Assembly: GCA_025934735.1 (NCBI GenBank)
Contig: JAICWP010000027.1
Coordinates: 1 to 53,642, forward strand
DNA length: 53,642 nt
Source: Terriglobales bacterium
GTDB lineage: Bacteria; Acidobacteriota; Terriglobia; Terriglobales; Acidobacteriaceae
Reading direction: 5' to 3'
Shown here: positions 1 through 53,642 of the stretch, piece after piece
Layout of the letters: each line of letters begins with the position of its first letter
Position numbering within the stretch: the stretch's first letter is position 1
Made by a program: the position numbers and the translations under genes
Notes under the pieces: generated by a model
Told to the model about the DNA's origin: nothing
Databases searched by the model: none
The model's input: the letters and a program-made list of their open reading frames with translations, nothing else

Positions 1-203
1 ACGCGCGTGGGGATGGTCCGCTTTGTTCTTAGAGACTTTTCTGGGATACTTTGTTCTCCCCACGCGCGGGGGGATGGTCCGTTGCCGTTGGAGCGCAGCA
101 GCAGGGGAGCGTAGTTCTCCCCACGCGCGTGGGGATGGTCCGGCGATGGCCGACTTCTTCCACCAGGCCTACGGGTTCTCCCCACGCGCGTGGGGATGGT
201 CGG
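1..203 (+). CRISPR. Type I-E-like CRISPR array, trailer end (left-truncated)
   Basis: Three full 29-nt repeats (53-81, 114-142, 175-203) and one cut by the window edge (1-20) alternate with three unrelated 32-nt spacers (21-52, 82-113, 143-174). The 29/32 periodicity and the repeat form (GTTCTCCCCACGCG, then a palindromic CGCGTGGGG and an end ATGGTCCG) match type I-E repeats in the crRNA direction. Repeat 53-81 has T to G in the stem. The last repeat has C to G in its final bases (GGTCGG). A degenerate last repeat is usual at the leader-distal end, so leader and cas genes should lie beyond the left edge; no cas gene is in the window. I see no match between the spacers and the rest of the window by eye. 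Confidence 0.93.
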
Positions 204-660
204 GATGCGCTTGGCTGCAGTAGCAGATACCTAAGCCATCGCCGGGGAGTCCAGCCCAGCGCGGTTGCCCCCAAAAGCTGCTTGGTTCCGAACGCCTGTC
301 TGCGCATTGCGAGCCTTGAAAGAAAACCCCTATACGACAGTCCGTCCAGCACAATTTAGTGCAAAGTGCTTTGCAGGAAACCAGCAGGGGGAGAGGGGTT
401 GCGCAAACTAGCAGTAAAGGGGGCCTGGCCATGCGTAAGCTAGCAGAGAGCGGGGCACCAAAGTCGTGCCCCAACTGGCATCTTTAAGAAGTACTCCCCA
501 TGGCGCTATTTCTTTGGAATAAGAAAATCTTGCTATAGGAATTTCATGTCCAGAGGAAAACCCGCCGGGCGCTTCAGGACGAAGCAGGAGACGGAGAGAA
601 AGCAGACTCTTGTCCCAAGCCTCCTCATGGTGCAAGGCAATAAGCAATAGTGCACGGCAT
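204..660. other. Intergenic, CRISPR trailer side, no gene seen
   Basis: After the final repeat the sequence no longer follows the 61-nt period. Short open frames here on both strands lack family resemblance, ribosome-binding sites or convincing codon use. I recognise no RNA gene or mobile-element end. Confidence 0.5.
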
Positions 661-912
661 ATGCCCTACTTCCTGATTCTTCGCTGCCATTGTTACGCCC
701 CCTGGACCGGCCCTTGGGAGCTTGCCACGGATGAATACGGGGAACTGGTTACGTTTCCCAGCCGAGAGGAGGCGGACGAATGGATCAAGGATTGGGGCCT
801 TGCATCCCTCAGCCGCAATGAGTATGCCCGCGATTACAAGCTCATCGAGGGCACTGTTGATCCTGAGGCGACCCACGTCGAGCGCAGGCTTGCCAAAGCG
901 CGACCCCGATAG
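661..912 (+). CDS. Small hypothetical protein, 83 aa
   Basis: An open frame starting at ATG 661 gives an acidic, soluble 83-residue product. It begins MPYFLILRCH, has an aromatic segment (WTGPWELATDEYG) and then a helical part rich in Glu, Asp and Arg. No signal peptide or membrane segment is visible, and I do not recognise a family. No good ribosome-binding site precedes 661; an in-frame upstream start at 610 would add 17 residues of unlikely composition. It lies between the CRISPR trailer and another orphan gene, typical of accessory DNA. It could be spurious. Confidence 0.45.
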   Translation: MPYFLILRCHCYAPWTGPWELATDEYGELVTFPSREEADEWIKDWGLASLSRNEYARDYKLIEGTVDPEATHVERRLAKARPR

Positions 913-1027
913 TTCGCCCAAAGTTTCGTTTCACACTCGGAAGTAATCCCCCCAATCCTCCTGTTATGGCCCGGCAGGTATCCAAAGCGGTAAAGGAGCG
1001 AGCATCGGAATAAGCGAGAATTACCAA

Positions 1028-1835
1028 ATGGCAACAACGGCAGGCGACCCGAGAGGAAGCACAGCAGCATTCTCAGGGCAACAAGGTCCAGGGGATGATG
1101 GGTACCGACAGAACGCAACTGGGCAGGTTCCGAAGCGAGCGGAAGAAGTGGACGATTTCCTTCGCGGACTGAACCAACTGTCGCTCGACAATATGGCCGC
1201 TATATTTCGCGAAGCGGGCATCAGACCGCATCCGAAGGTTGCGGAATTTCTTGAAAAAGTGCTCAATCGGTTGCAGCAGTTTCACGCCCAAGCCGATATT
1301 GAGGCGCTGCAGCAAGCGGGCATCGCCAGAGAAATGGTTGCCATTGTGGTTATGGGAATCGAGATGGGCGCTGCATGCACCGATCTAAAAAAGACATTTG
1401 GTGGCAAGAGGGCACGGCAGCGGGAGCAAGACTTGTTGGTGGGCCCGGTTCGTTTCCTGGTGAGACTTGGCGAGTTCTGGGGTAAAGCCGCCGACGTGAT
1501 GCCTGCCGAGATGGTTCCCAGTCCGATGGTCGTGACAAAGGGGCTTCAGTTCTATGCCGACATACTTAACCAGCGAGAGTGGAATCTATCGGTTCACAGG
1601 CGTGAATTCCTTATTGGATGTAGTCAAGTATGCCTTTGCCGGTTTCGTGAAGCGGGTTACGGGCACCTACCATGACCGCGAGGTGTCTGCCGTGATCGGG
1701 GCGGCCCTTCAAAATTCCGATTACCACATGGAAGCCCACCGCTTCTGGAGAAAGCGGATGTACGACCGCTTAGAACGAACTGTTCCCGCTGTCGCATTGG
1801 CGTTGCAGGCTGCGAATACCGTGCTGCTTGAGTAG
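1028..1835 (+). pseudogene. Orphan gene interrupted by a frameshift near 1600
   Basis: The frame from ATG 1028 encodes a mostly helical protein (FLRGLNQLSLDNMAAIF, later VRFLVRLGEFWGKAADVMP) and continues to 1675. Its last 25 or so residues become Cys-rich and atypical. From about 1600 the +1-shifted frame takes over with normal-looking sequence (LLDVVKYAFAGFVKRVTG, then HRFWRKRMYDRLE) and stops at 1835. The simplest reading is one protein of about 268 residues broken by a one-base indel between about 1590 and 1620, either a real mutation or an assembly error. There is no homopolymer slippery site at the junction, so programmed frameshifting is unlikely. I do not recognise the family. Two separate genes remain possible. 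Confidence 0.5.
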
Positions 1836-1963
1836 TTAAGCTGCCACCCGAAGTACATGTTCCCAAGATACGTACAGTTGCTGCAGAAATAGGCGAATGC
1901 CGCTCTGTTGCCGAGGACCTGTGGCAGGCACAATGGCCCGCAACACAGATATCGGCAACGGCC

Positions 1964-2185
1964 ATGGAGCACCTGTACACACCTGCGGAAATCGCCAAGA
2001 TTCTGCGGGTGAGCGAAGACACGGTTTATCGCATTTTCGAGCGGGAGAAAGGCGTAATAGTGCTTCAGCCCGCGTCGCGGCTTGCGATGCCGACAGCGAG
2101 AGCGAAGAAGCTGGGACGCTATCGCACACTTCGCATCCCAGAAGTCGTCCTACGACGCGTTCTCGATAGATATAGAGTGCAGTAA
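1964..2185 (+). CDS. Small helix-turn-helix DNA-binding protein (excisionase/MerR-type fold), 73 aa
   Basis: The 73-residue product starts MEHLYTPAEIAKILRVSEDT and continues VYRIFEREKGV. This is the pattern of winged-helix HTH_17 / excisionase-like domains: a Y/LTP-x-E-IA-x-x-L-x-V-S turn followed by a recognition helix. The C-terminal half is basic (RAKKLGRYRTLRIPEVVLRRVLDRYR), as expected for the wing and DNA contacts. It lies 318 bp from, and convergent with, the tyrosine integrase, so it is a plausible recombination directionality factor or regulator for that element (inference from position). No clear Shine-Dalgarno sequence precedes the ATG. An upstream extension in another frame (1897) is a shadow. 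Confidence 0.8.
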   Translation: MEHLYTPAEIAKILRVSEDTVYRIFEREKGVIVLQPASRLAMPTARAKKLGRYRTLRIPEVVLRRVLDRYRVQ

Positions 2186-2377
2186 CTGCTTAGAAACTGA
2201 CCGCCAGCATCAGGAACCGGCAAAGCCGTGAAGCGTAACACGTGTCTGAAGTTGAACGACGTTGAAGTTACGGAGTCGTAGCCGTTTTCCCGCAAGGAGC
2301 CGCGAGAGGTGTCTTGGATACGCTTGGCTCGTCATCAACGACGAGGACTACGAGTTTTCGAGTGAGGCGTATCGTGG

Positions 2378-2402
2378 GTCTTGTCACCAAAGGTGACAAG
2401 AC
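2378..2402. repeat. Perfect 11-bp hairpin between HTH gene and integrase
   Basis: GTCTTGTCACC (2378-2388) and GGTGACAAGAC (2392-2402) form a perfect 11-bp stem with an AAA loop. Two more G-C pairs are possible across a single bulged A at 2403. Neither strand has a following T-run, so this is not a canonical intrinsic terminator. It lies in the intergenic space between the convergent HTH gene and the integrase gene. A bidirectional transcription barrier or a protein-binding palindrome are both possible. Confidence 0.7.
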
Positions 2403-2503
2403 ACCTAAATCTTACCACCGCTTCGCACCTGGGGGGACGACGTTGGATTCAGCCTGCCTTGGTGCCGGTCCAAGCAGATCGGACCCTTGTGCTTGCGAGA
2501 TTT

Positions 2504-3967
2504 TTACCGTAAACCAATGGCTGCTGCCGCAGCCCGCAAAGACTTCTGATGAGCCTCTTTAACCCGGATCGTGAGCCGCTTCTGCCGGGCGATCATGAAG
2601 GGGGCGTAGTGCTGTTGCGTGATCTGGATATTGCTGTGTCCCAGAAGGGCCGCCACATCTTCCGTGCTCAGGTCGTTCAGGAAGCACCACTGCGCAAAGG
2701 TGTCGCGCAGCATGTGGCTGTGAAAGTCCATCGCATTGCCGTTTTCGTCCTTCAAGGCCGCAGCCTTCGACAGCTTGCGGAACAGGTCGCCCCATTTCTT
2801 GATCAAGTTGTCCAGTTGCGCTTCTTTCGTGGGTATACCGCTCACAAAGAAGTACCGGGGATTGTCGTTCTCAAGCACAACCAGCTCCCGGCCGATTTCC
2901 GGGCTGATGGTACAGAAAACGTCTACCCCGGTCTTGGCTCGCCTGAGGAATACCCGGTACCAGCCGTCCTCATCCTCTTGCAGCTTCGTGCGCTCCAGCG
3001 TGACCGCATCCTTAATGGCCAGACCGCTCCAGCGCATCAGGAGAATCAAGGCACGAAGCTTCTTGCGCTGCTCGGGCGTGCTCTCGCCGTTGACCTTGGA
3101 GATGGCGTTCAGTACCTGCTCGAACTGCTCATCGGCGAGGGCGAGCGTTGGCTTGCGGTCGTTGTTCTTGATCTTCCGCAAGCCTTTTGCCGGGTCTTTG
3201 ATGATGAGGTCATGCTCATAGCACCACTTGAAGAACCCCTTCACCCGGCTCTGAGCCTTGATCTTGGTCGATGCCTCGCCCTTCCACTCCGAGCGCCATT
3301 GCTCCAGGTGCGTGAGAGTGATTTCGTTGATATACCGCAGCCCGTTGCAGTTCGCGAACTCAACCAGGCGCTTCTCGAACCAGACAACCAGCTTACCGAT
3401 GGACTTTTCTTTGTAGCCCTCATCACGCTTGGTTTGGAGGAATTGCTCAATCGCATCGGCAATCGTGACGCGCGTGATCTTTTCAGGCTCGGGCTTGCCC
3501 TCGGCGATGGCTTGGAAATTCGCCTGCTTCGCCCGCGCTCTGCGGTATGCCTCCTCCTCGTCATTTCCAGCCGCTTCCTTGTGCCGCTTGCCGCCCTCGG
3601 ACCAAATTAGCAGCTTGGGGCAGGAGCAGCTATTGCGGGTGCTGTCCGTCCACTTGCAGCCCTTCGTGGTCAGTGTGCCGCTCTTCAGGCGCTTGCCGTT
3701 CTCGTCTACCCCGTAGTAGTCCTTGCGATGCTCGGTGCGGACGTTGACGACCGGCACAGCACGCGCCCGCTTGCCCCGGCGGATGAGCGGCTGTGCTGCT
3801 ATGCTTCGTTCGAGTTGCTCTTTGCCCTGATCAACTGTTAGCGTTTCCAATGCTCGGTCCCCGCATTTGACGTCCGTAAAAGGACCGGCAAATACGAGGC
3901 GATTTTGACAACGGCTTGTAACTCCTTCAAGATAACCGTGGTAACTGCTAATCGGATGTCGTGCCAT
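2504..3967 (-). CDS. Site-specific tyrosine recombinase (phage-type integrase), 487 aa
   Basis: The C-terminal catalytic domain shows the full tyrosine-recombinase set in order: Arg in LLMRWSGLAIKDAV, Lys in RRAKTGV, HxxR in HSHMLRDTFAQ, His in LLGHSNIQIT and the nucleophile Tyr in QQHYAPF. Upstream lies a SAM-like core-binding domain (IADAIEQFLQTKRDEGYKEK and following). Before it is a Cys-containing N-terminal segment (NSCSCPKLLIWSEGGKRH), a form I associate with acidobacterial integrases. The frame runs back to an ATG at 4006, but 3970-3984 is a GTCCCGGAGGGAC repeat, so I chose ATG 3967; a GTG further in, before PVVNVR, is also possible. No tRNA attachment site was found nearby. It marks the left 4 kb as mobile or formerly mobile. 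Confidence 0.9.
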   Translation of the reverse strand: MARHPISSYHGYLEGVTSRCQNRLVFAGPFTDVKCGDRALETLTVDQGKEQLERSIAAQPLIRRGKRARAVPVVNVRTEHRKDYYGVDENGKRLKSGTLTTKGCKWTDSTRNSCSCPKLLIWSEGGKRHKEAAGNDEEEAYRRARAKQANFQAIAEGKPEPEKITRVTIADAIEQFLQTKRDEGYKEKSIGKLVVWFEKRLVEFANCNGLRYINEITLTHLEQWRSEWKGEASTKIKAQSRVKGFFKWCYEHDLIIKDPAKGLRKIKNNDRKPTLALADEQFEQVLNAISKVNGESTPEQRKKLRALILLMRWSGLAIKDAVTLERTKLQEDEDGWYRVFLRRAKTGVDVFCTISPEIGRELVVLENDNPRYFFVSGIPTKEAQLDNLIKKWGDLFRKLSKAAALKDENGNAMDFHSHMLRDTFAQWCFLNDLSTEDVAALLGHSNIQITQQHYAPFMIARQKRLTIRVKEAHQKSLRAAAAAIGLR

Positions 3968-4014
3968 ACGTCCCGGAGGGACGGCACAGTGCCTGAGGAT
4001 CCTCATGGAATTGA

Positions 4015-5824
<1,810 letters not shown>

Positions 5825-6331
5825 ATGCAGGACCGAACGGAAACGCTTGCCATTGGCGACCGGGCGCCCGATTTCACGCTGTTCGCGGCCAATCGCAAAG
5901 AAAGCTTCTCGCTTTCCGGGCTCTGGCAGCGCGGCCCGGTCATCCTGGAATTTTTGCGTGGCACCTGGTGACCGAACTGCGTGAAGCGCATGGCTCAGTT
6001 TGAGTCACTCAAAGATCGCATCCGCGGCGCCGGTGCCGATTTGCTCTACATCGCGGCGGAAAAGCGCGAGGGATTTTTTAAGCCGGAAAAATACCTGCTG
6101 GAGCATCCGGTCTCCTTCCCTTTTCTGCTGGATGAAGACCGAAGCGTGACCAAGAGTTTCGGCCTGTATCACCGCATCGGCATGGACGCTTTCAACATCG
6201 CGCATCCCGCCACCCTGGTGATAGATCGCGGCGGCGTGATCCGTTTTATTTATCGTGGCGACGGCCAGACCGACCGCGCACCGACGGAGCAGGTTCTCGA
6301 CGTGCTCGGCAAGCTGCAGAGCTCCGGATAA
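5825..6331 (+). CDS. Candidate selenoprotein: peroxiredoxin-like (AhpC/TSA, thioredoxin-fold) protein with UxxC, 168 aa
   Basis: From ATG 5825 one frame reads to TAA 6329-6331 except for an internal TGA at 5969-5971 (codon 49). Both sides belong to one thioredoxin-fold redoxin. Before the TGA are the family N-terminus (LAIGDRAPDFTLFAANRKES) and the strand VILEFLRGTW. After it are PNCVKRMAQFESLKDRIR, the EHPVSFPFLLDEDRSV segment and the cis-Pro region (NIAHPATLVIDRGGVIRFIY). The TGA falls exactly where relatives have the first Cys of CxxC, giving GTW-U-PNC with Cys52 as resolving partner. A bSECIS-like hairpin follows at once (separate entry). Role by family: thiol/selenol peroxide or disulfide reductase, probably cytosolic, since no signal peptide is seen. 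Alternatives are a nonsense pseudogene or a TGC-to-TGA sequencing error. If the TGA is read as stop, only a 48-residue stub or an N-truncated start at 5981/5990 remains. Confidence 0.75.
5972..6004 (+). promoter_or_regulatory. Candidate bacterial SECIS stem-loop
   Basis: Directly 3' of TGA 5969-5971, CGAACTG (5973-5979) pairs with CAGTTTG (5996-6002): seven pairs with one G-U. Then comes a 5' bulge CGTGA (5980-5984), a second stem AGC/GCT (5985-5987 with 5993-5995) and a five-base apical loop GCATG (5988-5992). The first loop base is G, 17 nt past the TGA, inside the 16-37 nt window known for bacterial SECIS elements. A competing smaller hairpin (TGCG/CGCA, loop TGAAG) is possible. Folding was done by eye. 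Confidence 0.6.
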
Positions 6332-6396
6332 GAAAGTTTGCCGTCACTCAACTTCAACTGAGTACCAGGTACTGAGTACTGAAAACGGAGGCATCC

Positions 6397-7032
6397 ATGA
6401 AAAAAAGACTGACCTTGCTGCTTGCCACTACCTTGCTCGGCCTGCCCGCGATGGCCCAATCCACGCTCTCGCCCGGCACCCCGGTTTACATGAAATTGCA
6501 AAGCACGCTCGCCACCTTCATGAACAAGACGGGTGACCAGTTCTGGGGCACGGTGACGCAACCGATCATGGAGTCTGGAAGAATCGTGATTCCTGCCGGC
6601 TCCACGGTCATCGGCCATGTCACCAGGATCAGCGAACCGCGGCGCATTGCCGGCAAGCCCACCATCGGGCTGCATCCCGATACTGTCACCCTGCCCAACG
6701 GCGCCAAGTACGCGCTCAGCGCGGTGCTGGTGGACACCAGTCTGCGTGATGGTTCCGACGTAAATGAAGAAGGCCAGTTCAAAGGCAGCGGCCATGACCG
6801 GCACGACACGCGCGAAACCGCGGTTGGCGGCGGCGCTGGCCTGCTGATGGGCGCGTTGATGGGCGGCGCCGAAGGCGGCCTCATCGGGGCAGGAGTGGGC
6901 GCCGGAGCGACCATGGCGCACTGGCTATACAAGCACCGCTCCGCCACCCTGGCCGCGGGCACGGTTCTGATTTTTGAAGTTAGCCGGCCCACGACAGTTG
7001 GACCAGCGGGCAGCTTCAGCGGCGCAGAATAA
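6397..7032 (+). CDS. Secreted/envelope protein with glycine-zipper segment, 211 aa
   Basis: A classical signal peptide (MKKRLTLLLATTLLGLPAMA, cleavage after AMA) is followed by a beta-rich domain resembling TrbI/VirB10-like or organic-solvent-tolerance-type barrels (PVYMKLQSTLATF, RIVIPAGSTVIGHVTRI, LPNGAKYALSAVLVDT). Residues about 147-180 form a glycine-zipper stretch (AVGGGAGLLMGALMGG, then GLIGAGVGAGATMAHW), as in periplasmic or outer-membrane-associated small proteins. A GGAGG motif lies 6-10 bases upstream of ATG 6397. The gene follows the candidate selenoprotein by 65 bp on the same strand and may share a transcript. Exact function unknown. Confidence 0.75.
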   Translation: MKKRLTLLLATTLLGLPAMAQSTLSPGTPVYMKLQSTLATFMNKTGDQFWGTVTQPIMESGRIVIPAGSTVIGHVTRISEPRRIAGKPTIGLHPDTVTLPNGAKYALSAVLVDTSLRDGSDVNEEGQFKGSGHDRHDTRETAVGGGAGLLMGALMGGAEGGLIGAGVGAGATMAHWLYKHRSATLAAGTVLIFEVSRPTTVGPAGSFSGAE

Positions 7033-7042
7033 TGAGAGTCGC

Positions 7043-7107
7043 GAGTCGGTAGTCACAAGCAGGCAACAATTTTTCCATCTGGGAATTTGCTTGCCGACTA
7101 CCGACTC
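7043..7107. repeat. Intergenic inverted repeat (12-bp perfect arms)
   Basis: GAGTCGGTAGTC (7043-7054) is perfectly complemented by GACTACCGACTC (7096-7107), with a 41-base interior that includes a second imperfect pairing (CAAGCAGGCAA with TTGCTTG). It lies between two convergent genes, so a bidirectional terminator-like role is possible, though no T-run follows. Similar simple-text inverted repeats occur at 16395-16591 and 49167-49288. Confidence 0.65.
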
Positions 7108-7140
7108 CCGGTTTTCCCTGCGGCCTCGGCATTAATGGTT

Positions 7141-9393
7141 TTATTGTGCAAACGCAAACGCTGCCAGCTCCGCCTCGCTGAGCAGGTGCAGCTCGATCCA
7201 TCCTTCCAGCGGCAGCGCATCAATGGGCAGGCGGTCGCGCCACATGCTGAAGCGCACACGCAGCTTGCTGCCCGCGCCTGAGCCACCGTTCTTGGCTGCC
7301 ACGAACTGCGGAACAACCCACTGCAGCGGCAGCTTGAATTCAAAATTCTTACGCAGCACCAACTCGGCTCCGGTTGATCCCCGCCCCGACCCGGCCACCA
7401 CTTCGCCCGTCGCCGTTTCCCGCAGGTGCCACGCGGCAATCGCCCCCTGTTGACAGGAGATGTCCAGGCACAGCGTGCGACCCGGCTGCTTCGCCTTGTC
7501 GGGCCAGACTTCCAGATTCACCAGAATTTCGCAGCGCTCTTCCGGCGGCTTGCCGGCGAAGTCCATGCGCCCGTACAGGTACTGCTCGTCAATGCCGGCA
7601 TAAACCGCATCCAGCACGAACCGCTTGCCGTGCATGGAGCCCGAGCGCCGGTCGGCCGTGTACATGGCCGCTCCCAGCCAGGCGAAGTAGCGCACCAGGT
7701 CGCCCTCAATGCGGGGATGAATATACGCGGTCTGCGGCACATAGACCGGGCGCCCCACGCCCGAATAGATGGGATGGGCCAGATGCTCCGGCGGCGCCGC
7801 TCCCAGCGCCTGGTACACGTTGGCCAGGTGCTTGCGGTAAAGCTCATCGAATTCGCGGTCGTTCACCGAATGGTGTTCCGGACCGTACCACCAGTTCCAA
7901 TCGCTGCCCTCGGCAATCAGCAGCTCCTCGTACGCCAGCTCGCGCTTGCCCGGCTCCACGTGGGGAGCGTGTTCCGCGAAGAAATCGTGCGCCGCTGAAA
8001 GGTAGTCCCAGGAGCGGTTATCCTCCGGCGCTCCAATCCAGATATCGAAATTGGCATTAATCCACGAGCCCGGCACCAGCGATTCCAGTTTCCCGAAATC
8101 CCTCTGCCGGGCAATGGCTTCCGAAGCGGTCACCGCCTCCAGTTCGGAATCCTTCTGCAGGGCGGAATAAAAACGGCGCAGGAACTCGCGTCCCGACTGC
8201 GGATAATATTCCCACGCGTTCTCGCCATCAAGAATGATGGCGACCACCGCATCCTTCCCTTGTGCAAGAACGGGTCTGGCTGAATCCTTAACGTTTTTGA
8301 TTAAGTGTTCTGCGGCCTCCTTCGCGGGCATGCTGGAGTACACAAACCCGATTAGGTCAGAAAGCGTGTGGTCGCGGAAGAACAGGTGCATCCCCGCCTG
8401 GTTCTTTTCGTAGCGATAGATGGTGTACAGCTTCTCGGCTGCGTGTTCCGGCAGTTTGCCGCTGCCGTCGCGCGCGAAGTTGAAGGCCAGCGACCGCCCC
8501 AGCACGCCTTCGTCAGTGGCCATCCATTGCACGCCTTGCTCGTGGGCAAGCGCGAGCACCGGCTCGGAAACGCTGCCCTCGGAAGGCCACACACCCCGCG
8601 GCCGGCTGCCAAACACTTTCTCGTGCAACTCCAGGCCGCGCCGCAGTTGCTCACCGGCGTCTTCCGGATGCTGAAATCTGGCTTGTGGCAACGGCCTTCC
8701 CGGGCTCGACACGGCCCCCATCGCGGTGTCGCAAACCAGCGGCAGAATGGGATGGTAGAAGGGCGACGTGGAAAGCTCCACTACCCCACTGCGCGCCGCG
8801 GCCTTGTATTCCGGCAGCACCCGCTGCAGCAGCTTGCCTTGCTCCGCGATCACGAACTCCTGGTCTTCGCGGGTGTAGTCATGGCCCTTGTGTACGAGCG
8901 CGGCGATTTCCGGCTCCTGCAGGAAAAATTCATCGAACCAGGCCAATTGCGAGAGCACCTGCAGGTCGGTGTAGTCCCGGTTCTGGAAGAATCGCTCGGC
9001 GCGCGCCGGCATCTCTCCTGCGCCGTGATAACGCTCCCACAAATCGCGATACCGCGGATAGCGCCCGATCACGTGTACCGGGTTGGCCTGGAATAAGTAT
9101 TGGAGCGCCTGCCGCCGCTCCTCCTGATTCAGTTCCGCTGCCGGCTTCGACGCGAGCTCCAGGAACGGATCCCGTGCCGTCCCCGCGGCGTACTCCTGAA
9201 TCTGCGCTACCAGCGACGGCACCAGGTTAAACGTCTGGTGCACCCCGGGAAACTCCTCCGCCACCCGTACCATGCCGTAGTAGTCCTTCAGCGCATGCAG
9301 CCGTACCCAGGGCAGACGATATTCGCCCGTCACCAGGTCTTTGTAATACGGCTGATGCATGTGCCAGAGCAGGACTACGCGGATAACAGGCAT
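7141..9393 (-). CDS. Glycoside hydrolase family 57 protein (alpha-glucan-active), 750 aa
   Basis: GH57 enzymes hydrolyse or transfer alpha-glucans (amylase, 4-alpha-glucanotransferase, amylopullulanase). Conserved regions are visible in order: HMHQPYY at 11-17, GVWPSEGSVSE at 267-277 with nucleophile Glu272, IILDGENAWEYYP at 386-398 with acid/base Asp389, and DWNWWYG at 498-504. A C-terminal extension of about 200 residues is beta-rich and probably carbohydrate-binding or a structural domain. No signal peptide is visible (it starts MPVIRVVLLWHMHQPYY, where the hydrophobic stretch is the first barrel strand), so it is likely cytosolic and involved in glycogen or maltodextrin metabolism. Substrate cannot be fixed from sequence alone. 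It is convergent with the secreted protein gene and followed upstream by the co-oriented ADOP gene 125 bp away. Confidence 0.9.
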   Translation of the reverse strand: MPVIRVVLLWHMHQPYYKDLVTGEYRLPWVRLHALKDYYGMVRVAEEFPGVHQTFNLVPSLVAQIQEYAAGTARDPFLELASKPAAELNQEERRQALQYLFQANPVHVIGRYPRYRDLWERYHGAGEMPARAERFFQNRDYTDLQVLSQLAWFDEFFLQEPEIAALVHKGHDYTREDQEFVIAEQGKLLQRVLPEYKAAARSGVVELSTSPFYHPILPLVCDTAMGAVSSPGRPLPQARFQHPEDAGEQLRRGLELHEKVFGSRPRGVWPSEGSVSEPVLALAHEQGVQWMATDEGVLGRSLAFNFARDGSGKLPEHAAEKLYTIYRYEKNQAGMHLFFRDHTLSDLIGFVYSSMPAKEAAEHLIKNVKDSARPVLAQGKDAVVAIILDGENAWEYYPQSGREFLRRFYSALQKDSELEAVTASEAIARQRDFGKLESLVPGSWINANFDIWIGAPEDNRSWDYLSAAHDFFAEHAPHVEPGKRELAYEELLIAEGSDWNWWYGPEHHSVNDREFDELYRKHLANVYQALGAAPPEHLAHPIYSGVGRPVYVPQTAYIHPRIEGDLVRYFAWLGAAMYTADRRSGSMHGKRFVLDAVYAGIDEQYLYGRMDFAGKPPEERCEILVNLEVWPDKAKQPGRTLCLDISCQQGAIAAWHLRETATGEVVAGSGRGSTGAELVLRKNFEFKLPLQWVVPQFVAAKNGGSGAGSKLRVRFSMWRDRLPIDALPLEGWIELHLLSEAELAAFAFAQ

Positions 9394-9518
9394 GGCGAAA
9401 CGCTGCTGACTCCCGAGGGAAATAAGAGTCTAGCATGGCATTTGCAGCGCAGCGGCGGCCGTGAATCGCACCAAAGGTGGATTCCGGACACGCGCACCTG
9501 TTCGCTTATCCGCGCCAC

Positions 9519-11987
9519 TCACTCGTAGTGGAATGCCACGCGCGGGTCCACCCGGGCCGCCCGGTATGCCGGCACGTAGCTGGCTAACAGCCCCACCATA
9601 CCCAGGAGCAGGGCCGTGCCTGCAAATGCGATGGGAGTTGCCGCGCTGACACCATAAAGCAGGTTGGCAATCAGCCGGGCCAGAATGAACCCAGACGCCA
9701 GGCCCAGCCCCAGGCCAATGCCAATGGTTGTGGCGCTTTGCCGCAGAACCATCACCAGCACATCTCTGGGCTGCGCCCCCAGCGCCAGCCGAATGCCGAT
9801 TTCCCGGAAGCGCAGGTTCACGCTATAGCCAACCACTCCATAGATCCCCACCGCGCACAACAGCACTGCGATGAGCGCAAATATGGAGAGCAATCCAGCC
9901 CCGAAGCGCGCCGCCCACAGCGCCTGCATAATAACTTCCCCGATGGGCCACACATTGGTCAGGGGAAGATTGGGATCAAGTGCTTGCACCTGTTTGCGCA
10001 CCGCTCCCAGCAGGTTGCCGGGATCCGAACTGCTGCGGAAGAACAGCGTAATTCCCGGGCTCGGATTCTGAATCAGCGGCAGGTAGATGTAAGGATTCGG
10101 ATCTTCGCCCAAGCTGACGTATTTGGCGTCATGGGCTACACCGATCACCTGCACCCATTCGTTTTCGCCATAGAACTTAAAGCGTTTTCCCACCGCGTCC
10201 TGGTTGGGCCAGAAACGATGGGCCGCAGCCTGGTTGATGATGGCGACCTTGGTGCTGTCCTCGCGAACGCCGCTATCAAAATCGCGCCCCCGCAGCAGCG
10301 GTATCCCCATAGTCTGCAGGTATCCAGGGGCCACTTCGTCAATGGTGACCAGCACTCCATTGCGAGTAGAGCTCGCCTCTTGGCCCTCCGGAAAAACACT
10401 GCGGCCAAAACCTCCGCCGAACAGGGGCACGTTCGCGGCCAGGGTAGCGGATTGCACCCCGGGCATGTTCTGCACTGCTTCCAGCGCGCGGCGTTGGAAC
10501 TCCTTCACCCGGGGCGCGTCGTAGTTGAGCGAACCCAGGTCGAAGGAAAGCATGGCCAGGTTGTGAGTGTTGAAACCAGGGTCGGTTTGCTGCGCGTTGC
10601 GCAGGCTCAGCAGAAACAGGCCGGCGCCGATCAGGGCCACCAGGGAAAGCGCCACCTGGGCAACGATGAAAGCATGGCGCAAGGCAAAGCGGCGTCCGGT
10701 GAAAACCTCGCCTCCGGAACGTTCCTTGAGTTCCAGGACCAGGTTAGGGCGGGTGGCTTGCAGGGCGGGAGCCAAGCCGAAGATCAGTCCTGTGCCCAGC
10801 GCAATGCACCCAGTGAACAGGAGCACCCTGGCATCGAGCGCCAGGTTGAGATAGCTCTGCTGCAGGAACGGAGGGCGGAATTGCCACAGCAGGTTACGCC
10901 CAAACACAGCCAGGCCGATGCCCAGCGAACCGCCTGCCACAGCTAGCACCGTGGCCTCGGTGAGCAATTGCGCGACAATACGGGAACGCGATGCTCCCAC
11001 CGCGAGCCGGATGGAGATTTCCCGCTTGCGCCCAGCCGCCCGCGCCAACAGCAGGTTGGCAATGTTGGCGCACGCGATCAGCAGCACCAGTCCAACCACC
11101 GTCATCATCAGTGCGCCGGCGCGGGTAAACAGGCTGCGCAGGTTGGGGTTGATGGTGGATTGCAGCAGAGGCACGGTTGTAAAGCCGCGTTCCTTGTTGG
11201 GGGTTGGGAACTCGCGCTCCAGGTCGGCGGCCAGCGCCTGCAGTTCGGCCCGCGCCTGGGCCTCAGTGACGCCGGGCTTGAGTCGGCCTACGATAAAGCA
11301 TCCCAGAAATCGGCGGTCATTGAACCACTCTTTATTGAAGCCGGAAAGAACCTGGTCGTGCATGGACGTGGGCACCCACATGTCCGGGCCGCCCAGCACG
11401 CCGGTGCCCTGAAACCCTTTAGCAGCCACGCCGATAATGGTGAAACCCTGGCCGTTGAGCAGCACACTTTCGCCGACTACCTTGGGATTGGCGGCGAATT
11501 TCCGTTCCCAAAAGCCATGGCTGAGAACAATGACCGGACCGCCCCCGGCCTCACGGTCTTCGTCGGGGCGGAATGTGCGGCCCAGGGCGGCCTGGACTCC
11601 CAGCACTTCGAAGTAGTTGCCCGAAACCAGGTTGGCGTTAAAACTTTCGGGGTGACCGTCAATAGTCATGCTTACGGTGGAGAACATCTCCAGGGCTACA
11701 CCGGAAAAGGATTGCGTCCGGCGCTGAATGTCCTCTCCGTTGGGATAGGAAACCGGCAGAAAATTGCTCAGCCCGCCCCGGTTACGCTGGTCGGTGGTGT
11801 AGATGGAAAGCACGCGTTCCGGGTCGCGTACCGGAAGGGGATGGAAGAATATGGCATTCACCACCGTGAAGATCGCAGTGTTGGCGCCGATGCCCAGCGC
11901 CAGGGTCAGCACTGCGACCGCTACAAATCCCGGGGACTTGCGCATGGTGCGCAAGGCATAGCGAACGTCCTGGCCAATGTGGATCAT
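9519..11987 (-). CDS. ADOP-family (MacB/FtsX-like) ABC transporter permease, 822 aa
   Basis: Inner-membrane protein with MacB-PCD plus FtsX architecture in tandem: the N-terminal helix (PGFVAVAVLTLALGIGANTA, then IFTVVNAIFF), a periplasmic domain, a three-helix FtsX bundle containing LLIACANIANLLLARAAGRK, then a repeat of the set (second FtsX containing IAVLLCAVGIYGVVGYSV). The conserved REISIRLAVGAS / REIGIRLALGAQ motifs appear once per half. This duplicated layout without an ABC ATPase gene nearby is what defines acidobacterial duplicated orphan permeases. It begins MIHIGQDVRYALRTM and lacks the N-terminal cytoplasmic helix found in the second ADOP at 22087. Substrate unknown. It reads divergently from the LptF-LptG fusion. 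Confidence 0.92.
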   Translation of the reverse strand: MIHIGQDVRYALRTMRKSPGFVAVAVLTLALGIGANTAIFTVVNAIFFHPLPVRDPERVLSIYTTDQRNRGGLSNFLPVSYPNGEDIQRRTQSFSGVALEMFSTVSMTIDGHPESFNANLVSGNYFEVLGVQAALGRTFRPDEDREAGGGPVIVLSHGFWERKFAANPKVVGESVLLNGQGFTIIGVAAKGFQGTGVLGGPDMWVPTSMHDQVLSGFNKEWFNDRRFLGCFIVGRLKPGVTEAQARAELQALAADLEREFPTPNKERGFTTVPLLQSTINPNLRSLFTRAGALMMTVVGLVLLIACANIANLLLARAAGRKREISIRLAVGASRSRIVAQLLTEATVLAVAGGSLGIGLAVFGRNLLWQFRPPFLQQSYLNLALDARVLLFTGCIALGTGLIFGLAPALQATRPNLVLELKERSGGEVFTGRRFALRHAFIVAQVALSLVALIGAGLFLLSLRNAQQTDPGFNTHNLAMLSFDLGSLNYDAPRVKEFQRRALEAVQNMPGVQSATLAANVPLFGGGFGRSVFPEGQEASSTRNGVLVTIDEVAPGYLQTMGIPLLRGRDFDSGVREDSTKVAIINQAAAHRFWPNQDAVGKRFKFYGENEWVQVIGVAHDAKYVSLGEDPNPYIYLPLIQNPSPGITLFFRSSSDPGNLLGAVRKQVQALDPNLPLTNVWPIGEVIMQALWAARFGAGLLSIFALIAVLLCAVGIYGVVGYSVNLRFREIGIRLALGAQPRDVLVMVLRQSATTIGIGLGLGLASGFILARLIANLLYGVSAATPIAFAGTALLLGMVGLLASYVPAYRAARVDPRVAFHYE

Positions 11988-12190
11988 GGCGACTCCTTGC
12001 TAAGACAGCGACGGCTGGGCCCTCCATCGGTTAGCAGAAGCGCGCAAGTTTACAACGGTTCAATCCCCGGGTGCGCGCTAAATCAAGCTCCTCCGTATGG
12101 GTTGCCAATCGGGTACCCCGAAACGCGAAGCGCCTCTGACCCCGTGCTAGACTTCCCTTACAGACTCTTGCACGCTCTCCTCAGCGCCGA

Positions 12191-14506
12191 ATGAGAATTT
12201 TCACGCGCTATATTCTGCGGGAAGTACTCTCCCACGCTTTGATTGGCGCGGCGGTCTTTACCTTTGTCATCTTCCTGCGCGACCTGGAGAGAATTCTGGA
12301 GTTGGTGGTGCGCGCCAGCGCCCCCTTGCCCAGCGTGGCCGAGCTGTTCTTTTTCACCATCCCCACCGCCCTCACCATCACCATTCCCATGGGCGTGCTG
12401 GTGGGTATCCTCATCGGGCTCAGCCGCCTGGCCGCGGACAGCGAAGTCACCGCCATGCGCGCCAGCGGCATCGGTGTGGCCACCTTCGTCCGCATCATCT
12501 CCATCTTCGTATTGGCTGCTTGGGGCTTGGCTCTGGTCAACAACGTTTATTGGGCGCCGCGTTCCGCCGCTGCCCTCGATCGCCTCCAGGACAAACTCAA
12601 AGCCTCCCAGGTTTCCTTTGAAGTGCAGCCGCGCGTCTTCTACGAGGGCTTCCGCAACATTGTGCTTTATGTGCAGGACGCCACCACTACCGCAGGCTCT
12701 GCCATCTGGCGCAACGTCTTTCTGGCCGACATCACCGACCCGGCCAATCCCAGGATTATCGTGGCTCGCCAGGGAATGGCGGTCAGCGAAGGCCCGCAGA
12801 ACGTCCACCTGCACCTTGTGTATGGGCAGCAGCACGAGACTGACCCCAAGAATCCCCAGCAGTACTCCATCACCACCTTCAACGCCACCGACATCCCCAT
12901 CCAGATGCCGCCCGAAAATCAGGGGCAGCCGACGCCCACCACCGAACTCAGCAGCCACGATCTGTTGCTGCGAGCGGCCAAAACTAAAGATCCCGGCCAG
13001 TCCCGATCCTACATGATTGAGTTCCATCGCCGCCTTGCTTTGCCCACCGCGTGCCTGGTGCTCGCGCTGGTTGGCATTCCCCTGGGGCTCTCTTCCAAAA
13101 AGGGCGGCAAGTCCACCGGCGTCGTCCTTACCATTGGATTGGTGTTCGCTTATTACTTCATTTCCCTTTTTGGCGTTTCCCTGGCTCGCCAGGGAAGGCT
13201 CTCTCCCGCTATTGGCGTATGGCTCGCCAACATCCTGTTTTTCGTTGGCGGCCTGGCCCTGCTGTGGCGCGTGGACAAGATGCCCATCGAAATCGGCTCA
13301 GCGCGCGCTTGGTGGCAGCGCCTCCGCCAGGGTGCTCTCGCCCGCAAGCAAGCCCTGCTAGGCAGCCGCGCCGCGGAGCGCCCCTATTCCCGTAAGCGCA
13401 TGTTCAGTGCGCGCTTTCCCCTCCTGCTCGACGACTACATTCTTAAGGAATTCGCCACCTACCTGGTGATGATCCTCGCCACCTTCCTGATCCTGGTGCT
13501 GGTATTCACCTTTTTCGAGCTGCTGGGCGATATCTTGCGCAACAAGGTTCCCCTTTCGATAGTCGGCGAATACCTGTTCAACGTGGCGCCCTATTTGATC
13601 TACAAGACCATGCCCATGAGCATGCTGCTGGCCGTGCTGGTCACCCTGGGGCTGATGCAGAAAGCCAACGAGCTCACCGCAATGAAGGCCAGCGGCATCA
13701 GCATCTACCGCATCGTGGTGCCCATCCTGCTCACTGGCGTGCTGCTGGCCAGCGGCTTGTTCTTCTTCGACCAGTTCTACCTGCCCGCCGCCAACCGCCG
13801 CCAGGATGCGTTGCGCAACATCATCAAGGGCAAGCCCGCACAAACTTACCTGCGCCCTGACCGCCGCTGGATTGTCGGCCAGCACGACACCATCTACTAT
13901 TACCAGTTTTTCGATTCGGACCGCGACCAGTTCGCCCGCATCACCGCCTACGAGTTCGAGCCCCACAGTTTCCAGATCACACGCCGCATTTACGCCGCCC
14001 GTGCCCACTGGGAAGACAGCCTGAATAAATGGATCTACGAAACCGGCTGGCAGCGTTCCTTCCACGGGCCGGCCATTGAGTCCTACCGGCCATTCGATGT
14101 GGCTACCTTCGCTGAACTGAGCGAGCCGCCCAGCTACTTCAAAAAAGAAGTGAAGCAGTCTTCGGAGATGAGTTATGAGGAGCTGACCCGCTACATTCGC
14201 GACCTGGAGCAGTCCGGCTTTGACGTGGTGCGCCTTAAAGTACAACTGCAGGAGAAGTTCGCTTTCCCGCTCATCACCTTCGTGATGGCCATCCTCGCAA
14301 TTCCTTTTGCCCTCACCACCGCCCGCCGTGGCGCCCTCACCGGCGTGGCCGTGGCCGTCGGCATCGCGGTGGCATACACCATCGTCGCAAGCTTGTTCGA
14401 GGCCATGGGCAATCTCAGCCAATTGCCTCCCATGCTCGCCGCCTGGTCGCCGGACCTGATCTTCGCCCTTGTCGGCGGCTACCTGGTCCTCAAAGTTCCC
14501 ACATAA
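12191..14506 (+). CDS. Fused LptF-LptG lipopolysaccharide export permease, 771 aa
   Basis: Two complete YjgP/YjgQ-family permeases in a single polypeptide. Residues 1 to about 370 are LptF-like (start MRIFTRYILREVLSHALIGA; AMRASGIGVATFVRI coupling region; C-terminal helices GVVLTIGLVFAYYFISLFGV). After a basic linker (KQALLGSRAAERPYSRKR, to about residue 403) a second unit begins at about 415 (LLDDYILKEFATYLVMILAT; TAMKASGISIYRIVVPILL; terminal helices GALTGVAVAVGIAVAYTIVA). In most bacteria LptF and LptG are separate genes that pair with LptB2 to lift LPS from the inner membrane to the LptC/A/D bridge. Here the heterodimer would be pre-joined. No lptB, lptA or lptC lies in the window. No frameshift is apparent, and the second half has no independent ribosome-binding site that I can see. 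Confidence 0.92.
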   Translation: MRIFTRYILREVLSHALIGAAVFTFVIFLRDLERILELVVRASAPLPSVAELFFFTIPTALTITIPMGVLVGILIGLSRLAADSEVTAMRASGIGVATFVRIISIFVLAAWGLALVNNVYWAPRSAAALDRLQDKLKASQVSFEVQPRVFYEGFRNIVLYVQDATTTAGSAIWRNVFLADITDPANPRIIVARQGMAVSEGPQNVHLHLVYGQQHETDPKNPQQYSITTFNATDIPIQMPPENQGQPTPTTELSSHDLLLRAAKTKDPGQSRSYMIEFHRRLALPTACLVLALVGIPLGLSSKKGGKSTGVVLTIGLVFAYYFISLFGVSLARQGRLSPAIGVWLANILFFVGGLALLWRVDKMPIEIGSARAWWQRLRQGALARKQALLGSRAAERPYSRKRMFSARFPLLLDDYILKEFATYLVMILATFLILVLVFTFFELLGDILRNKVPLSIVGEYLFNVAPYLIYKTMPMSMLLAVLVTLGLMQKANELTAMKASGISIYRIVVPILLTGVLLASGLFFFDQFYLPAANRRQDALRNIIKGKPAQTYLRPDRRWIVGQHDTIYYYQFFDSDRDQFARITAYEFEPHSFQITRRIYAARAHWEDSLNKWIYETGWQRSFHGPAIESYRPFDVATFAELSEPPSYFKKEVKQSSEMSYEELTRYIRDLEQSGFDVVRLKVQLQEKFAFPLITFVMAILAIPFALTTARRGALTGVAVAVGIAVAYTIVASLFEAMGNLSQLPPMLAAWSPDLIFALVGGYLVLKVPT

Positions 14507-14525
14507 GGATCACACCTGCAGCTAA

Positions 14526-14580
14526 TGTCATCCTGAGCGAGGACGCGGCACACCAATCCGCGTCCGAGTCGAAGGACCCC
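14526..14580. repeat. Dispersed palindromic repeat (TGTCAT...GAGCGAGG family)
   Basis: TGTCATCCTGAGCGAGG followed by a GC-rich centre and CCGAGTCGAAGGACCCCC. The same skeleton recurs at 21588, 31130, 31390, 31653, 32049 (inverted), 34649 (inverted) and 50286 (inverted), always intergenic. It is a REP-like element of the host genome. Confidence 0.75.
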
Positions 14581-14651
14581 CTGCGCCAAGAAGGGCGCGA
14601 TCTAATACATTTCCTGGACCCGCGCCTGCTAAAATCTCATCTATATCCGCG

Positions 14652-16394
14652 ATGTTTAAGCGACTGCAGCCGCTCTTCCCTTACCTCAACAAACACCGGC
14701 AGGGTTACGCTCTGGGCGCGGTTTGTGTGCTGCTGCAGAATGGCGTTGCAGTCCTGATTCCCCTGCTGATCGGCCGCGCCTTCGACCACCTGAAAAACGG
14801 GGTCAGCCGCCAGCAGCTATTCGTTGACGCCGCCCTCGTCCTCGGCGTCTGGTGCGTCAAAGGCATCTTTCTCTTCCTCAACCGCAAAATCGTCATCAGC
14901 ATCTCCCGCGAAATTGAATTCGAGATGCGCAACGACATTTTCCGCCACCTGGAGAACCTCTCCTACTCCTTCTACCAGCGCACCCGCACCGGCGACATCA
15001 TGGCCCGCGCCACCAACGATCTCAATGCGGTGCGCAACCTGCTGGGCCCCGCCATCATGTACTCCGCCAATACCTTCGTCTTTACCGTGGCGGCGCTCTA
15101 CTTCATGGTGCGCATCAGCCCCATGCTGACTCTTTACGCTTTTGCCCCTTTGCCCATTGTCAGCATTGTGGTGCAGTACTTCGGACGGCAGATTCACGAA
15201 CGCTTTGAGCGCATTCAGGCCATGTTTTCCGATATTTCCGCCCGCGCTCAGGAGAACTTCTCTGCCGCCCGCGTCATTCGCGCCTACGTCCAGGAAGACG
15301 CTGAAGTTGCCAGTTTTGAAACTGCTAACAAGGAATACATCAACCGCAGCCTGAAACTGGTGCGCCTGATGGGCATGTTGTGGCCCACCCTGACCACCCT
15401 GCTCGGCTTTGCCATTGTGCTGGTGTTATGGCTGGGCGGCCGCCAAACCATCCAGGGTCACATGAGCCTGGGCAACTTCGTCGCGTTTCTCACCTACATG
15501 GTGCAGCTCACCTGGCCGGTGATCGCCTTGGGCTGGGTGATCAACATCTTTCAGCGAGGCACCGCTTCCCTGGCGCGTATTGACGAGATCATGCAGGAGA
15601 AGCCCGAGGTTATAGATGTGGCCGCGGATGGCGCTGCTGCCGCCACAGTGCGCGGTGAAATCGAATTCCGCAATCTGAATTTCGCCTATAACGGCACTCC
15701 TGTTCTGCGCGACGTGAACTTGCAGATTCCCGCCGGTAGCAGCCTCGCCATTGTCGGCCCTACCGGCTCCGGCAAGTCCACCCTGGTCAGCTTAATTCCG
15801 CGCATCTACGACGCGCCTGCCGGCAGCGTCCTGCTCGATGGCCGGCCCATTACCGATTTCCACCTCGATACTTTGCGCCGCAGCATCGGCTTCGTGCCCC
15901 AGGAAACCTTCCTCTTCAGCGACACGGTGCAGGAGAACATCGCCTTCGGCACCGAGCAGAGCGATTTGGAACAAGTCCGGCAGGCTGCCCAGGGCGCCAG
16001 CATCGCCGCCGAGATTGAAGATTTTCCCGAGCAGTACGCCACCATGGTGGGTGAGCGCGGCATTACCCTTTCCGGCGGGCAGAAGCAGCGCGCCGCCATC
16101 GCCCGCGCCATCATCCGCAATCCTCGCATCCTGGTCCTCGACGATGCCCTCTCCAGCGTGGACACCAACACCGAGGACAAGATTCTCAATCACCTGCGCG
16201 AAATCATGCAGGGGCGCACCACTATCTTCATCTCCCATCGCGTTTCCACGGTGCGCAATGCCGACCGCATCGCCGTCCTTCACGGCGGCCAGATCGTGGA
16301 GCTGGGCACCCACGAGGAACTTATTGCCCGCAACGGCTACTACACCGACCTTTACAATAAGCAGTTGCTGGAAGAAGAACTGGCGGAAGTGTAG
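14652..16394 (+). CDS. ABC exporter, fused permease and ATPase (MsbA/BmrC-like half-transporter), 580 aa
   Basis: Type IV ABC exporter: six-helix membrane domain in residues 1 to about 310, then a nucleotide-binding domain with Walker A GPTGSGKST (369-377), Q-loop FVPQETF, signature LSGGQ (473-477), Walker B ILVLDD (493-498), D-loop SSVD and H-loop ISHRVS. The residue after the Walker B Asp is Asp in LVLDDALSS, where a catalytic Glu is expected; this is the mark of the degenerate half of heterodimeric exporters such as BmrC/TM287. A partner subunit would be expected next door, but the flanking genes are LptFG and a methyltransferase. It lies 145 bp after lptFG on the same strand, so an envelope-lipid role is plausible. 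A -10-like TAAAAT sits at 14630-14635. Substrate unknown. Confidence 0.93.
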   Translation: MFKRLQPLFPYLNKHRQGYALGAVCVLLQNGVAVLIPLLIGRAFDHLKNGVSRQQLFVDAALVLGVWCVKGIFLFLNRKIVISISREIEFEMRNDIFRHLENLSYSFYQRTRTGDIMARATNDLNAVRNLLGPAIMYSANTFVFTVAALYFMVRISPMLTLYAFAPLPIVSIVVQYFGRQIHERFERIQAMFSDISARAQENFSAARVIRAYVQEDAEVASFETANKEYINRSLKLVRLMGMLWPTLTTLLGFAIVLVLWLGGRQTIQGHMSLGNFVAFLTYMVQLTWPVIALGWVINIFQRGTASLARIDEIMQEKPEVIDVAADGAAAATVRGEIEFRNLNFAYNGTPVLRDVNLQIPAGSSLAIVGPTGSGKSTLVSLIPRIYDAPAGSVLLDGRPITDFHLDTLRRSIGFVPQETFLFSDTVQENIAFGTEQSDLEQVRQAAQGASIAAEIEDFPEQYATMVGERGITLSGGQKQRAAIARAIIRNPRILVLDDALSSVDTNTEDKILNHLREIMQGRTTIFISHRVSTVRNADRIAVLHGGQIVELGTHEELIARNGYYTDLYNKQLLEEELAEV

Positions 16395-16591
16395 GAATTT
16401 ACGATTGCAGATTGAAGATTGGCGATTCCTTAAGAGCGTGGCCGGATTGCGGCCTTGCGCTCATGCGATCAATCGCTCTGGTGGTAAATCTTCACTCACC
16501 AATGTAACCTCACTTGATCCTCAATCATCAATCGGGCTGTGCTCACGCAGAATTAATTAATCGTCAATCGTAAATCTACAATCGTCAATTA
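16395..16591. repeat. Long imperfect inverted repeat filling an intergenic gap
   Basis: Left arm 16395-16428 (GAATTTACGATTGCAGATTG, continuing AAGATTGGCGATT) and right arm 16559-16591 (AATCGTCAATCGTAAATCTA, continuing CAATCGTCAATTA) are roughly 80 percent complementary. Each arm is also internally repetitive (GATTG/GACGATT words). The arms begin right after the stop of the ABC gene and end 13 bases before the next ATG. Confidence 0.6.
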
Positions 16592-16603
16592 CGCGATTAC
16601 CCC

Positions 16604-17284
16604 ATGCACCGCGTGGTCATCCCCGAACTGCTGGATACGGACGCGGGCACGCCTGCCGAAATCCGCGGCAGCCTGCGCGACCTGCGCTTCATCAACAGCT
16701 GGTTTGGCGGCGTGCGCACTACCACTAGGCTGGTCGAAGAGGTAGCACGTCAGACGAGCAAACCTTCACTGTCGTTGCTCGAAGTCGCTGCCGGGTCCGG
16801 GTATGTTCCGGAGCGCACTAGTGCTGTTTTGCGGCGCCGCGGCATTCAGCTTAGCCCCACCCTGCTCGACCGCTCCCCTGCGCATCTGAACAGCTCCCGG
16901 CCCGCTGTCGCCGCTGATGCCGTGGCTCTTCCCTTTCGCGACGGCAGCTTCGACGTGGTGAGCTGCAGCCTGTTTGCGCATCACCTTGAACCTGAAGAAT
17001 TGCTGCGCTTTGTGCGCGAAGGCCTGCGTGTCTGCCGCTTGGCGGTGCTCATCAATGACCTCATCCGCCATCCCCTGCATCTCTGGCTGGTGTATGCCGG
17101 CTTCCCTCTGTATCGCAGCCGTCTCACCCGCCACGACGCGGTGGCCTCCGTCCGCCGTGCCTACACGATGGACGAAATGCACGCCCTGCTGAGCCGCTGC
17201 GGCGCCTCCCGCCTCAATTTCAGCCGCCATTACCTGTTCCGCATGGGCGTGATCGCATGGAAAGGACAAGGGGCAGAGATGTAA
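16604..17284 (+). CDS. Class I SAM-dependent methyltransferase, 226 aa
   Basis: Rossmann-fold methyltransferase: motif I SLLEVAAGSGYVPE (about residues 58-71), an acidic residue ending strand 2 (LLDRSP), motif around AADAVALPFRDGSFDVVSCS (about 101-120), then the post-motif helix LFAHHLEPEELLRFVREGL and strand LAVLINDLIRHPLH. The HLW/LVYAGFPLYRSRLTRHD stretch resembles methyltransferases that sit beside type III polyketide synthases and FAD reductases. Here the next gene, 152 bp on, is such a reductase, which suggests a small lipid or quinone-like biosynthetic pair (inference; no synthase gene is present). No obvious Shine-Dalgarno sequence precedes ATG 16604. Substrate unknown. Confidence 0.85.
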   Translation: MHRVVIPELLDTDAGTPAEIRGSLRDLRFINSWFGGVRTTTRLVEEVARQTSKPSLSLLEVAAGSGYVPERTSAVLRRRGIQLSPTLLDRSPAHLNSSRPAVAADAVALPFRDGSFDVVSCSLFAHHLEPEELLRFVREGLRVCRLAVLINDLIRHPLHLWLVYAGFPLYRSRLTRHDAVASVRRAYTMDEMHALLSRCGASRLNFSRHYLFRMGVIAWKGQGAEM

Positions 17285-17325
17285 GCTTTCCGCGTTGGGG
17301 CCGAGTTGAGATTGTCCTGGGCACC

Positions 17326-17421
17326 GGGTCAGCCCCGAAGGGGCGTCACACTAAAGCCCAGGACGGAAGTCCTGGGTACGGCGTGCAATAGACCCTCTGA
17401 GTCCCGGAGGGACGGCACCAC
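17326..17421. repeat. Cluster of three short palindromic repeats
   Basis: Three different intergenic palindromes follow each other: CAGCCCCGAAGGGGCGTCAC (17330-17349), CCCAGGAC-GGAA-GTCCTGGG (about 17357-17376) and GTCCCGGAGGGACGGCACC (17401-17419). The last word recurs at 3970, 27953 and 28086. They are likely REP-type elements; the pair of genes around them may still be co-transcribed. Confidence 0.7.
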
Positions 17422-17436
17422 CGCAATCGCACGAGC

Positions 17437-18510
17437 ATGTATGACCTCATCATTGTCGGCGGAGGACCTGCAGGCGCGGCGGCCGCTATCACCGCGGCCC
17501 GTACCGGCGCTTCTGTCCTTGTACTGGAACAGGGACGATTTCCTCGCCACAAGGTTTGTGGCGAATTCGTTTCCGCGGAATCTCTCGCCTTGCTTGCATC
17601 CCTGCTGATGGACTTCCCTCTCCTCGACCACGCCCCTCGTATCGCCGCAGCCCGCCTTTTTCTCGACGGCCGTGAATTGCGTGCCCCCATTGCTCCTCCC
17701 GCTGCCAGCATCTCCCGCTTCGATCTCGACCTGGCGCTCTGGCGCGCCGCGGAACAAGCCGGCGCTGAGGCACGCCTGCAAACGCCGGTGCGGCGAATCT
17801 CCGGCCAGGGGCCCTTCCTGGTCGAAACCGCGAACGGTACTTGGGAAGCGCTCAGCATAATCAATGCCTCCGGACGCTGGTCCAGCCTCAGTCTGCCTCC
17901 GCCCTCCGCTTTGGCCCACAAGTGGGTGGGCATCAAAGCGCATTTTCGGGAACCCAGCCCGCCCCCGTTCGTGGATCTATATTTTTTTCAGGGTGGCTAC
18001 TGCGGCGTGCAGCCGCTTAGCTCCGGCCTGATCAACGTTTCCGCCATGGTGCGCGCCGATGCCGCCACCACCCTACCTGCACTGTTCGCACTTCATGCCT
18101 CTCTCGAAACACGCAGCCGGAATTGGCAGCCTGCTACCGAGCCCGTCACTACCTCGCCCCTGCTCTTTGGCCGCCCGGAGCCGCTGCGCGATCGCGCGCT
18201 GCTGGCCGGCGATGCCGCCGGTTTCATTGACCCCTTCGTGGGCGATGGCATCGCCCTGGCCCTGCGCAGCGGCGCCGCCGCCTCCGAATGTCTGCTTCCC
18301 TTCTGGCGTGGCCAAACCTCGCTGGCTGCCGCCGGCCTCGTTTACCAGCAGACCTACACGCAAAGCTTCCTGCCCATTTTTCGCAATGCCGCGCGCTTTC
18401 GCCGCCTGCTGAGCCTGCCTGCCCCGCTGCGTGCCCCTTTCGTCTCTCTCCTCCACCACACCGGCCTGCCTGCTTTCGTGGTGCGCGCCACCCGCGGCGC
18501 GGCTCGCTAG
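17437..18510 (+). CDS. FAD-dependent oxidoreductase, geranylgeranyl-reductase-like, 357 aa
   Basis: The N-terminus carries the FAD dinucleotide-binding motif (YDLIIVGGGPAGAAAAITAA, Glu in VLVLEQGRFPRHKVCGEF), and the middle has the second FAD-contact motif LLAGDAAGFIDPFVGDGIAL (about 258-277). The HKVCGEFVSAESL loop is characteristic of the geranylgeranyl reductase / flavin halogenase-like group (TIGR02032 type), which act on isoprenoid or polyketide substrates. No signal peptide is visible. It is co-oriented with the preceding methyltransferase gene. The exact substrate cannot be read from the sequence. Confidence 0.88.
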   Translation: MYDLIIVGGGPAGAAAAITAARTGASVLVLEQGRFPRHKVCGEFVSAESLALLASLLMDFPLLDHAPRIAAARLFLDGRELRAPIAPPAASISRFDLDLALWRAAEQAGAEARLQTPVRRISGQGPFLVETANGTWEALSIINASGRWSSLSLPPPSALAHKWVGIKAHFREPSPPPFVDLYFFQGGYCGVQPLSSGLINVSAMVRADAATTLPALFALHASLETRSRNWQPATEPVTTSPLLFGRPEPLRDRALLAGDAAGFIDPFVGDGIALALRSGAAASECLLPFWRGQTSLAAAGLVYQQTYTQSFLPIFRNAARFRRLLSLPAPLRAPFVSLLHHTGLPAFVVRATRGAAR

Positions 18511-18536
18511 AATATGCCTGTAGAGTATGTGTGTGG

Positions 18537-18557
18537 GGGCGGGGCTCTGCCCCGCCC
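18537..18557 (+). terminator. Strong GC hairpin after the FAD reductase gene
   Basis: GGGCGGGGC (18537-18545), loop TCT, GCCCCGCCC (18549-18557) form a perfect 9-bp stem 27 bases past the stop codon. Only a weak T-stretch follows (GTTTCT at 18562-18567), so it may be a terminator or simply another genomic palindrome. Confidence 0.4.
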
Positions 18558-18667
18558 TGGCGTTTCTAGGAGCACTGCACACTACGAATAGGAAGCTGCA
18601 TGCGAGATGGTTCTGCCCTGCGACCTCAGCAAAACAGGAATGATGTCGCGCTCTCGAGGGGAGAGGT

Positions 18668-19366
18668 TTACCGCTTGACCAGTACTTCGCGCACATTGTC
18701 GCGGGCTAGGAAAAACTTGATGTTAGCGTAATCGCGGAAAAGATTCTCGATGTGCCGGTTATTGAACACTCGCTGCAGACGCAAGCCGTCTCTGTTGCCG
18801 TTGCGTCCTGCCCCGTTCAGCAGTTGCAATTCCAGGTTGTCGGTCCCGGCAATGTGGTAACGGTAAAACGGCGCGTCCGGTCCCGCATCCTTAGTATGAA
18901 AAAAAGCCAGCACCAAGCCGCCCGGCTTCAGCACCGACCACAAGCGCGCCACCACCGGCTTCACCAGCCCCTCGTCCATGTAGTCGGCCATGTCCCAGCA
19001 CAGCACGGCGTCGAACGTCTGCGCTCCGTAGTTGAGGTTGTCGCTGAGAAACTGCTTTTCGTCCACAACTTGTTTGCCGTCGGCGTCGGCAACACAATAC
19101 TGCTGCTCTTTGGAGGACAGCAGAACGTCTTCGCTGTAAACCTTGTAGCCCAATTCGGTGAAGTGCTGGATGTTGTCTGGAGAAGTGGCGCCGATATCGA
19201 GCACGCACAAGCCTTCCCGCCCCACCAGCGCCCGCGTCAGTTCTCCCAGGCCGCTGGAGCGGCGGGACGAGCGCGCCTGCACGCGGCCCGGTGGCGTGGA
19301 CGATTTTGGCTCGTTACTGGAGCCACCGCGAAAAAGTTTTCGAAGACTCTGCGCCACAGAACCCAT
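18668..19366 (-). CDS. Class I SAM-dependent methyltransferase, 232 aa
   Basis: After a Ser/Pro/Arg-rich N-terminal stretch of about 35 residues come motif I (LCVLDIGATSPDNIQHF), the strand-2 acidic region (YKVYSEDVLL), motif FDAVLCWDMADYMDEGLV and LWSVLKPGGLVLAFFHTKD, typical of SAM methyltransferases of the methyltransf_11/23 type. I chose ATG 19366 (MGSVAQSLRKLF); the frame can extend to a GTG at 19375. It lies 72 bp downstream of, and co-oriented with, the bactofilin gene, so the two are likely one transcription unit. The linkage suggests an envelope or cytoskeletal context, but the substrate is unknown. Confidence 0.85.
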   Translation of the reverse strand: MGSVAQSLRKLFRGGSSNEPKSSTPPGRVQARSSRRSSGLGELTRALVGREGLCVLDIGATSPDNIQHFTELGYKVYSEDVLLSSKEQQYCVADADGKQVVDEKQFLSDNLNYGAQTFDAVLCWDMADYMDEGLVKPVVARLWSVLKPGGLVLAFFHTKDAGPDAPFYRYHIAGTDNLELQLLNGAGRNGNRDGLRLQRVFNNRHIENLFRDYANIKFFLARDNVREVLVKR

Positions 19367-19438
19367 GGGAAACACTATCGCCGCGTACTGGTGCGATTGA
19401 GTCTTAGTGTATCGCGTTAAGCCGCGAGTGGGGAGTGG

Positions 19439-19999
19439 CTAAGATTTCTTTTGCTCCAACACTGGTGCCTTGCCCTGCGAAGCGCTGCCGCTCGCCGCTG
19501 CGGCTGAACTGGCCGCCGGGGCCGGCTCGTGCTTCATTTCCGGACGCGGTTGAATCGGCGCCGGGGCTGCCTTCTTCACGTCCACGCCGCCCTTGAAGTA
19601 CGCCCCATCCTCGATCACCACGCGCTGGGTCACGATGCTGCCCATCAGCACCGCCGTCTTCCTCAGTTCCACCCGTTCGCTGGCTTCGATGTCACCGTCC
19701 ACCTTGCCCTCGATGATCACCCCGCGGGCATGTATCCCGGCCCGCACCCGCCCGTTCGGACCCACCGTCAAGTTGCTTCCCGGCAGCTGGATGGTGCCTT
19801 CAAGCGTGCCATCCACATACAGATCTTCGCTGCCCGTCAACTCTCCTTTGATCACGACCGACCTGCCGAGGTGCGCCGGCCCTCCCACGGGAGCCGTCAC
19901 TCGAGGCGAGTCGGAACGACCCTGCGGCATTCCGCCAAAACCGCTCTGCGGCTTCACTGGCCCGCCCTCCGCCTCTTCATCTTCCTTCCGCTTCCACAT
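19439..19999 (-). CDS. Bactofilin (polymer-forming cytoskeletal protein), 186 aa
   Basis: Bactofilins form non-polar filaments on the inner face of the membrane that organise cell-wall enzymes. The central domain (about residues 45-135) shows the right-handed beta-helix pattern: GRSVVIKGELTGSEDLYVDG, LEGTIQLPGSNLTVGPNGRV, ARGVIIEGKVDGDIEASERV, AVLMGSIVTQRVVIEDGAYF, GGVD. It is flanked by disordered tails: a charged Gly-rich N-terminus and an Ala/Pro/Ser-rich C-terminus. A strong GGAGGGAC ribosome-binding site precedes ATG 19997-19999. It is the first gene of a probable two-gene unit with the methyltransferase. Confidence 0.95.
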   Translation of the reverse strand: MWKRKEDEEAEGGPVKPQSGFGGMPQGRSDSPRVTAPVGGPAHLGRSVVIKGELTGSEDLYVDGTLEGTIQLPGSNLTVGPNGRVRAGIHARGVIIEGKVDGDIEASERVELRKTAVLMGSIVTQRVVIEDGAYFKGGVDVKKAAPAPIQPRPEMKHEPAPAASSAAAASGSASQGKAPVLEQKKS

Positions 20000-20663
20000 G
20001 TAAGTCCCTCCAGCGCTTAAGTTTATGCCTGCCGCCCGGACTTGCCGGTCTGCACCTCTGCCCCGTTTCCTCTTTGAAGCTCAACCTTGAACCGTTGATT
20101 GAACCTGGATTTTAGCGCATTTACCGCCCATTTAAACGGTTACTTCGGAACTCCCCACCTCCCCTCACCATGGAGTACCCCGGCACTGGGTCCCGCCTGC
20201 TGGCACCCGCATGCTCAGCGGTTGCACCACGGGTTTCACTATCGGCGTCCCGCTGCCCGCGTCCTTGTGCGCCTCCGCTGCCCGGCAACTCGCGTTCGCT
20301 GCGGCACAGGCCAACAGCGGCTGCTTCCAGTTTCTTGAACGCCGCTGGTTTGGCACCTCCATTGCTACAGCATCTGTGTCGGCTCGTTCGGAAGCGCCAT
20401 GGAACGGGTAGAGGGCGGTTAGTAACCAGGGGAACAGCGTCCTCCTCACGTCACATGGCTTAAAAATCACTGGGACTGCCTTTTCGAACGAGCCGACAAT
20501 TTCCTTACCCGCGCTTTGTTTCTCCAGCCTGGTTGAACTTCCCTTTCGCTTGCTATCACTTGCAGCGCGCAGACACTCCGGGCAACAGGATTGGCATTCA
20601 GAGACTCTAATTGGGTAGAATTTTGGACAGCAGCACACGCCCCAGGCAGTCAGGACCGCAACG
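20000..20663. other. Long intergenic region between divergent genes
   Basis: No credible gene is seen in 664 bases. Open frames here are short or antisense and lack family resemblance. The region holds a nested inverted repeat (20377-20498) and, close to the next gene, a possible -10 box TAGAAT at 20612-20617. Both divergent promoters must lie here. Confidence 0.55.
20377..20498. repeat. Nested inverted repeat, possible structured RNA or MITE
   Basis: TGTCGGCTCGTTCG (20377-20390) is perfectly complemented by CGAACGAGCCGACA (20485-20498). Inside it GCCATG (20396-20401) pairs with CATGGC (20454-20459), and the centre contains a small GGTT-AGT-AACC hairpin (20417-20427). The total span is 122 bp. 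I see no target-site duplication. Confidence 0.65.
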
Positions 20664-21575
20664 ATGATCCGCAGAAGTGCGCCAGTTTGGGCTACGGCAG
20701 CGGTCGTAGCTATCGCCGTGGCGGCGATTTTTGCGCAACAGGCTCCGTCCTCTCCCAACGGCGCTCCGCCGGCCGTCCAGCAGCCCGCAATCAATCCTCA
20801 CGAACTGGTACGGCGAGCGGTCGCCAATGAGGTCAAGTCCAATGACGACGACGTCAGCCTGATGTTCCGTGTGCGCCGCCAGACTCCCAAAGGCGTGCAG
20901 ACCCGGCAATACGTCGAAACCGCCCAAGGGACCGCCGGCATGCTGGTGGCCATGAACGACCAGCCTCTGACCTCGGCTCAGCGCCAGCAGGAGATCGCCC
21001 GCCTGGAGCAACTGCAGCGCAATCCCGCCGAGCTGCGCAGAAAACAGAAACAGCAGAAGGAAGACTCCGACCGTGTCACCCGCATGGTGCAGACCCTGCC
21101 CGATGCTTTCCGTTACCAGTATGAAGGCACTCAGGAAGTGAACGGCTTGCAACTCGTGCGGCTCAGGTTCACGCCCAACCCTTATTTCGATCCGCCCTCC
21201 CGGGAGCAACAGGTGTTTACCGGCATGGAGGGATTCCTGCTCATCGAACCCCATCGTGCGCGTATCGCGCGGATTGATGGCACCCTCTTCAAGGATGTGG
21301 GCTTCGGCTGGGGCATCCTAGGCCACCTCGATCGTGGCGGCCGTTTTGTGGTGGTGCAAGGCCCCGTGGCCAACGGCTACTGGAGCACCACCCACATGCA
21401 GCTCAGTTTTACCGGCAAAGCTCTTTTCTTTAAGACCATCAATATTCAGGAGACGGAAGATTCCAGCGACTTCCGTCGCGTCCCCGGCCACTTGACCTTC
21501 GCCCAGGGTGTTGAGTTCTTGAAGAACGGTCGCGACGGCGTGCTGGCCGAAAACGAAACCGCGGGGCGGAAGTAG
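20664..21575 (+). CDS. Secreted conserved protein of unknown function, 303 aa
   Basis: An N-terminal signal sequence (RSAPVWATAAVVAIAVAAIF, AQQ) is followed by a Pro-rich linker. A mature domain then contains INPHELVRRAVANEVKSNDD, a Gln/Arg-rich predicted helix (QRQQEIARLEQLQRNPAELR), and a beta-rich second half (LRFTPNPYFDPPSREQQVF, FLLIEPHRARIARIDGTLF, FGWGILGHLDRGGRFVVVQG). The beta half resembles the LolA/MucB-like half-barrel used by periplasmic lipoprotein-binding proteins. I do not recognise a named family; outer-membrane-lipoprotein-sorting-like is the best guess from the pattern. It stands alone between a long intergenic region and padR. Confidence 0.75.
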   Translation: MIRRSAPVWATAAVVAIAVAAIFAQQAPSSPNGAPPAVQQPAINPHELVRRAVANEVKSNDDDVSLMFRVRRQTPKGVQTRQYVETAQGTAGMLVAMNDQPLTSAQRQQEIARLEQLQRNPAELRRKQKQQKEDSDRVTRMVQTLPDAFRYQYEGTQEVNGLQLVRLRFTPNPYFDPPSREQQVFTGMEGFLLIEPHRARIARIDGTLFKDVGFGWGILGHLDRGGRFVVVQGPVANGYWSTTHMQLSFTGKALFFKTINIQETEDSSDFRRVPGHLTFAQGVEFLKNGRDGVLAENETAGRK

Positions 21576-21587
21576 TACCCAACCGAC

Positions 21588-21630
21588 TGTCACTCTGAGC
21601 GGGGGCCGAATGCCCGAACTGAAGCACCCG
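21588..21630. repeat. Diverged copy of the TGTCAT/GAGCG repeat
   Basis: TGTCACTCTGAGCGGGGGCC followed by CCCGAACTGAAGCACCCG resembles the repeat at 14526 and 31130 in the same orientation, with several substitutions. Confidence 0.5.
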
Positions 21631-21711
21631 CGCAACTACCTGGCCCCGCCGTGCTGCCCCAGAGACATTTCAGAAAAGAAACTGCTAGGCATGGAATTTT
21701 CTACTCCCCCC

Positions 21712-21741
21712 TTGACGTTCTATCCATAGATAGCCTATACG
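21712..21741 (+). promoter_or_regulatory. padR promoter with PadR-type operator, apparently leaderless
   Basis: -35 TTGACG (21712-21717), 18-bp spacer and -10 TATACG (21736-21741). The spacer holds a partial dyad (TATCCATAGATA), similar to PadR operators placed between the promoter boxes. The start codon at 21748 lies only six bases past the -10, about where transcription should begin, so the mRNA is probably leaderless and no Shine-Dalgarno sequence exists. Confidence 0.6.
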
Positions 21742-21747
21742 TAAGTA

Positions 21748-22077
21748 ATGGCGAAGAAGCCTGAACTCCTTCCCGGCACCCTCGACATGCTGATCCTGAA
21801 GACTCTCACCCGGGCGCCGCTGCACGGTTACGGCATCGCCCAGTCCATCAAAGCGCTTTCGCGGGATGTCCTGACCGTGGAAGAAGGTTCTCTTTATCCC
21901 GCCCTGCAACGGCTAGCTCTCAAGGGCTGGGTGAAGGCTGAATGGAAAACCACCGAGACCAATCGCCGGGCACGCTATTACACGCTCACCGCCGCCGGGC
22001 GCAAACAGCTCGGGGTTGAGCTGTCGGAATTTGAGCAGATGATTCTTGCCATCACCCGCGTGCTGCAGAACGCATAA
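21748..22077 (+). CDS. PadR-family transcriptional regulator, 109 aa
   Basis: Winged-helix repressor of the short PadR type: LLPGTLDMLILKTLTRAPLH and GYGIAQSIKAL form the HTH, followed by VLTVEEGSLYPALQRLALKG, WVKAEWKTTETNRRARYYTL and TAAGRKQL (wing), with a short C-terminal helix for dimerisation. It is 10 bp upstream of an ADOP permease gene on the same strand. PadR-ADOP pairs are a recurring acidobacterial arrangement in which the regulator probably controls its own operon. The effector is unknown. The start is set by the promoter spacing and matches family N-termini. Confidence 0.95.
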   Translation: MAKKPELLPGTLDMLILKTLTRAPLHGYGIAQSIKALSRDVLTVEEGSLYPALQRLALKGWVKAEWKTTETNRRARYYTLTAAGRKQLGVELSEFEQMILAITRVLQNA

Positions 22078-22086
22078 GAGGCACTT

Positions 22087-24744
22087 ATGAACGCGATGTT
22101 GTATTTCCTCAGAAAGCTGGGCCTCCTGTTCCGCCGCAAACAGTTCCACGATGAGCTGGCGGAGGAGATGTCCTTCCATCGCGAGCAATTGCAGCAGGAG
22201 TTCCAGGCTGGGGGCATGCCGCCGCAAGAAGCACGTTTCGCGGCCGCCCGGCAGATCGGCAACGTTGCCCGGCTAAAAGAGGAAACCCTCGATACGGTCG
22301 GCTTCAGATTCGAAACCTTCCTGCAGGATTTTCGTTATGCCTCGCGTCAGCTGCGCAAGAACCGTGCCTTTGCCGCCCCCGCTATTTTGATTCTAGCCCT
22401 CGGCATCGGCGCCACCGCCGCCATCTTCAGCGTCGTAAATCCCATCCTCTTCGAACCACTGCCCTACCCGCATCCCAGCCGCCTCACCATGCTGTGGGAG
22501 AAGCGCTCCGACGGCAGCTCCATGTACGTCACCTTCGGCACCTACCGCGGTCTAGCGGAGCGCACACATCTTTTTGAGGCGCTCGCCGTCATGAAACCGT
22601 GGCAGCCCACTGTCACCGGCCCGGCCGAGCCGGAACGGCTTGAAGGACAGCGCGTGAGCGCCGCCTATTTCCACGCCCTCGGCGTACTGCCCGTCATCGG
22701 CCGCGACTTCCAGCCCGCTGATGACCAATTCCATGGACCCAATGTCGCGATCCTCAGCCATCGCCTGTGGCGCCGCCGTTTCGGCGCTGATCCCGGCATT
22801 GTCGGACGCCAGATCCGGCTCGACGATAACACCTTCACCGTCATCGGCATTATGCCGCCCGGGTTTGAGAATGTTCTTGCCCCAGAGGCCGAGCTTTGGG
22901 CCCCCTTACAGTACGACCCATCTCTTCCCTTCGACGGGCGGGAGTGGGGCCACCACTTGCGAATGGTGGGGCGGCTGCGGCCCGGCGTCAGCCTCACCCA
23001 GGCGCGCAGCCAATTGGATGTAATCATGCCGATCCTGACGCGCATCTATGCCCGGGGCTACACCAGTTCCGGTTGGCCCGCGGTTGGATTCCTGGTGAAC
23101 TCCTTGCAAGCCGATCTCACCGCCGACGTCAGGCCGGCACTTCTTGCGGTGTTGGGCGCGGTTCTCCTGGTGCTGCTGATTGCCTGCGTCAACGTGGCCA
23201 ACCTGCTGCTTGCGCGTAACGCCCAACGCCGCGGCGAGTTCGCCATGCGTGCCGCCCTGGGCGCCGAACAGCCCCGCCTCGTCCGGCAGTTGCTCACCGA
23301 GAGCCTCCTGCTCGCTCTTCTCGGAGGCGCGCTGGGAATGGTAGTAGCCGAATTTGGAGTTCGCGCACTGCTCGCCCTCAGTCCGCCGGGCCTCCCGCGC
23401 CTCAGCGCGATCCGCCTCGATCCCGTCGTCTTTGCCTTCGGTTTGGGAATGACTACGCTGGTGGGAGTGGTGGTTGGGCTGTTCCCCGCTCTGCACGCTT
23501 CCCGCGTTGACCTGCACACCGGAATCCAGCAGAGCTCGCAGCGCTCTACCGGCGGGCAGCAATGGACACGCCGCGCGCTCGTGATCGCCGAGGTTGCCCT
23601 CGCCCTCATCCTGCTGATCAGCGCTGGTCTGCTTCTGCGCAGCTTACAGCGCATCTTCGCCGTGACGCCCGGATTCGATGCCGCCCACCTGCTCACCATG
23701 CAGGTGCAGGAGTCTGGGCACCGCTTCGACTCCGACCAGGCCCGCTACAACTTCTTTGACCAGGCCTTGCAAGCCGTGCGCCAGGTGCCCGGTGTCATCT
23801 CGGCGGGATTCACCTCCCAGTTGCCCTTGAGCGGCGACTACGACATTTACGGAGTTGAGCTGGAAAAAGAAAATAATCCGGAGGGTCACGGTGCCTTTCG
23901 CTATGCCGTTACTCCCGGCTATCTCGAAGCCATGCGCATCCCGCTGCGACGCGGACGTCTGCTCAATGATCGTGATAGAAACGGCGTGTCCGGCGCGGTG
24001 CTGATTAGCGAGTCATTCGCCAAGCACGTGTTTCCCGGGCAGGACCCCATCGGCCAGCAGGTTCGCGCCGGGCCGGACCGGGGACAGGCTGCCCGCAGCT
24101 GGAGCACCATTGTCGGCGTTGTCGGCGACGTGAAGCAGGCGTCCCTTGAGCTCGGCGATGCCGATGCTTTCTACATTCCAAACAAGCAATGGGCTTGGGC
24201 GGACAATACGCTTTCGCTGGTGGTTCGAACCCGCGGCGATGCTGCCGCACTCGCGCCCGCTGTCCGCAACGCCATCTGGTCCGTGGACAAGGACCAGCCG
24301 GTAGTCCGTGTTGCCACCATGGAACGCCTTTTGGCTGCCTCCGAGGCGCAGCGGCGCTTCGCGCTCATCATCTTCGAGGCCTTTGCCCTGGTCGGGCTGG
24401 CGCTGGCGGTTACGGGAGTCTATGGCGTTCTCGCCGGCAGCGTGGCCGAGCGCACCCGTGAATTTGGCGTGCGCGTCGCCCTCGGAGCTACCCGTGCTGA
24501 CCTTCTCGCGCTGGTAGTTCGCCAGGGCATGGTCCTGGCCGCGATCGGACTGGTCACTGGTCTGGTTGGCGCGGTTGCCGCCACTCGCGTTTTGGGCACC
24601 CTTCTGTTTGGGATTTCACCGCTTGACGCCGTCACCTACACGGGAGTCAGCGCGGGCTTGGCCGCCATCTGCCTGATCGCCTGCTGGGTGCCGGCGTGGC
24701 GCGCTGCCGGCGTGGACCCGTCCATCACTCTGCGCGCGCAATGA
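22087..24744 (+). CDS. ADOP-family (MacB/FtsX-like) ABC transporter permease, 885 aa
   Basis: Same duplicated layout as the protein at 9519, plus the N-terminal cytoplasmic ADOP segment: LGLLFRRKQFHDELAEEMSF with AARQIGNVARLKEETLD. Then come transmembrane helix 1 (APAILILALGIGATAAIFSV), a MacB periplasmic domain, an FtsX bundle (VLLVLLIACVNVANLLLARN, RRGEFAMRAALGAEQPRLVR) and a second MacB-FtsX half (REFGVRVALGATRADLLALV) ending VPAWRAAGVDPSITLRAQ. Inner-membrane location. No ATPase gene accompanies it. It is in an operon with padR (10-bp gap), indicating effector-responsive expression. Transport substrate, or a mechanotransmission role, unknown. Confidence 0.95.
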   Translation: MNAMLYFLRKLGLLFRRKQFHDELAEEMSFHREQLQQEFQAGGMPPQEARFAAARQIGNVARLKEETLDTVGFRFETFLQDFRYASRQLRKNRAFAAPAILILALGIGATAAIFSVVNPILFEPLPYPHPSRLTMLWEKRSDGSSMYVTFGTYRGLAERTHLFEALAVMKPWQPTVTGPAEPERLEGQRVSAAYFHALGVLPVIGRDFQPADDQFHGPNVAILSHRLWRRRFGADPGIVGRQIRLDDNTFTVIGIMPPGFENVLAPEAELWAPLQYDPSLPFDGREWGHHLRMVGRLRPGVSLTQARSQLDVIMPILTRIYARGYTSSGWPAVGFLVNSLQADLTADVRPALLAVLGAVLLVLLIACVNVANLLLARNAQRRGEFAMRAALGAEQPRLVRQLLTESLLLALLGGALGMVVAEFGVRALLALSPPGLPRLSAIRLDPVVFAFGLGMTTLVGVVVGLFPALHASRVDLHTGIQQSSQRSTGGQQWTRRALVIAEVALALILLISAGLLLRSLQRIFAVTPGFDAAHLLTMQVQESGHRFDSDQARYNFFDQALQAVRQVPGVISAGFTSQLPLSGDYDIYGVELEKENNPEGHGAFRYAVTPGYLEAMRIPLRRGRLLNDRDRNGVSGAVLISESFAKHVFPGQDPIGQQVRAGPDRGQAARSWSTIVGVVGDVKQASLELGDADAFYIPNKQWAWADNTLSLVVRTRGDAAALAPAVRNAIWSVDKDQPVVRVATMERLLAASEAQRRFALIIFEAFALVGLALAVTGVYGVLAGSVAERTREFGVRVALGATRADLLALVVRQGMVLAAIGLVTGLVGAVAATRVLGTLLFGISPLDAVTYTGVSAGLAAICLIACWVPAWRAAGVDPSITLRAQ

Positions 24745-24817
24745 CCGCGGCGAAGCCCGGCTCGTGAGCTTGGAAATGTCCGGCTCTGATGGAATGGGCG
24801 ACTCTGAGCACTGGATA

Positions 24818-25930
24818 CTAGCCATTTCGAACGGTTTCTTTCCTCACCGTCAATTTTTCAATCAGATCCTCGCGCACCCGATATCCCGTGCCCGGCTCAT
24901 CAGATACCTTGATTGTTCCCTTGGCTGAAACCGTCACCTCGGGTTCGATGATGTCCTCTTTCCAATAACGTTTGGAAGCGGAAACATCTCCCGGCAAGCT
25001 GAAATTATTCAACGTGGAGAGCGCTATATTCTGCGCCCGCCCTACGCCCGACTCCAGCATCCCGCCGCACCACACCGGAATCTGGTGCAGTTGGCAAATG
25101 TCATGCACCCGCAGCGCTTCGCTGAAGCCCCCGACCCGTCCTACCTTGATGTTTACGATGCCGCAAGCATGTAGCTCCGCCGCCATTTCCGCGTCACGCG
25201 CGTTGCGAATGGATTCATCCAGGCAAATGCGCGTCTTCAACTCGCGCTGCACCCGCGCGTGCAGGTAGATGTCATCATTGAACAGCGGCTGCTCGATCAT
25301 CAGCAGCTTGAACTGATCGAAGTGCTTCAGGTGCGCTACATCGTCCAGGGTGTAGGCGGAATTGGCGTCGCAGCTCAGCAGAATATCCGGCCACTTCTGG
25401 CGGATCCGCTCCAGCACCTTCACGTCCCACCCCGGCTTCACCTTCACCTTAATACGCTGATACCCAGCCGCCAGTTCGGTCGCGATCTTCTCGAGCAACT
25501 GCTCCACCGTGTCCTGAATTCCGATAGAAACCCCGCAGGCAATCTCCCGCCGCGTGCCGCCCAGCAGTTTCCACAGCGGCTGGCCGGTTTCCCGTGCCTC
25601 CGCATCCCAGAGGGCGTTTTCAATCGCCGCCTTGGCCATGCGGTGCCCGCGAACCCGCGCGAACAGCGGCACGCACTCTCGCCCCGCCTCCAGCTTGCGG
25701 CCCATCACCGCCGGCGCCAGATAGTCCTTCAGCGCCAGCCACGCGCCGTCAATCCATTCGTCGCTGTAAAACGGGTCTTCTCCGGCCACGCACTCGCCCC
25801 AAGCATTTAGCCCCTGGCAATGGACGGTGACCAGCAGAATGCGGCGCTCATACGTGCGCCCGAAGCTGGTCTCGAAAAAATGGACCAGCGGCATGCGAAT
25901 TTCCCGCAACGTGATGGCTTCAATCTTCAT
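24818..25930 (-). CDS. menC: o-Succinylbenzoate synthase / N-acylamino-acid racemase family, 370 aa
   Basis: Enolase-superfamily enzyme of the MenC/NAAAR group. Catalytic pieces are complete: Lys163 in the KxK motif (RIKVKVKPGW), metal ligands Asp188 (SCDANSAY), Glu213 (MIEQPL) and Asp238 (CLDESI), and second base Lys262 (VNIKVGRVGGF). The capping domain is N-terminal (MPLVHFFETSFGRTYERRIL). In menaquinone synthesis MenC dehydrates SHCHC to o-succinylbenzoate, but members of this group are often promiscuous racemases. No other men gene is in the window, so the physiological reaction is open. The next gene downstream in its direction is the convergent ADOP gene; GNAT and mazG genes precede it on the same strand. 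Confidence 0.88.
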   Translation of the reverse strand: MKIEAITLREIRMPLVHFFETSFGRTYERRILLVTVHCQGLNAWGECVAGEDPFYSDEWIDGAWLALKDYLAPAVMGRKLEAGRECVPLFARVRGHRMAKAAIENALWDAEARETGQPLWKLLGGTRREIACGVSIGIQDTVEQLLEKIATELAAGYQRIKVKVKPGWDVKVLERIRQKWPDILLSCDANSAYTLDDVAHLKHFDQFKLLMIEQPLFNDDIYLHARVQRELKTRICLDESIRNARDAEMAAELHACGIVNIKVGRVGGFSEALRVHDICQLHQIPVWCGGMLESGVGRAQNIALSTLNNFSLPGDVSASKRYWKEDIIEPEVTVSAKGTIKVSDEPGTGYRVREDLIEKLTVRKETVRNG

Positions 25931-25972
25931 TTTTTCGGAAGCGCATGAAATATCTTTCGGAAGGGCAGGCCT

Positions 25973-26794
25973 TCAGCCGTGCCGCTCCCCGCTTTCTCCA
26001 TAGCCCAACTTCTCTTCCCACCGTCCCAGCAGAAACGTTCCGTTGCCCTCGGCATCGCGCTCGTAACCCAGCACCGCCAAGCCTTCGCCGAATGCCTTCA
26101 GGAACTGTTCCCGGTTCTGCGCCTGCACTTCGGCCGCTCGTGCGCGCGTCGCCTCCGCCGCCTTCCATTCGTAAATCTGCGCCGGCACGGAAATGCGCCG
26201 CACCGCCTCAAACTCTGGCTTCTGACCGGTACGCAGAAAACTCTCCACCCGCTTCGACTTCAGCCACCACTCCGCCACCAGGCGGTCGGTGGGCAAAAAT
26301 CCCTGCAGCGGCGAGGAAGTGATCCCGTACTGGTTCAGGTTGTAGCGCCGGGTGATCGCCGCCAGCCGCTCGATATTGAGGTAGGCGTTCTTAATTTCCA
26401 GCGGGTCGAAGGTCCACTCGATCAGTTCGTAGCCCCGCGCCAGCGCATCGTCCCTCTGGAACAGCTTGATCTTTCGCCCCAGCCCGCTGTTGCGATGCCT
26501 CTCCCGCACCGCCAGCATGTGCGAGTGCAGATAAGGATGCCCTGCCCGCGCCCCCGGCACTGCGAGCGCGAAGCCCACCAGTTCCTGGCCCGCAAAGGCG
26601 CCAATCACCTGCCCGCCAACTTTGGCTGCCACCACAAACATGCGCAGCGGCACCAGTTCGGCGTCGGTGAAGCCCCACACCTGCTTCTGCATCTCCAGGC
26701 AGGCGCGGAATTCCTCCAGCCCGTGGCAGTTGCGGATCTCCACCGCCGGCGCGCTCACCCTTGCCCGTTCTCTTGCTGTTTCGCTTGTTGCCAT
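25973..26794 (-). CDS. GNAT-superfamily acetyltransferase-like protein (COG3375 type), 273 aa
   Basis: The GNAT core is visible as QKQVWGFTDAELVPLRMFVV, VIGAFAGQELVGFALAVPGA, a strand HSHMLAVRERHRNSGLGRKI (acetyl-CoA P-loop like R-x-x-G-x-G) and YELIEWTFDPLEIKNAYLNI. The latter is characteristic of the predicted COG3375 family, often near menC-like racemases. Soluble, no signal peptide. The start is ambiguous. ATG 26794 overlaps the mazG 3' end by 40 bp. GTG 26758 would give a GTGA overlap with the mazG stop and begin right at VSAPAVEIRNC, closer to family N-termini. Either way it is translationally coupled to mazG. The acceptor substrate is unknown. Confidence 0.82.
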   Translation of the reverse strand: MATSETARERARVSAPAVEIRNCHGLEEFRACLEMQKQVWGFTDAELVPLRMFVVAAKVGGQVIGAFAGQELVGFALAVPGARAGHPYLHSHMLAVRERHRNSGLGRKIKLFQRDDALARGYELIEWTFDPLEIKNAYLNIERLAAITRRYNLNQYGITSSPLQGFLPTDRLVAEWWLKSKRVESFLRTGQKPEFEAVRRISVPAQIYEWKAAEATRARAAEVQAQNREQFLKAFGEGLAVLGYERDAEGNGTFLLGRWEEKLGYGESGERHG

Positions 26795-27660
26795 AGACTT
26801 TCGAGCTCGTCCATGCTGGCGTCCTGCGGCAACCTGCCCTGGTCCCGCAGCTTTTCCTCCAGCCACTGAAACCGCCGCTTGAATTTGCGGTTGGTGCGCT
26901 TCAGCGCCGACTCCGGATCCAGCGACAGATAGCGGGCGATGTTCACCACCACGAACAGCAGGTCGCCTACCTCGTCTTCCAGGCGCCGCCGTAGGTCCTC
27001 TTCGACTTTTTGTCCACCCGACCCAGCCACGCCCCGCGCCAGCGGCTTAGGCCCGGGCTGCGGAAACTGCTCCAACTCCTTTTGCAGCTCGCCGGCCTCT
27101 TCGTTCAGCTTCTCGAACAACCCGCCGATCTCCGGCCAATCAAAGCCCACGTGCGCCGCCCGCGAGCTCAGCTTAAATGCCTCCAGCAGCGCCGGTATGC
27201 CGGACGATACCCCCGCCAGCACCGACTCCGGCTCCTGCTCCGCTTTGGCTGCCTTCCCTCCGCCCGCCTCCAGCCGCTTCTTTTTCTCTTCCGCCTTCAG
27301 CGCCTCCCAGTTGCGCAGCACCTCCGACGAGGTCTCCGCCTTCACATTGCCGAACACGTGCGGATGCCGGTCCACCAGCTTCTTGGAGAGCCGCTCCAGC
27401 ACCTCGTCAATGGAAAACGTGCCCTGCTCCTTGGCCATCTCGGCGTAGAACAGCACCTGCAGCAGCAGGTCGCCCAGCTCGCCCGTCAGCTCGTCCCAGT
27501 CGCGATTATCAATCGCCTCCAGGACCTCATAGGCTTCTTCCAGGGTGTAGGGCTTGATGGAATCGAAAGTCTGCTCGCGGTCCCACGGACACCCGCCTGG
27601 CGCCCGCAGCCGCTCCATGATGGCCACTGCTCGTTCGAATCGCTCCCCGGTGCTCGACAT
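26755..27660 (-). CDS. mazG: Nucleoside triphosphate pyrophosphohydrolase MazG, 301 aa
   Basis: House-cleaning NTP pyrophosphatase with two MazG domains. Domain 1 starts VAIMERLRAPGGCPWDREQT and carries the metal-binding E-x-x-E ... E-x-x-D helices (YTLEEAYEVLEAIDN, ELTGELGDLLLQVLF). Domain 2 has FEKLNEEAGELQKELEQF and LEDEVGDLLFVVVNIARYLS. A charged insertion (KKKRLEAGGGKAAKAEQEP) lies between them, longer than in E. coli MazG. The start at ATG 27658-27660 (MSSTGERFERAV) has AGGAGG only one base upstream, unusually tight. An upstream in-frame start at 27732 would add 24 residues without family match. Confidence 0.96.
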   Translation of the reverse strand: MSSTGERFERAVAIMERLRAPGGCPWDREQTFDSIKPYTLEEAYEVLEAIDNRDWDELTGELGDLLLQVLFYAEMAKEQGTFSIDEVLERLSKKLVDRHPHVFGNVKAETSSEVLRNWEALKAEEKKKRLEAGGGKAAKAEQEPESVLAGVSSGIPALLEAFKLSSRAAHVGFDWPEIGGLFEKLNEEAGELQKELEQFPQPGPKPLARGVAGSGGQKVEEDLRRRLEDEVGDLLFVVVNIARYLSLDPESALKRTNRKFKRRFQWLEEKLRDQGRLPQDASMDELESLWQQAKQQENGQG

Positions 27661-28129
27661 TCCTCCTAATCTAAATGACGCGCTTGCAGAATGAAAAGTG
27701 CGGCGTTCCCGCGCCTTGGCGCTTGTCTGCACGCCGCACCGGCGCGCCCTGACCAGAGGGTCGCCTGACCAGCGGCGTTTCCATGCTCTGGGGATGCCGT
27801 TCCCGCGTCATGTCCGCTTCTTCGAGCGGGTGGAATTCTCGTTTGAACTCATCAGAAGGACAGGTAAATATTACTTCGTGGCGGAGTTCGCTCGGGCGGG
27901 TGCCAGAAAGTAGCCCGCCACTTTTGGCGGGTACAACGCCATGTTTGGCCAAGTCCCGGAGGGACAGTGCAACGCTGCGCGCCACCGTGGACGCCCCTCA
28001 CTCGTGCCGATTATTGATCAGTCCCGCCGGGGACGCCCTAAAGTAGCCCGCCACTTTATGGCGGGTACAACGCCACGATTGGCCAAGTCCCGGAGGGACG
28101 GTTGAAACCTCGTGCAATTCGCCCGACCT
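27661..28129. other. Intergenic region with duplicated REP-type repeats
   Basis: No gene is seen in about 470 bases. It contains the direct repeat pair listed separately, plus related fragments between them (GTCCCGCCGGGGACGCCCTA at 28021-28040). Confidence 0.6.
27907..28101. repeat. Two direct copies of a 60-bp palindrome-rich repeat
   Basis: AAAGTAGCCCGCCACTTTTG, then GCGGGTACAACGCC, GTTTGGCCAA and GTCCCGGAGGGAC at 27907-27966, is repeated at 28040-28101 with few changes. Each copy contains two palindromes (CCCGCCA...TGGCGGG and GTCCCGGAGGGAC). They lie downstream of the lipoprotein gene and upstream of mazG. Confidence 0.8.
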
Positions 28130-30778
28130 CTACGGCTGCCTGCAAGCCGCCTGATCTTGCGCGGTCACCATGGCGTCTGTGTATTCGCGTGAGGGACCTT
28201 TTAGCAGCCTCGTTTCCGGCAAGCCCCTCAAATGAGCGTCCAGAAATGCGGCCACGTAGTCTCGCACGGCAGCGACGGTTTTTTCCGGACCCATGCTGCC
28301 GGTTTTGATTGCGTGCCTGGCAAGCCACACCGCATCCGTTGGCGTCACGTGCTCGGCGCCTTTCAGGTTCACTGACAGACGGGAACCGCGCAGCGAATTC
28401 CACAAGCGGCAGTCGTTCTCGCCCCACCCCTCGTTCCCCGCGTTCAGAATCAGCATCGGCGTTTGTGTCCCGAAGGGGATGCCCTCCGGCAGCATGCCAT
28501 CCAGCACCACACCCGCGCGGAATCGCGGTTCTGCTTCCACCCCTAGCAGCGCCGTCAACCCACCCAGGGAGTGGCCGGCAAGCGCCACCCGCGTCATGTC
28601 CAGTTGGCCGGCAAATGGCCCCCGGACCGTCGCATTCAGCCGTTCCAGCTCATTCACCACGAATTTAAGGTCATCGAGCCGTATCAAGACCGCCCGGGTC
28701 AGAGTTTTCTCGTCACTCCTTGCCCCCTGTGCCAGATAACTGCCCACAACCGATTTCGCCAGTCTCCCGTCCGGAAACTCTACGGCCGTTGCCTCGTAAG
28801 TGTGATCCACCGAGGCCACTACGTAACCGCGGCTGGCCAGATCCTCAAACAGGAAGCTGTAATCGGTAAACGTGCCCGTGTAGCCGTGCGTAAACACAAC
28901 CACTGGATGTGGGCCACCGGCCATTGGCGCATTCCAGCAGCTGTTCGTGGTCACTCGCGGTAGGGCGACTCCCTTCAGCTGCGACAGGTAACTCCACACT
29001 CCGGCCGAAGTGTATTCCGCCACCTTGCAGCCCTGGGCCCCCATCGCCGGATACCAGAACCGCACCAGCAGCTCCCGTTTCGTCCCAGTGGCCAGGTACG
29101 GATCATTGCGGCTCTTATCTACCAGCTCCATCACTCGCGTTCCGACTTTGTTGGGCCCAGTCGTGCTGGGCGTCGCCGCGCTGGCACTGCGGACGAGCGC
29201 CGAGCGCACTGCCTCCGCCCCAAAGAACCTGCTCGTCGTCCCAGTTCCCGTGAGCGCTACTTGCTGTGGGCTGTCCGTACTGCTGTCTGTGATAGAGAGC
29301 GTCGCGTTGGCCTGTCCCGTCACTCTCGGCGCGAAGGTCACGCTGATCGTGCACGAACCAGCCGCACCCACGCTCGGAGCACAGGTGTTCGTTTGCTTGT
29401 ATTGAGAGGCTCCCGTCCCGGTAATCGTAATGCTCGAACTAGTAAAGGCCATGGCCGACGTTCCGGTATTGGTGAGCGTCACGATCAGCGTTCTTACGCC
29501 GCGGTTCACCTTCAAAAAACCGAAGTTCAGGGTATAGGGCACCAGTTTCACTGTGCCCGTGCTGATGGTGATCGCCGTGGTTGCTGACTTGCTGCCGTCT
29601 TCCACCGAGGTAGCGGTTAGCGTCACGCCGGGGCTGGCCGGTGCCGTCGTCGGCGCGGTATAGGTTGCCAACGTGCCGCTTGGCAGCGTGGGCATCACCG
29701 TGCCGCATGCCGGAGAACACGTGATTCCGGTTTGCGTTAGGACCCAACTCACGCCCTTGTTCGTGGGGTCGTTGTTAATTGTGGCGGTGTACTGTTGCGC
29801 TGCCGTGAGAGGAATGAACGCCGAAGTCGGGGTCACACCTATGGTAATCGCCAGAACTGTGATGGTCGCGTTCCCCGAGATTCCGGTGTCACTTACCGAC
29901 GTGGCCGTGATGGACACGCCTAGGTCGTTCGCCGGAGGCGTGGGCGGCGCGTTGTAGGTCACCGCCGTGCTGCTCGCATTCGTAAGCGTTCCCGCCCCCG
30001 TCGCTGGTGAGATGGACCATGTCACCCCCTGGTGCGACGGATCGTAGCTCACGGTTGCCGTCACTGCTACCGTTCCGCCCGCCTGCACGCTGTCGCTAGC
30101 CACCGTCACTGCAATCTGTATGGCGGCGAAAGTGATTACCACCCCGCTCGACTTGGAGTGGTCCGCCACGGCCGTCGCCGTTATCGTCACCTCCACATCG
30201 CTGGCCGGCGGCGTCGCGGGTGCGTTATAGGTCACCGACGTGCTCGTCGGGTTGCTCAGCGTTCCCGCCCCTGACGCCGGAGAAATCGTCCAGGTCACGC
30301 CTTGGTTGGAAGGATCACCGCTCACCGCCGCAGTAACCGCCGCCGCGCCCCCGGCGCTCACGCTGGAAGGATTGGCCGAGGTCGCAACGGAAATGGCGTT
30401 TAGCGTAATGCGTACCGATGCGGACTTTGTGCTCTCAGCCACGGCCACCGCCGTGACCGTCACCATTACGTTGTTAGCCGGCGGCGTGCCCGGGGCTTTA
30501 TAGGTGACCGTGGTGCCGGTTGCATCCATCAACACTCCTGCTCCCGTTCCCGATCCTGGCGACATCTGCCAGCTCACGCCCTGGCTGGAGTTGGCCACCT
30601 GCGCGGTAATCTTTATCTCGCCGCCGGCCTCCACCGTCGTAGCCGCCGCCGATATCGCAACCGTGACCTGAGGCGTGGAACTCCCCCCGCCTCCACAACC
30701 CGCCAGGGTGGTGGCCGCAGCCGTTATCACCAGCAGAGAAGAAAAACGCAGAGAAGTGAAACGCAGGGCACGCGTCAT
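28130..30778 (-). CDS. Lipoprotein with Ig-like (Big/choice-of-anchor) repeats fused to an alpha/beta hydrolase, 882 aa
   Basis: Lipoprotein signal peptide with lipobox LAGC (Cys28), then a Gly tract. About four bacterial Ig-like repeats of 90-100 residues follow, recognisable by recurring SNQGVTWTISPASGAGTLSN / VTYNAPATPPASDV / TITATAVADHSKS phrases, then a choice-of-anchor/ASPM-like domain (LNFGFLKVNRGVRTLIVTLT ... SCTISVTFAPRVTGQ). The C-terminal part of about 320 residues is a dienelactone-hydrolase / PAF-acetylhydrolase-like alpha/beta hydrolase: oxyanion region VVVFTHGYTGTFTDYSF, nucleophile elbow GHSLGG near residue 735, candidate Asp in VVLDGMLP and His in GAEHVTP. Probably an outer-surface-anchored esterase. 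The start ATG 30778 is chosen because CTGGAGG lies 6-12 bases upstream; a longer frame to 30847 would bury the signal peptide. Confidence 0.88.
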   Translation of the reverse strand: MTRALRFTSLRFSSLLVITAAATTLAGCGGGGSSTPQVTVAISAAATTVEAGGEIKITAQVANSSQGVSWQMSPGSGTGAGVLMDATGTTVTYKAPGTPPANNVMVTVTAVAVAESTKSASVRITLNAISVATSANPSSVSAGGAAAVTAAVSGDPSNQGVTWTISPASGAGTLSNPTSTSVTYNAPATPPASDVEVTITATAVADHSKSSGVVITFAAIQIAVTVASDSVQAGGTVAVTATVSYDPSHQGVTWSISPATGAGTLTNASSTAVTYNAPPTPPANDLGVSITATSVSDTGISGNATITVLAITIGVTPTSAFIPLTAAQQYTATINNDPTNKGVSWVLTQTGITCSPACGTVMPTLPSGTLATYTAPTTAPASPGVTLTATSVEDGSKSATTAITISTGTVKLVPYTLNFGFLKVNRGVRTLIVTLTNTGTSAMAFTSSSITITGTGASQYKQTNTCAPSVGAAGSCTISVTFAPRVTGQANATLSITDSSTDSPQQVALTGTGTTSRFFGAEAVRSALVRSASAATPSTTGPNKVGTRVMELVDKSRNDPYLATGTKRELLVRFWYPAMGAQGCKVAEYTSAGVWSYLSQLKGVALPRVTTNSCWNAPMAGGPHPVVVFTHGYTGTFTDYSFLFEDLASRGYVVASVDHTYEATAVEFPDGRLAKSVVGSYLAQGARSDEKTLTRAVLIRLDDLKFVVNELERLNATVRGPFAGQLDMTRVALAGHSLGGLTALLGVEAEPRFRAGVVLDGMLPEGIPFGTQTPMLILNAGNEGWGENDCRLWNSLRGSRLSVNLKGAEHVTPTDAVWLARHAIKTGSMGPEKTVAAVRDYVAAFLDAHLRGLPETRLLKGPSREYTDAMVTAQDQAACRQP

Positions 30779-30966
30779 ACCATGCCTCCAGTGGGTGCTC
30801 ACCGGGCTGCCTGCCCTGCTCACAGCCGGACTTTTGCTGCCCCGCAACGGACGCGAACCACTCCTGCGCCGGCGGGAAAAATCGCGGCCTGAACTGTGCT
30901 TTATCCGCTAGGGTGGGGCCCGACCGAACTCCCAGGCTCGATGGATCCCGATAACGAACGACATCA

Positions 30967-31014
30967 ACCGGTCCTGTCGTAGAAAGGGTAAATGCCGGAT
31001 AGATCAGGACCGGT
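30967..31014. repeat. 10-bp inverted repeat upstream of the lipoprotein gene
   Basis: ACCGGTCCTG (30967-30976) and CAGGACCGGT (31005-31014) are perfect complements separated by 28 bases. They lie about 190-235 bases upstream of the lipoprotein hydrolase start. It could be a stem-loop of the 5' leader or a spaced operator. Confidence 0.6.
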
Positions 31015-31129
31015 ATACAGTTGGCGACGTATTCTGCTCTCGTCCCGGGCGTCTGTCAAGGCTCTGCCACAAATCCTGAACCGCCTTGCGCCAGACCTGG
31101 ATCAAGCACCTTCTTCGTTCCGCCAACGG

Positions 31130-31697
31130 CTGTCATTTTGAACGAGGGCGCACGCCCGAGTCGAAACACCCCTATGCAGCCATTCCACCGCGAACGCCGC
31201 CGGAATTTCGAGAGAACTCCCCGAAACGCTGATGACGGGACACACGAGCTAGGGGTCCTTCGCTCGCACTCGCCGCGTAAGCGCGGCTCGCGCTTTCTCA
31301 GGATGACAATAGCTCGTCGGGCAGCGCCGGGCTGAAGCCGCGCCCATCAAAGCTCGCGGCCGAGGGCGTTCTTTCGCGCATAACAACAACTGTCATGTTG
31401 AGCGAGGGTGCACGCCCGAGTCGAAACACCCCTATGCAGCCATTCCAACGGGAATGTCGCAGGGAGTTTTTAGAGAGAACCCGCTGAAACGCTGATGGCG
31501 GGATACACGAAAATAGGGGTCTTCGGTCGCGCTCACCGCGTAGGGCGGCTCGCGCTTTCACAGGATGACAGCAGTTGGTCAGCCATTGCGCCGGGCTGAA
31601 GCCGCGCTCATTCAAAGCCTCGCGGTCAACGGCGCATTTTCTCCAACAACAACTGTCATGTTGAGCGAGGGCGCACGCCCGAGTCGAAACACCCCTG
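31130..31697. repeat. Tandem 260-bp repeat units, 2.2 copies
   Basis: Copies start at 31130, 31390 and 31653 (the last partial, to about 31697). Each begins CTGTCAT-(T/G)TTGA-CGAGGG, then CACGCCCGAGTCGAAACACC and CCTATGCAGCCATTCCA. Each ends with a roughly inverted version (AGGGGTC-TTCG...GGCTCGCGCTTTC-CAGGATGACA) and then CGCCGGGCTGAAGCCGCGC, so every unit is itself a large imperfect palindrome. Confidence 0.85.
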
Positions 31698-31737
31698 CAC
31701 TGTCGGCGCTGCCGGGGGTAGAAAGGAATTTTTACCG

Positions 31738-32051
31738 ATCATGGATTCGCCGACAAATGCAGTCTGCGCCCCGGTGTGTTCCGCGAAGTCCTGCCACCGC
31801 GGGTTGACGCGCTCAATGAGCGCAATCTTTTTCGAACGCCGCCACCCCTTCAGCTGCTTTTCTTGGCTGATGGCTTTCAAAATGTTGTCGAAACTTTCGT
31901 AGTACACCAGGTGGTCGCAGTAATATTTGCAGGCAAATCCTTCCATTTCCCCACTTTTGTGCTGCAGCGTGCGGCGTTTACGATGCTGCTTAGAGGCGTT
32001 CCCATGAAGGAGCACAGGTATTGGGTTTACATCGTGAGCAGCAGACGTGGG
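31738..32051 (-). pseudogene. Disrupted GIY-YIG endonuclease gene, two halves on opposite strands
   Basis: The minus strand (about 32002 down to 31738) encodes the body of a small GIY-YIG domain protein: RTLQHKSGEMEGFACKYYCD, HLVYYESFDN, AISQEKQLKGWRRSKKIALI and ERVNPRWQDFAEH. The expected N-terminus MKEHRYWVYIVSSRRG, carrying the first catalytic strand, is instead on the plus strand at 32004-32051, starting one base away from the other half and pointing away from it. The GIY-YIG second-strand motif (LYVG-like) between them is missing. The minus-strand frame also runs past its normal end into the repeat at 31653. A small inversion plus deletion is the simplest explanation; the gene is not functional as it stands. 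Confidence 0.7.
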
Positions 32052-32091
32052 GGGTATTTCGACTCGGGCGTGCGCCTCGCTCAATATGACA
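32049..32091 (-). repeat. Inverted copy of the TGTCAT/GAGCGAGG repeat
   Basis: GGGGTATTTCGACTCGGGCG, then TGCGCCTCGCTCAATATGACA, is the reverse complement of the unit start at 31653-31697. It borders the broken GIY-YIG gene on the other side, so the remnant sits between inverted repeat arms. Confidence 0.75.
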
Positions 32092-32118
32092 CCAAAATGG
32101 GAACACTCTTAAACGTCC

Positions 32119-33753
32119 CTACTTCTTTTTTCCCTTGGTTTTTTTGGCGGGAACTTGAACCTTCGCCTTAGCTTTGGCTTTGGGCTCGGGTGGTTTGGGG
32201 GAATTGGAAGGAGCCGCGGCCGCGGGCTTGGGTGCGGCAGCAACGGGCTTGGACGCGGCAGGGGCTTTGGCTGAGGCAACAGCCCTGGGCGGGGCAACGG
32301 CCACGGCGGCCACCGCCGGCGCGGCTGCTTCCCCTCCCTTGCCCTTGCGCTTCTTGCCTGCCGGGACTGCGGCGGCAGCGGGAGCCGCTGTGGGAGCTTT
32401 CGCCTGCGATTGCGCCTGCAGTTGTGCCTTGGCCGCGCGCCCGCGCTTGGGCGGAGGCGGAGGCGGCGGTGGTGGGGGCGGCGGCGCCAGAGGCTTCAAA
32501 TACTTCAGAATCTCGGTGCGCGAACGCATCTTCCCGTCCAGCAACATCAGGAACACGTCGTGCGCAATCTTGGGATATTCCGGCAGCGGTGGCGTAATCC
32601 GCAGCTCGGTCATCTCGGGTAACGGTAGCTTCTGCTGCACTTGCCGCCACTTAGTGAAGAAGTTCTTGATCTTCTGCTCCACCGCCTGCTGGCGCGTGGT
32701 CAGCTCCAGGAACAGGATGGTCTCCGGCTTGGCTTTGGAAAGCAGCTCCCAGGTGCGCGAGGGCGTGGCCGCTTCCTTGCCCGTCAGCTTCTTGGCCAGC
32801 TCCTTGGCGTCCGACTCCAAGCGGCGCCAGCTCTCCACCAGGTCGCGCCGGGGGATCAACTTCTGCATGTCGGCAGTATCGTGATCGCTCAGCCGCTTGG
32901 TCAGGAAGTAGAGTACCGTCGGGCCGGTGTCCAGCGTGTAGCCCAGTTCGGTCATCTGCTGCCGCCCCTTGGCCAGCTGCCCCAGTTCCGCCGTATCAAT
33001 CTTGGCCGTGCTCCAGTGCGGGTTCAGCACCTTCAGCCAGCCTTCCTTCTCCAGCGCCTTGATGATGTGGATGGGATCTTCTTCGTAGGCCAGCTGCTCC
33101 ACCTCGTACCCGATGGCGCGGTCGCTGATGTTCTCGATGTAATTATTTTCCTTGGCCGCGTCGTAGCGCGCCTGGGTACGCTCTTCCAGCGGCCAGTGGA
33201 ATCGGGCGGCAAAGCGCGTGGCCCGGATCAACCGCGAAGGCTCCTCCAGGAAGGCGTAATTGTGCAGGATGCGCAGCACCTTGGCTTCAATGTCGGCGGC
33301 ACCGTTGAAGGGATCCATCAGCAGCCCTCGCGACCCCGGGTTCAGCGAAAGCGCCATGGCATTCACCGTGAAGTCACGCCGGCGCAGGTCCTCGGCAATG
33401 GTGGAGGGGACAATCTGGGGAGGCTTGCCGGGCTTGTCGTAGCGTTCCGAGCGAGCCATGGCTAGCTCAGCCCGCACGTTGCCCGGAAACATCAGGTAGA
33501 GGGTCTTCAGGTCATCATCCACGCCCTGGACCGCTATCCCCGCACGCTCCAGGTCCTTCTGCAGCTTGAGCGGGTTCCCCTGGACTGAGAAGTCCAGGTC
33601 GCGGATGGGAAAGCCGCTGATGATGTCGCGCATCGCGCCGCCCGTGAGATACACGTTCATCTCATTAGCGCGTACCACATCTTGCAACGCGTTCACGGCG
33701 CGTTGCTGCTCCGGGGTAAGCCGGATCTCCATGGTGTAGATGTAATCAGCCAT
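32119..33753 (-). CDS. CCA tRNA nucleotidyltransferase / poly(A) polymerase family with basic low-complexity C-terminal tail, 544 aa
   Basis: Class II nucleotidyltransferase that adds or repairs the tRNA 3' CCA (or adds A only). Head domain: TGGAMRDIISG (G38, G39) and the metal-binding DLDF pair Asp52/Asp54, then DLRRRDFTVNAMALSL and the neck motif EEPSRLIRATRFAARF. The helical body runs to about residue 415. Then comes a run of 12 prolines followed by about 110 residues almost entirely Ala, Pro and Lys (KKRKGKGG, PKAKAKAKVQVPAKKTKGKKK-type), resembling histone H1 tails and absent from ordinary CCA enzymes. The Pro run should need EF-P for translation. The start at 33753 (MADYIYTMEI) is uncertain; the Met at 33732 is an alternative. 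Whether it is CCA-, CC- or A-adding cannot be told. Confidence 0.9.
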   Translation of the reverse strand: MADYIYTMEIRLTPEQQRAVNALQDVVRANEMNVYLTGGAMRDIISGFPIRDLDFSVQGNPLKLQKDLERAGIAVQGVDDDLKTLYLMFPGNVRAELAMARSERYDKPGKPPQIVPSTIAEDLRRRDFTVNAMALSLNPGSRGLLMDPFNGAADIEAKVLRILHNYAFLEEPSRLIRATRFAARFHWPLEERTQARYDAAKENNYIENISDRAIGYEVEQLAYEEDPIHIIKALEKEGWLKVLNPHWSTAKIDTAELGQLAKGRQQMTELGYTLDTGPTVLYFLTKRLSDHDTADMQKLIPRRDLVESWRRLESDAKELAKKLTGKEAATPSRTWELLSKAKPETILFLELTTRQQAVEQKIKNFFTKWRQVQQKLPLPEMTELRITPPLPEYPKIAHDVFLMLLDGKMRSRTEILKYLKPLAPPPPPPPPPPPPKRGRAAKAQLQAQSQAKAPTAAPAAAAVPAGKKRKGKGGEAAAPAVAAVAVAPPRAVASAKAPAASKPVAAAPKPAAAAPSNSPKPPEPKAKAKAKVQVPAKKTKGKKK

Positions 33754-34023
33754 CTGTCAGAAAATAATGGACTTGCGTACTGCGCGCACACCCTGGAGCG
33801 GCACGGCCCGTGGCCGCTGGCCAGCCCCGTCAAACTGCGGGTAAGTTTCTCTTTCCAATGGACTTAGGTCGGCTTCGCGAGGACGCAATAAACCCCTCAC
33901 CTTACCACAAAGAATGCTGGTTTGGCTACAAAAGTGCGCAATTTTGCAGCGGAAAACAGGGCAAAAAATGCGACAATCGCGAAAGTGAGGGCCGGCGAGC
34001 CTTCGCCGTTTTCCCCAAAAAAC

Positions 34024-34506
34024 ATGCCTTCTACCCATAAAAAAGTGATTGTCCGCAAATTGGACCGGGACACCGTGAACGGCTACGTGGCTTCGGCTAA
34101 CTTTGTGGTAGAAGGCAAGTTAGAGATGCTGAACACGGCGGGAAACGTGGTGGCCGTGGATTTGCGGGAGATCAAAATTGTGTACTTTGTGCGCGAGTTT
34201 GCCGAGGCCAGCGCACCCCAGCGCAAGACCTTCGCCAACCGGCCGCGCACCGAGGGCTTGTGGGTGCGCCTGAAGTTTAAAGACGGCGAAGTGATGGAAG
34301 GATTGATGCCAAACGACTTAACCCAGGTGACCGGCGAGGGGTTTCTGGTGAACCCCCCGGACCTGCGGGCCAATACGCAGCGCATGTTCGTGCCGCGAAC
34401 CGCGCTGGCGGGGCTGACGGTGCTGGGCGTGATCGGCATAGGTCGTGGGCGGAAACGTAAGGCTGCGGCGGCCGATGTGGGACAAGTGCCGATGTTTGAA
34501 CAGTGA
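34024..34506 (+). CDS. Conserved hypothetical protein, 160 aa
   Basis: It starts MPSTHKKVIVRKLDRDTVNG and is beta-rich through about residue 115 (FVVEGKLEMLNTAGNVVAVD, REIKIVYFVREFAEA, LWVRLKFKDGEVMEGLMPND, GFLVNPPDLRANTQRMFVPR). It ends with a Gly-rich hydrophobic turn (LTVLGVIGIGRGRKRK) and a short acidic tail. The pattern suggests a small PilZ-like or Sm-like barrel, but I do not recognise a named family. No signal peptide. An in-frame extension to ATG 33922 has different composition and was rejected. It is divergent from the CCA-enzyme gene. Confidence 0.75.
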   Translation: MPSTHKKVIVRKLDRDTVNGYVASANFVVEGKLEMLNTAGNVVAVDLREIKIVYFVREFAEASAPQRKTFANRPRTEGLWVRLKFKDGEVMEGLMPNDLTQVTGEGFLVNPPDLRANTQRMFVPRTALAGLTVLGVIGIGRGRKRKAAAADVGQVPMFEQ

Positions 34507-34648
34507 GCCGATTGAGTAATTGTGTAATCGGGTAATTCGCTGGGGCGCAGAAAGCTTGATGGGGTGAGCTGCCATCTGCTTCACTCGTCTTTTCCATTCG
34601 CCATTCACTGCCGAGAACTCCCTTGTGCCTCCTCTACAGATTGAACAG

Positions 34649-34694
34649 TGGGGGTCCTTCGACTCAGGCATTCGCCCTCGCTCCAGGATGACAG
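34649..34694 (-). repeat. Inverted copy of the TGTCAT/GAGCGAGG repeat
   Basis: GGGGGTCCTTCGACTCAGGC followed by ATTCGCCCTCGCTCCAGGAT and GACAG matches the repeat family on the minus strand, in the gap between convergent genes. Confidence 0.7.
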
Positions 34695-34755
34695 TTCTTG
34701 GAGGATCCTTCGCTACGCTCAAGTTTCGACAGCGGACGGGCGCCGGCGCCACAAA

Positions 34756-36378
34756 TTAGTGGACAGGGTTGCGGCCGAAGTGGCCGTCCACCAGGCGCCA
34801 GATGCCCAGGGGATTGGAATCCTGCAATTCTGAGGGGAGCCCGAGCTGTGGGAAGTTCTGGAAGCAAACCGGGCGGGCAAAGCGCAGGATAGCCAGCGTG
34901 CCCACGGAGGTGGTGCGGCTGTCGGAGCTGGCGGGATAGGGGCCACCGTGGACCATGGCGTGGCAGACCTCAACTCCGGTGGGGAAACCGTTGAAGATGA
35001 GGCGACCGACCTTGGTCTCCAAAATTTCAACCAAGTCTCTGTAATCAGCCAAATCCTGATCGGTGCCATGGAGAGTGGCGGTGAGGTGGCCTTCGAGCCC
35101 GCGCGCCAAGTCCAGCAACTGCTCGCGGCTTGAGTACTTCACCAGCAGCGTAGAGGGGCCGAACAGCTCTTCGACCAGGCTGGGGTCGCGCAGAAAACTT
35201 TTCGCATCCGACTGGAACACAACAGCAGCCGTGCCACAGCCCCCGCTTGCGGCAGGCGGTCCTTCCGCCAGCTTCTGAGCCTCGCCGGCACGCGAGCGCG
35301 CAGCAACACCTTTGGTGTACGCGGATTGAATTCCGGGCGTAAGCATGGTGAAGGAAGCAGGGGCGGCGACCAATTCGCTCAGCTTGCGGGCAAACTTCTG
35401 CGCCAGATCATCGCCAGCCAGCAAAACCAATCCCGGCTTGGTGCAGAATTGGCCCGCGCCCAAAGTCATGGACGCATGCAGGCCGGAGGCAATCTGGTCT
35501 GGGCGTTCCCGCATGGCGCCCGGAAGAATGAATACGGGATTAACGCTGCCCATTTCCGCAAACACCGGGATAGGCTCGGCACGGGAAGCGGCCGCCTTGC
35601 GCAGGGCATCGCCGCCAGCGCGGGACCCAGTGAAGCCCACCGCCTTGATAGCGGGATGCTTTACGAGCTCCGTTCCAATTTGAAAACCGGCGTCGAAAAG
35701 CAGCGAAAACACGCCTTCGGGGAGCGAATGCTCACGCACAGCTTCGCGCACGGCGCGTGCGACCAGCTCGGAGGCGCCGGGATGGGCCGCGTGAGCCTTA
35801 ACGATGACGGGATTGCCAGCGGCGAAGGCGGAAGCGGTATCACCGCCCGCCACGGAAAAGGCGATGGGAAAGTTGCTGGCGGCAAAGACTGCGACCGGTC
35901 CCAGCGGGCGCAGCATGGAGCGAATGTCAGGACGAGGCAGGGGCTTGCGGTCGGGCTGAGCGGGATCAATGCGCGCCATGACCCAGGAGCCTTCTTCGAC
36001 CAAATCGGCGAAGAGACGGAGCTGGTTGCAAGTGCGTGCTGTCTCACCCTGCAAGCGACCGGCAGGCAAGGCAGTTTCCAGCATGGCGCGGGCCACCAGC
36101 GGTTCAGCAATCTGCTCGATGTAGCGGGCGATACTGCGCAGGAACGCCGACTTCTCCTTTCCCGGCAGCCGGCTGTATACGGAGAACGCATCTGCCGCCA
36201 GCCGGGCTGCCGAGTCCAGTTCTTCGAGCGTGGCCGAACGATAGGTGGGCGGAAGCTTGCTGCCATCCGCGGGATTGATGGCATGGAACGGCTCTCCGCG
36301 TCCCGAGGCCGAGCGCGAGCCGAGCAGCGATACGCCCTGCAGCTCGCTGCCGATCAGGGTGGCGGTTTTATCGGGCAT
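34756..36378 (-). CDS. 2-oxoglutarate-semialdehyde (2,5-dioxovalerate) dehydrogenase, NADP-type ALDH, 540 aa
   Basis: Aldehyde dehydrogenase of the KGSADH group that oxidises 2-oxoglutarate semialdehyde to 2-oxoglutarate, the last step of hydroxyproline, arabinose and glucarate breakdown. Conserved residues: Asn169 (AASNFPIAFSVAGGD), the FTGSRAGG cofactor loop (249-256), Glu275 in FAEMGSVNPVF and nucleophile Cys312 in GAGQFCTKPGLV. The FAEMGSVNP and TLGAGQFCTKPG forms are typical of KGSADH rather than generic ALDH. Cytosolic. The rest of a hydroxyproline pathway lies at 39310-42900 on the same strand, which supports this assignment. The intervening genes are unrelated. The frame ends immediately before a repeat-bearing gap. 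Confidence 0.9.
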   Translation of the reverse strand: MPDKTATLIGSELQGVSLLGSRSASGRGEPFHAINPADGSKLPPTYRSATLEELDSAARLAADAFSVYSRLPGKEKSAFLRSIARYIEQIAEPLVARAMLETALPAGRLQGETARTCNQLRLFADLVEEGSWVMARIDPAQPDRKPLPRPDIRSMLRPLGPVAVFAASNFPIAFSVAGGDTASAFAAGNPVIVKAHAAHPGASELVARAVREAVREHSLPEGVFSLLFDAGFQIGTELVKHPAIKAVGFTGSRAGGDALRKAAASRAEPIPVFAEMGSVNPVFILPGAMRERPDQIASGLHASMTLGAGQFCTKPGLVLLAGDDLAQKFARKLSELVAAPASFTMLTPGIQSAYTKGVAARSRAGEAQKLAEGPPAASGGCGTAAVVFQSDAKSFLRDPSLVEELFGPSTLLVKYSSREQLLDLARGLEGHLTATLHGTDQDLADYRDLVEILETKVGRLIFNGFPTGVEVCHAMVHGGPYPASSDSRTTSVGTLAILRFARPVCFQNFPQLGLPSELQDSNPLGIWRLVDGHFGRNPVH

Positions 36379-36579
36379 GGGTTACTTGCCCCACGGAAGT
36401 GCGGCCGTGGGCGGGCGCCTGGGACTCCTTATCCCCGTTGCCCAGCCCTCATTTTCCAGCGGCCCTCGTCAAGGCGTCAACTAGACGGCGTGGCTCCGGC
36501 CGCCCGCGCCCGCCAGGGAGTGGGAGCAAGTGAAAAGTGATAGGCGATTTTTCAATCGTCACGGTGAGCAGCAACAGGA

Positions 36580-36601
36580 AAGCCGCCCGGAGAGGCGGCT
36601 T
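36580..36601 (-). terminator. Intrinsic-terminator-like hairpin after the PEP-CTERM gene
   Basis: On the minus strand AAGCCGCC (36601-36594), loop TCTCCG, GGCGGCTT (36587-36580) form an 8-bp stem 19 bases past the stop of the PEP-CTERM gene. It ends in only three T residues, so termination strength is uncertain. Confidence 0.6.
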
Positions 36602-36619
36602 CCGAAAGAAGGTAAAGCG

Positions 36620-37315
36620 TTATACCGATAGTTTCCGCCGAATCGCGCCAGCTGCAGTTGCCGCTGCCATCCCGGCCCCGAGGAGCGACATTGTGCCGGG
36701 CTCGGGAACGGAAGTGCCGCCGCCACCACCGGTAGTTGCCGGAACTGTTAGGACATCAGAAAACATATAGATTGGTTCGGTGAGGCTTTCGCTTGCATCC
36801 CCGCAGCAGAGCCAGAAACCCGCACCTAATCCCGCCCGGCCGAAGGTGGCAGATCCGCTGCTGTTGCCCAAGGTTTCTTCTCCCGTGCCAGTGACGAATG
36901 TGCCTGTCCATACCGCAAAACTACCACCGCTGTCGGGGGCGCCAGAGCCCAAGCCGGACCAGATGTCATGGCTGGAGCTAAACAGCAGGGCGCCATCGGG
37001 ATCGTAGATTGGGATGATGGAGTTCGGCAACGCGGTATTTGCATTGAACGTCGGTGTACTGACGAGCGCGTGCCACGTTACGTTCGCTCCACTGTAAGAG
37101 GTCAGGTTCGCAGCTATTGCCGAGAACTCTGCAAAGGCGTCGTAATACGCAATGTCATCTGATGTCGCATTGGTAGTAAATCCGGTGAACGTGAGAAAAC
37201 GGAATTGATCTCCGGCACTCAGTCCGTTTGGCGTGATGAGATCTGCCTTGGCCACCGGAGCCGCGAGCAGGCAGGCGGCACAAAGGAACAGGCTAGCGAC
37301 AAACTTGTAGGTCAT
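36620..37315 (-). CDS. PEP-CTERM-sorted secreted protein, 231 aa
   Basis: The signal peptide (MTYKFVASLFLCAACLLAAP, VAKA) leads a Ser/Thr/Gly-rich beta domain without known catalytic motif (NGLSAGDQFRFLTFTGFTTN, DPDGALLFSSSHDIWSGLGS). A Gly-rich linker, the sorting signal VPEPGTMSLLGAGMAAATAA and a terminal basic patch IRRKLSV follow: the PEP-CTERM tripartite signal processed by exosortase. No exosortase gene is in the window. The start is ATG 37315 with GGGGGAA just upstream; the frame could extend 8 residues. Codon use and AT content differ from neighbouring housekeeping genes. Role probably extracellular matrix or surface; function unknown. Confidence 0.9.
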   Translation of the reverse strand: MTYKFVASLFLCAACLLAAPVAKADLITPNGLSAGDQFRFLTFTGFTTNATSDDIAYYDAFAEFSAIAANLTSYSGANVTWHALVSTPTFNANTALPNSIIPIYDPDGALLFSSSHDIWSGLGSGAPDSGGSFAVWTGTFVTGTGEETLGNSSGSATFGRAGLGAGFWLCCGDASESLTEPIYMFSDVLTVPATTGGGGGTSVPEPGTMSLLGAGMAAATAAGAIRRKLSV

Positions 37316-38095
37316 ATTCCCCCTTGTCTGTGGCGGCATTTAGGACGGCGATATGTCCCCCGCGGCAATTGGCCATCCAAACTCGGCGATCTTCCCGACG
37401 GCCGGGCTAAAAATTGTTTCTGCAATTTGTTCAATCGATTGCGCAGTCACATTGTTCACAGGGACACTCACGCACACTGTACTCGCAGTGTTGCCAGTGC
37501 AACTGCTTGCACTCAGGCTGCAAAGTATTTCTTCACTGGCGATAACGAATTCCGCACCAGTTTCGGGGCAGAGCGCTCTGGCATCCGGGGCGGCTGATTC
37601 ATACCTTTGGTTGTGAAAGGGTCTGAAACACTCCTTATTTAGTGCAATACGGCGCGGTCCAGTCGCCGTATGGGAAGTCCCTGTCTCCGTCGGAAACCTG
37701 GATGACGCCGTCCAGCGAAATATGTTCTATGATTTTGAGCTTGCGCATGCTGAATCTCCTTGTCAGCACTCCGTGTATGGTGTCGCCGTCAGCAGTTGTG
37801 CAATCACTCGCTCAGCAAACATCCCGCATCTGTAACACCCCAGAAATCTTTAGCCCCGAGGCGGCCCGCTCCAGCTCGTCTTTCGTCCTGCCATCAGCCA
37901 TGCTCATTGATTAGCACGGAATCATTCTCGTGAACAGGCGTTCTGAATCTTTACAAATCCGATTCCGCTTTGCCCAATGAAAAGTGAGATGCGATTTCAC
38001 GAAAATATCGAATTTCCATATTTGTTGCTCCATCGGAAAGTCACATTAAAAAGCCTTGCCCGATTCGATGGCGTAGTGCAGCCTATGTTGTGTCC
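37316..38095. other. Intergenic region, lower GC, with gene remnants
   Basis: 780 bases without an intact gene apart from the truncated RibD-like start at 37635-37748. Below it on the minus strand a frame open from about 37722 to TAA 37340-37342 has protein-like text (SIEQIAETIFSPAVGKIAEF) but no start codon. The region looks like an insertion or deletion scar. Confidence 0.5.
37635..37748 (-). pseudogene. 5' fragment of a RibD/dihydrofolate-reductase-like gene
   Basis: From ATG 37748 the minus strand reads MRKLKIIEHISLDGVIQVSD and then GDRDFPYGDWTAPYCTK before TAA. This is the standard N-terminus of dihydrofolate-reductase-family (RibD C-terminal-like) proteins of about 190-220 residues, cut after 37 residues. 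A perfect AAGGAG ribosome-binding site lies 8-13 bases upstream, so the front of the gene, including its translation start, is intact. The rest is missing. Confidence 0.75.
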
Positions 38096-39082
38096 ATGCC
38101 CGCATGTCTGAAAATCGTCGGAACAATTGTCCTACTAGCAGCGGCGTCGCGGGCACAATCGAACAGTGGCTGCTTACATCGCATGTTCCCAGTTACCGTT
38201 GTCGACAAACACGGAAACGCAGTATCGGATTTGCCAGTTTCCGCCTTCCGTGCTGAACTTCAGCACCGGCCTGTGAAGCTGCTCTCCGCGACGTTCCAGA
38301 CCCAACAGCCGCGGATTGTCGTTCTGCTCGACACCAGCAGGAGCATCAGTTCCACTCCAGATGAATGGGAGTTGGCTAAATTTCTAGTCGCTGACATCGT
38401 CAATTCCGGGGCACCAGAGTCGGACTTGGCATTTGCAACGTTCGCAACACACGTTACCGTTGAAGTTCCATTTGGTAAGGGCAGAGATGCTATCCGAGAG
38501 GTGCTTCTCGAAAGAGCACGGCCGCTGAGACCTGCTGCCGTGCTACAGAGCCACACGGCACTCTGCGACGCCATTTTGGAGGTTACCAAGTTATTCGGCA
38601 CACCTCGACTGGGCGATGCCATCTACGCCATCACGGATGGCATGGACAATGAGAGCAGGGGTGGCATCGGGCAAATGCAGCATGAATTAGAGCAGGAGGG
38701 TATTCGACTGTTTGGTTCCATACTTCATAGCGGCATGTTCAGGTTCCCAAATGGGAGAATGTTACCCCCCGACCTTCGCATCATACCTGACGGGCTCCGC
38801 ATCGTTGCACAGCATACCGGCGGCTACTCGCTCATTTTCGATGTGGCACGTTTCAACCACACTGTAGGTTCCACTCGGGCCATGGCTAGCGCCGCCCAGA
38901 CAATCTACCACCGATTGGCTCCGTTCTATGCGGTTGATGCGGAGCTACCGTCGGCACTCGACAAGCCTCGTGAGTGGAAACTGGAAGTGCTAAATTCCGG
39001 TAGCAAGACGGCCAAGAGCCTGTCTGTCCTATATCCCAGAACAGTAGGTCCTTGCGGGGGTATTCCGCGTAATCGCGATTAG
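38096..39082 (+). CDS. Secreted VWA-domain protein (acidobacterial VWFA-related), 328 aa
   Basis: A signal peptide (MPACLKIVGTIVLLAAASRA) precedes a short beta domain (TVVDKHGNAVSDLPVSAFRA). A von Willebrand factor A domain follows with the metal-binding MIDAS DxSxS at Asp79-Ser83 (VVLLDTSRSISS), Thr in QSHTALCDAI and Asp in YAITDGMDNES. The N-terminal VxxxxGxxVxxLxxxxF beta segment before the VWA is the hallmark of the acidobacterial VWFA-related group (TIGR03436 type). Likely periplasmic or extracellular. GTG 38090 is an alternative start two codons upstream. It stands alone, divergent from the deaminase operon, and is less GC-rich than its neighbours. Function unknown. Confidence 0.85.
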   Translation: MPACLKIVGTIVLLAAASRAQSNSGCLHRMFPVTVVDKHGNAVSDLPVSAFRAELQHRPVKLLSATFQTQQPRIVVLLDTSRSISSTPDEWELAKFLVADIVNSGAPESDLAFATFATHVTVEVPFGKGRDAIREVLLERARPLRPAAVLQSHTALCDAILEVTKLFGTPRLGDAIYAITDGMDNESRGGIGQMQHELEQEGIRLFGSILHSGMFRFPNGRMLPPDLRIIPDGLRIVAQHTGGYSLIFDVARFNHTVGSTRAMASAAQTIYHRLAPFYAVDAELPSALDKPREWKLEVLNSGSKTAKSLSVLYPRTVGPCGGIPRNRD

Positions 39083-39309
39083 ATGCCATAGTATGGCAAG
39101 CTCCCCGCCCGCAAATCCCTTACTGCGGTTGTCTATGACGAGTGTGAACAGGGCTTTATCACTCTTTACAGTTCCATCTGCCCTTCAGGTGGTGCGAGTT
39201 CTGTCAGGGTGGCATGGACTAGCCCAATGGCATGGATTTCCAGGCACCCTCGGGATCAGTAGTCCCGAGTGTTGTTGCTTCTGAGTACCAACCGCAAATG
39301 CGCGGGCAA

Positions 39310-40275
39310 TTAGGCTCTGGCTAGCCTGGTGGGAACTGATTGCGATTTACTCTCTTCAGGCCCAACTCTGGTAGAACTCTGACAAAACTTGGGACGGCTG
39401 GCGAGGGTGCGACGGATCAAAGTTAGAGCGCTCTCCAGCTCCTCGCCGGCAAGCTCCAGGCGCGGGGGACGCACACGGGCATTGCCCATGCCGGCTTCCT
39501 GCTGCACCAGCTTTATGAGCTGCACGAACTTGGGAACCGTATCCATGCGCAGCAGGGGCAAGAACCAGCGGTAGAGCTCGCGGGCTTTTTCGGCTTCGCC
39601 GCGCTGCGCCAGATCGAACAGGGCGACGGATTCGCGGGGCAGAGCGTTGGCCAAACCGGCGATCCAGCCCACTGCTCCCATGGCGACGCCTTCCACGACG
39701 GCGTCATCCACGCCCACCAGCACCGCCAGGCGATCGCCGAGCAGGGCGCGGATGGCGGTTACGCGGCGCACGTCGGTGCTCGACTCCTTCACCGCGGTCA
39801 AATTCGGGTGCTCGCGGGCCAACTCCTGAATCTGCTCCGGAACGAAATCGGCGCCATAAGCCACGGGATTGTTGTAGAGCATGCAGGAAAGGCTGGTGGT
39901 CTTGAAGATGGCGCTCACGTGGGCTTTGGTTTCGCGCCAGTCGCCCAGATACACATAAGGAGGAAGGACCATTAGTCCCTGGCAGCCGGCGTTGGCGAAG
40001 GCCCGGGCCAGATCCACGGCTTCTCGGGTGCTGAGGGAGGAAACGGCGGCGACCACGGGCACGCGGCTACCTACTGCTTTGACGCAGGTCTTCACGACCG
40101 CGACCTTTTCGTCGGGCGTGAGCGTTGCGCCCTCGCCCAAAGACCCGAGGGGCACAATTCCCGTGCAGCCGTTGTCCACCAGCCAGGCACAGTGGTCCGC
40201 GATGAAGGCGAGGTCTAGGCCAAGGTTGCGGTCAAAGCAAGAGGTGATTGCGGGCATGACGCCCTTCCATTGCAT
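39310..40275 (-). CDS. DapA-family lyase, probable pyrroline-4-hydroxy-2-carboxylate deaminase, 321 aa
   Basis: Class I aldolase barrel of the dihydrodipicolinate synthase family. Schiff-base Lys163 lies in LTAVKESSTD, Tyr134 in CMLYNNPVAYG, and the GSLGEGATLT loop (44-53) replaces the GTTGE motif of true DapA. In hydroxyproline degradation this family deaminates 1-pyrroline-4-hydroxy-2-carboxylate to 2-oxoglutarate semialdehyde. The assignment rests on context: three oxidase subunits directly upstream in the same operon (10-bp gap) and a 2-oxoglutarate-semialdehyde dehydrogenase 3 kb away. The C-terminal 25 residues (RRTLASRPKFCQSSTRVGPE and on) look like a non-conserved extension. Other DapA-family activities cannot be excluded from sequence. 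Confidence 0.87.
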   Translation of the reverse strand: MQWKGVMPAITSCFDRNLGLDLAFIADHCAWLVDNGCTGIVPLGSLGEGATLTPDEKVAVVKTCVKAVGSRVPVVAAVSSLSTREAVDLARAFANAGCQGLMVLPPYVYLGDWRETKAHVSAIFKTTSLSCMLYNNPVAYGADFVPEQIQELAREHPNLTAVKESSTDVRRVTAIRALLGDRLAVLVGVDDAVVEGVAMGAVGWIAGLANALPRESVALFDLAQRGEAEKARELYRWFLPLLRMDTVPKFVQLIKLVQQEAGMGNARVRPPRLELAGEELESALTLIRRTLASRPKFCQSSTRVGPEESKSQSVPTRLARA

Positions 40276-40285
40276 GCTCAGCTCC

Positions 40286-41563
40286 TCAACTCAGGGTTGG
40301 TGGTGCGCCGGTAACGGTGGTGGTCAGGCTCTCCACGCGAACCGGAAAAACCGGCGGGCGCACTGATTCCACGTTCCAGCCTAACAAAAATTCTACGGCG
40401 GGAGCGCAAACCCTGCCCTGGCAGGGCCCCATGCCGCAGCGGGTGAGCAGCTTGGCGGCGCGCCAGGAGGAGTGCTCGCGCAAGCGCCCGAGGGGGACAT
40501 CTTCGCAACGGCAAACCAGCGTGTCCGCTTGCGGCAAGCTCCTCAATTGGGGACGAAGAGCGAAGGCGCGGTCCATGCCGGCGGCAAAACGGCGCAAGCC
40601 TTTTCGTTTGGCGAACAGGCCACGAGCTGCATCCGGCGCTCCGGCAGCAGCGTGCCCGGCAATCTGGCCTTCGACAAGAGATAATTCCAACCCGCCAATG
40701 CCGGTGGGCTCGCCCGCGCAGTGAACATCAGGCACCGTGGTCTGCTGCAAGTCATCTACCCGAACTCTTCCCTGCTCCACGCCGCAGCCCAGCAACGCGG
40801 CGAGCTCGGTATTGGGTACCAGGTGGAAGCCGCAGGCAAGGTAGTCGCAATCCACGCTCCAGGTTTTTGCGCCGCGGCGCAGCATTACGCTCTCCAACTT
40901 CTCTTTTCCCTGAGCTGCCGCCGGCCAGCAACTGGTGAGGTAAGGAACGCCCGCCAACTCACGCCGCAGAGCCAGGGCATCTTGCAACTTCGAAGAATGA
41001 CAGACGAGCCGCACACTAAAGACGATCAGGTGGCGCCGGGAGGCTTGCTCGGCAATCAGGCAAATCTCGGCACCAGACTGTCTGAGATGGGCGGCTGCCG
41101 CGAGTAAAAGCGGGCCGGTGCCGGCCACCACGATCTTCTTGCCGCGCATAGTCAGTCCCGAACGGGCGAGCGCCTGCAGTCCGCCCGCGCCCATCACATT
41201 GGGGAGAGTCCAGCCGGGAAATGGGAGAAAGCGCTCACGGGCGCCGGTGGCGAGGATGAGCTTGCGAAAGGCGAGTTCGCAGACTCCGTCCTCCGACTCC
41301 GCAACCAGGATATGCGGGCCCGCCTGAGCGAAGGCTCGCGTGCCGGCAATGATCTGCACGGGCAGCCGGGCGAGACGCTGGTACCAAATGGCGGACTGAG
41401 AAGTGCTGGGGGCCGGTTCATCGCGCCAGATCTGGCCGCCGAGGGCGGGGTTGTCGTCCACAATGGCAACGCGCGGTGTCGCTTCGGCGGCGCAACAGGC
41501 CGCTGCTATGCCGGCGGGGCCTCCGCCCACCACCAGCACGTCGAATTCGCTTCGCTCAGACAC
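40286..41563 (-). CDS. FAD/NAD(P)-binding oxidase subunit with BFD-type [2Fe-2S] C-terminus (hydroxyproline/opine oxidase A-like), 425 aa
   Basis: N-terminal dinucleotide fold (FDVLVVGGGPAGIAAACCAA; DDNPALGGQIWR), second nucleotide-binding motif GKKIVVAGTGPLLLAAAAHL, and a C-terminal BFD-like iron-sulfur domain with Cys in TLVCRCEDV and CGMGPCQGRVC. This is the HcnA/OoxA/LhpF-type large subunit of three-part D-hydroxyproline, opine or glycine dehydrogenases. The start is taken as GTG 41563 (VSERSEFDVLVVGG), overlapping the [2Fe-2S] gene by 8 bp. An ATG at 41626 would add 21 residues of Ala/Cys/Ser composition unlike the family and lying inside the upstream gene. Works with the next two entries as one enzyme complex. 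Confidence 0.9.
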   Translation of the reverse strand: MSERSEFDVLVVGGGPAGIAAACCAAEATPRVAIVDDNPALGGQIWRDEPAPSTSQSAIWYQRLARLPVQIIAGTRAFAQAGPHILVAESEDGVCELAFRKLILATGARERFLPFPGWTLPNVMGAGGLQALARSGLTMRGKKIVVAGTGPLLLAAAAHLRQSGAEICLIAEQASRRHLIVFSVRLVCHSSKLQDALALRRELAGVPYLTSCWPAAAQGKEKLESVMLRRGAKTWSVDCDYLACGFHLVPNTELAALLGCGVEQGRVRVDDLQQTTVPDVHCAGEPTGIGGLELSLVEGQIAGHAAAGAPDAARGLFAKRKGLRRFAAGMDRAFALRPQLRSLPQADTLVCRCEDVPLGRLREHSSWRAAKLLTRCGMGPCQGRVCAPAVEFLLGWNVESVRPPVFPVRVESLTTTVTGAPPTLS

Positions 41564-41804
41564 CGATGGTGACCTCCATGCCTTCACGGCAGAGCAACTG
41601 GCAGCTGCGCACGTGCTGGCGGCCATCTATCGCGACGCGACATTCAAAACAGATTCCCATGCCGCAGAGAGGGCCGCGCAGCTCGCCGGACACGGAGCGC
41701 CGCAAATTGGAGCTGCCTGCCAACAAGACAGCCGCGGCGACGGTCGAGCCGCGGGGAACGCGAACCACAACGCCGTTGATGGTCATCTGCACGAGATCAG
41801 GCAT
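41556..41804 (-). CDS. [2Fe-2S] ferredoxin-like small subunit, 82 aa
   Basis: Plant-type ferredoxin fold domain: TINGVVVRVPRGSTVAAAVL followed by the cluster ligands in GPLCGMGICFECRV and RSCQLLCREG (C-x4-C-x2-C ... C). It is the short (2Fe-2S)-binding subunit (HcnB-like) found between the two flavoprotein subunits of D-hydroxyproline dehydrogenase-type complexes. It overlaps both neighbours by 8 bp, indicating translational coupling and fixed stoichiometry. The start MPDLVQMTING is consistent with the family. Confidence 0.92.
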   Translation of the reverse strand: MPDLVQMTINGVVVRVPRGSTVAAAVLLAGSSNLRRSVSGELRGPLCGMGICFECRVAIDGRQHVRSCQLLCREGMEVTIGV

Positions 41805-42900
41805 GGGCAGTTTCCATGACCCGGCCGGGAAGATAGGGCTCGAGCGGAATGGCGGGAGCGCGGTTCAACAGCTGATCGAGCAGAAGGCGGGCAGTTCCCA
41901 GTGAAGTTGTGATGCCCAAACCCTCGTGGCCGGTGGCGAGATACAGATGCTCGTGGCCGGGACACTTGCCGATAACGGGCAGCTTGTCAGGAGTGGCGGC
42001 GCGAAAGCCTGTCCAGCAGCGGATGGCCGACATGCGCGACAACTCGGGCAGGTATTGGCAGGCGCGGGCCAGCATGCCGGCGATGATGTGATTGTCCACC
42101 GACGTTTCTTCGACGCCAAACTGCCGCGAGGAACCGATGAGCAGCTGGCCGGTAATGCGGGGTTGCACGTTGAACGCGAAGGACTCGGCGGTGAGTGTGT
42201 GAGCGCTCTTCAGGTAGCCGAGCTCCACCAGTTGGTGGCGGACGAAGCCGGGATACCGGTCGGTGATGACCAGGTGGCCCTTGCGCGGACGCATCTCCAG
42301 CCCGGGAGTAAGTTCCTTCGCCCAAGTGCCGGCAGCGTTGACGACCGTGCCGGCCTGGAGCACGCTGCCATCTTGCAAAACCACGCCATCTTCGCGGATG
42401 CCCTTCACTGTGCCCATGTGCAGGTCGCAATTTCGAGCCTGCGCTTGCCGCAAGAGAAATCGGGCGGCACAGGGAGCGTAGATGACCAGGTCTTCAGGGA
42501 CGAGCAGGGCTCCGACCAAGCCGGGACGCAAGTGGGGCTCGGCTTCGTATAAGGCGCGCGGGTCGAGGATTTCGGTGGGCACGCGGCGGGCGCCGTAGAA
42601 GTCGTGCTTGCGGCGGACTTCCTGCATTTCCTGCTCATCGGCAGCGACCCAGATGGTGCCGCAGGCCATGTATTCGACATCAGCCGGCAGCTCAGAGGCC
42701 AGCTCGCGCCAGAGTTGCTGGGAGTAGCGGGTGAGGGCGAACTGAGGTTCGGAGTCGTCCATGACCACGATGTGGCCCATGCCGGCGGCGGTGGCGCCTC
42801 CGCCTACGAAATCAGCCTCCACCACAGCGACGCGCAGTCCGGCAAGGGCGCATTCACGGGCGCAGGCGGCGCCGATGATGCCGGCGCCGATGATGACCAT
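41797..42900 (-). CDS. FAD-dependent amine oxidase subunit, probable cis-4-hydroxy-D-proline dehydrogenase, 367+ aa
   Basis: DAO-fold flavoprotein: GxGxxG near the N-terminus (MVIIGAGIIGAACARECALA), acidic residue VVEADFVGGGATAAGMGHIV, substrate-side region EPHLRPGLVGALLVPEDLVI and the C-terminal FAD motif (LYLATGHEGLGITTSLGTAR). The closest family logic is HcnC/LhpB-type dehydrogenases that oxidise D-hydroxyproline to the pyrroline carboxylate, first gene of a four-gene overlapping operon with the two subunits and the deaminase. ATG 42900 begins unusually close to the FAD strand. The AGGAG ribosome-binding site lies 26-30 bases upstream and is correctly spaced for an ACG codon at 42915, giving M-PTYD-MVIIGAG, which fits typical N-termini. 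The true start is therefore uncertain. Confidence 0.88.
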   Translation of the reverse strand: MVIIGAGIIGAACARECALAGLRVAVVEADFVGGGATAAGMGHIVVMDDSEPQFALTRYSQQLWRELASELPADVEYMACGTIWVAADEQEMQEVRRKHDFYGARRVPTEILDPRALYEAEPHLRPGLVGALLVPEDLVIYAPCAARFLLRQAQARNCDLHMGTVKGIREDGVVLQDGSVLQAGTVVNAAGTWAKELTPGLEMRPRKGHLVITDRYPGFVRHQLVELGYLKSAHTLTAESFAFNVQPRITGQLLIGSSRQFGVEETSVDNHIIAGMLARACQYLPELSRMSAIRCWTGFRAATPDKLPVIGKCPGHEHLYLATGHEGLGITTSLGTARLLLDQLLNRAPAIPLEPYLPGRVMETAHA

Positions 42901-43209
42901 GTCGTAGGTGGGCGTGTGAAAACTCCTGTGTCGCCCCGCTGGGGCTACCCTGGGCTCACGCCCGGGGCTATATTCTTGTGCCGCTCCGCGGCTCCTAACT
43001 CAGGGGCTGAAGCCCCCAATTCTTAGCAGTCCCAAACGGCACGGCTGAAGCCGTGCCCTTTCAAAACAAACCATGCCCTTTAAAACAGGCTGGAGACATA
43101 AGCTTGGCCGCGCCCTTTCAGAACATTCCGACGCCGCGAACGGCACGCCTGGAATCGTGTTCGGTATGGCTGAAGGCTCAGCAGGACCAACAAATCTGTC
43201 TCACGCCGC
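42901..43209. repeat. Intergenic tract of decayed CGGCTGAAGCCG repeats
   Basis: Contains CACGCCCGGGGCTA, CAGGGGCTGAAGCCCCC (about 43001-43017), GCACGGCTGAAGCCGTGCCC (43040-43059) and two weaker copies of TGCCCTTTNAAAAC downstream. These are host REP-like palindromes in progressive decay, between the oxidase operon and the large repeat protein. No gene seen. Confidence 0.65.
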
Positions 43210-46200
43210 TCATTGCTGGCGGGTGACCTCCTGCTTAGCTTTGCCGGCGGCAGGGGCGCTGACTTCCACGGCGGGCGCCGCGCCGGGCAACGGCATGACG
43301 CCCTTCTCCAGCATGGCGCGGTTGAATGCGGGGATGCGCTTGTCCATGAGGGAGGCGTACTCGACCTTCACGGCATCGAGCTTGGTTTCAATCTCCTTCA
43401 GCAGCTCGTATGCAGTGTCGGTGGGCGGGAAACCGGTTCCCCCGGCCACGTCGCCGGCGCCGGGCCCGATCTCGGCGTTGAGCCAAAGCAGGCTGTAATA
43501 GACCTGGTAAGGCTCGACAAAATACTTGTCATCGCTGGCGGTAAGCGATTTCGAAACCAGCTTGTACTCCACTTCCTGCATCTGGCGGTCGGTATCGAGA
43601 GCGCTCTTGAGCAGCGCGGGATCGCCTTTCTCGCTGCGCAACATCCCGGCGGCATCGTGCAACTGCTTGCGCATCCATTCCAGGCGATTGACCATATCGG
43701 CCACGTCGCTGACCTCGTCGCGAATACGGAGCTGCAGCTTAACCGAGGCTTCAATTTGCGCGTCGGTGGCGGGGGAATGGGGATCGCGCACGATTTCCAG
43801 GGGCTGAGTATAGGCGTGGCCATCCACGGTGACGCGCACGGTGTATTTACCGGGTTCGGCCATGGGGCCCGGCAAATCTTTGGAGTCCATGCCCCAATGG
43901 GTGATGGGACGCGAATCCTTGCCCCAGAAGCGCGGCTCCTCCCAGATGTGCGGGTTGACCTCAGGCGTGGTGCGAAGGGCGACGAGGCGCGGGCCTTCAT
44001 ACCGAAGATCCCAGTCTACGCGGTTGAGGCCCTCCTTTCCCGTCCCCTTCAGGTCGCGAATGACTTTGCCATTCGAATCGAGGATGGCGATCTTCACCGG
44101 ATCTTTGGCGGCTTGTTTTAGCGAGTAAGTCACAAACGAATTGCCGATTTCGGGAAAGCGGAACGCCGGGCGCGAGGCGAACAGGCGCACATCCGCTGCG
44201 GTTTGCCGGCGGGCCATCTCTTCCAGCGGGGTGATGTCATCGAGGATGTAAATGCCGCGGCCGTAGGTGGAAACCACCAGGTCGTGAAAGTTGGGCTGCA
44301 CCACCGCCCAGGAAACCGTGGCGTGGGGCAAGCCTTCTTCGAGCGCGCTCCAGTGGCCGCCATCGTCCAGCGAGTAGTAGAGGCTGTTGCCGGTGCCGGC
44401 AAACAGCAGGCCGTTTTGATGCGGGTCTTCCGCGACGACGCGCACGTAAGCCAGCGGATGCCGGGGCAAGCCACCGCTAATGAGCTTCCAGGAGCGGCCA
44501 AAATCGCTGGTCTTGTAGATGTAGGGATCGCGGTTGTCCATGAGATGGAGATCAACCGAGATGTAGGTTGTTCCAGGATCGAAAAATGACGGCTGAATGC
44601 TGGTGATGGTGCCCCAGGCAGGCAGGCCAGCGACGTTTTTGGTGACATTGTTCCAGTGGCCGCCACCGTCGCGCGTGTACCAGACCTGGCCGTCGTTGGT
44701 GCCGGCCCAGATCAGGCCCTTTTGCAGGGTGGAAGGAGCAATGGCAAATACCACTTCGCCGTAGAACTGGCCGAGGTTGTCGCCCACCAGTCCGCCAGAA
44801 GAGATGATGCGGCTGGGATCTTTGGTGGAGAGATCGGGACTGATCACCGACCAGCTCTGGCCGCCGTTGGCGGTTCTAAAGATGACCTGGCAGCCGTAAT
44901 AAACGGTGTTGTGGTCGAAAGGATCAATGGCCAGAGGCGGAGTCCAGTGGCAGCGGTACTTCAAGTTGCTGGGTGGCGAGTCCAGCGTGTGCAGCCAGGG
45001 GCTGACGGAACGCGCCATTTTGCTGCGCGCATCCCAGCGGGTGACCTCGTCGCCATAGCAGGTGGCCCAGACGACGTTGGGGTCGGTGGGATCGGGCAGG
45101 GTGAAGCCGGATTCGCAGCCGCCCATGTGGTGGTCCCAGCCGGCATCGGGCGAAGCGCCGTATTCGGGCTCAGGAGCGAGGCTCGGCCCGCGCATGGTGC
45201 CATCATCCTGCATGTTGCCGTAAACGTAGTACGGCACCTGGTTGTCCACCGCGACGTGGTACATCTGGGCGATGGGCAGGGTGACGCGATGGAAGCCGCG
45301 GCCATGCACGGTGGTGATGATGAGGCCGCCATCGTCGGTGATGACGAAGCGGTCGGGATTGTGCGGGTCAATCCAGATGTCGTGGGTGTCGCCTCCCCAG
45401 TGGACGGAACGGAAGGTCTGGCCACCGTCGAGGGATTGGTGGAAGGCGCTGTTGGCCACCAGAACTTCATTTTCGTTGCGCGGAGAAACGGCTAGGCGAA
45501 TGTAGTAGCCGGCGCGGCCGATGAGGGCGCGGTCCCAGTTAACCACGCGCCAGTGTTCGCCGGCATCGTCGGAGCGCCAGAGCGAGCCCTGGTCGGCGGT
45601 TTGAATGAGAGCATAGACGCGATTGGAGTCATTGGGCGCAACCGCTACATCAATCTTGCCGACCGGCGATTTGGGAAGTCCGTGGCCCTGGATGCGGGTC
45701 CAGTGGCTGCCGCCATCGCGCGAAACCCAGACGCCGCTGCCGGGGCCGCCGCTGAGCTCGGCGTAGGTGTGCATTTCCACCTGCCACATGCCGGCGAAGA
45801 GGACCAGCGGATTCTGCGGATCCATGGACAGCCCAGAGCAGCCAGTGTTCTCATCCGCGAACAGGACGCGGTTCCAGTGCTGGCCGCCATCGGTGGTGCG
45901 GAACACGCCGCGCTCCTGCTGCGGGCCGGTGAGGCGGCCAAGGGCGCAAACGAAGACGGTATTGGGATCGCGCGGGCTGACGATGACGCGGCCGATGCGG
46001 CCGGTTTCGTCCAAGCCCATGCGGGTCCAAGTGTGGCCGGCGTCGGTGGACTTGTAAATGCCGTTGCCGGTGACATCGCTGTCGCGAATGGCCCACGCCT
46101 CGCCTGTACCTGCCCAGACGATGCTGGGATCGGAGGGCGCCACCGCCAGAGCGCCGATGGCCATGGCAGGCTGCTTGTCGAAGACCGGCGCCCATTTATT

Positions 46201-46434
46201 GCCGCCGTCGCTGGATTTCCACACGCCACCCGAGGCAGCGCCGGCGTAATAAGTGCTGGGATCGCCGGGCACGCCGGCGATAGAGGCCACGCGGTTGCCA
46301 ACCTCCGGGCCAACGAAACGGAAGCGGAAGCCTTGCTCTTTTTTGTCGTGGTCGCCTTCCTGGGCAAAGGCAGCGAAAGCCAGGCAGAAAATGATTGAGG
46401 AAACCAGGAGCAGGCGTGGCCGGGCGATTGTCAT
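43210..46434 (-). CDS. Large secreted BNR/VPS10-like beta-propeller protein, 1074 aa
   Basis: The signal peptide (RPRLLLVSSIIFCLAFAAFA) is followed by many BNR/sortilin-type repeats with the S-x-D-x-G-x-x-W Asp-box: KSSDGGNKWAPV, KSTDAGHTWTRM, RTTDGGQHWNRV, VSRDGGSHWTRI, RSDDAGEHWRVV, RTANGGQSWSVI, TRDGGGHWNNV, KTSDFGRSWKLI and YSLDDGGHWSAL. That is one or two beta-propellers over about 740 residues. The C-terminal third has a beta-sandwich (VKIAILDSNGKVIRDLKGTG; PGKYTVRVTVDGHAYTQPLE) and a helical end. Annotated elsewhere as glycosyl hydrolase or WD40/YVTN/BNR protein; no catalytic residues can be claimed. The start ATG 46434 (MTIARPRL) has GAGG upstream; the longer frame to 46515 would precede the signal peptide. 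Confidence 0.88.
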   Translation of the reverse strand: MTIARPRLLLVSSIIFCLAFAAFAQEGDHDKKEQGFRFRFVGPEVGNRVASIAGVPGDPSTYYAGAASGGVWKSSDGGNKWAPVFDKQPAMAIGALAVAPSDPSIVWAGTGEAWAIRDSDVTGNGIYKSTDAGHTWTRMGLDETGRIGRVIVSPRDPNTVFVCALGRLTGPQQERGVFRTTDGGQHWNRVLFADENTGCSGLSMDPQNPLVLFAGMWQVEMHTYAELSGGPGSGVWVSRDGGSHWTRIQGHGLPKSPVGKIDVAVAPNDSNRVYALIQTADQGSLWRSDDAGEHWRVVNWDRALIGRAGYYIRLAVSPRNENEVLVANSAFHQSLDGGQTFRSVHWGGDTHDIWIDPHNPDRFVITDDGGLIITTVHGRGFHRVTLPIAQMYHVAVDNQVPYYVYGNMQDDGTMRGPSLAPEPEYGASPDAGWDHHMGGCESGFTLPDPTDPNVVWATCYGDEVTRWDARSKMARSVSPWLHTLDSPPSNLKYRCHWTPPLAIDPFDHNTVYYGCQVIFRTANGGQSWSVISPDLSTKDPSRIISSGGLVGDNLGQFYGEVVFAIAPSTLQKGLIWAGTNDGQVWYTRDGGGHWNNVTKNVAGLPAWGTITSIQPSFFDPGTTYISVDLHLMDNRDPYIYKTSDFGRSWKLISGGLPRHPLAYVRVVAEDPHQNGLLFAGTGNSLYYSLDDGGHWSALEEGLPHATVSWAVVQPNFHDLVVSTYGRGIYILDDITPLEEMARRQTAADVRLFASRPAFRFPEIGNSFVTYSLKQAAKDPVKIAILDSNGKVIRDLKGTGKEGLNRVDWDLRYEGPRLVALRTTPEVNPHIWEEPRFWGKDSRPITHWGMDSKDLPGPMAEPGKYTVRVTVDGHAYTQPLEIVRDPHSPATDAQIEASVKLQLRIRDEVSDVADMVNRLEWMRKQLHDAAGMLRSEKGDPALLKSALDTDRQMQEVEYKLVSKSLTASDDKYFVEPYQVYYSLLWLNAEIGPGAGDVAGGTGFPPTDTAYELLKEIETKLDAVKVEYASLMDKRIPAFNRAMLEKGVMPLPGAAPAVEVSAPAAGKAKQEVTRQQ

Positions 46435-46710
46435 GATTCGACCTCGTGTTATGCGTGCAGGCGCATGCTTTGGGCCGGCACAATGGGGCCGTACGGGAAC
46501 CAGAAGCGGCGCCAAGTCTTAGGCCCATATAATGTATCCAACATTCAGCCGCTCTGTGAAACAAAACAGGTGGCCGCGGTTCTGTCCCGGCCGCCCAAAG
46601 GCTGGCAAGGTTAGCTTGCCCGCACCGGCGAGGTCGCCTGTGCCCACGTGGGCAATCGAGGCGAGGGTCCTGTGCCCACGTGCTCTCACCAGCGTGCCCG
46701 GACTCCTCGG

Positions 46711-46716
46711 TATAAT
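46711..46716 (+). promoter_or_regulatory. -10 box of the ygfZ operon
   Basis: A consensus TATAAT lies 11 bases before ATG 46728, so transcription should start within about 5 bases of the start codon, giving a very short or no leader. No good -35 is seen at the usual distance. Confidence 0.5.
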
Positions 46717-46727
46717 TAAGAATTCGC

Positions 46728-47774
46728 ATGGTTTCGACTACCTCAACTGAGAAGCTGGGCCTGCGGCGGGGTGAATATGCCGGCGCTGAAACCGCGCTGG
46801 TATTCTCTGAGCCGCTCGCTGAATTCCTGGCCCTGCGCTCCGGCTGCGGCGTTTACGAGCTGGGCTGGGAGCGCCAATTCCTGATCTCCGGCCGCGACCG
46901 GGTGCGTTGGCTGAACGGCATGATCAGCAACAACGTCCGCGATTTGGCCGCCGGGCACGGCGTCTACGCCTTTGTGCTGACGCCTCAGGGCCACATCGTG
47001 GGCGACCTTCATATCTACAACCGCGGCGATGATTTTGTGATGGTTGCCGAGGTGGCCCAAGCAGACAAGCTCTATGCCCACCTGAAGCGGTTCATCATCA
47101 TGGACCAGGTGGAGTTCAAGCCGGCCGAGGAGTGGGCCGCGATCGGAATCCAGGGGCCGAACGCGGAAGCAACGCTGCGCGCCGCCGGGATCGAAGTTCC
47201 CGGGCTGGAGCCATTGCAGCTGGCGGATGTGAAATGCGGAGCAGCCCAAGCAACCCTGGTTCGCGGCGATCACCCGCTCTCGGCCAGCTATGAATTATGG
47301 TCGACTGCCGGGCAGGCGCCGGCGCTCTGGGATGCGCTGATCAAGGCCGGGGCCACGCCGGTCGGGGCAGAGGCTTTAGAGCTGGCCCGCATCGCCGGCG
47401 GAATTCCCCGCTACGGGCAGGACATTCGCGAGCGCGACCTGCCGCAGGAAACCGGCCAGATGCGCGCCGTCAGCTTTACCAAAGGCTGCTACATTGGACA
47501 GGAAATTCTGGAACGCATTCGCGCCCGCGGCAGCCTGCACCGCACCTTTACCGGCTTTCGCATCGTGGAAGGTCCGCTGCCCGCGCCCGGCTCCAAAGTG
47601 CAGGCCGGCGGCAAAGAAGTTGGCGAAATCACCAGCGCGGCCGTGCTTCCGGCGAACCATGGGCAAGTAGCGGTAGCCCTGGGATACATCCGCAAAGAGG
47701 CCGGGGCCGCCGGTGCGGTAGTCGAAATTGGGGCCTCGCGCGCCCAGGTGGAAGCTTTGCCCTTTACTTTATGA
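46728..47774 (+). CDS. ygfZ: YgfZ/GcvT-fold folate-binding protein, 348 aa
   Basis: Member of the YgfZ (COG0354) family, which supports repair or assembly of iron-sulfur proteins with tetrahydrofolate. Signature KGCYIGQEILERI (about residues 251-263). Other parts: the N-terminal GcvT-like domain VYELGWERQFLISGRDRVRW, NGMISNNVRDLAAGHGVYAF, and the C-terminal barrel ending SAAVLPANHGQVAVALGYIR. First gene of a co-oriented run with the DUF1844 protein (24-bp gap), an MBL hydrolase and ribF. The start MVSTTSTEK is preceded by a TATAAT promoter box instead of a ribosome-binding site. Confidence 0.93.
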   Translation: MVSTTSTEKLGLRRGEYAGAETALVFSEPLAEFLALRSGCGVYELGWERQFLISGRDRVRWLNGMISNNVRDLAAGHGVYAFVLTPQGHIVGDLHIYNRGDDFVMVAEVAQADKLYAHLKRFIIMDQVEFKPAEEWAAIGIQGPNAEATLRAAGIEVPGLEPLQLADVKCGAAQATLVRGDHPLSASYELWSTAGQAPALWDALIKAGATPVGAEALELARIAGGIPRYGQDIRERDLPQETGQMRAVSFTKGCYIGQEILERIRARGSLHRTFTGFRIVEGPLPAPGSKVQAGGKEVGEITSAAVLPANHGQVAVALGYIRKEAGAAGAVVEIGASRAQVEALPFTL

Positions 47775-47798
47775 TTCGCATAAACGATCTGAACTCTT

Positions 47799-48401
47799 AT
47801 GGCCGAAAAGAAGCCTGAATTTACCGTAACCGACCGCCGCCTCTTCACTCCGGAAGGCGAATTGCGCCCTGACACCCCCGAGGAGCAAACGGCTCCTCCC
47901 AGCAAACCAGCGACCGAGGCCAAGGCTCCGGAGCCGCCCAAAACAGCCGAGGCTGCGCCGCAGACTCCTCCGCCGCAGACTCCTCCGCCGCAGACTCCTC
48001 CGCCACCCAGCGCCGCGGATCAGAAAACCCAGGCGGAAGCCTACTCCAAGTCCACCAGCGAGCTGGATGCGCGCCTGAAGCGCGAACTCGGCTCGACCCA
48101 GGCCCAGGACCTGCAAATCACCTTTGAGCGCTTCCTGGCATCGCTTTATATGACTGCCCTGCTGCAGCTCGGCCTGGTGCAGGAACAGGGTGCCCGGCCA
48201 CAAATTGACCTGATCGGCGCACGGCAGACGATTGACACTATCGAAATCCTCAAAGAAAAGACCAAGGGCAATCTCACCTCGGCGGAAGAAGGCTTTCTGC
48301 AGAACGTGCTCTACGAATTGCACATGGCCTACATCGAGGTGACCAACGCGCTGGCGCGCGGTGCCCAGGCCCCGGGCCAGCCCGGACCCAAGCAGCAATG
48401 A
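47799..48401 (+). CDS. DUF1844-domain protein with QTPPP repeats, 200 aa
   Basis: The disordered N-terminal half (EEQTAPPSKPATEAKAPEPP) includes three tandem QTPPP units encoded by a 15-bp direct repeat (about 47961-48004). The C-terminal half matches DUF1844: LQITFERFLASLYMTALLQL, IDLIGARQTIDTIEILKEKT, LTSAEEGFLQNVLYELHMAY. Function unknown; widespread in Acidobacteria and Deltaproteobacteria. Its last four bases (ATGA, 48398-48401) contain the start of the next gene, showing translational coupling with the MBL hydrolase. Confidence 0.9.
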   Translation: MAEKKPEFTVTDRRLFTPEGELRPDTPEEQTAPPSKPATEAKAPEPPKTAEAAPQTPPPQTPPPQTPPPPSAADQKTQAEAYSKSTSELDARLKRELGSTQAQDLQITFERFLASLYMTALLQLGLVQEQGARPQIDLIGARQTIDTIEILKEKTKGNLTSAEEGFLQNVLYELHMAYIEVTNALARGAQAPGQPGPKQQ

Positions 48402-49168
48402 AAGCAGTGCTCACCGTGATGGGCAGCGGCACCTCCATGGGAGTGCCCACCATCGGCTGCACCTGCGCGGTGTGCACTTCTTCCGATCCTCACGACCGCC
48501 GCACTCGCCCTTCGGTTCTTATTGAGTACGGCGGGCGCGTAATCCTGATTGATACCACCCCCGATTTTCGCGAGCAGGCGCTGCGCGAGGGGGTGCGCCA
48601 GCTGGACGCGGTGCTCTATACCCACGCCCATGCCGACCACATCCTGGGACTCGACGACCTGCGCCCGCTCAGCTTCCATCGGGAAGGGCGCATTCCGCTC
48701 TATGCCAGTGATACCGTGGCCCGCGTCCTGCGCGGCATGTTCCGCTACATTTTTGACGACGGGTACAAGTACGGCACCATGGCGCAGGTGGAGATGCACA
48801 CCGTGACTGGCCCGGTGGAGCTGTATGGCGCCCGCTTCGAGCCGGTGAAGGTTCTTCATGGCGATACTGAAATTTACGGGTATCGCTTCGGGTCCGCCGC
48901 CTACCTCACCGACTTCAGCACCATTCCGGAGGCGTCGTTTGCCCAGCTGCAGAAGTTGGACATTTTGTTTTTGGACGCGCTGCGGCACAAGCCTCATCCC
49001 ACGCACTCGACGGTTGAAAACTCGGTGCGCATTGTGGAGCAGCTGCAGCCGAAGCGCGCCTTCTTTACCCATATTTGCCATGACCTGCCGCACCAGCAAA
49101 CGAACGCTTCCCTGCCCTCACACGTGCGCCTGGCGCACGACGGACTGAAGCTGGAATTTGAGATTTAG
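48398..49168 (+). CDS. MBL-fold metallohydrolase, PhnP-like, 256 aa
   Basis: Metallo-beta-lactamase fold with the di-metal motif HAHADHILGLDDL (about residues 75-87), GSGTSMGVPTIGC at the N-terminus, the Cys cluster CTCAVC (21-26) that binds a structural zinc in PhnP, SAAYLTDFSTIPE, DALRHKPHPTH and FFTHICHDL supplying further metal ligands. PhnP cleaves cyclic phosphodiesters; relatives include RNase Z-like and lipoate-associated hydrolases, so the substrate is uncertain. Cytosolic. Overlaps the DUF1844 gene by ATGA. Confidence 0.9.
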   Translation: MKAVLTVMGSGTSMGVPTIGCTCAVCTSSDPHDRRTRPSVLIEYGGRVILIDTTPDFREQALREGVRQLDAVLYTHAHADHILGLDDLRPLSFHREGRIPLYASDTVARVLRGMFRYIFDDGYKYGTMAQVEMHTVTGPVELYGARFEPVKVLHGDTEIYGYRFGSAAYLTDFSTIPEASFAQLQKLDILFLDALRHKPHPTHSTVENSVRIVEQLQPKRAFFTHICHDLPHQQTNASLPSHVRLAHDGLKLEFEI

Positions 49169-49288
49169 TAGTTGGTTGTTGGTAGTTGGTAGCGGGTAGT
49201 TGCGGAAACGACGGGAGCGGAACAGAGCTTAGCAGCGGAAAAAGGAATACCCACTGGACCGACCACTGGCCAACAATCACTGACTACG
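49167..49288. repeat. Imperfect inverted repeat between MBL and ribF genes
   Basis: TAGTAGTTGGTTGTTGGTAG, continuing TTGG, at the left end is partly complementary to CCACTGGCCAACAATCACTG, continuing ACTA, at the right end (about two thirds of positions). The arms touch the stop codon on one side and the ATG of ribF on the other, as in the repeat at 16395-16591. Confidence 0.45.
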
Positions 49289-49289
49289 A

Positions 49290-50237
49290 ATGAAAGTCTT
49301 CCGCCATCTCGAAGAGCTTCCCGCTGACCTGGGCGGCACTGTGCTTAGCGTTGGCAACTTCGATGGCGTGCACCGGGCCCATCAACACGTGCTGGGGGAA
49401 GTGGTGGGCCGCGCCCGGGAGCTAGGCGCAGTCTCGCTGGCGGTGACTTTCGACCCGCATCCCACGCGCATTCTCCAACCCGATGCCGCGCCGCCCCTCA
49501 TCACTCCCCTGCCCATCAAGCTGCGCCTGCTGGCTGCCGCCGGATTGGACGCTGTTCTACTGCTGCCGTTTACCCGCGATCTCTCCCTGCTTACGCCGCG
49601 CCAGTTCGCCGAGGAAATCCTGCACCGCAAACTGCATGCACGCGAAGTGCACGAGGGCTTCAATTTCCGTTTCGGGTGCAAGGCCAAAGGTGACGTGCCG
49701 CAGCTGATCGAGTTCGGCCGCGAGTTCGGATTTGAAGTGAAGGTTTATCCCGAGATGTGCATCCGCGGCCACTCGGTTTCCAGCAGCCGGGTGCGCGACC
49801 TGGTTGGCGCCGAGGGCGACGTCAGCGATGCCCGGCAACTGCTGGGCCGCCCCTTCAGCATCATTTCCAACCCGGGTCGGGGCCGCGGTTACGGCGCCAA
49901 GTACACGGTGCCCACCATCAACCTGAGCCGCTACGGAGAGCTGGCCCCGCGCAATGGCGTGTACATTACCCGGACGCGCGTGGCGGAGGAGTGCTTCGAT
50001 TCGGTAACGAATGTGGGCAATCGCCCTACGTTCGGCGTGGAGTCGTTTGCGATTGAAACTCACCTCTTGAACTTCCATCCTCTGGAATTGACCCCGGAAA
50101 CCGAGGTGGAGCTGTTCTTTCTGCGGCGGCTGCGGGCGGAGATCAAGTTTCCTTCGGTGGAGGACCTGCGCGCCCAGATCGCCGCCGACGTTCGCCACGC
50201 CCGCCGGTACTTTCATCTGCTAAATGCACGGCAATAA
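49290..50237 (+). CDS. ribF: Bifunctional riboflavin kinase / FMN adenylyltransferase, 315 aa
   Basis: Makes FMN and FAD from riboflavin. N-terminal adenylyltransferase domain: LSVGNFDGVHRAHQHVL with the HxGH-like signature, VTFDPHPTRILQP, FNFRFGCKAKGDV and the VSSSRVRDLV KMSKS-like motif. C-terminal kinase domain: GRPFSIISNPGRGRGYGAKY, TVPTINL (PTxN motif), NGVYITR, VTNVGNRPTFG and IETHLLNF. Full length. No FMN riboswitch is visible upstream; the 121-bp gap instead contains the imperfect inverted repeat. The many flavoproteins in this window need its product, but nothing ties them together genetically. Confidence 0.97.
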   Translation: MKVFRHLEELPADLGGTVLSVGNFDGVHRAHQHVLGEVVGRARELGAVSLAVTFDPHPTRILQPDAAPPLITPLPIKLRLLAAAGLDAVLLLPFTRDLSLLTPRQFAEEILHRKLHAREVHEGFNFRFGCKAKGDVPQLIEFGREFGFEVKVYPEMCIRGHSVSSSRVRDLVGAEGDVSDARQLLGRPFSIISNPGRGRGYGAKYTVPTINLSRYGELAPRNGVYITRTRVAEECFDSVTNVGNRPTFGVESFAIETHLLNFHPLELTPETEVELFFLRRLRAEIKFPSVEDLRAQIAADVRHARRYFHLLNARQ

Positions 50238-50285
50238 CCTCCCGGTAAAGACTCCCTCGGTCCGCTCTGCGATGCCAGTCGCTCT

Positions 50286-50329
50286 GGGGTGTTTCGACTC
50301 GGGCATGCGCCCTCGCTCAACATGACAGG
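50286..50329 (-). repeat. Inverted copy of the TGTCAT/GAGCGAGG repeat
   Basis: GGGGTGTTTCGACTCGGGCA followed by TGCGCCCTCGCTCAACATGA and CAG, between ribF and the MFS gene. Confidence 0.75.
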
Positions 50330-50403
50330 CAGTTCTCGGGAACGCGCCTAGCTCAACCTGGCAGGCAGTTCAAGACACGGAATTAAAGTACAATTCGCCC
50401 ACC

Positions 50404-51675
50404 ATGGCCGGCAGCGCCGCTTTCAGGGTCTCGACCATCCCGCGCGAACAACGCCGCACGCTGATCGCCGCCGGGCTGGGCTGGATGCTGGACGCGTTCG
50501 ACGTCATGCTGTACGCGCTGGTGCTGGCCCACATCATGCGCGACCTGGGCATGAGCAAGGGCACGGCTGGCTTGCTCAACACGCTCACCCTGCTAGCCTC
50601 GGGCATTGGCGGCGTATTCTTCGGCTTCATCGCTGACCGCATCGGGCGCAAGCGCGCGCTGATGGCCACCATCCTGACCTACTCCGTGTTCTCTTTCGCT
50701 TGCGGCTTTTCCACCTCCATTTTCATGCTGGCCTGCTTCCGCTTCGTGCTGGGACTGGGCATGGGCGGGGAATGGAACACCGGCGCGGCGCTGGTTGCGG
50801 AGACCTGGCCCGGCGAGCAGCGCGCTAAGGCGCTGTCCATCGTGCAGAGTTCGTGGGCATTAGGTTATGCGCTGGCCGCGCTGGTGGCGGGTATTGTGCT
50901 GCAATTCGCCAGCTGGCGAACCGTATTCTTTATAGGCGTGTTGCCCGCACTGATCATTTTCTGGATTCTGAAAAGTGTTCCGGAGTCGGAAATGTGGGAG
51001 CAGCAACGCAGTGCAGCACTTACCGCAACCACTGCCGGCTCGGCGAAGATGCACGCGCCAGAGGATTCCTTCTTCCATCTTTTTTCTCGCTCCTACGCTC
51101 GCTATACCATCGCTCTTCTGCTGGTGAACTTCTTCGGCCTGTTCGCCTGGTGGGGACTGTTCACCTGGATTCCTCCTTACCTCTCGTTGCCGGTGTCCCA
51201 GGGCGGGCGCGGTTTTGGCGTGATGAGCACCACCGCACTTCTCCTATTTCTCAATCTGGCGGGAATGTTTCCCGGGTACCTGACTTTTGGCTGGATCGCC
51301 GACCGCCTGGGACGGCGCAATGGCTTTATTCTGTACACGCTGATAGCAGCACTTCTAGTGCCGCTTTATGCCATGGCCCGCTCGGAGTGGGCGCTTCTGT
51401 TCCTCGGCGCGCTGGTGGCGTTCTTCGGCACCGGCTTCTTTTCCGGATCGGGAATTATTGGCAGCGAGATATTCCCCACACGTCTGCGGGCGAGGGCGCT
51501 GGGATTCACCTACAACGGGGCACGCACCCTGAGCGCGGTCGCGCCGTTCGTGATTGGCCGGGTGGGACAGGTAAAAGGTTTGGGCTGGGCCTTCTACCTT
51601 TGTTCTGGTTCCTTTCTGCTCGCCACACTCGTCGCGACGCAGTTGCCGGAAACGCGCGGGAAGCAACTGGAGTGA
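50404..51675 (+). CDS. MFS transporter, sugar/aromatic-acid:H+ symporter type, 423 aa
   Basis: Twelve-helix major facilitator. Helix 1 carries the GWMLDAFDVMLYALVLA motif with paired Asp residues typical of the AAHS / sialic-acid-type symporters. The A-loop between helices 2 and 3 reads FFGFIADRIGRKRAL (GxxxDRxGRR-like), repeated between helices 8 and 9 as GWIADRLGRRNGF. Helix 4 region RFVLGLGMGGEWNTGAALVA. Inner membrane. A -10-like TACAAT at 50389-50394 sits only nine bases before the ATG, another very short leader. The substrate is unknown; acyl or aromatic acids are typical, and an imino-acid link to the hydroxyproline genes is only a guess. Confidence 0.9.
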   Translation: MAGSAAFRVSTIPREQRRTLIAAGLGWMLDAFDVMLYALVLAHIMRDLGMSKGTAGLLNTLTLLASGIGGVFFGFIADRIGRKRALMATILTYSVFSFACGFSTSIFMLACFRFVLGLGMGGEWNTGAALVAETWPGEQRAKALSIVQSSWALGYALAALVAGIVLQFASWRTVFFIGVLPALIIFWILKSVPESEMWEQQRSAALTATTAGSAKMHAPEDSFFHLFSRSYARYTIALLLVNFFGLFAWWGLFTWIPPYLSLPVSQGGRGFGVMSTTALLLFLNLAGMFPGYLTFGWIADRLGRRNGFILYTLIAALLVPLYAMARSEWALLFLGALVAFFGTGFFSGSGIIGSEIFPTRLRARALGFTYNGARTLSAVAPFVIGRVGQVKGLGWAFYLCSGSFLLATLVATQLPETRGKQLE

Positions 51676-51851
51676 GGTGCGGCGCCTTACCGCGAACGCA
51701 CGCCGCAGGAAGTAGTCCTGCTGAACAGCTTCAGCCGTGAAGTATCCGGCGTGCAGCGACCCCGACGCGGCTGCGCGAGGATCGAGACACTGCACGCGAG
51801 ATCCCTCGAGGCTAAAGCCCCTCGGGATGACGCCGGTTTCCGCGGATACTA

Positions 51852-53312
51852 CTACCAAATTGCGGTTGTTATGGACACGGCCGGGAGCTTCAGGGACAGC
51901 GTGCGCCCGTTGGCAACCAGAGCGACGTCCACGTCCTCCTGCCGGCTGTTCATTAACTCGCTGACGACCTTCCCTTGGGGCGTCTTGAAGGAGATGGCGC
52001 GCACGCCGGAATAATTCCCCGCAGTCTCAATGCGCACCGCTCCCGGACGTACAAATTTGCTGAAGTGCGCCAGATAGTAATAAAGGCCGGTGTAGGTAAC
52101 CTGATGGGTTTTCCGGTTGATGATCACCACCGGGTGCTGAATGTTGGGATCGGGATTGCCGTGAACATAGGAGACCGACCACGGGCCGCCTTTCTCATCG
52201 AGCACCGCATTCCAATAGATCCAGGCGGAGGCGTAGTTCTCCAAGTCGCTGAAAATCTGCTGCCCCCAGAAGTCGCCGTCGGCGAATTCGTACTGCGGCA
52301 AGGCGAAGGTTTTGGGGGTGCCCGCCTCGTACGCGTAGCACACCTCGGTCATCCACAGCGGCACGTCAGGATAGCGGCGGTGCAGGTCGCCTATCTTCGA
52401 GTATTCCTTGAAGTCATACCCGTGATACGGCATAACGGCAACATCCTTGCGCGCACCAGGATCGTCCATGAGAACGGGGTAGTTGGTGGATGCATCATCG
52501 CGGTCCGGGGCCTCGCTCAGCATGAGTTTGGTTTTCAGCCCCGATTTTTGCAGCAGCGGCGCCACATGGTCGCGCAGCAGAACCGTGATCTCCTTATACG
52601 GGATCTTGGTGTAAACATCCGGCTCGTTGAACAGGCTCAGGTAATCAATGAAGACCCCGTTCTTCTCATAGTCCTGCAGATAGCGGAGGTAGTAGCGCGC
52701 CAGCGCGTCGTAGTACTTGGGATTCACATCCTGATTAGTATCCGGGTTGACCAGCATCCAGTCAGGCGGGTAATCCATGGGTGCCTGCAGCACGAACTGC
52801 CCATAGCGTCGCGCGCGCTTGATGTAGGTGATGAGGCCATTCGGTCGCAGATCGCGGGCAATGGAGAAATGCTTCATCTGCACATCGCCGGGCACGGGGT
52901 CATAGCTGTAGAAGGGCCCGGCCGACATAAAATCGGTGCCGGCAATGGGCGTTTTCATGGCGGTAAAGCCGGCGCCCTGCTGTGGATCGAACATGGCCCG
53001 CAGCACGGCTTCCTGTTGCTCTGGAGGGAGGGTGTTGATGACCATCAGTCCCGCCTCCATGAAGGAAGCGCCAAAGCCGGAAATTCGTTGGTAAGTCACT
53101 CCTTCGTTGATCTGAAACTTTAACCCGGACGCAACTGCGCCGCTTCCAGGCGCGAAGCGCACAGCGGGCTTGGCCGCCAGGCGGTCTCCCGCTTCTGAAG
53201 AGACGTAGATTTGGACCGTCTGCGCCCGAGCTTGGGCGCAGCACAGCGCAAGCAAAATGAGCGCCAAGCTGACAACGTTCCACGTCTTTTGCTGACCTGC
53301 AAGTATGCGCAT
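51852..53312 (-). CDS. Secreted glycoside hydrolase family 30 protein, 486 aa
   Basis: Signal peptide (NVVSLALILLALCCAQARA) and then a GH30 (beta/alpha)8 barrel: QRISGFGASFMEAG at the barrel start, acid/base Glu230 in LSLFNEPDVY, the VAVMPYHGYD strand, nucleophile Glu323 in VPLWMTEVCYAYEA and SAWIYWNAVLDEKGGPWSVS. A C-terminal beta-sandwich follows (YYYLAHFSKFVRPGAVRIET to VSITTAIW). Family members cleave glucosylceramide, beta-1,6-glucan, xylan or related polymers; the QNPxG details do not settle which. Periplasmic or exported. Convergent with the MFS gene and divergent from the DegT-family gene. Confidence 0.93.
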   Translation of the reverse strand: MRILAGQQKTWNVVSLALILLALCCAQARAQTVQIYVSSEAGDRLAAKPAVRFAPGSGAVASGLKFQINEGVTYQRISGFGASFMEAGLMVINTLPPEQQEAVLRAMFDPQQGAGFTAMKTPIAGTDFMSAGPFYSYDPVPGDVQMKHFSIARDLRPNGLITYIKRARRYGQFVLQAPMDYPPDWMLVNPDTNQDVNPKYYDALARYYLRYLQDYEKNGVFIDYLSLFNEPDVYTKIPYKEITVLLRDHVAPLLQKSGLKTKLMLSEAPDRDDASTNYPVLMDDPGARKDVAVMPYHGYDFKEYSKIGDLHRRYPDVPLWMTEVCYAYEAGTPKTFALPQYEFADGDFWGQQIFSDLENYASAWIYWNAVLDEKGGPWSVSYVHGNPDPNIQHPVVIINRKTHQVTYTGLYYYLAHFSKFVRPGAVRIETAGNYSGVRAISFKTPQGKVVSELMNSRQEDVDVALVANGRTLSLKLPAVSITTAIW

Positions 53313-53468
53313 GAGGAACTCCGTTAAGAACGCCCCGTTTTACTGTTCGTGGGAACCGCTGTCAAGCAAAGCCGCAACCGGCTCACCTCTGCTCCGCACC
53401 GGCCTGGGGCGTTGACCGCCGCTCAGCATGGGGATAGAGTTTTGTGCGGGTCGAAGCAGGAGGTCACG

Positions 53469-53642
53469 ATGTCGCAACTTGCATTGCTGGGCGGACCGCG
53501 AAGCAAACGCAAGCCCTTTCCGGAGTGGCCCCAGTACGACGAGCGCGAGCGCGCCGCCCTGATGGAGGTGCTGGAGAGCCGGGTGTGGTGGCGCACGCCG
53601 GGCACGCGCACGCTGGAGTTTGAGCGCAACTTCGCCCGCTTC
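53469..53642 (+). CDS. DegT/DnrJ/EryC1/StrS-family PLP aminotransferase, N-terminal fragment
   Basis: From ATG 53469 the first 58 residues read MSQLALLGGPRSKRKPFPEW, then ERAALMEVLESRVWWRTPGT and EFERNFARF, running off the right edge. LALLGGxPxR...FPxWPxYxxxExxAxxxVLxSxxW is the standard N-terminus of DegT-family sugar aminotransferases/dehydratases. An excellent AGGAGG ribosome-binding site lies just upstream. The PLP lysine is beyond the window. Likely role: amino-sugar or related nucleotide-sugar modification. Confidence 0.88.
   Translation, partial: MSQLALLGGPRSKRKPFPEWPQYDERERAALMEVLESRVWWRTPGTRTLEFERNFARF

Follow-up and report, generated by a model that had tools for sequence, protein, structure and literature searches.

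Redoxin-fold selenoproteins that carry selenocysteine (Sec) in a UxxC motif have already been catalogued. In the sections available to us, a 2026 review (PMC13188914) lists peroxiredoxin-like UxxC/UxxU proteins (PF00578) and Redoxin UxxC proteins (PF08534) among the selenoproteins predicted with high confidence, and like families appear in the accessible parts of PMC9312934 and of the GOS paper (PMC2398784). Three known selenoproteins are counted in the acidobacterium Occallatibacter riparius in the portion of PMC12013277 that we could consult. A search for published work on the orthogroup described here, which left subscription papers largely outside its reach, found no title.

The locus lies in a 53,642-nucleotide stretch of a Terriglobales genome (contig JAICWP010000027.1; hereafter, the window). 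We estimate a probability of roughly 0.93 that the TGA at 5969-5971 encodes Sec, and we explain the gene around it as a functional one, its product being a small acidobacterial selenoprotein with a redoxin domain and a UxxC motif; the argument is a comparative one, made from genome sequences. Because UxxC peroxiredoxin-like and redoxin selenoproteins have been catalogued, as far as the accessible text of PMC13188914 and PMC2398784 goes, the window gene would be a member of an already known kind of selenoprotein. Its main features are the following.

5825-6331, plus strand: candidate UxxC redoxin selenoprotein gene, 168 amino acids from ATG to TAA with TGA as Sec; assigned from the frame, Pfam matches, orthologs and purifying selection before and after the TGA.
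5969-5971, plus strand: in-frame TGA, the proposed codon of Sec49, which opens the UxxC motif (U-P-N-C); TGA in orthologs, Cys in more distant homologs.
5978-5980, plus strand: TGC codon of Cys52, proposed resolving partner of Sec49 and sole Cys of the protein; TGC in 13 of 13 sequences.
6206-6208, plus strand: codon of Pro128, a residue invariant in 36 aligned sequences, at the catalytic-Arg position of peroxiredoxins (alignment to 2cx3; contrast with the TxxU peroxiredoxin of the same genome).

The original prediction held that this frame is broken only by the TGA and that the TGA stands at the first Cys of a CxxC motif. Both statements were confirmed in the letters and the translation: the sole internal stop is TGA 5969-5971, the surrounding protein reads GTW-U-PNC, and the active-site UxxC motif is U49-P-N-C52. 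We searched the 168-residue read-through product against profile collections with Cys substituted at the U position. The best Pfam match was Redoxin (PF08534; E 3.6e-22, residues 11-158, 79.2 bits against a cut-off of 26.6), followed by AhpC-TSA (PF00578; E 1.2e-20, 74.1 bits against 26). Both matches run across the TGA position, in agreement with the claim that a single AhpC/TSA-type redoxin lies on its two sides. No signal peptide was evident when the 168-residue protein was inspected by eye, and the selenoprotein is probably cytosolic. A program-made list of open reading frames holds a 116-residue GTG frame at 5981-6331, the reduced product that had been anticipated; a standard gene caller would probably lose the first third of the protein and the active-site residue, here and in acidobacterial relatives.

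The source genome (4.94 Mb in 50 contigs, 99.83% complete) encodes the machinery that Sec insertion would call upon. One tRNA-Sec locus scores above the Rfam gathering score, at 70.6 bits, and ARAGORN agrees with this assignment (anticodon tca); the same program assigns the seven weaker matches given as loci to tRNAs for Gly, Cys, Ser and Leu. The selA (554 bits), selB (352) and selD (366) genes all score above curated cut-offs in the same genome, and hence all four components for which the original prediction advised a search, selC (tRNA-Sec) included, were detected.

We then compared the residue at the codon across relatives. A first collection comprised the source genome and 60 relatives (61 in total), 37 of them, its own included, from the same family. 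Clear orthologs are present in 15 of these 37 genomes, with 55-68% identity over the main piece apart from the window gene itself, and the aligned codon is TGA in every one of the 15. Thirteen of the 15 are otherwise intact, the other two (G001 and G008) being drafts with a frameshift. One genome of the same class (G060) has a relative of 36% identity that likewise shows TGA and UPNC. The selA gene was found above cut-off in 47 of the 61 genomes. Within the family the ortholog is present in 15 of 27 selA-positive and in none of ten selA-negative genomes (Fisher p 0.0019, with no correction for kinship); it is absent from the remaining 12 selA-positive genomes, and three of the ten selA-negative genomes are less than 85% complete.

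A second, named genome collection gave 51 loci, of which the 23 closest (L047-L069; 51-72% identity) carry acidobacterial titles; TGA stands at the codon in 22 of these 23. The two collections overlap, as judged by the sequence after the codon (L018 equals L048, L020 equals L056, L024 equals L062, L026 equals L064 and L029 equals L066). Deduplication left 60 distinct sequences with RGTW before TGA, TGC or TGT, 46 with Sec and 14 with Cys; since this set was chosen by those three codons, it says nothing on whether other residues occur, a question for which we used a locus-by-locus reading. When 396 genomes of the phylum were drawn, 36 gave a match at 1e-20; 30 loci were read, that of the source genome among them, and in 25 the aligned codon is TGA. 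The alignment of homologs that the original prediction had called for shows only TGA or Cys at the codon in 36 aligned relatives. Other residues were seen in distant peroxiredoxin-type matches, Thr in L085 and Ser in L124, and Leu in the broken match L083. Plasmid records (99 in all) contained only distant redoxins, the best place of each falling below 60% identity, and a PHROGs search gave a single weak match to a family of unknown function.

Several readings would make the TGA something other than a Sec codon. A nonsense mutation in a pseudogene or decaying gene would fit a conserved domain interrupted by a stop and the frameshifts in two of 15 orthologs, but 46 distinct sequences, from this redoxin group and those near it and from many genera, share a TGA at this position; dN/dS downstream of it is 0.07-0.23 (dS above 1; computable in nine of ten pairs), the codons there are constrained, and within the family the gene occurs only in selA-positive genomes. 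Frame-disrupted close relatives, the sign of decay named in the original prediction, were confined, among the 15 same-family orthologs, to the two drafts. Negligible as this reading is, a sequencing or assembly error for TGC, TGT or TGG is no more credible, the identical codon being found in many separate genome records. Scarcely better is the idea that a working protein is made without Sec, either because the TGA is read, independently of Sec machinery, as Trp or some other residue, or because translation starts at the internal GTG at 5981 and gives a truncated product. The GTG frame does exist, but residues 1-48 are under purifying selection (dN/dS 0.12-0.28 upstream of the TGA, computable in seven of ten pairs) and contribute strands and a helix to the modelled fold, and the truncated form would go without residue 49. 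No Trp codon was found at the Sec position among the matches whose codon was read. We rejected all four explanations (pseudogene, sequencing error, Sec-free read-through and internal start) because the TGA is shared, and because of the selection on the protein and the distribution of the gene. The claim that the gene is translated with Sec is thus supported by the sel genes and tRNA-Sec, by the conserved TGA and by selection after it.

The one codon among the 23 close loci that is not TGA is in L067, from a metagenome-assembled genome of Edaphobacter aggregans (positions 3001-3483, 51% identity), which has TGC. L067 is nested within the acidobacterial Sec clade (support 100/99), beside a Sec sequence (83/83), and keeps the neighbours enolase and a Gly-zipper-like gene. 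Its hairpin pairing is reduced to three of six pairs and the conserved CGCATGGCTCAG is lost. No selA match was found in its genome, and ARAGORN identifies the single tRNA-Sec match above cut-off (50.2 bits) as a tRNA-Ser. L067 looks like a gene in which Cys has naturally replaced Sec and the hairpin has been lost, a further case of the conversions in bacteria described in PMC1794560, to judge from the parts of that paper at hand. More distant Cys homologs come from Chloroflexota, Brevibacillus, Armatimonadota and Myxococcota. Among seven Cys-form genomes searched for selA, the gene is present in three Chloroflexi, so possession of the Sec trait is not enough to fix Sec at the codon; none was found above cut-off in the L067 genome, two Brevibacillus genomes and one Armatimonadetes genome. 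The orthogroup offers a clean natural experiment, in that one lineage combines Cys, hairpin loss and no detected selA or tRNA-Sec and the other close relatives have Sec.

Two mutually exclusive, overlapping hairpins downstream of the TGA could serve as the bacterial SECIS element (bSECIS).

5991-6007, plus strand: best-supported putative bSECIS hairpin, UGGCUCA-GUU-UGAGUCA, with a stem of 7 bp, or of 6 bp if the loop is taken as AGUUU; the loop G is 5998 and the loop follows the TGA by 25-26 nt; from RNAalifold, pairing and covariation on 36 sequences.
5973-6002, plus strand: hairpin of the original prediction, with stem 5973-5979/5996-6002, bulge 5980-5984, stem 5985-5987/5993-5995 and loop GCATG at 5988-5992; overlaps and excludes the hairpin at 5991-6007.

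Codon usage shows constraint on the RNA just downstream of the TGA. In 13 sequences, pairwise codon identity is 0.76 at seven conserved residues within positions 50-58 and 0.41 at the 67 remaining conserved residues (permutation p 1e-4). Three codons are fixed in 13 of 13 sequences, Cys52 as TGC, Arg55 as CGC and Gln58 as CAG, and Glu60, just beyond the stretch, is GAG in 12 of 12. Codon identity is low within the stretch at Pro50 (0.50), Lys54 (0.56) and Ala57 (0.59), and high codon identity occurs elsewhere too (Phe17 0.85, Gly113 0.72).

The original prediction took the GCATG hairpin to be the bSECIS. Its 7-bp stem, 5-nt bulge, 3-bp stem and GCATG loop are all present in the letters; the assignment as bSECIS is better supported, in our sequence comparisons, for the hairpin at 5991-6007. 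Across 36 sequences, 95.8% of cells are paired in the 5991-6007 hairpin, a level reached by 2 of 500 shuffles, and its covariation score is likewise reached by 2 of 500; at columns 27:35 both sides have changed in two sequences, UA having given CG and GC. RNAalifold on the 36 sequences chooses this hairpin, and at the 15-sequence stage had given a two-hairpin fold that included its stem. Such an excess of pairing over shuffles is support and not proof, as related sequences can exceed shuffles without structure.

That the functional element is instead the hairpin at 5973-6002 seems improbable to us, though it has points in its favour. All ten of its pairs form in the window, and its energy is better (-9.2 kcal/mol versus -6.5 for 5991-6007); the minimum-free-energy fold of the window contains its lower stem and not the 5991-6007 hairpin, and this fold has a slight advantage over shuffles (z -1.65; 17 of 200 were as good). 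Four of its pairs have changed on both sides among the 36 sequences (17/500), and the covariation count favoured it among the first 15 sequences (4/500 versus 102/500), an order that was reversed with 36. Against it, its pairing (88.9% of cells) is matched by 87 of 500 shuffles, where the 5991-6007 hairpin is matched by two; its covariation score is reached by 37 of 500, column pair 6:33 is unpaired in 16 of 36 sequences, and RNAalifold prefers its rival. The bSECIS model in the Fig. 2 legend of PMC13188914, the part of that review used here, has a loop of 3-9 nt with a G in the first two positions, an upper stem of 4-16 bp, 16-37 nt from UGA to loop and a minimum free energy of -7.5 kcal/mol or below. 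With an upper stem of 3 bp, below the 4-bp minimum, and a loop that opens with G then C, the 5973-6002 hairpin falls outside this legend's model. The 5991-6007 hairpin agrees with it in loop size, stem length, loop G (G5998) and spacing (25-26 nt), and alone reaches -6.3 kcal/mol, short of the -7.5 limit; the region from the UGA reaches -14.3 in another fold.

A hairpin score of at least 5, for a loop of 3-6 nt with G in the first two places lying 13-39 nt after the codon, was obtained by 41 of 46 Sec genes, by none of 14 Cys homologs and by 20.8% of 2392 other in-frame sites near Sec codons; the sequences compared are related and not independent. The five Sec genes below this score are L022, L024, L029, L049 and L050; a C-A mismatch is present in four of these. 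In the ten Sec redoxins of the set that are more distant, such a hairpin lies 16-25 nt beyond the TGA, and AGTT, GTT and GGT are among its loops.

The protein itself was examined by structure prediction. An AlphaFold2 model built with 36 sequences reached a pLDDT of 91.8. The closest solved structure is Bcp4 (3hjp; Z 24.2, rmsd 1.7 over 157 residues), and the best 50 structure matches listed by VIA-align are all peroxiredoxins by title; ResA/TlpA is absent from these 50, which does not exclude matches to ResA/TlpA structures. In an alignment to 2cx3, Arg45, Sec49, Cys52 and Pro128 fall at positions that we take to be the peroxiredoxin-motif Pro, Ser/Thr, peroxidatic Cys and catalytic Arg. The peroxiredoxin signature PxxxT(S)xxC and its catalytic Arg are thus missing, with R45, U49 and P128 at the places of Pro, Thr/Ser and Arg. 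The description of the protein as peroxiredoxin-like accordingly stands for the fold and fails at the active site, where the motif Thr/Ser and the catalytic Arg are replaced.

Because Sec49 and Pro128 occupy the Thr/Ser and catalytic-Arg positions, disulfide exchange appears a likelier activity than that of a classical peroxidase, and we lean towards a UxxC thiol-disulfide oxidoreductase, a preference that we infer chiefly from the contrast with a TxxU peroxiredoxin of the same genome that retains the Arg (ARRATFVID). The selenoprotein could instead be a peroxidase, a peroxiredoxin variant with its reactive residue moved three places, in which Sec49 reduces hydroperoxides directly and Cys52 resolves. 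Sec selenolates react fast with peroxides, and the peroxiredoxin fold, the 50 listed structure matches and the Redoxin and AhpC-TSA domains would all suit such an enzyme; the replaced active-site residues, and the presence in the genome of a TxxU peroxiredoxin with its Arg kept, make this the less likely of the two activities in our view. For the favoured UxxC oxidoreductase we propose that SelB with Sec-tRNA-Sec, tethered by the 5991-6007 hairpin, would direct decoding of UGA 5969-5971 as Sec49. Sec49, at the start of helix 50-60 of the peroxiredoxin-like fold, would attack an oxidised substrate (a disulfide or hydroperoxide); Cys52, the only Cys, would resolve the mixed product to an internal selenenylsulfide, and a thioredoxin-type reductant may then reopen it.

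The same genome holds other selenoprotein candidates. Two UxxC redoxins, C38 (L129 nt 952; FYEGFWUPYC) and C44 (L131 minus strand nt 1216; FRSADWUPFC), each have a hairpin of 6 bp that lies 20-21 nt beyond the TGA, so that the genome has at least two UxxC redoxin candidates besides the window gene. The TxxU candidate is C17 (L130 894-1325 minus strand; FAFTGGUTQEM); no good hairpin follows its TGA (score 3.0), which makes its Sec less sure. The selD gene (C5; L014 nt 1531 / L132 nt 965) is also a selenoprotein gene candidate, with a TGA in KAAGUASK and a 7-bp hairpin, loop GGC, 20 nt downstream. With three UxxC and one TxxU candidates in one genome, the contribution of Sec to a redoxin could be tested within one organism.

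The neighbourhood of the gene is also shared among relatives. Neighbours were counted by tblastn on the 23 close loci, several of whose contigs end too early to include all of them.

4132-5442, minus strand: enolase, divergent; beside 18 of 23 close loci, upstream and on the opposite strand.
6397-7032, plus strand: Gly-zipper-like protein, from a weak Pfam match under cut-off; downstream in 17 of 23 close loci.
7141-9393, minus strand: GH57 glycosyl hydrolase; found in 14 of 23 close loci.
5786-5815, plus strand: promoter-like TTGTTC-N18-TAGAGT, second box ending 9 nt before the ATG; from comparison of upstream regions.

In the window, a phage-integrase family gene of 500 amino acids (2504-4006, minus strand) adjoins the enolase gene.

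Boxes resembling TTGTTC-N17/18-TACAGT score at least 9 of 12 in 24 of 32 distinct upstream regions, compared with 10.8% of single-base shuffles, and in 22 of those 24 the second box ends 7-10 nt ahead of the start codon. The consensus was drawn from the same regions that were scored, and no start codon was placed for L065. Since these regions are homologous and supplied the consensus, the shared boxes show conservation and not function. A standard sigma-70 scan of 5441-6450 found no promoter, so the element rests on comparison. If the boxes are a promoter, the mRNA would have little or no leader. We put forward as a tentative model a Sec-fixed redoxin orthogroup of Acidobacteriota, in which the gene within the family has Sec or is absent and never occurs without selA, and the close Cys form L067 comes without a detected Sec trait. 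It would be expressed from a conserved promoter, its second box 7-10 nt before the start, and its mRNA would be leaderless or nearly so, the distance between start codon and bSECIS being about 166 nt.

How does the window protein compare with described redox proteins? SelL has the motif UxxU; the SelL-related family NF040769 shares a related domain with the window protein (E 7.1e-12), but the match reaches 45.3 bits against a cut-off of 120, and the window protein is UxxC. With the ResA/TlpA thiol-disulfide oxidoreductases it has in common the N-terminal C/U of CxxC and an NCBIfam ResA match at 6.7e-12, and the Pro that ResA/TlpA proteins have before the strand is a further likeness. It differs from ResA in reaching 45.7 of 170 bits, far under the cut-off, in having no signal peptide by eye, and in its listed structure matches, which are peroxiredoxins. 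A canonical Sec peroxiredoxin (TxxU, for example C17) shares the fold and a proposed active-site selenium, whereas the window gene has its Sec three places earlier and Pro at the catalytic Arg. Closer likenesses, as far as the accessible text of the two papers goes, are the peroxiredoxin-like thiol:disulfide oxidoreductases (PF00578, UxxC/UxxU; PMC13188914 Table 1), or 'Prx-like 1' of PMC2398784, which, compared by description only, have the same AhpC-TSA domain, Sec in UxxC and a predicted redox role. With the Redoxin family selenoproteins (PF08534, UxxC; PMC13188914), or 'Prx-like 3' of PMC2398784, the window gene shares both the UxxC motif and PF08534 as best match. The GOS Prx-like 3 family, by the part of PMC2398784 consulted, matches PF08534 weakly and has 2,608 Cys homologs to 68 with Sec, whereas the close relatives of the window gene nearly all have Sec.
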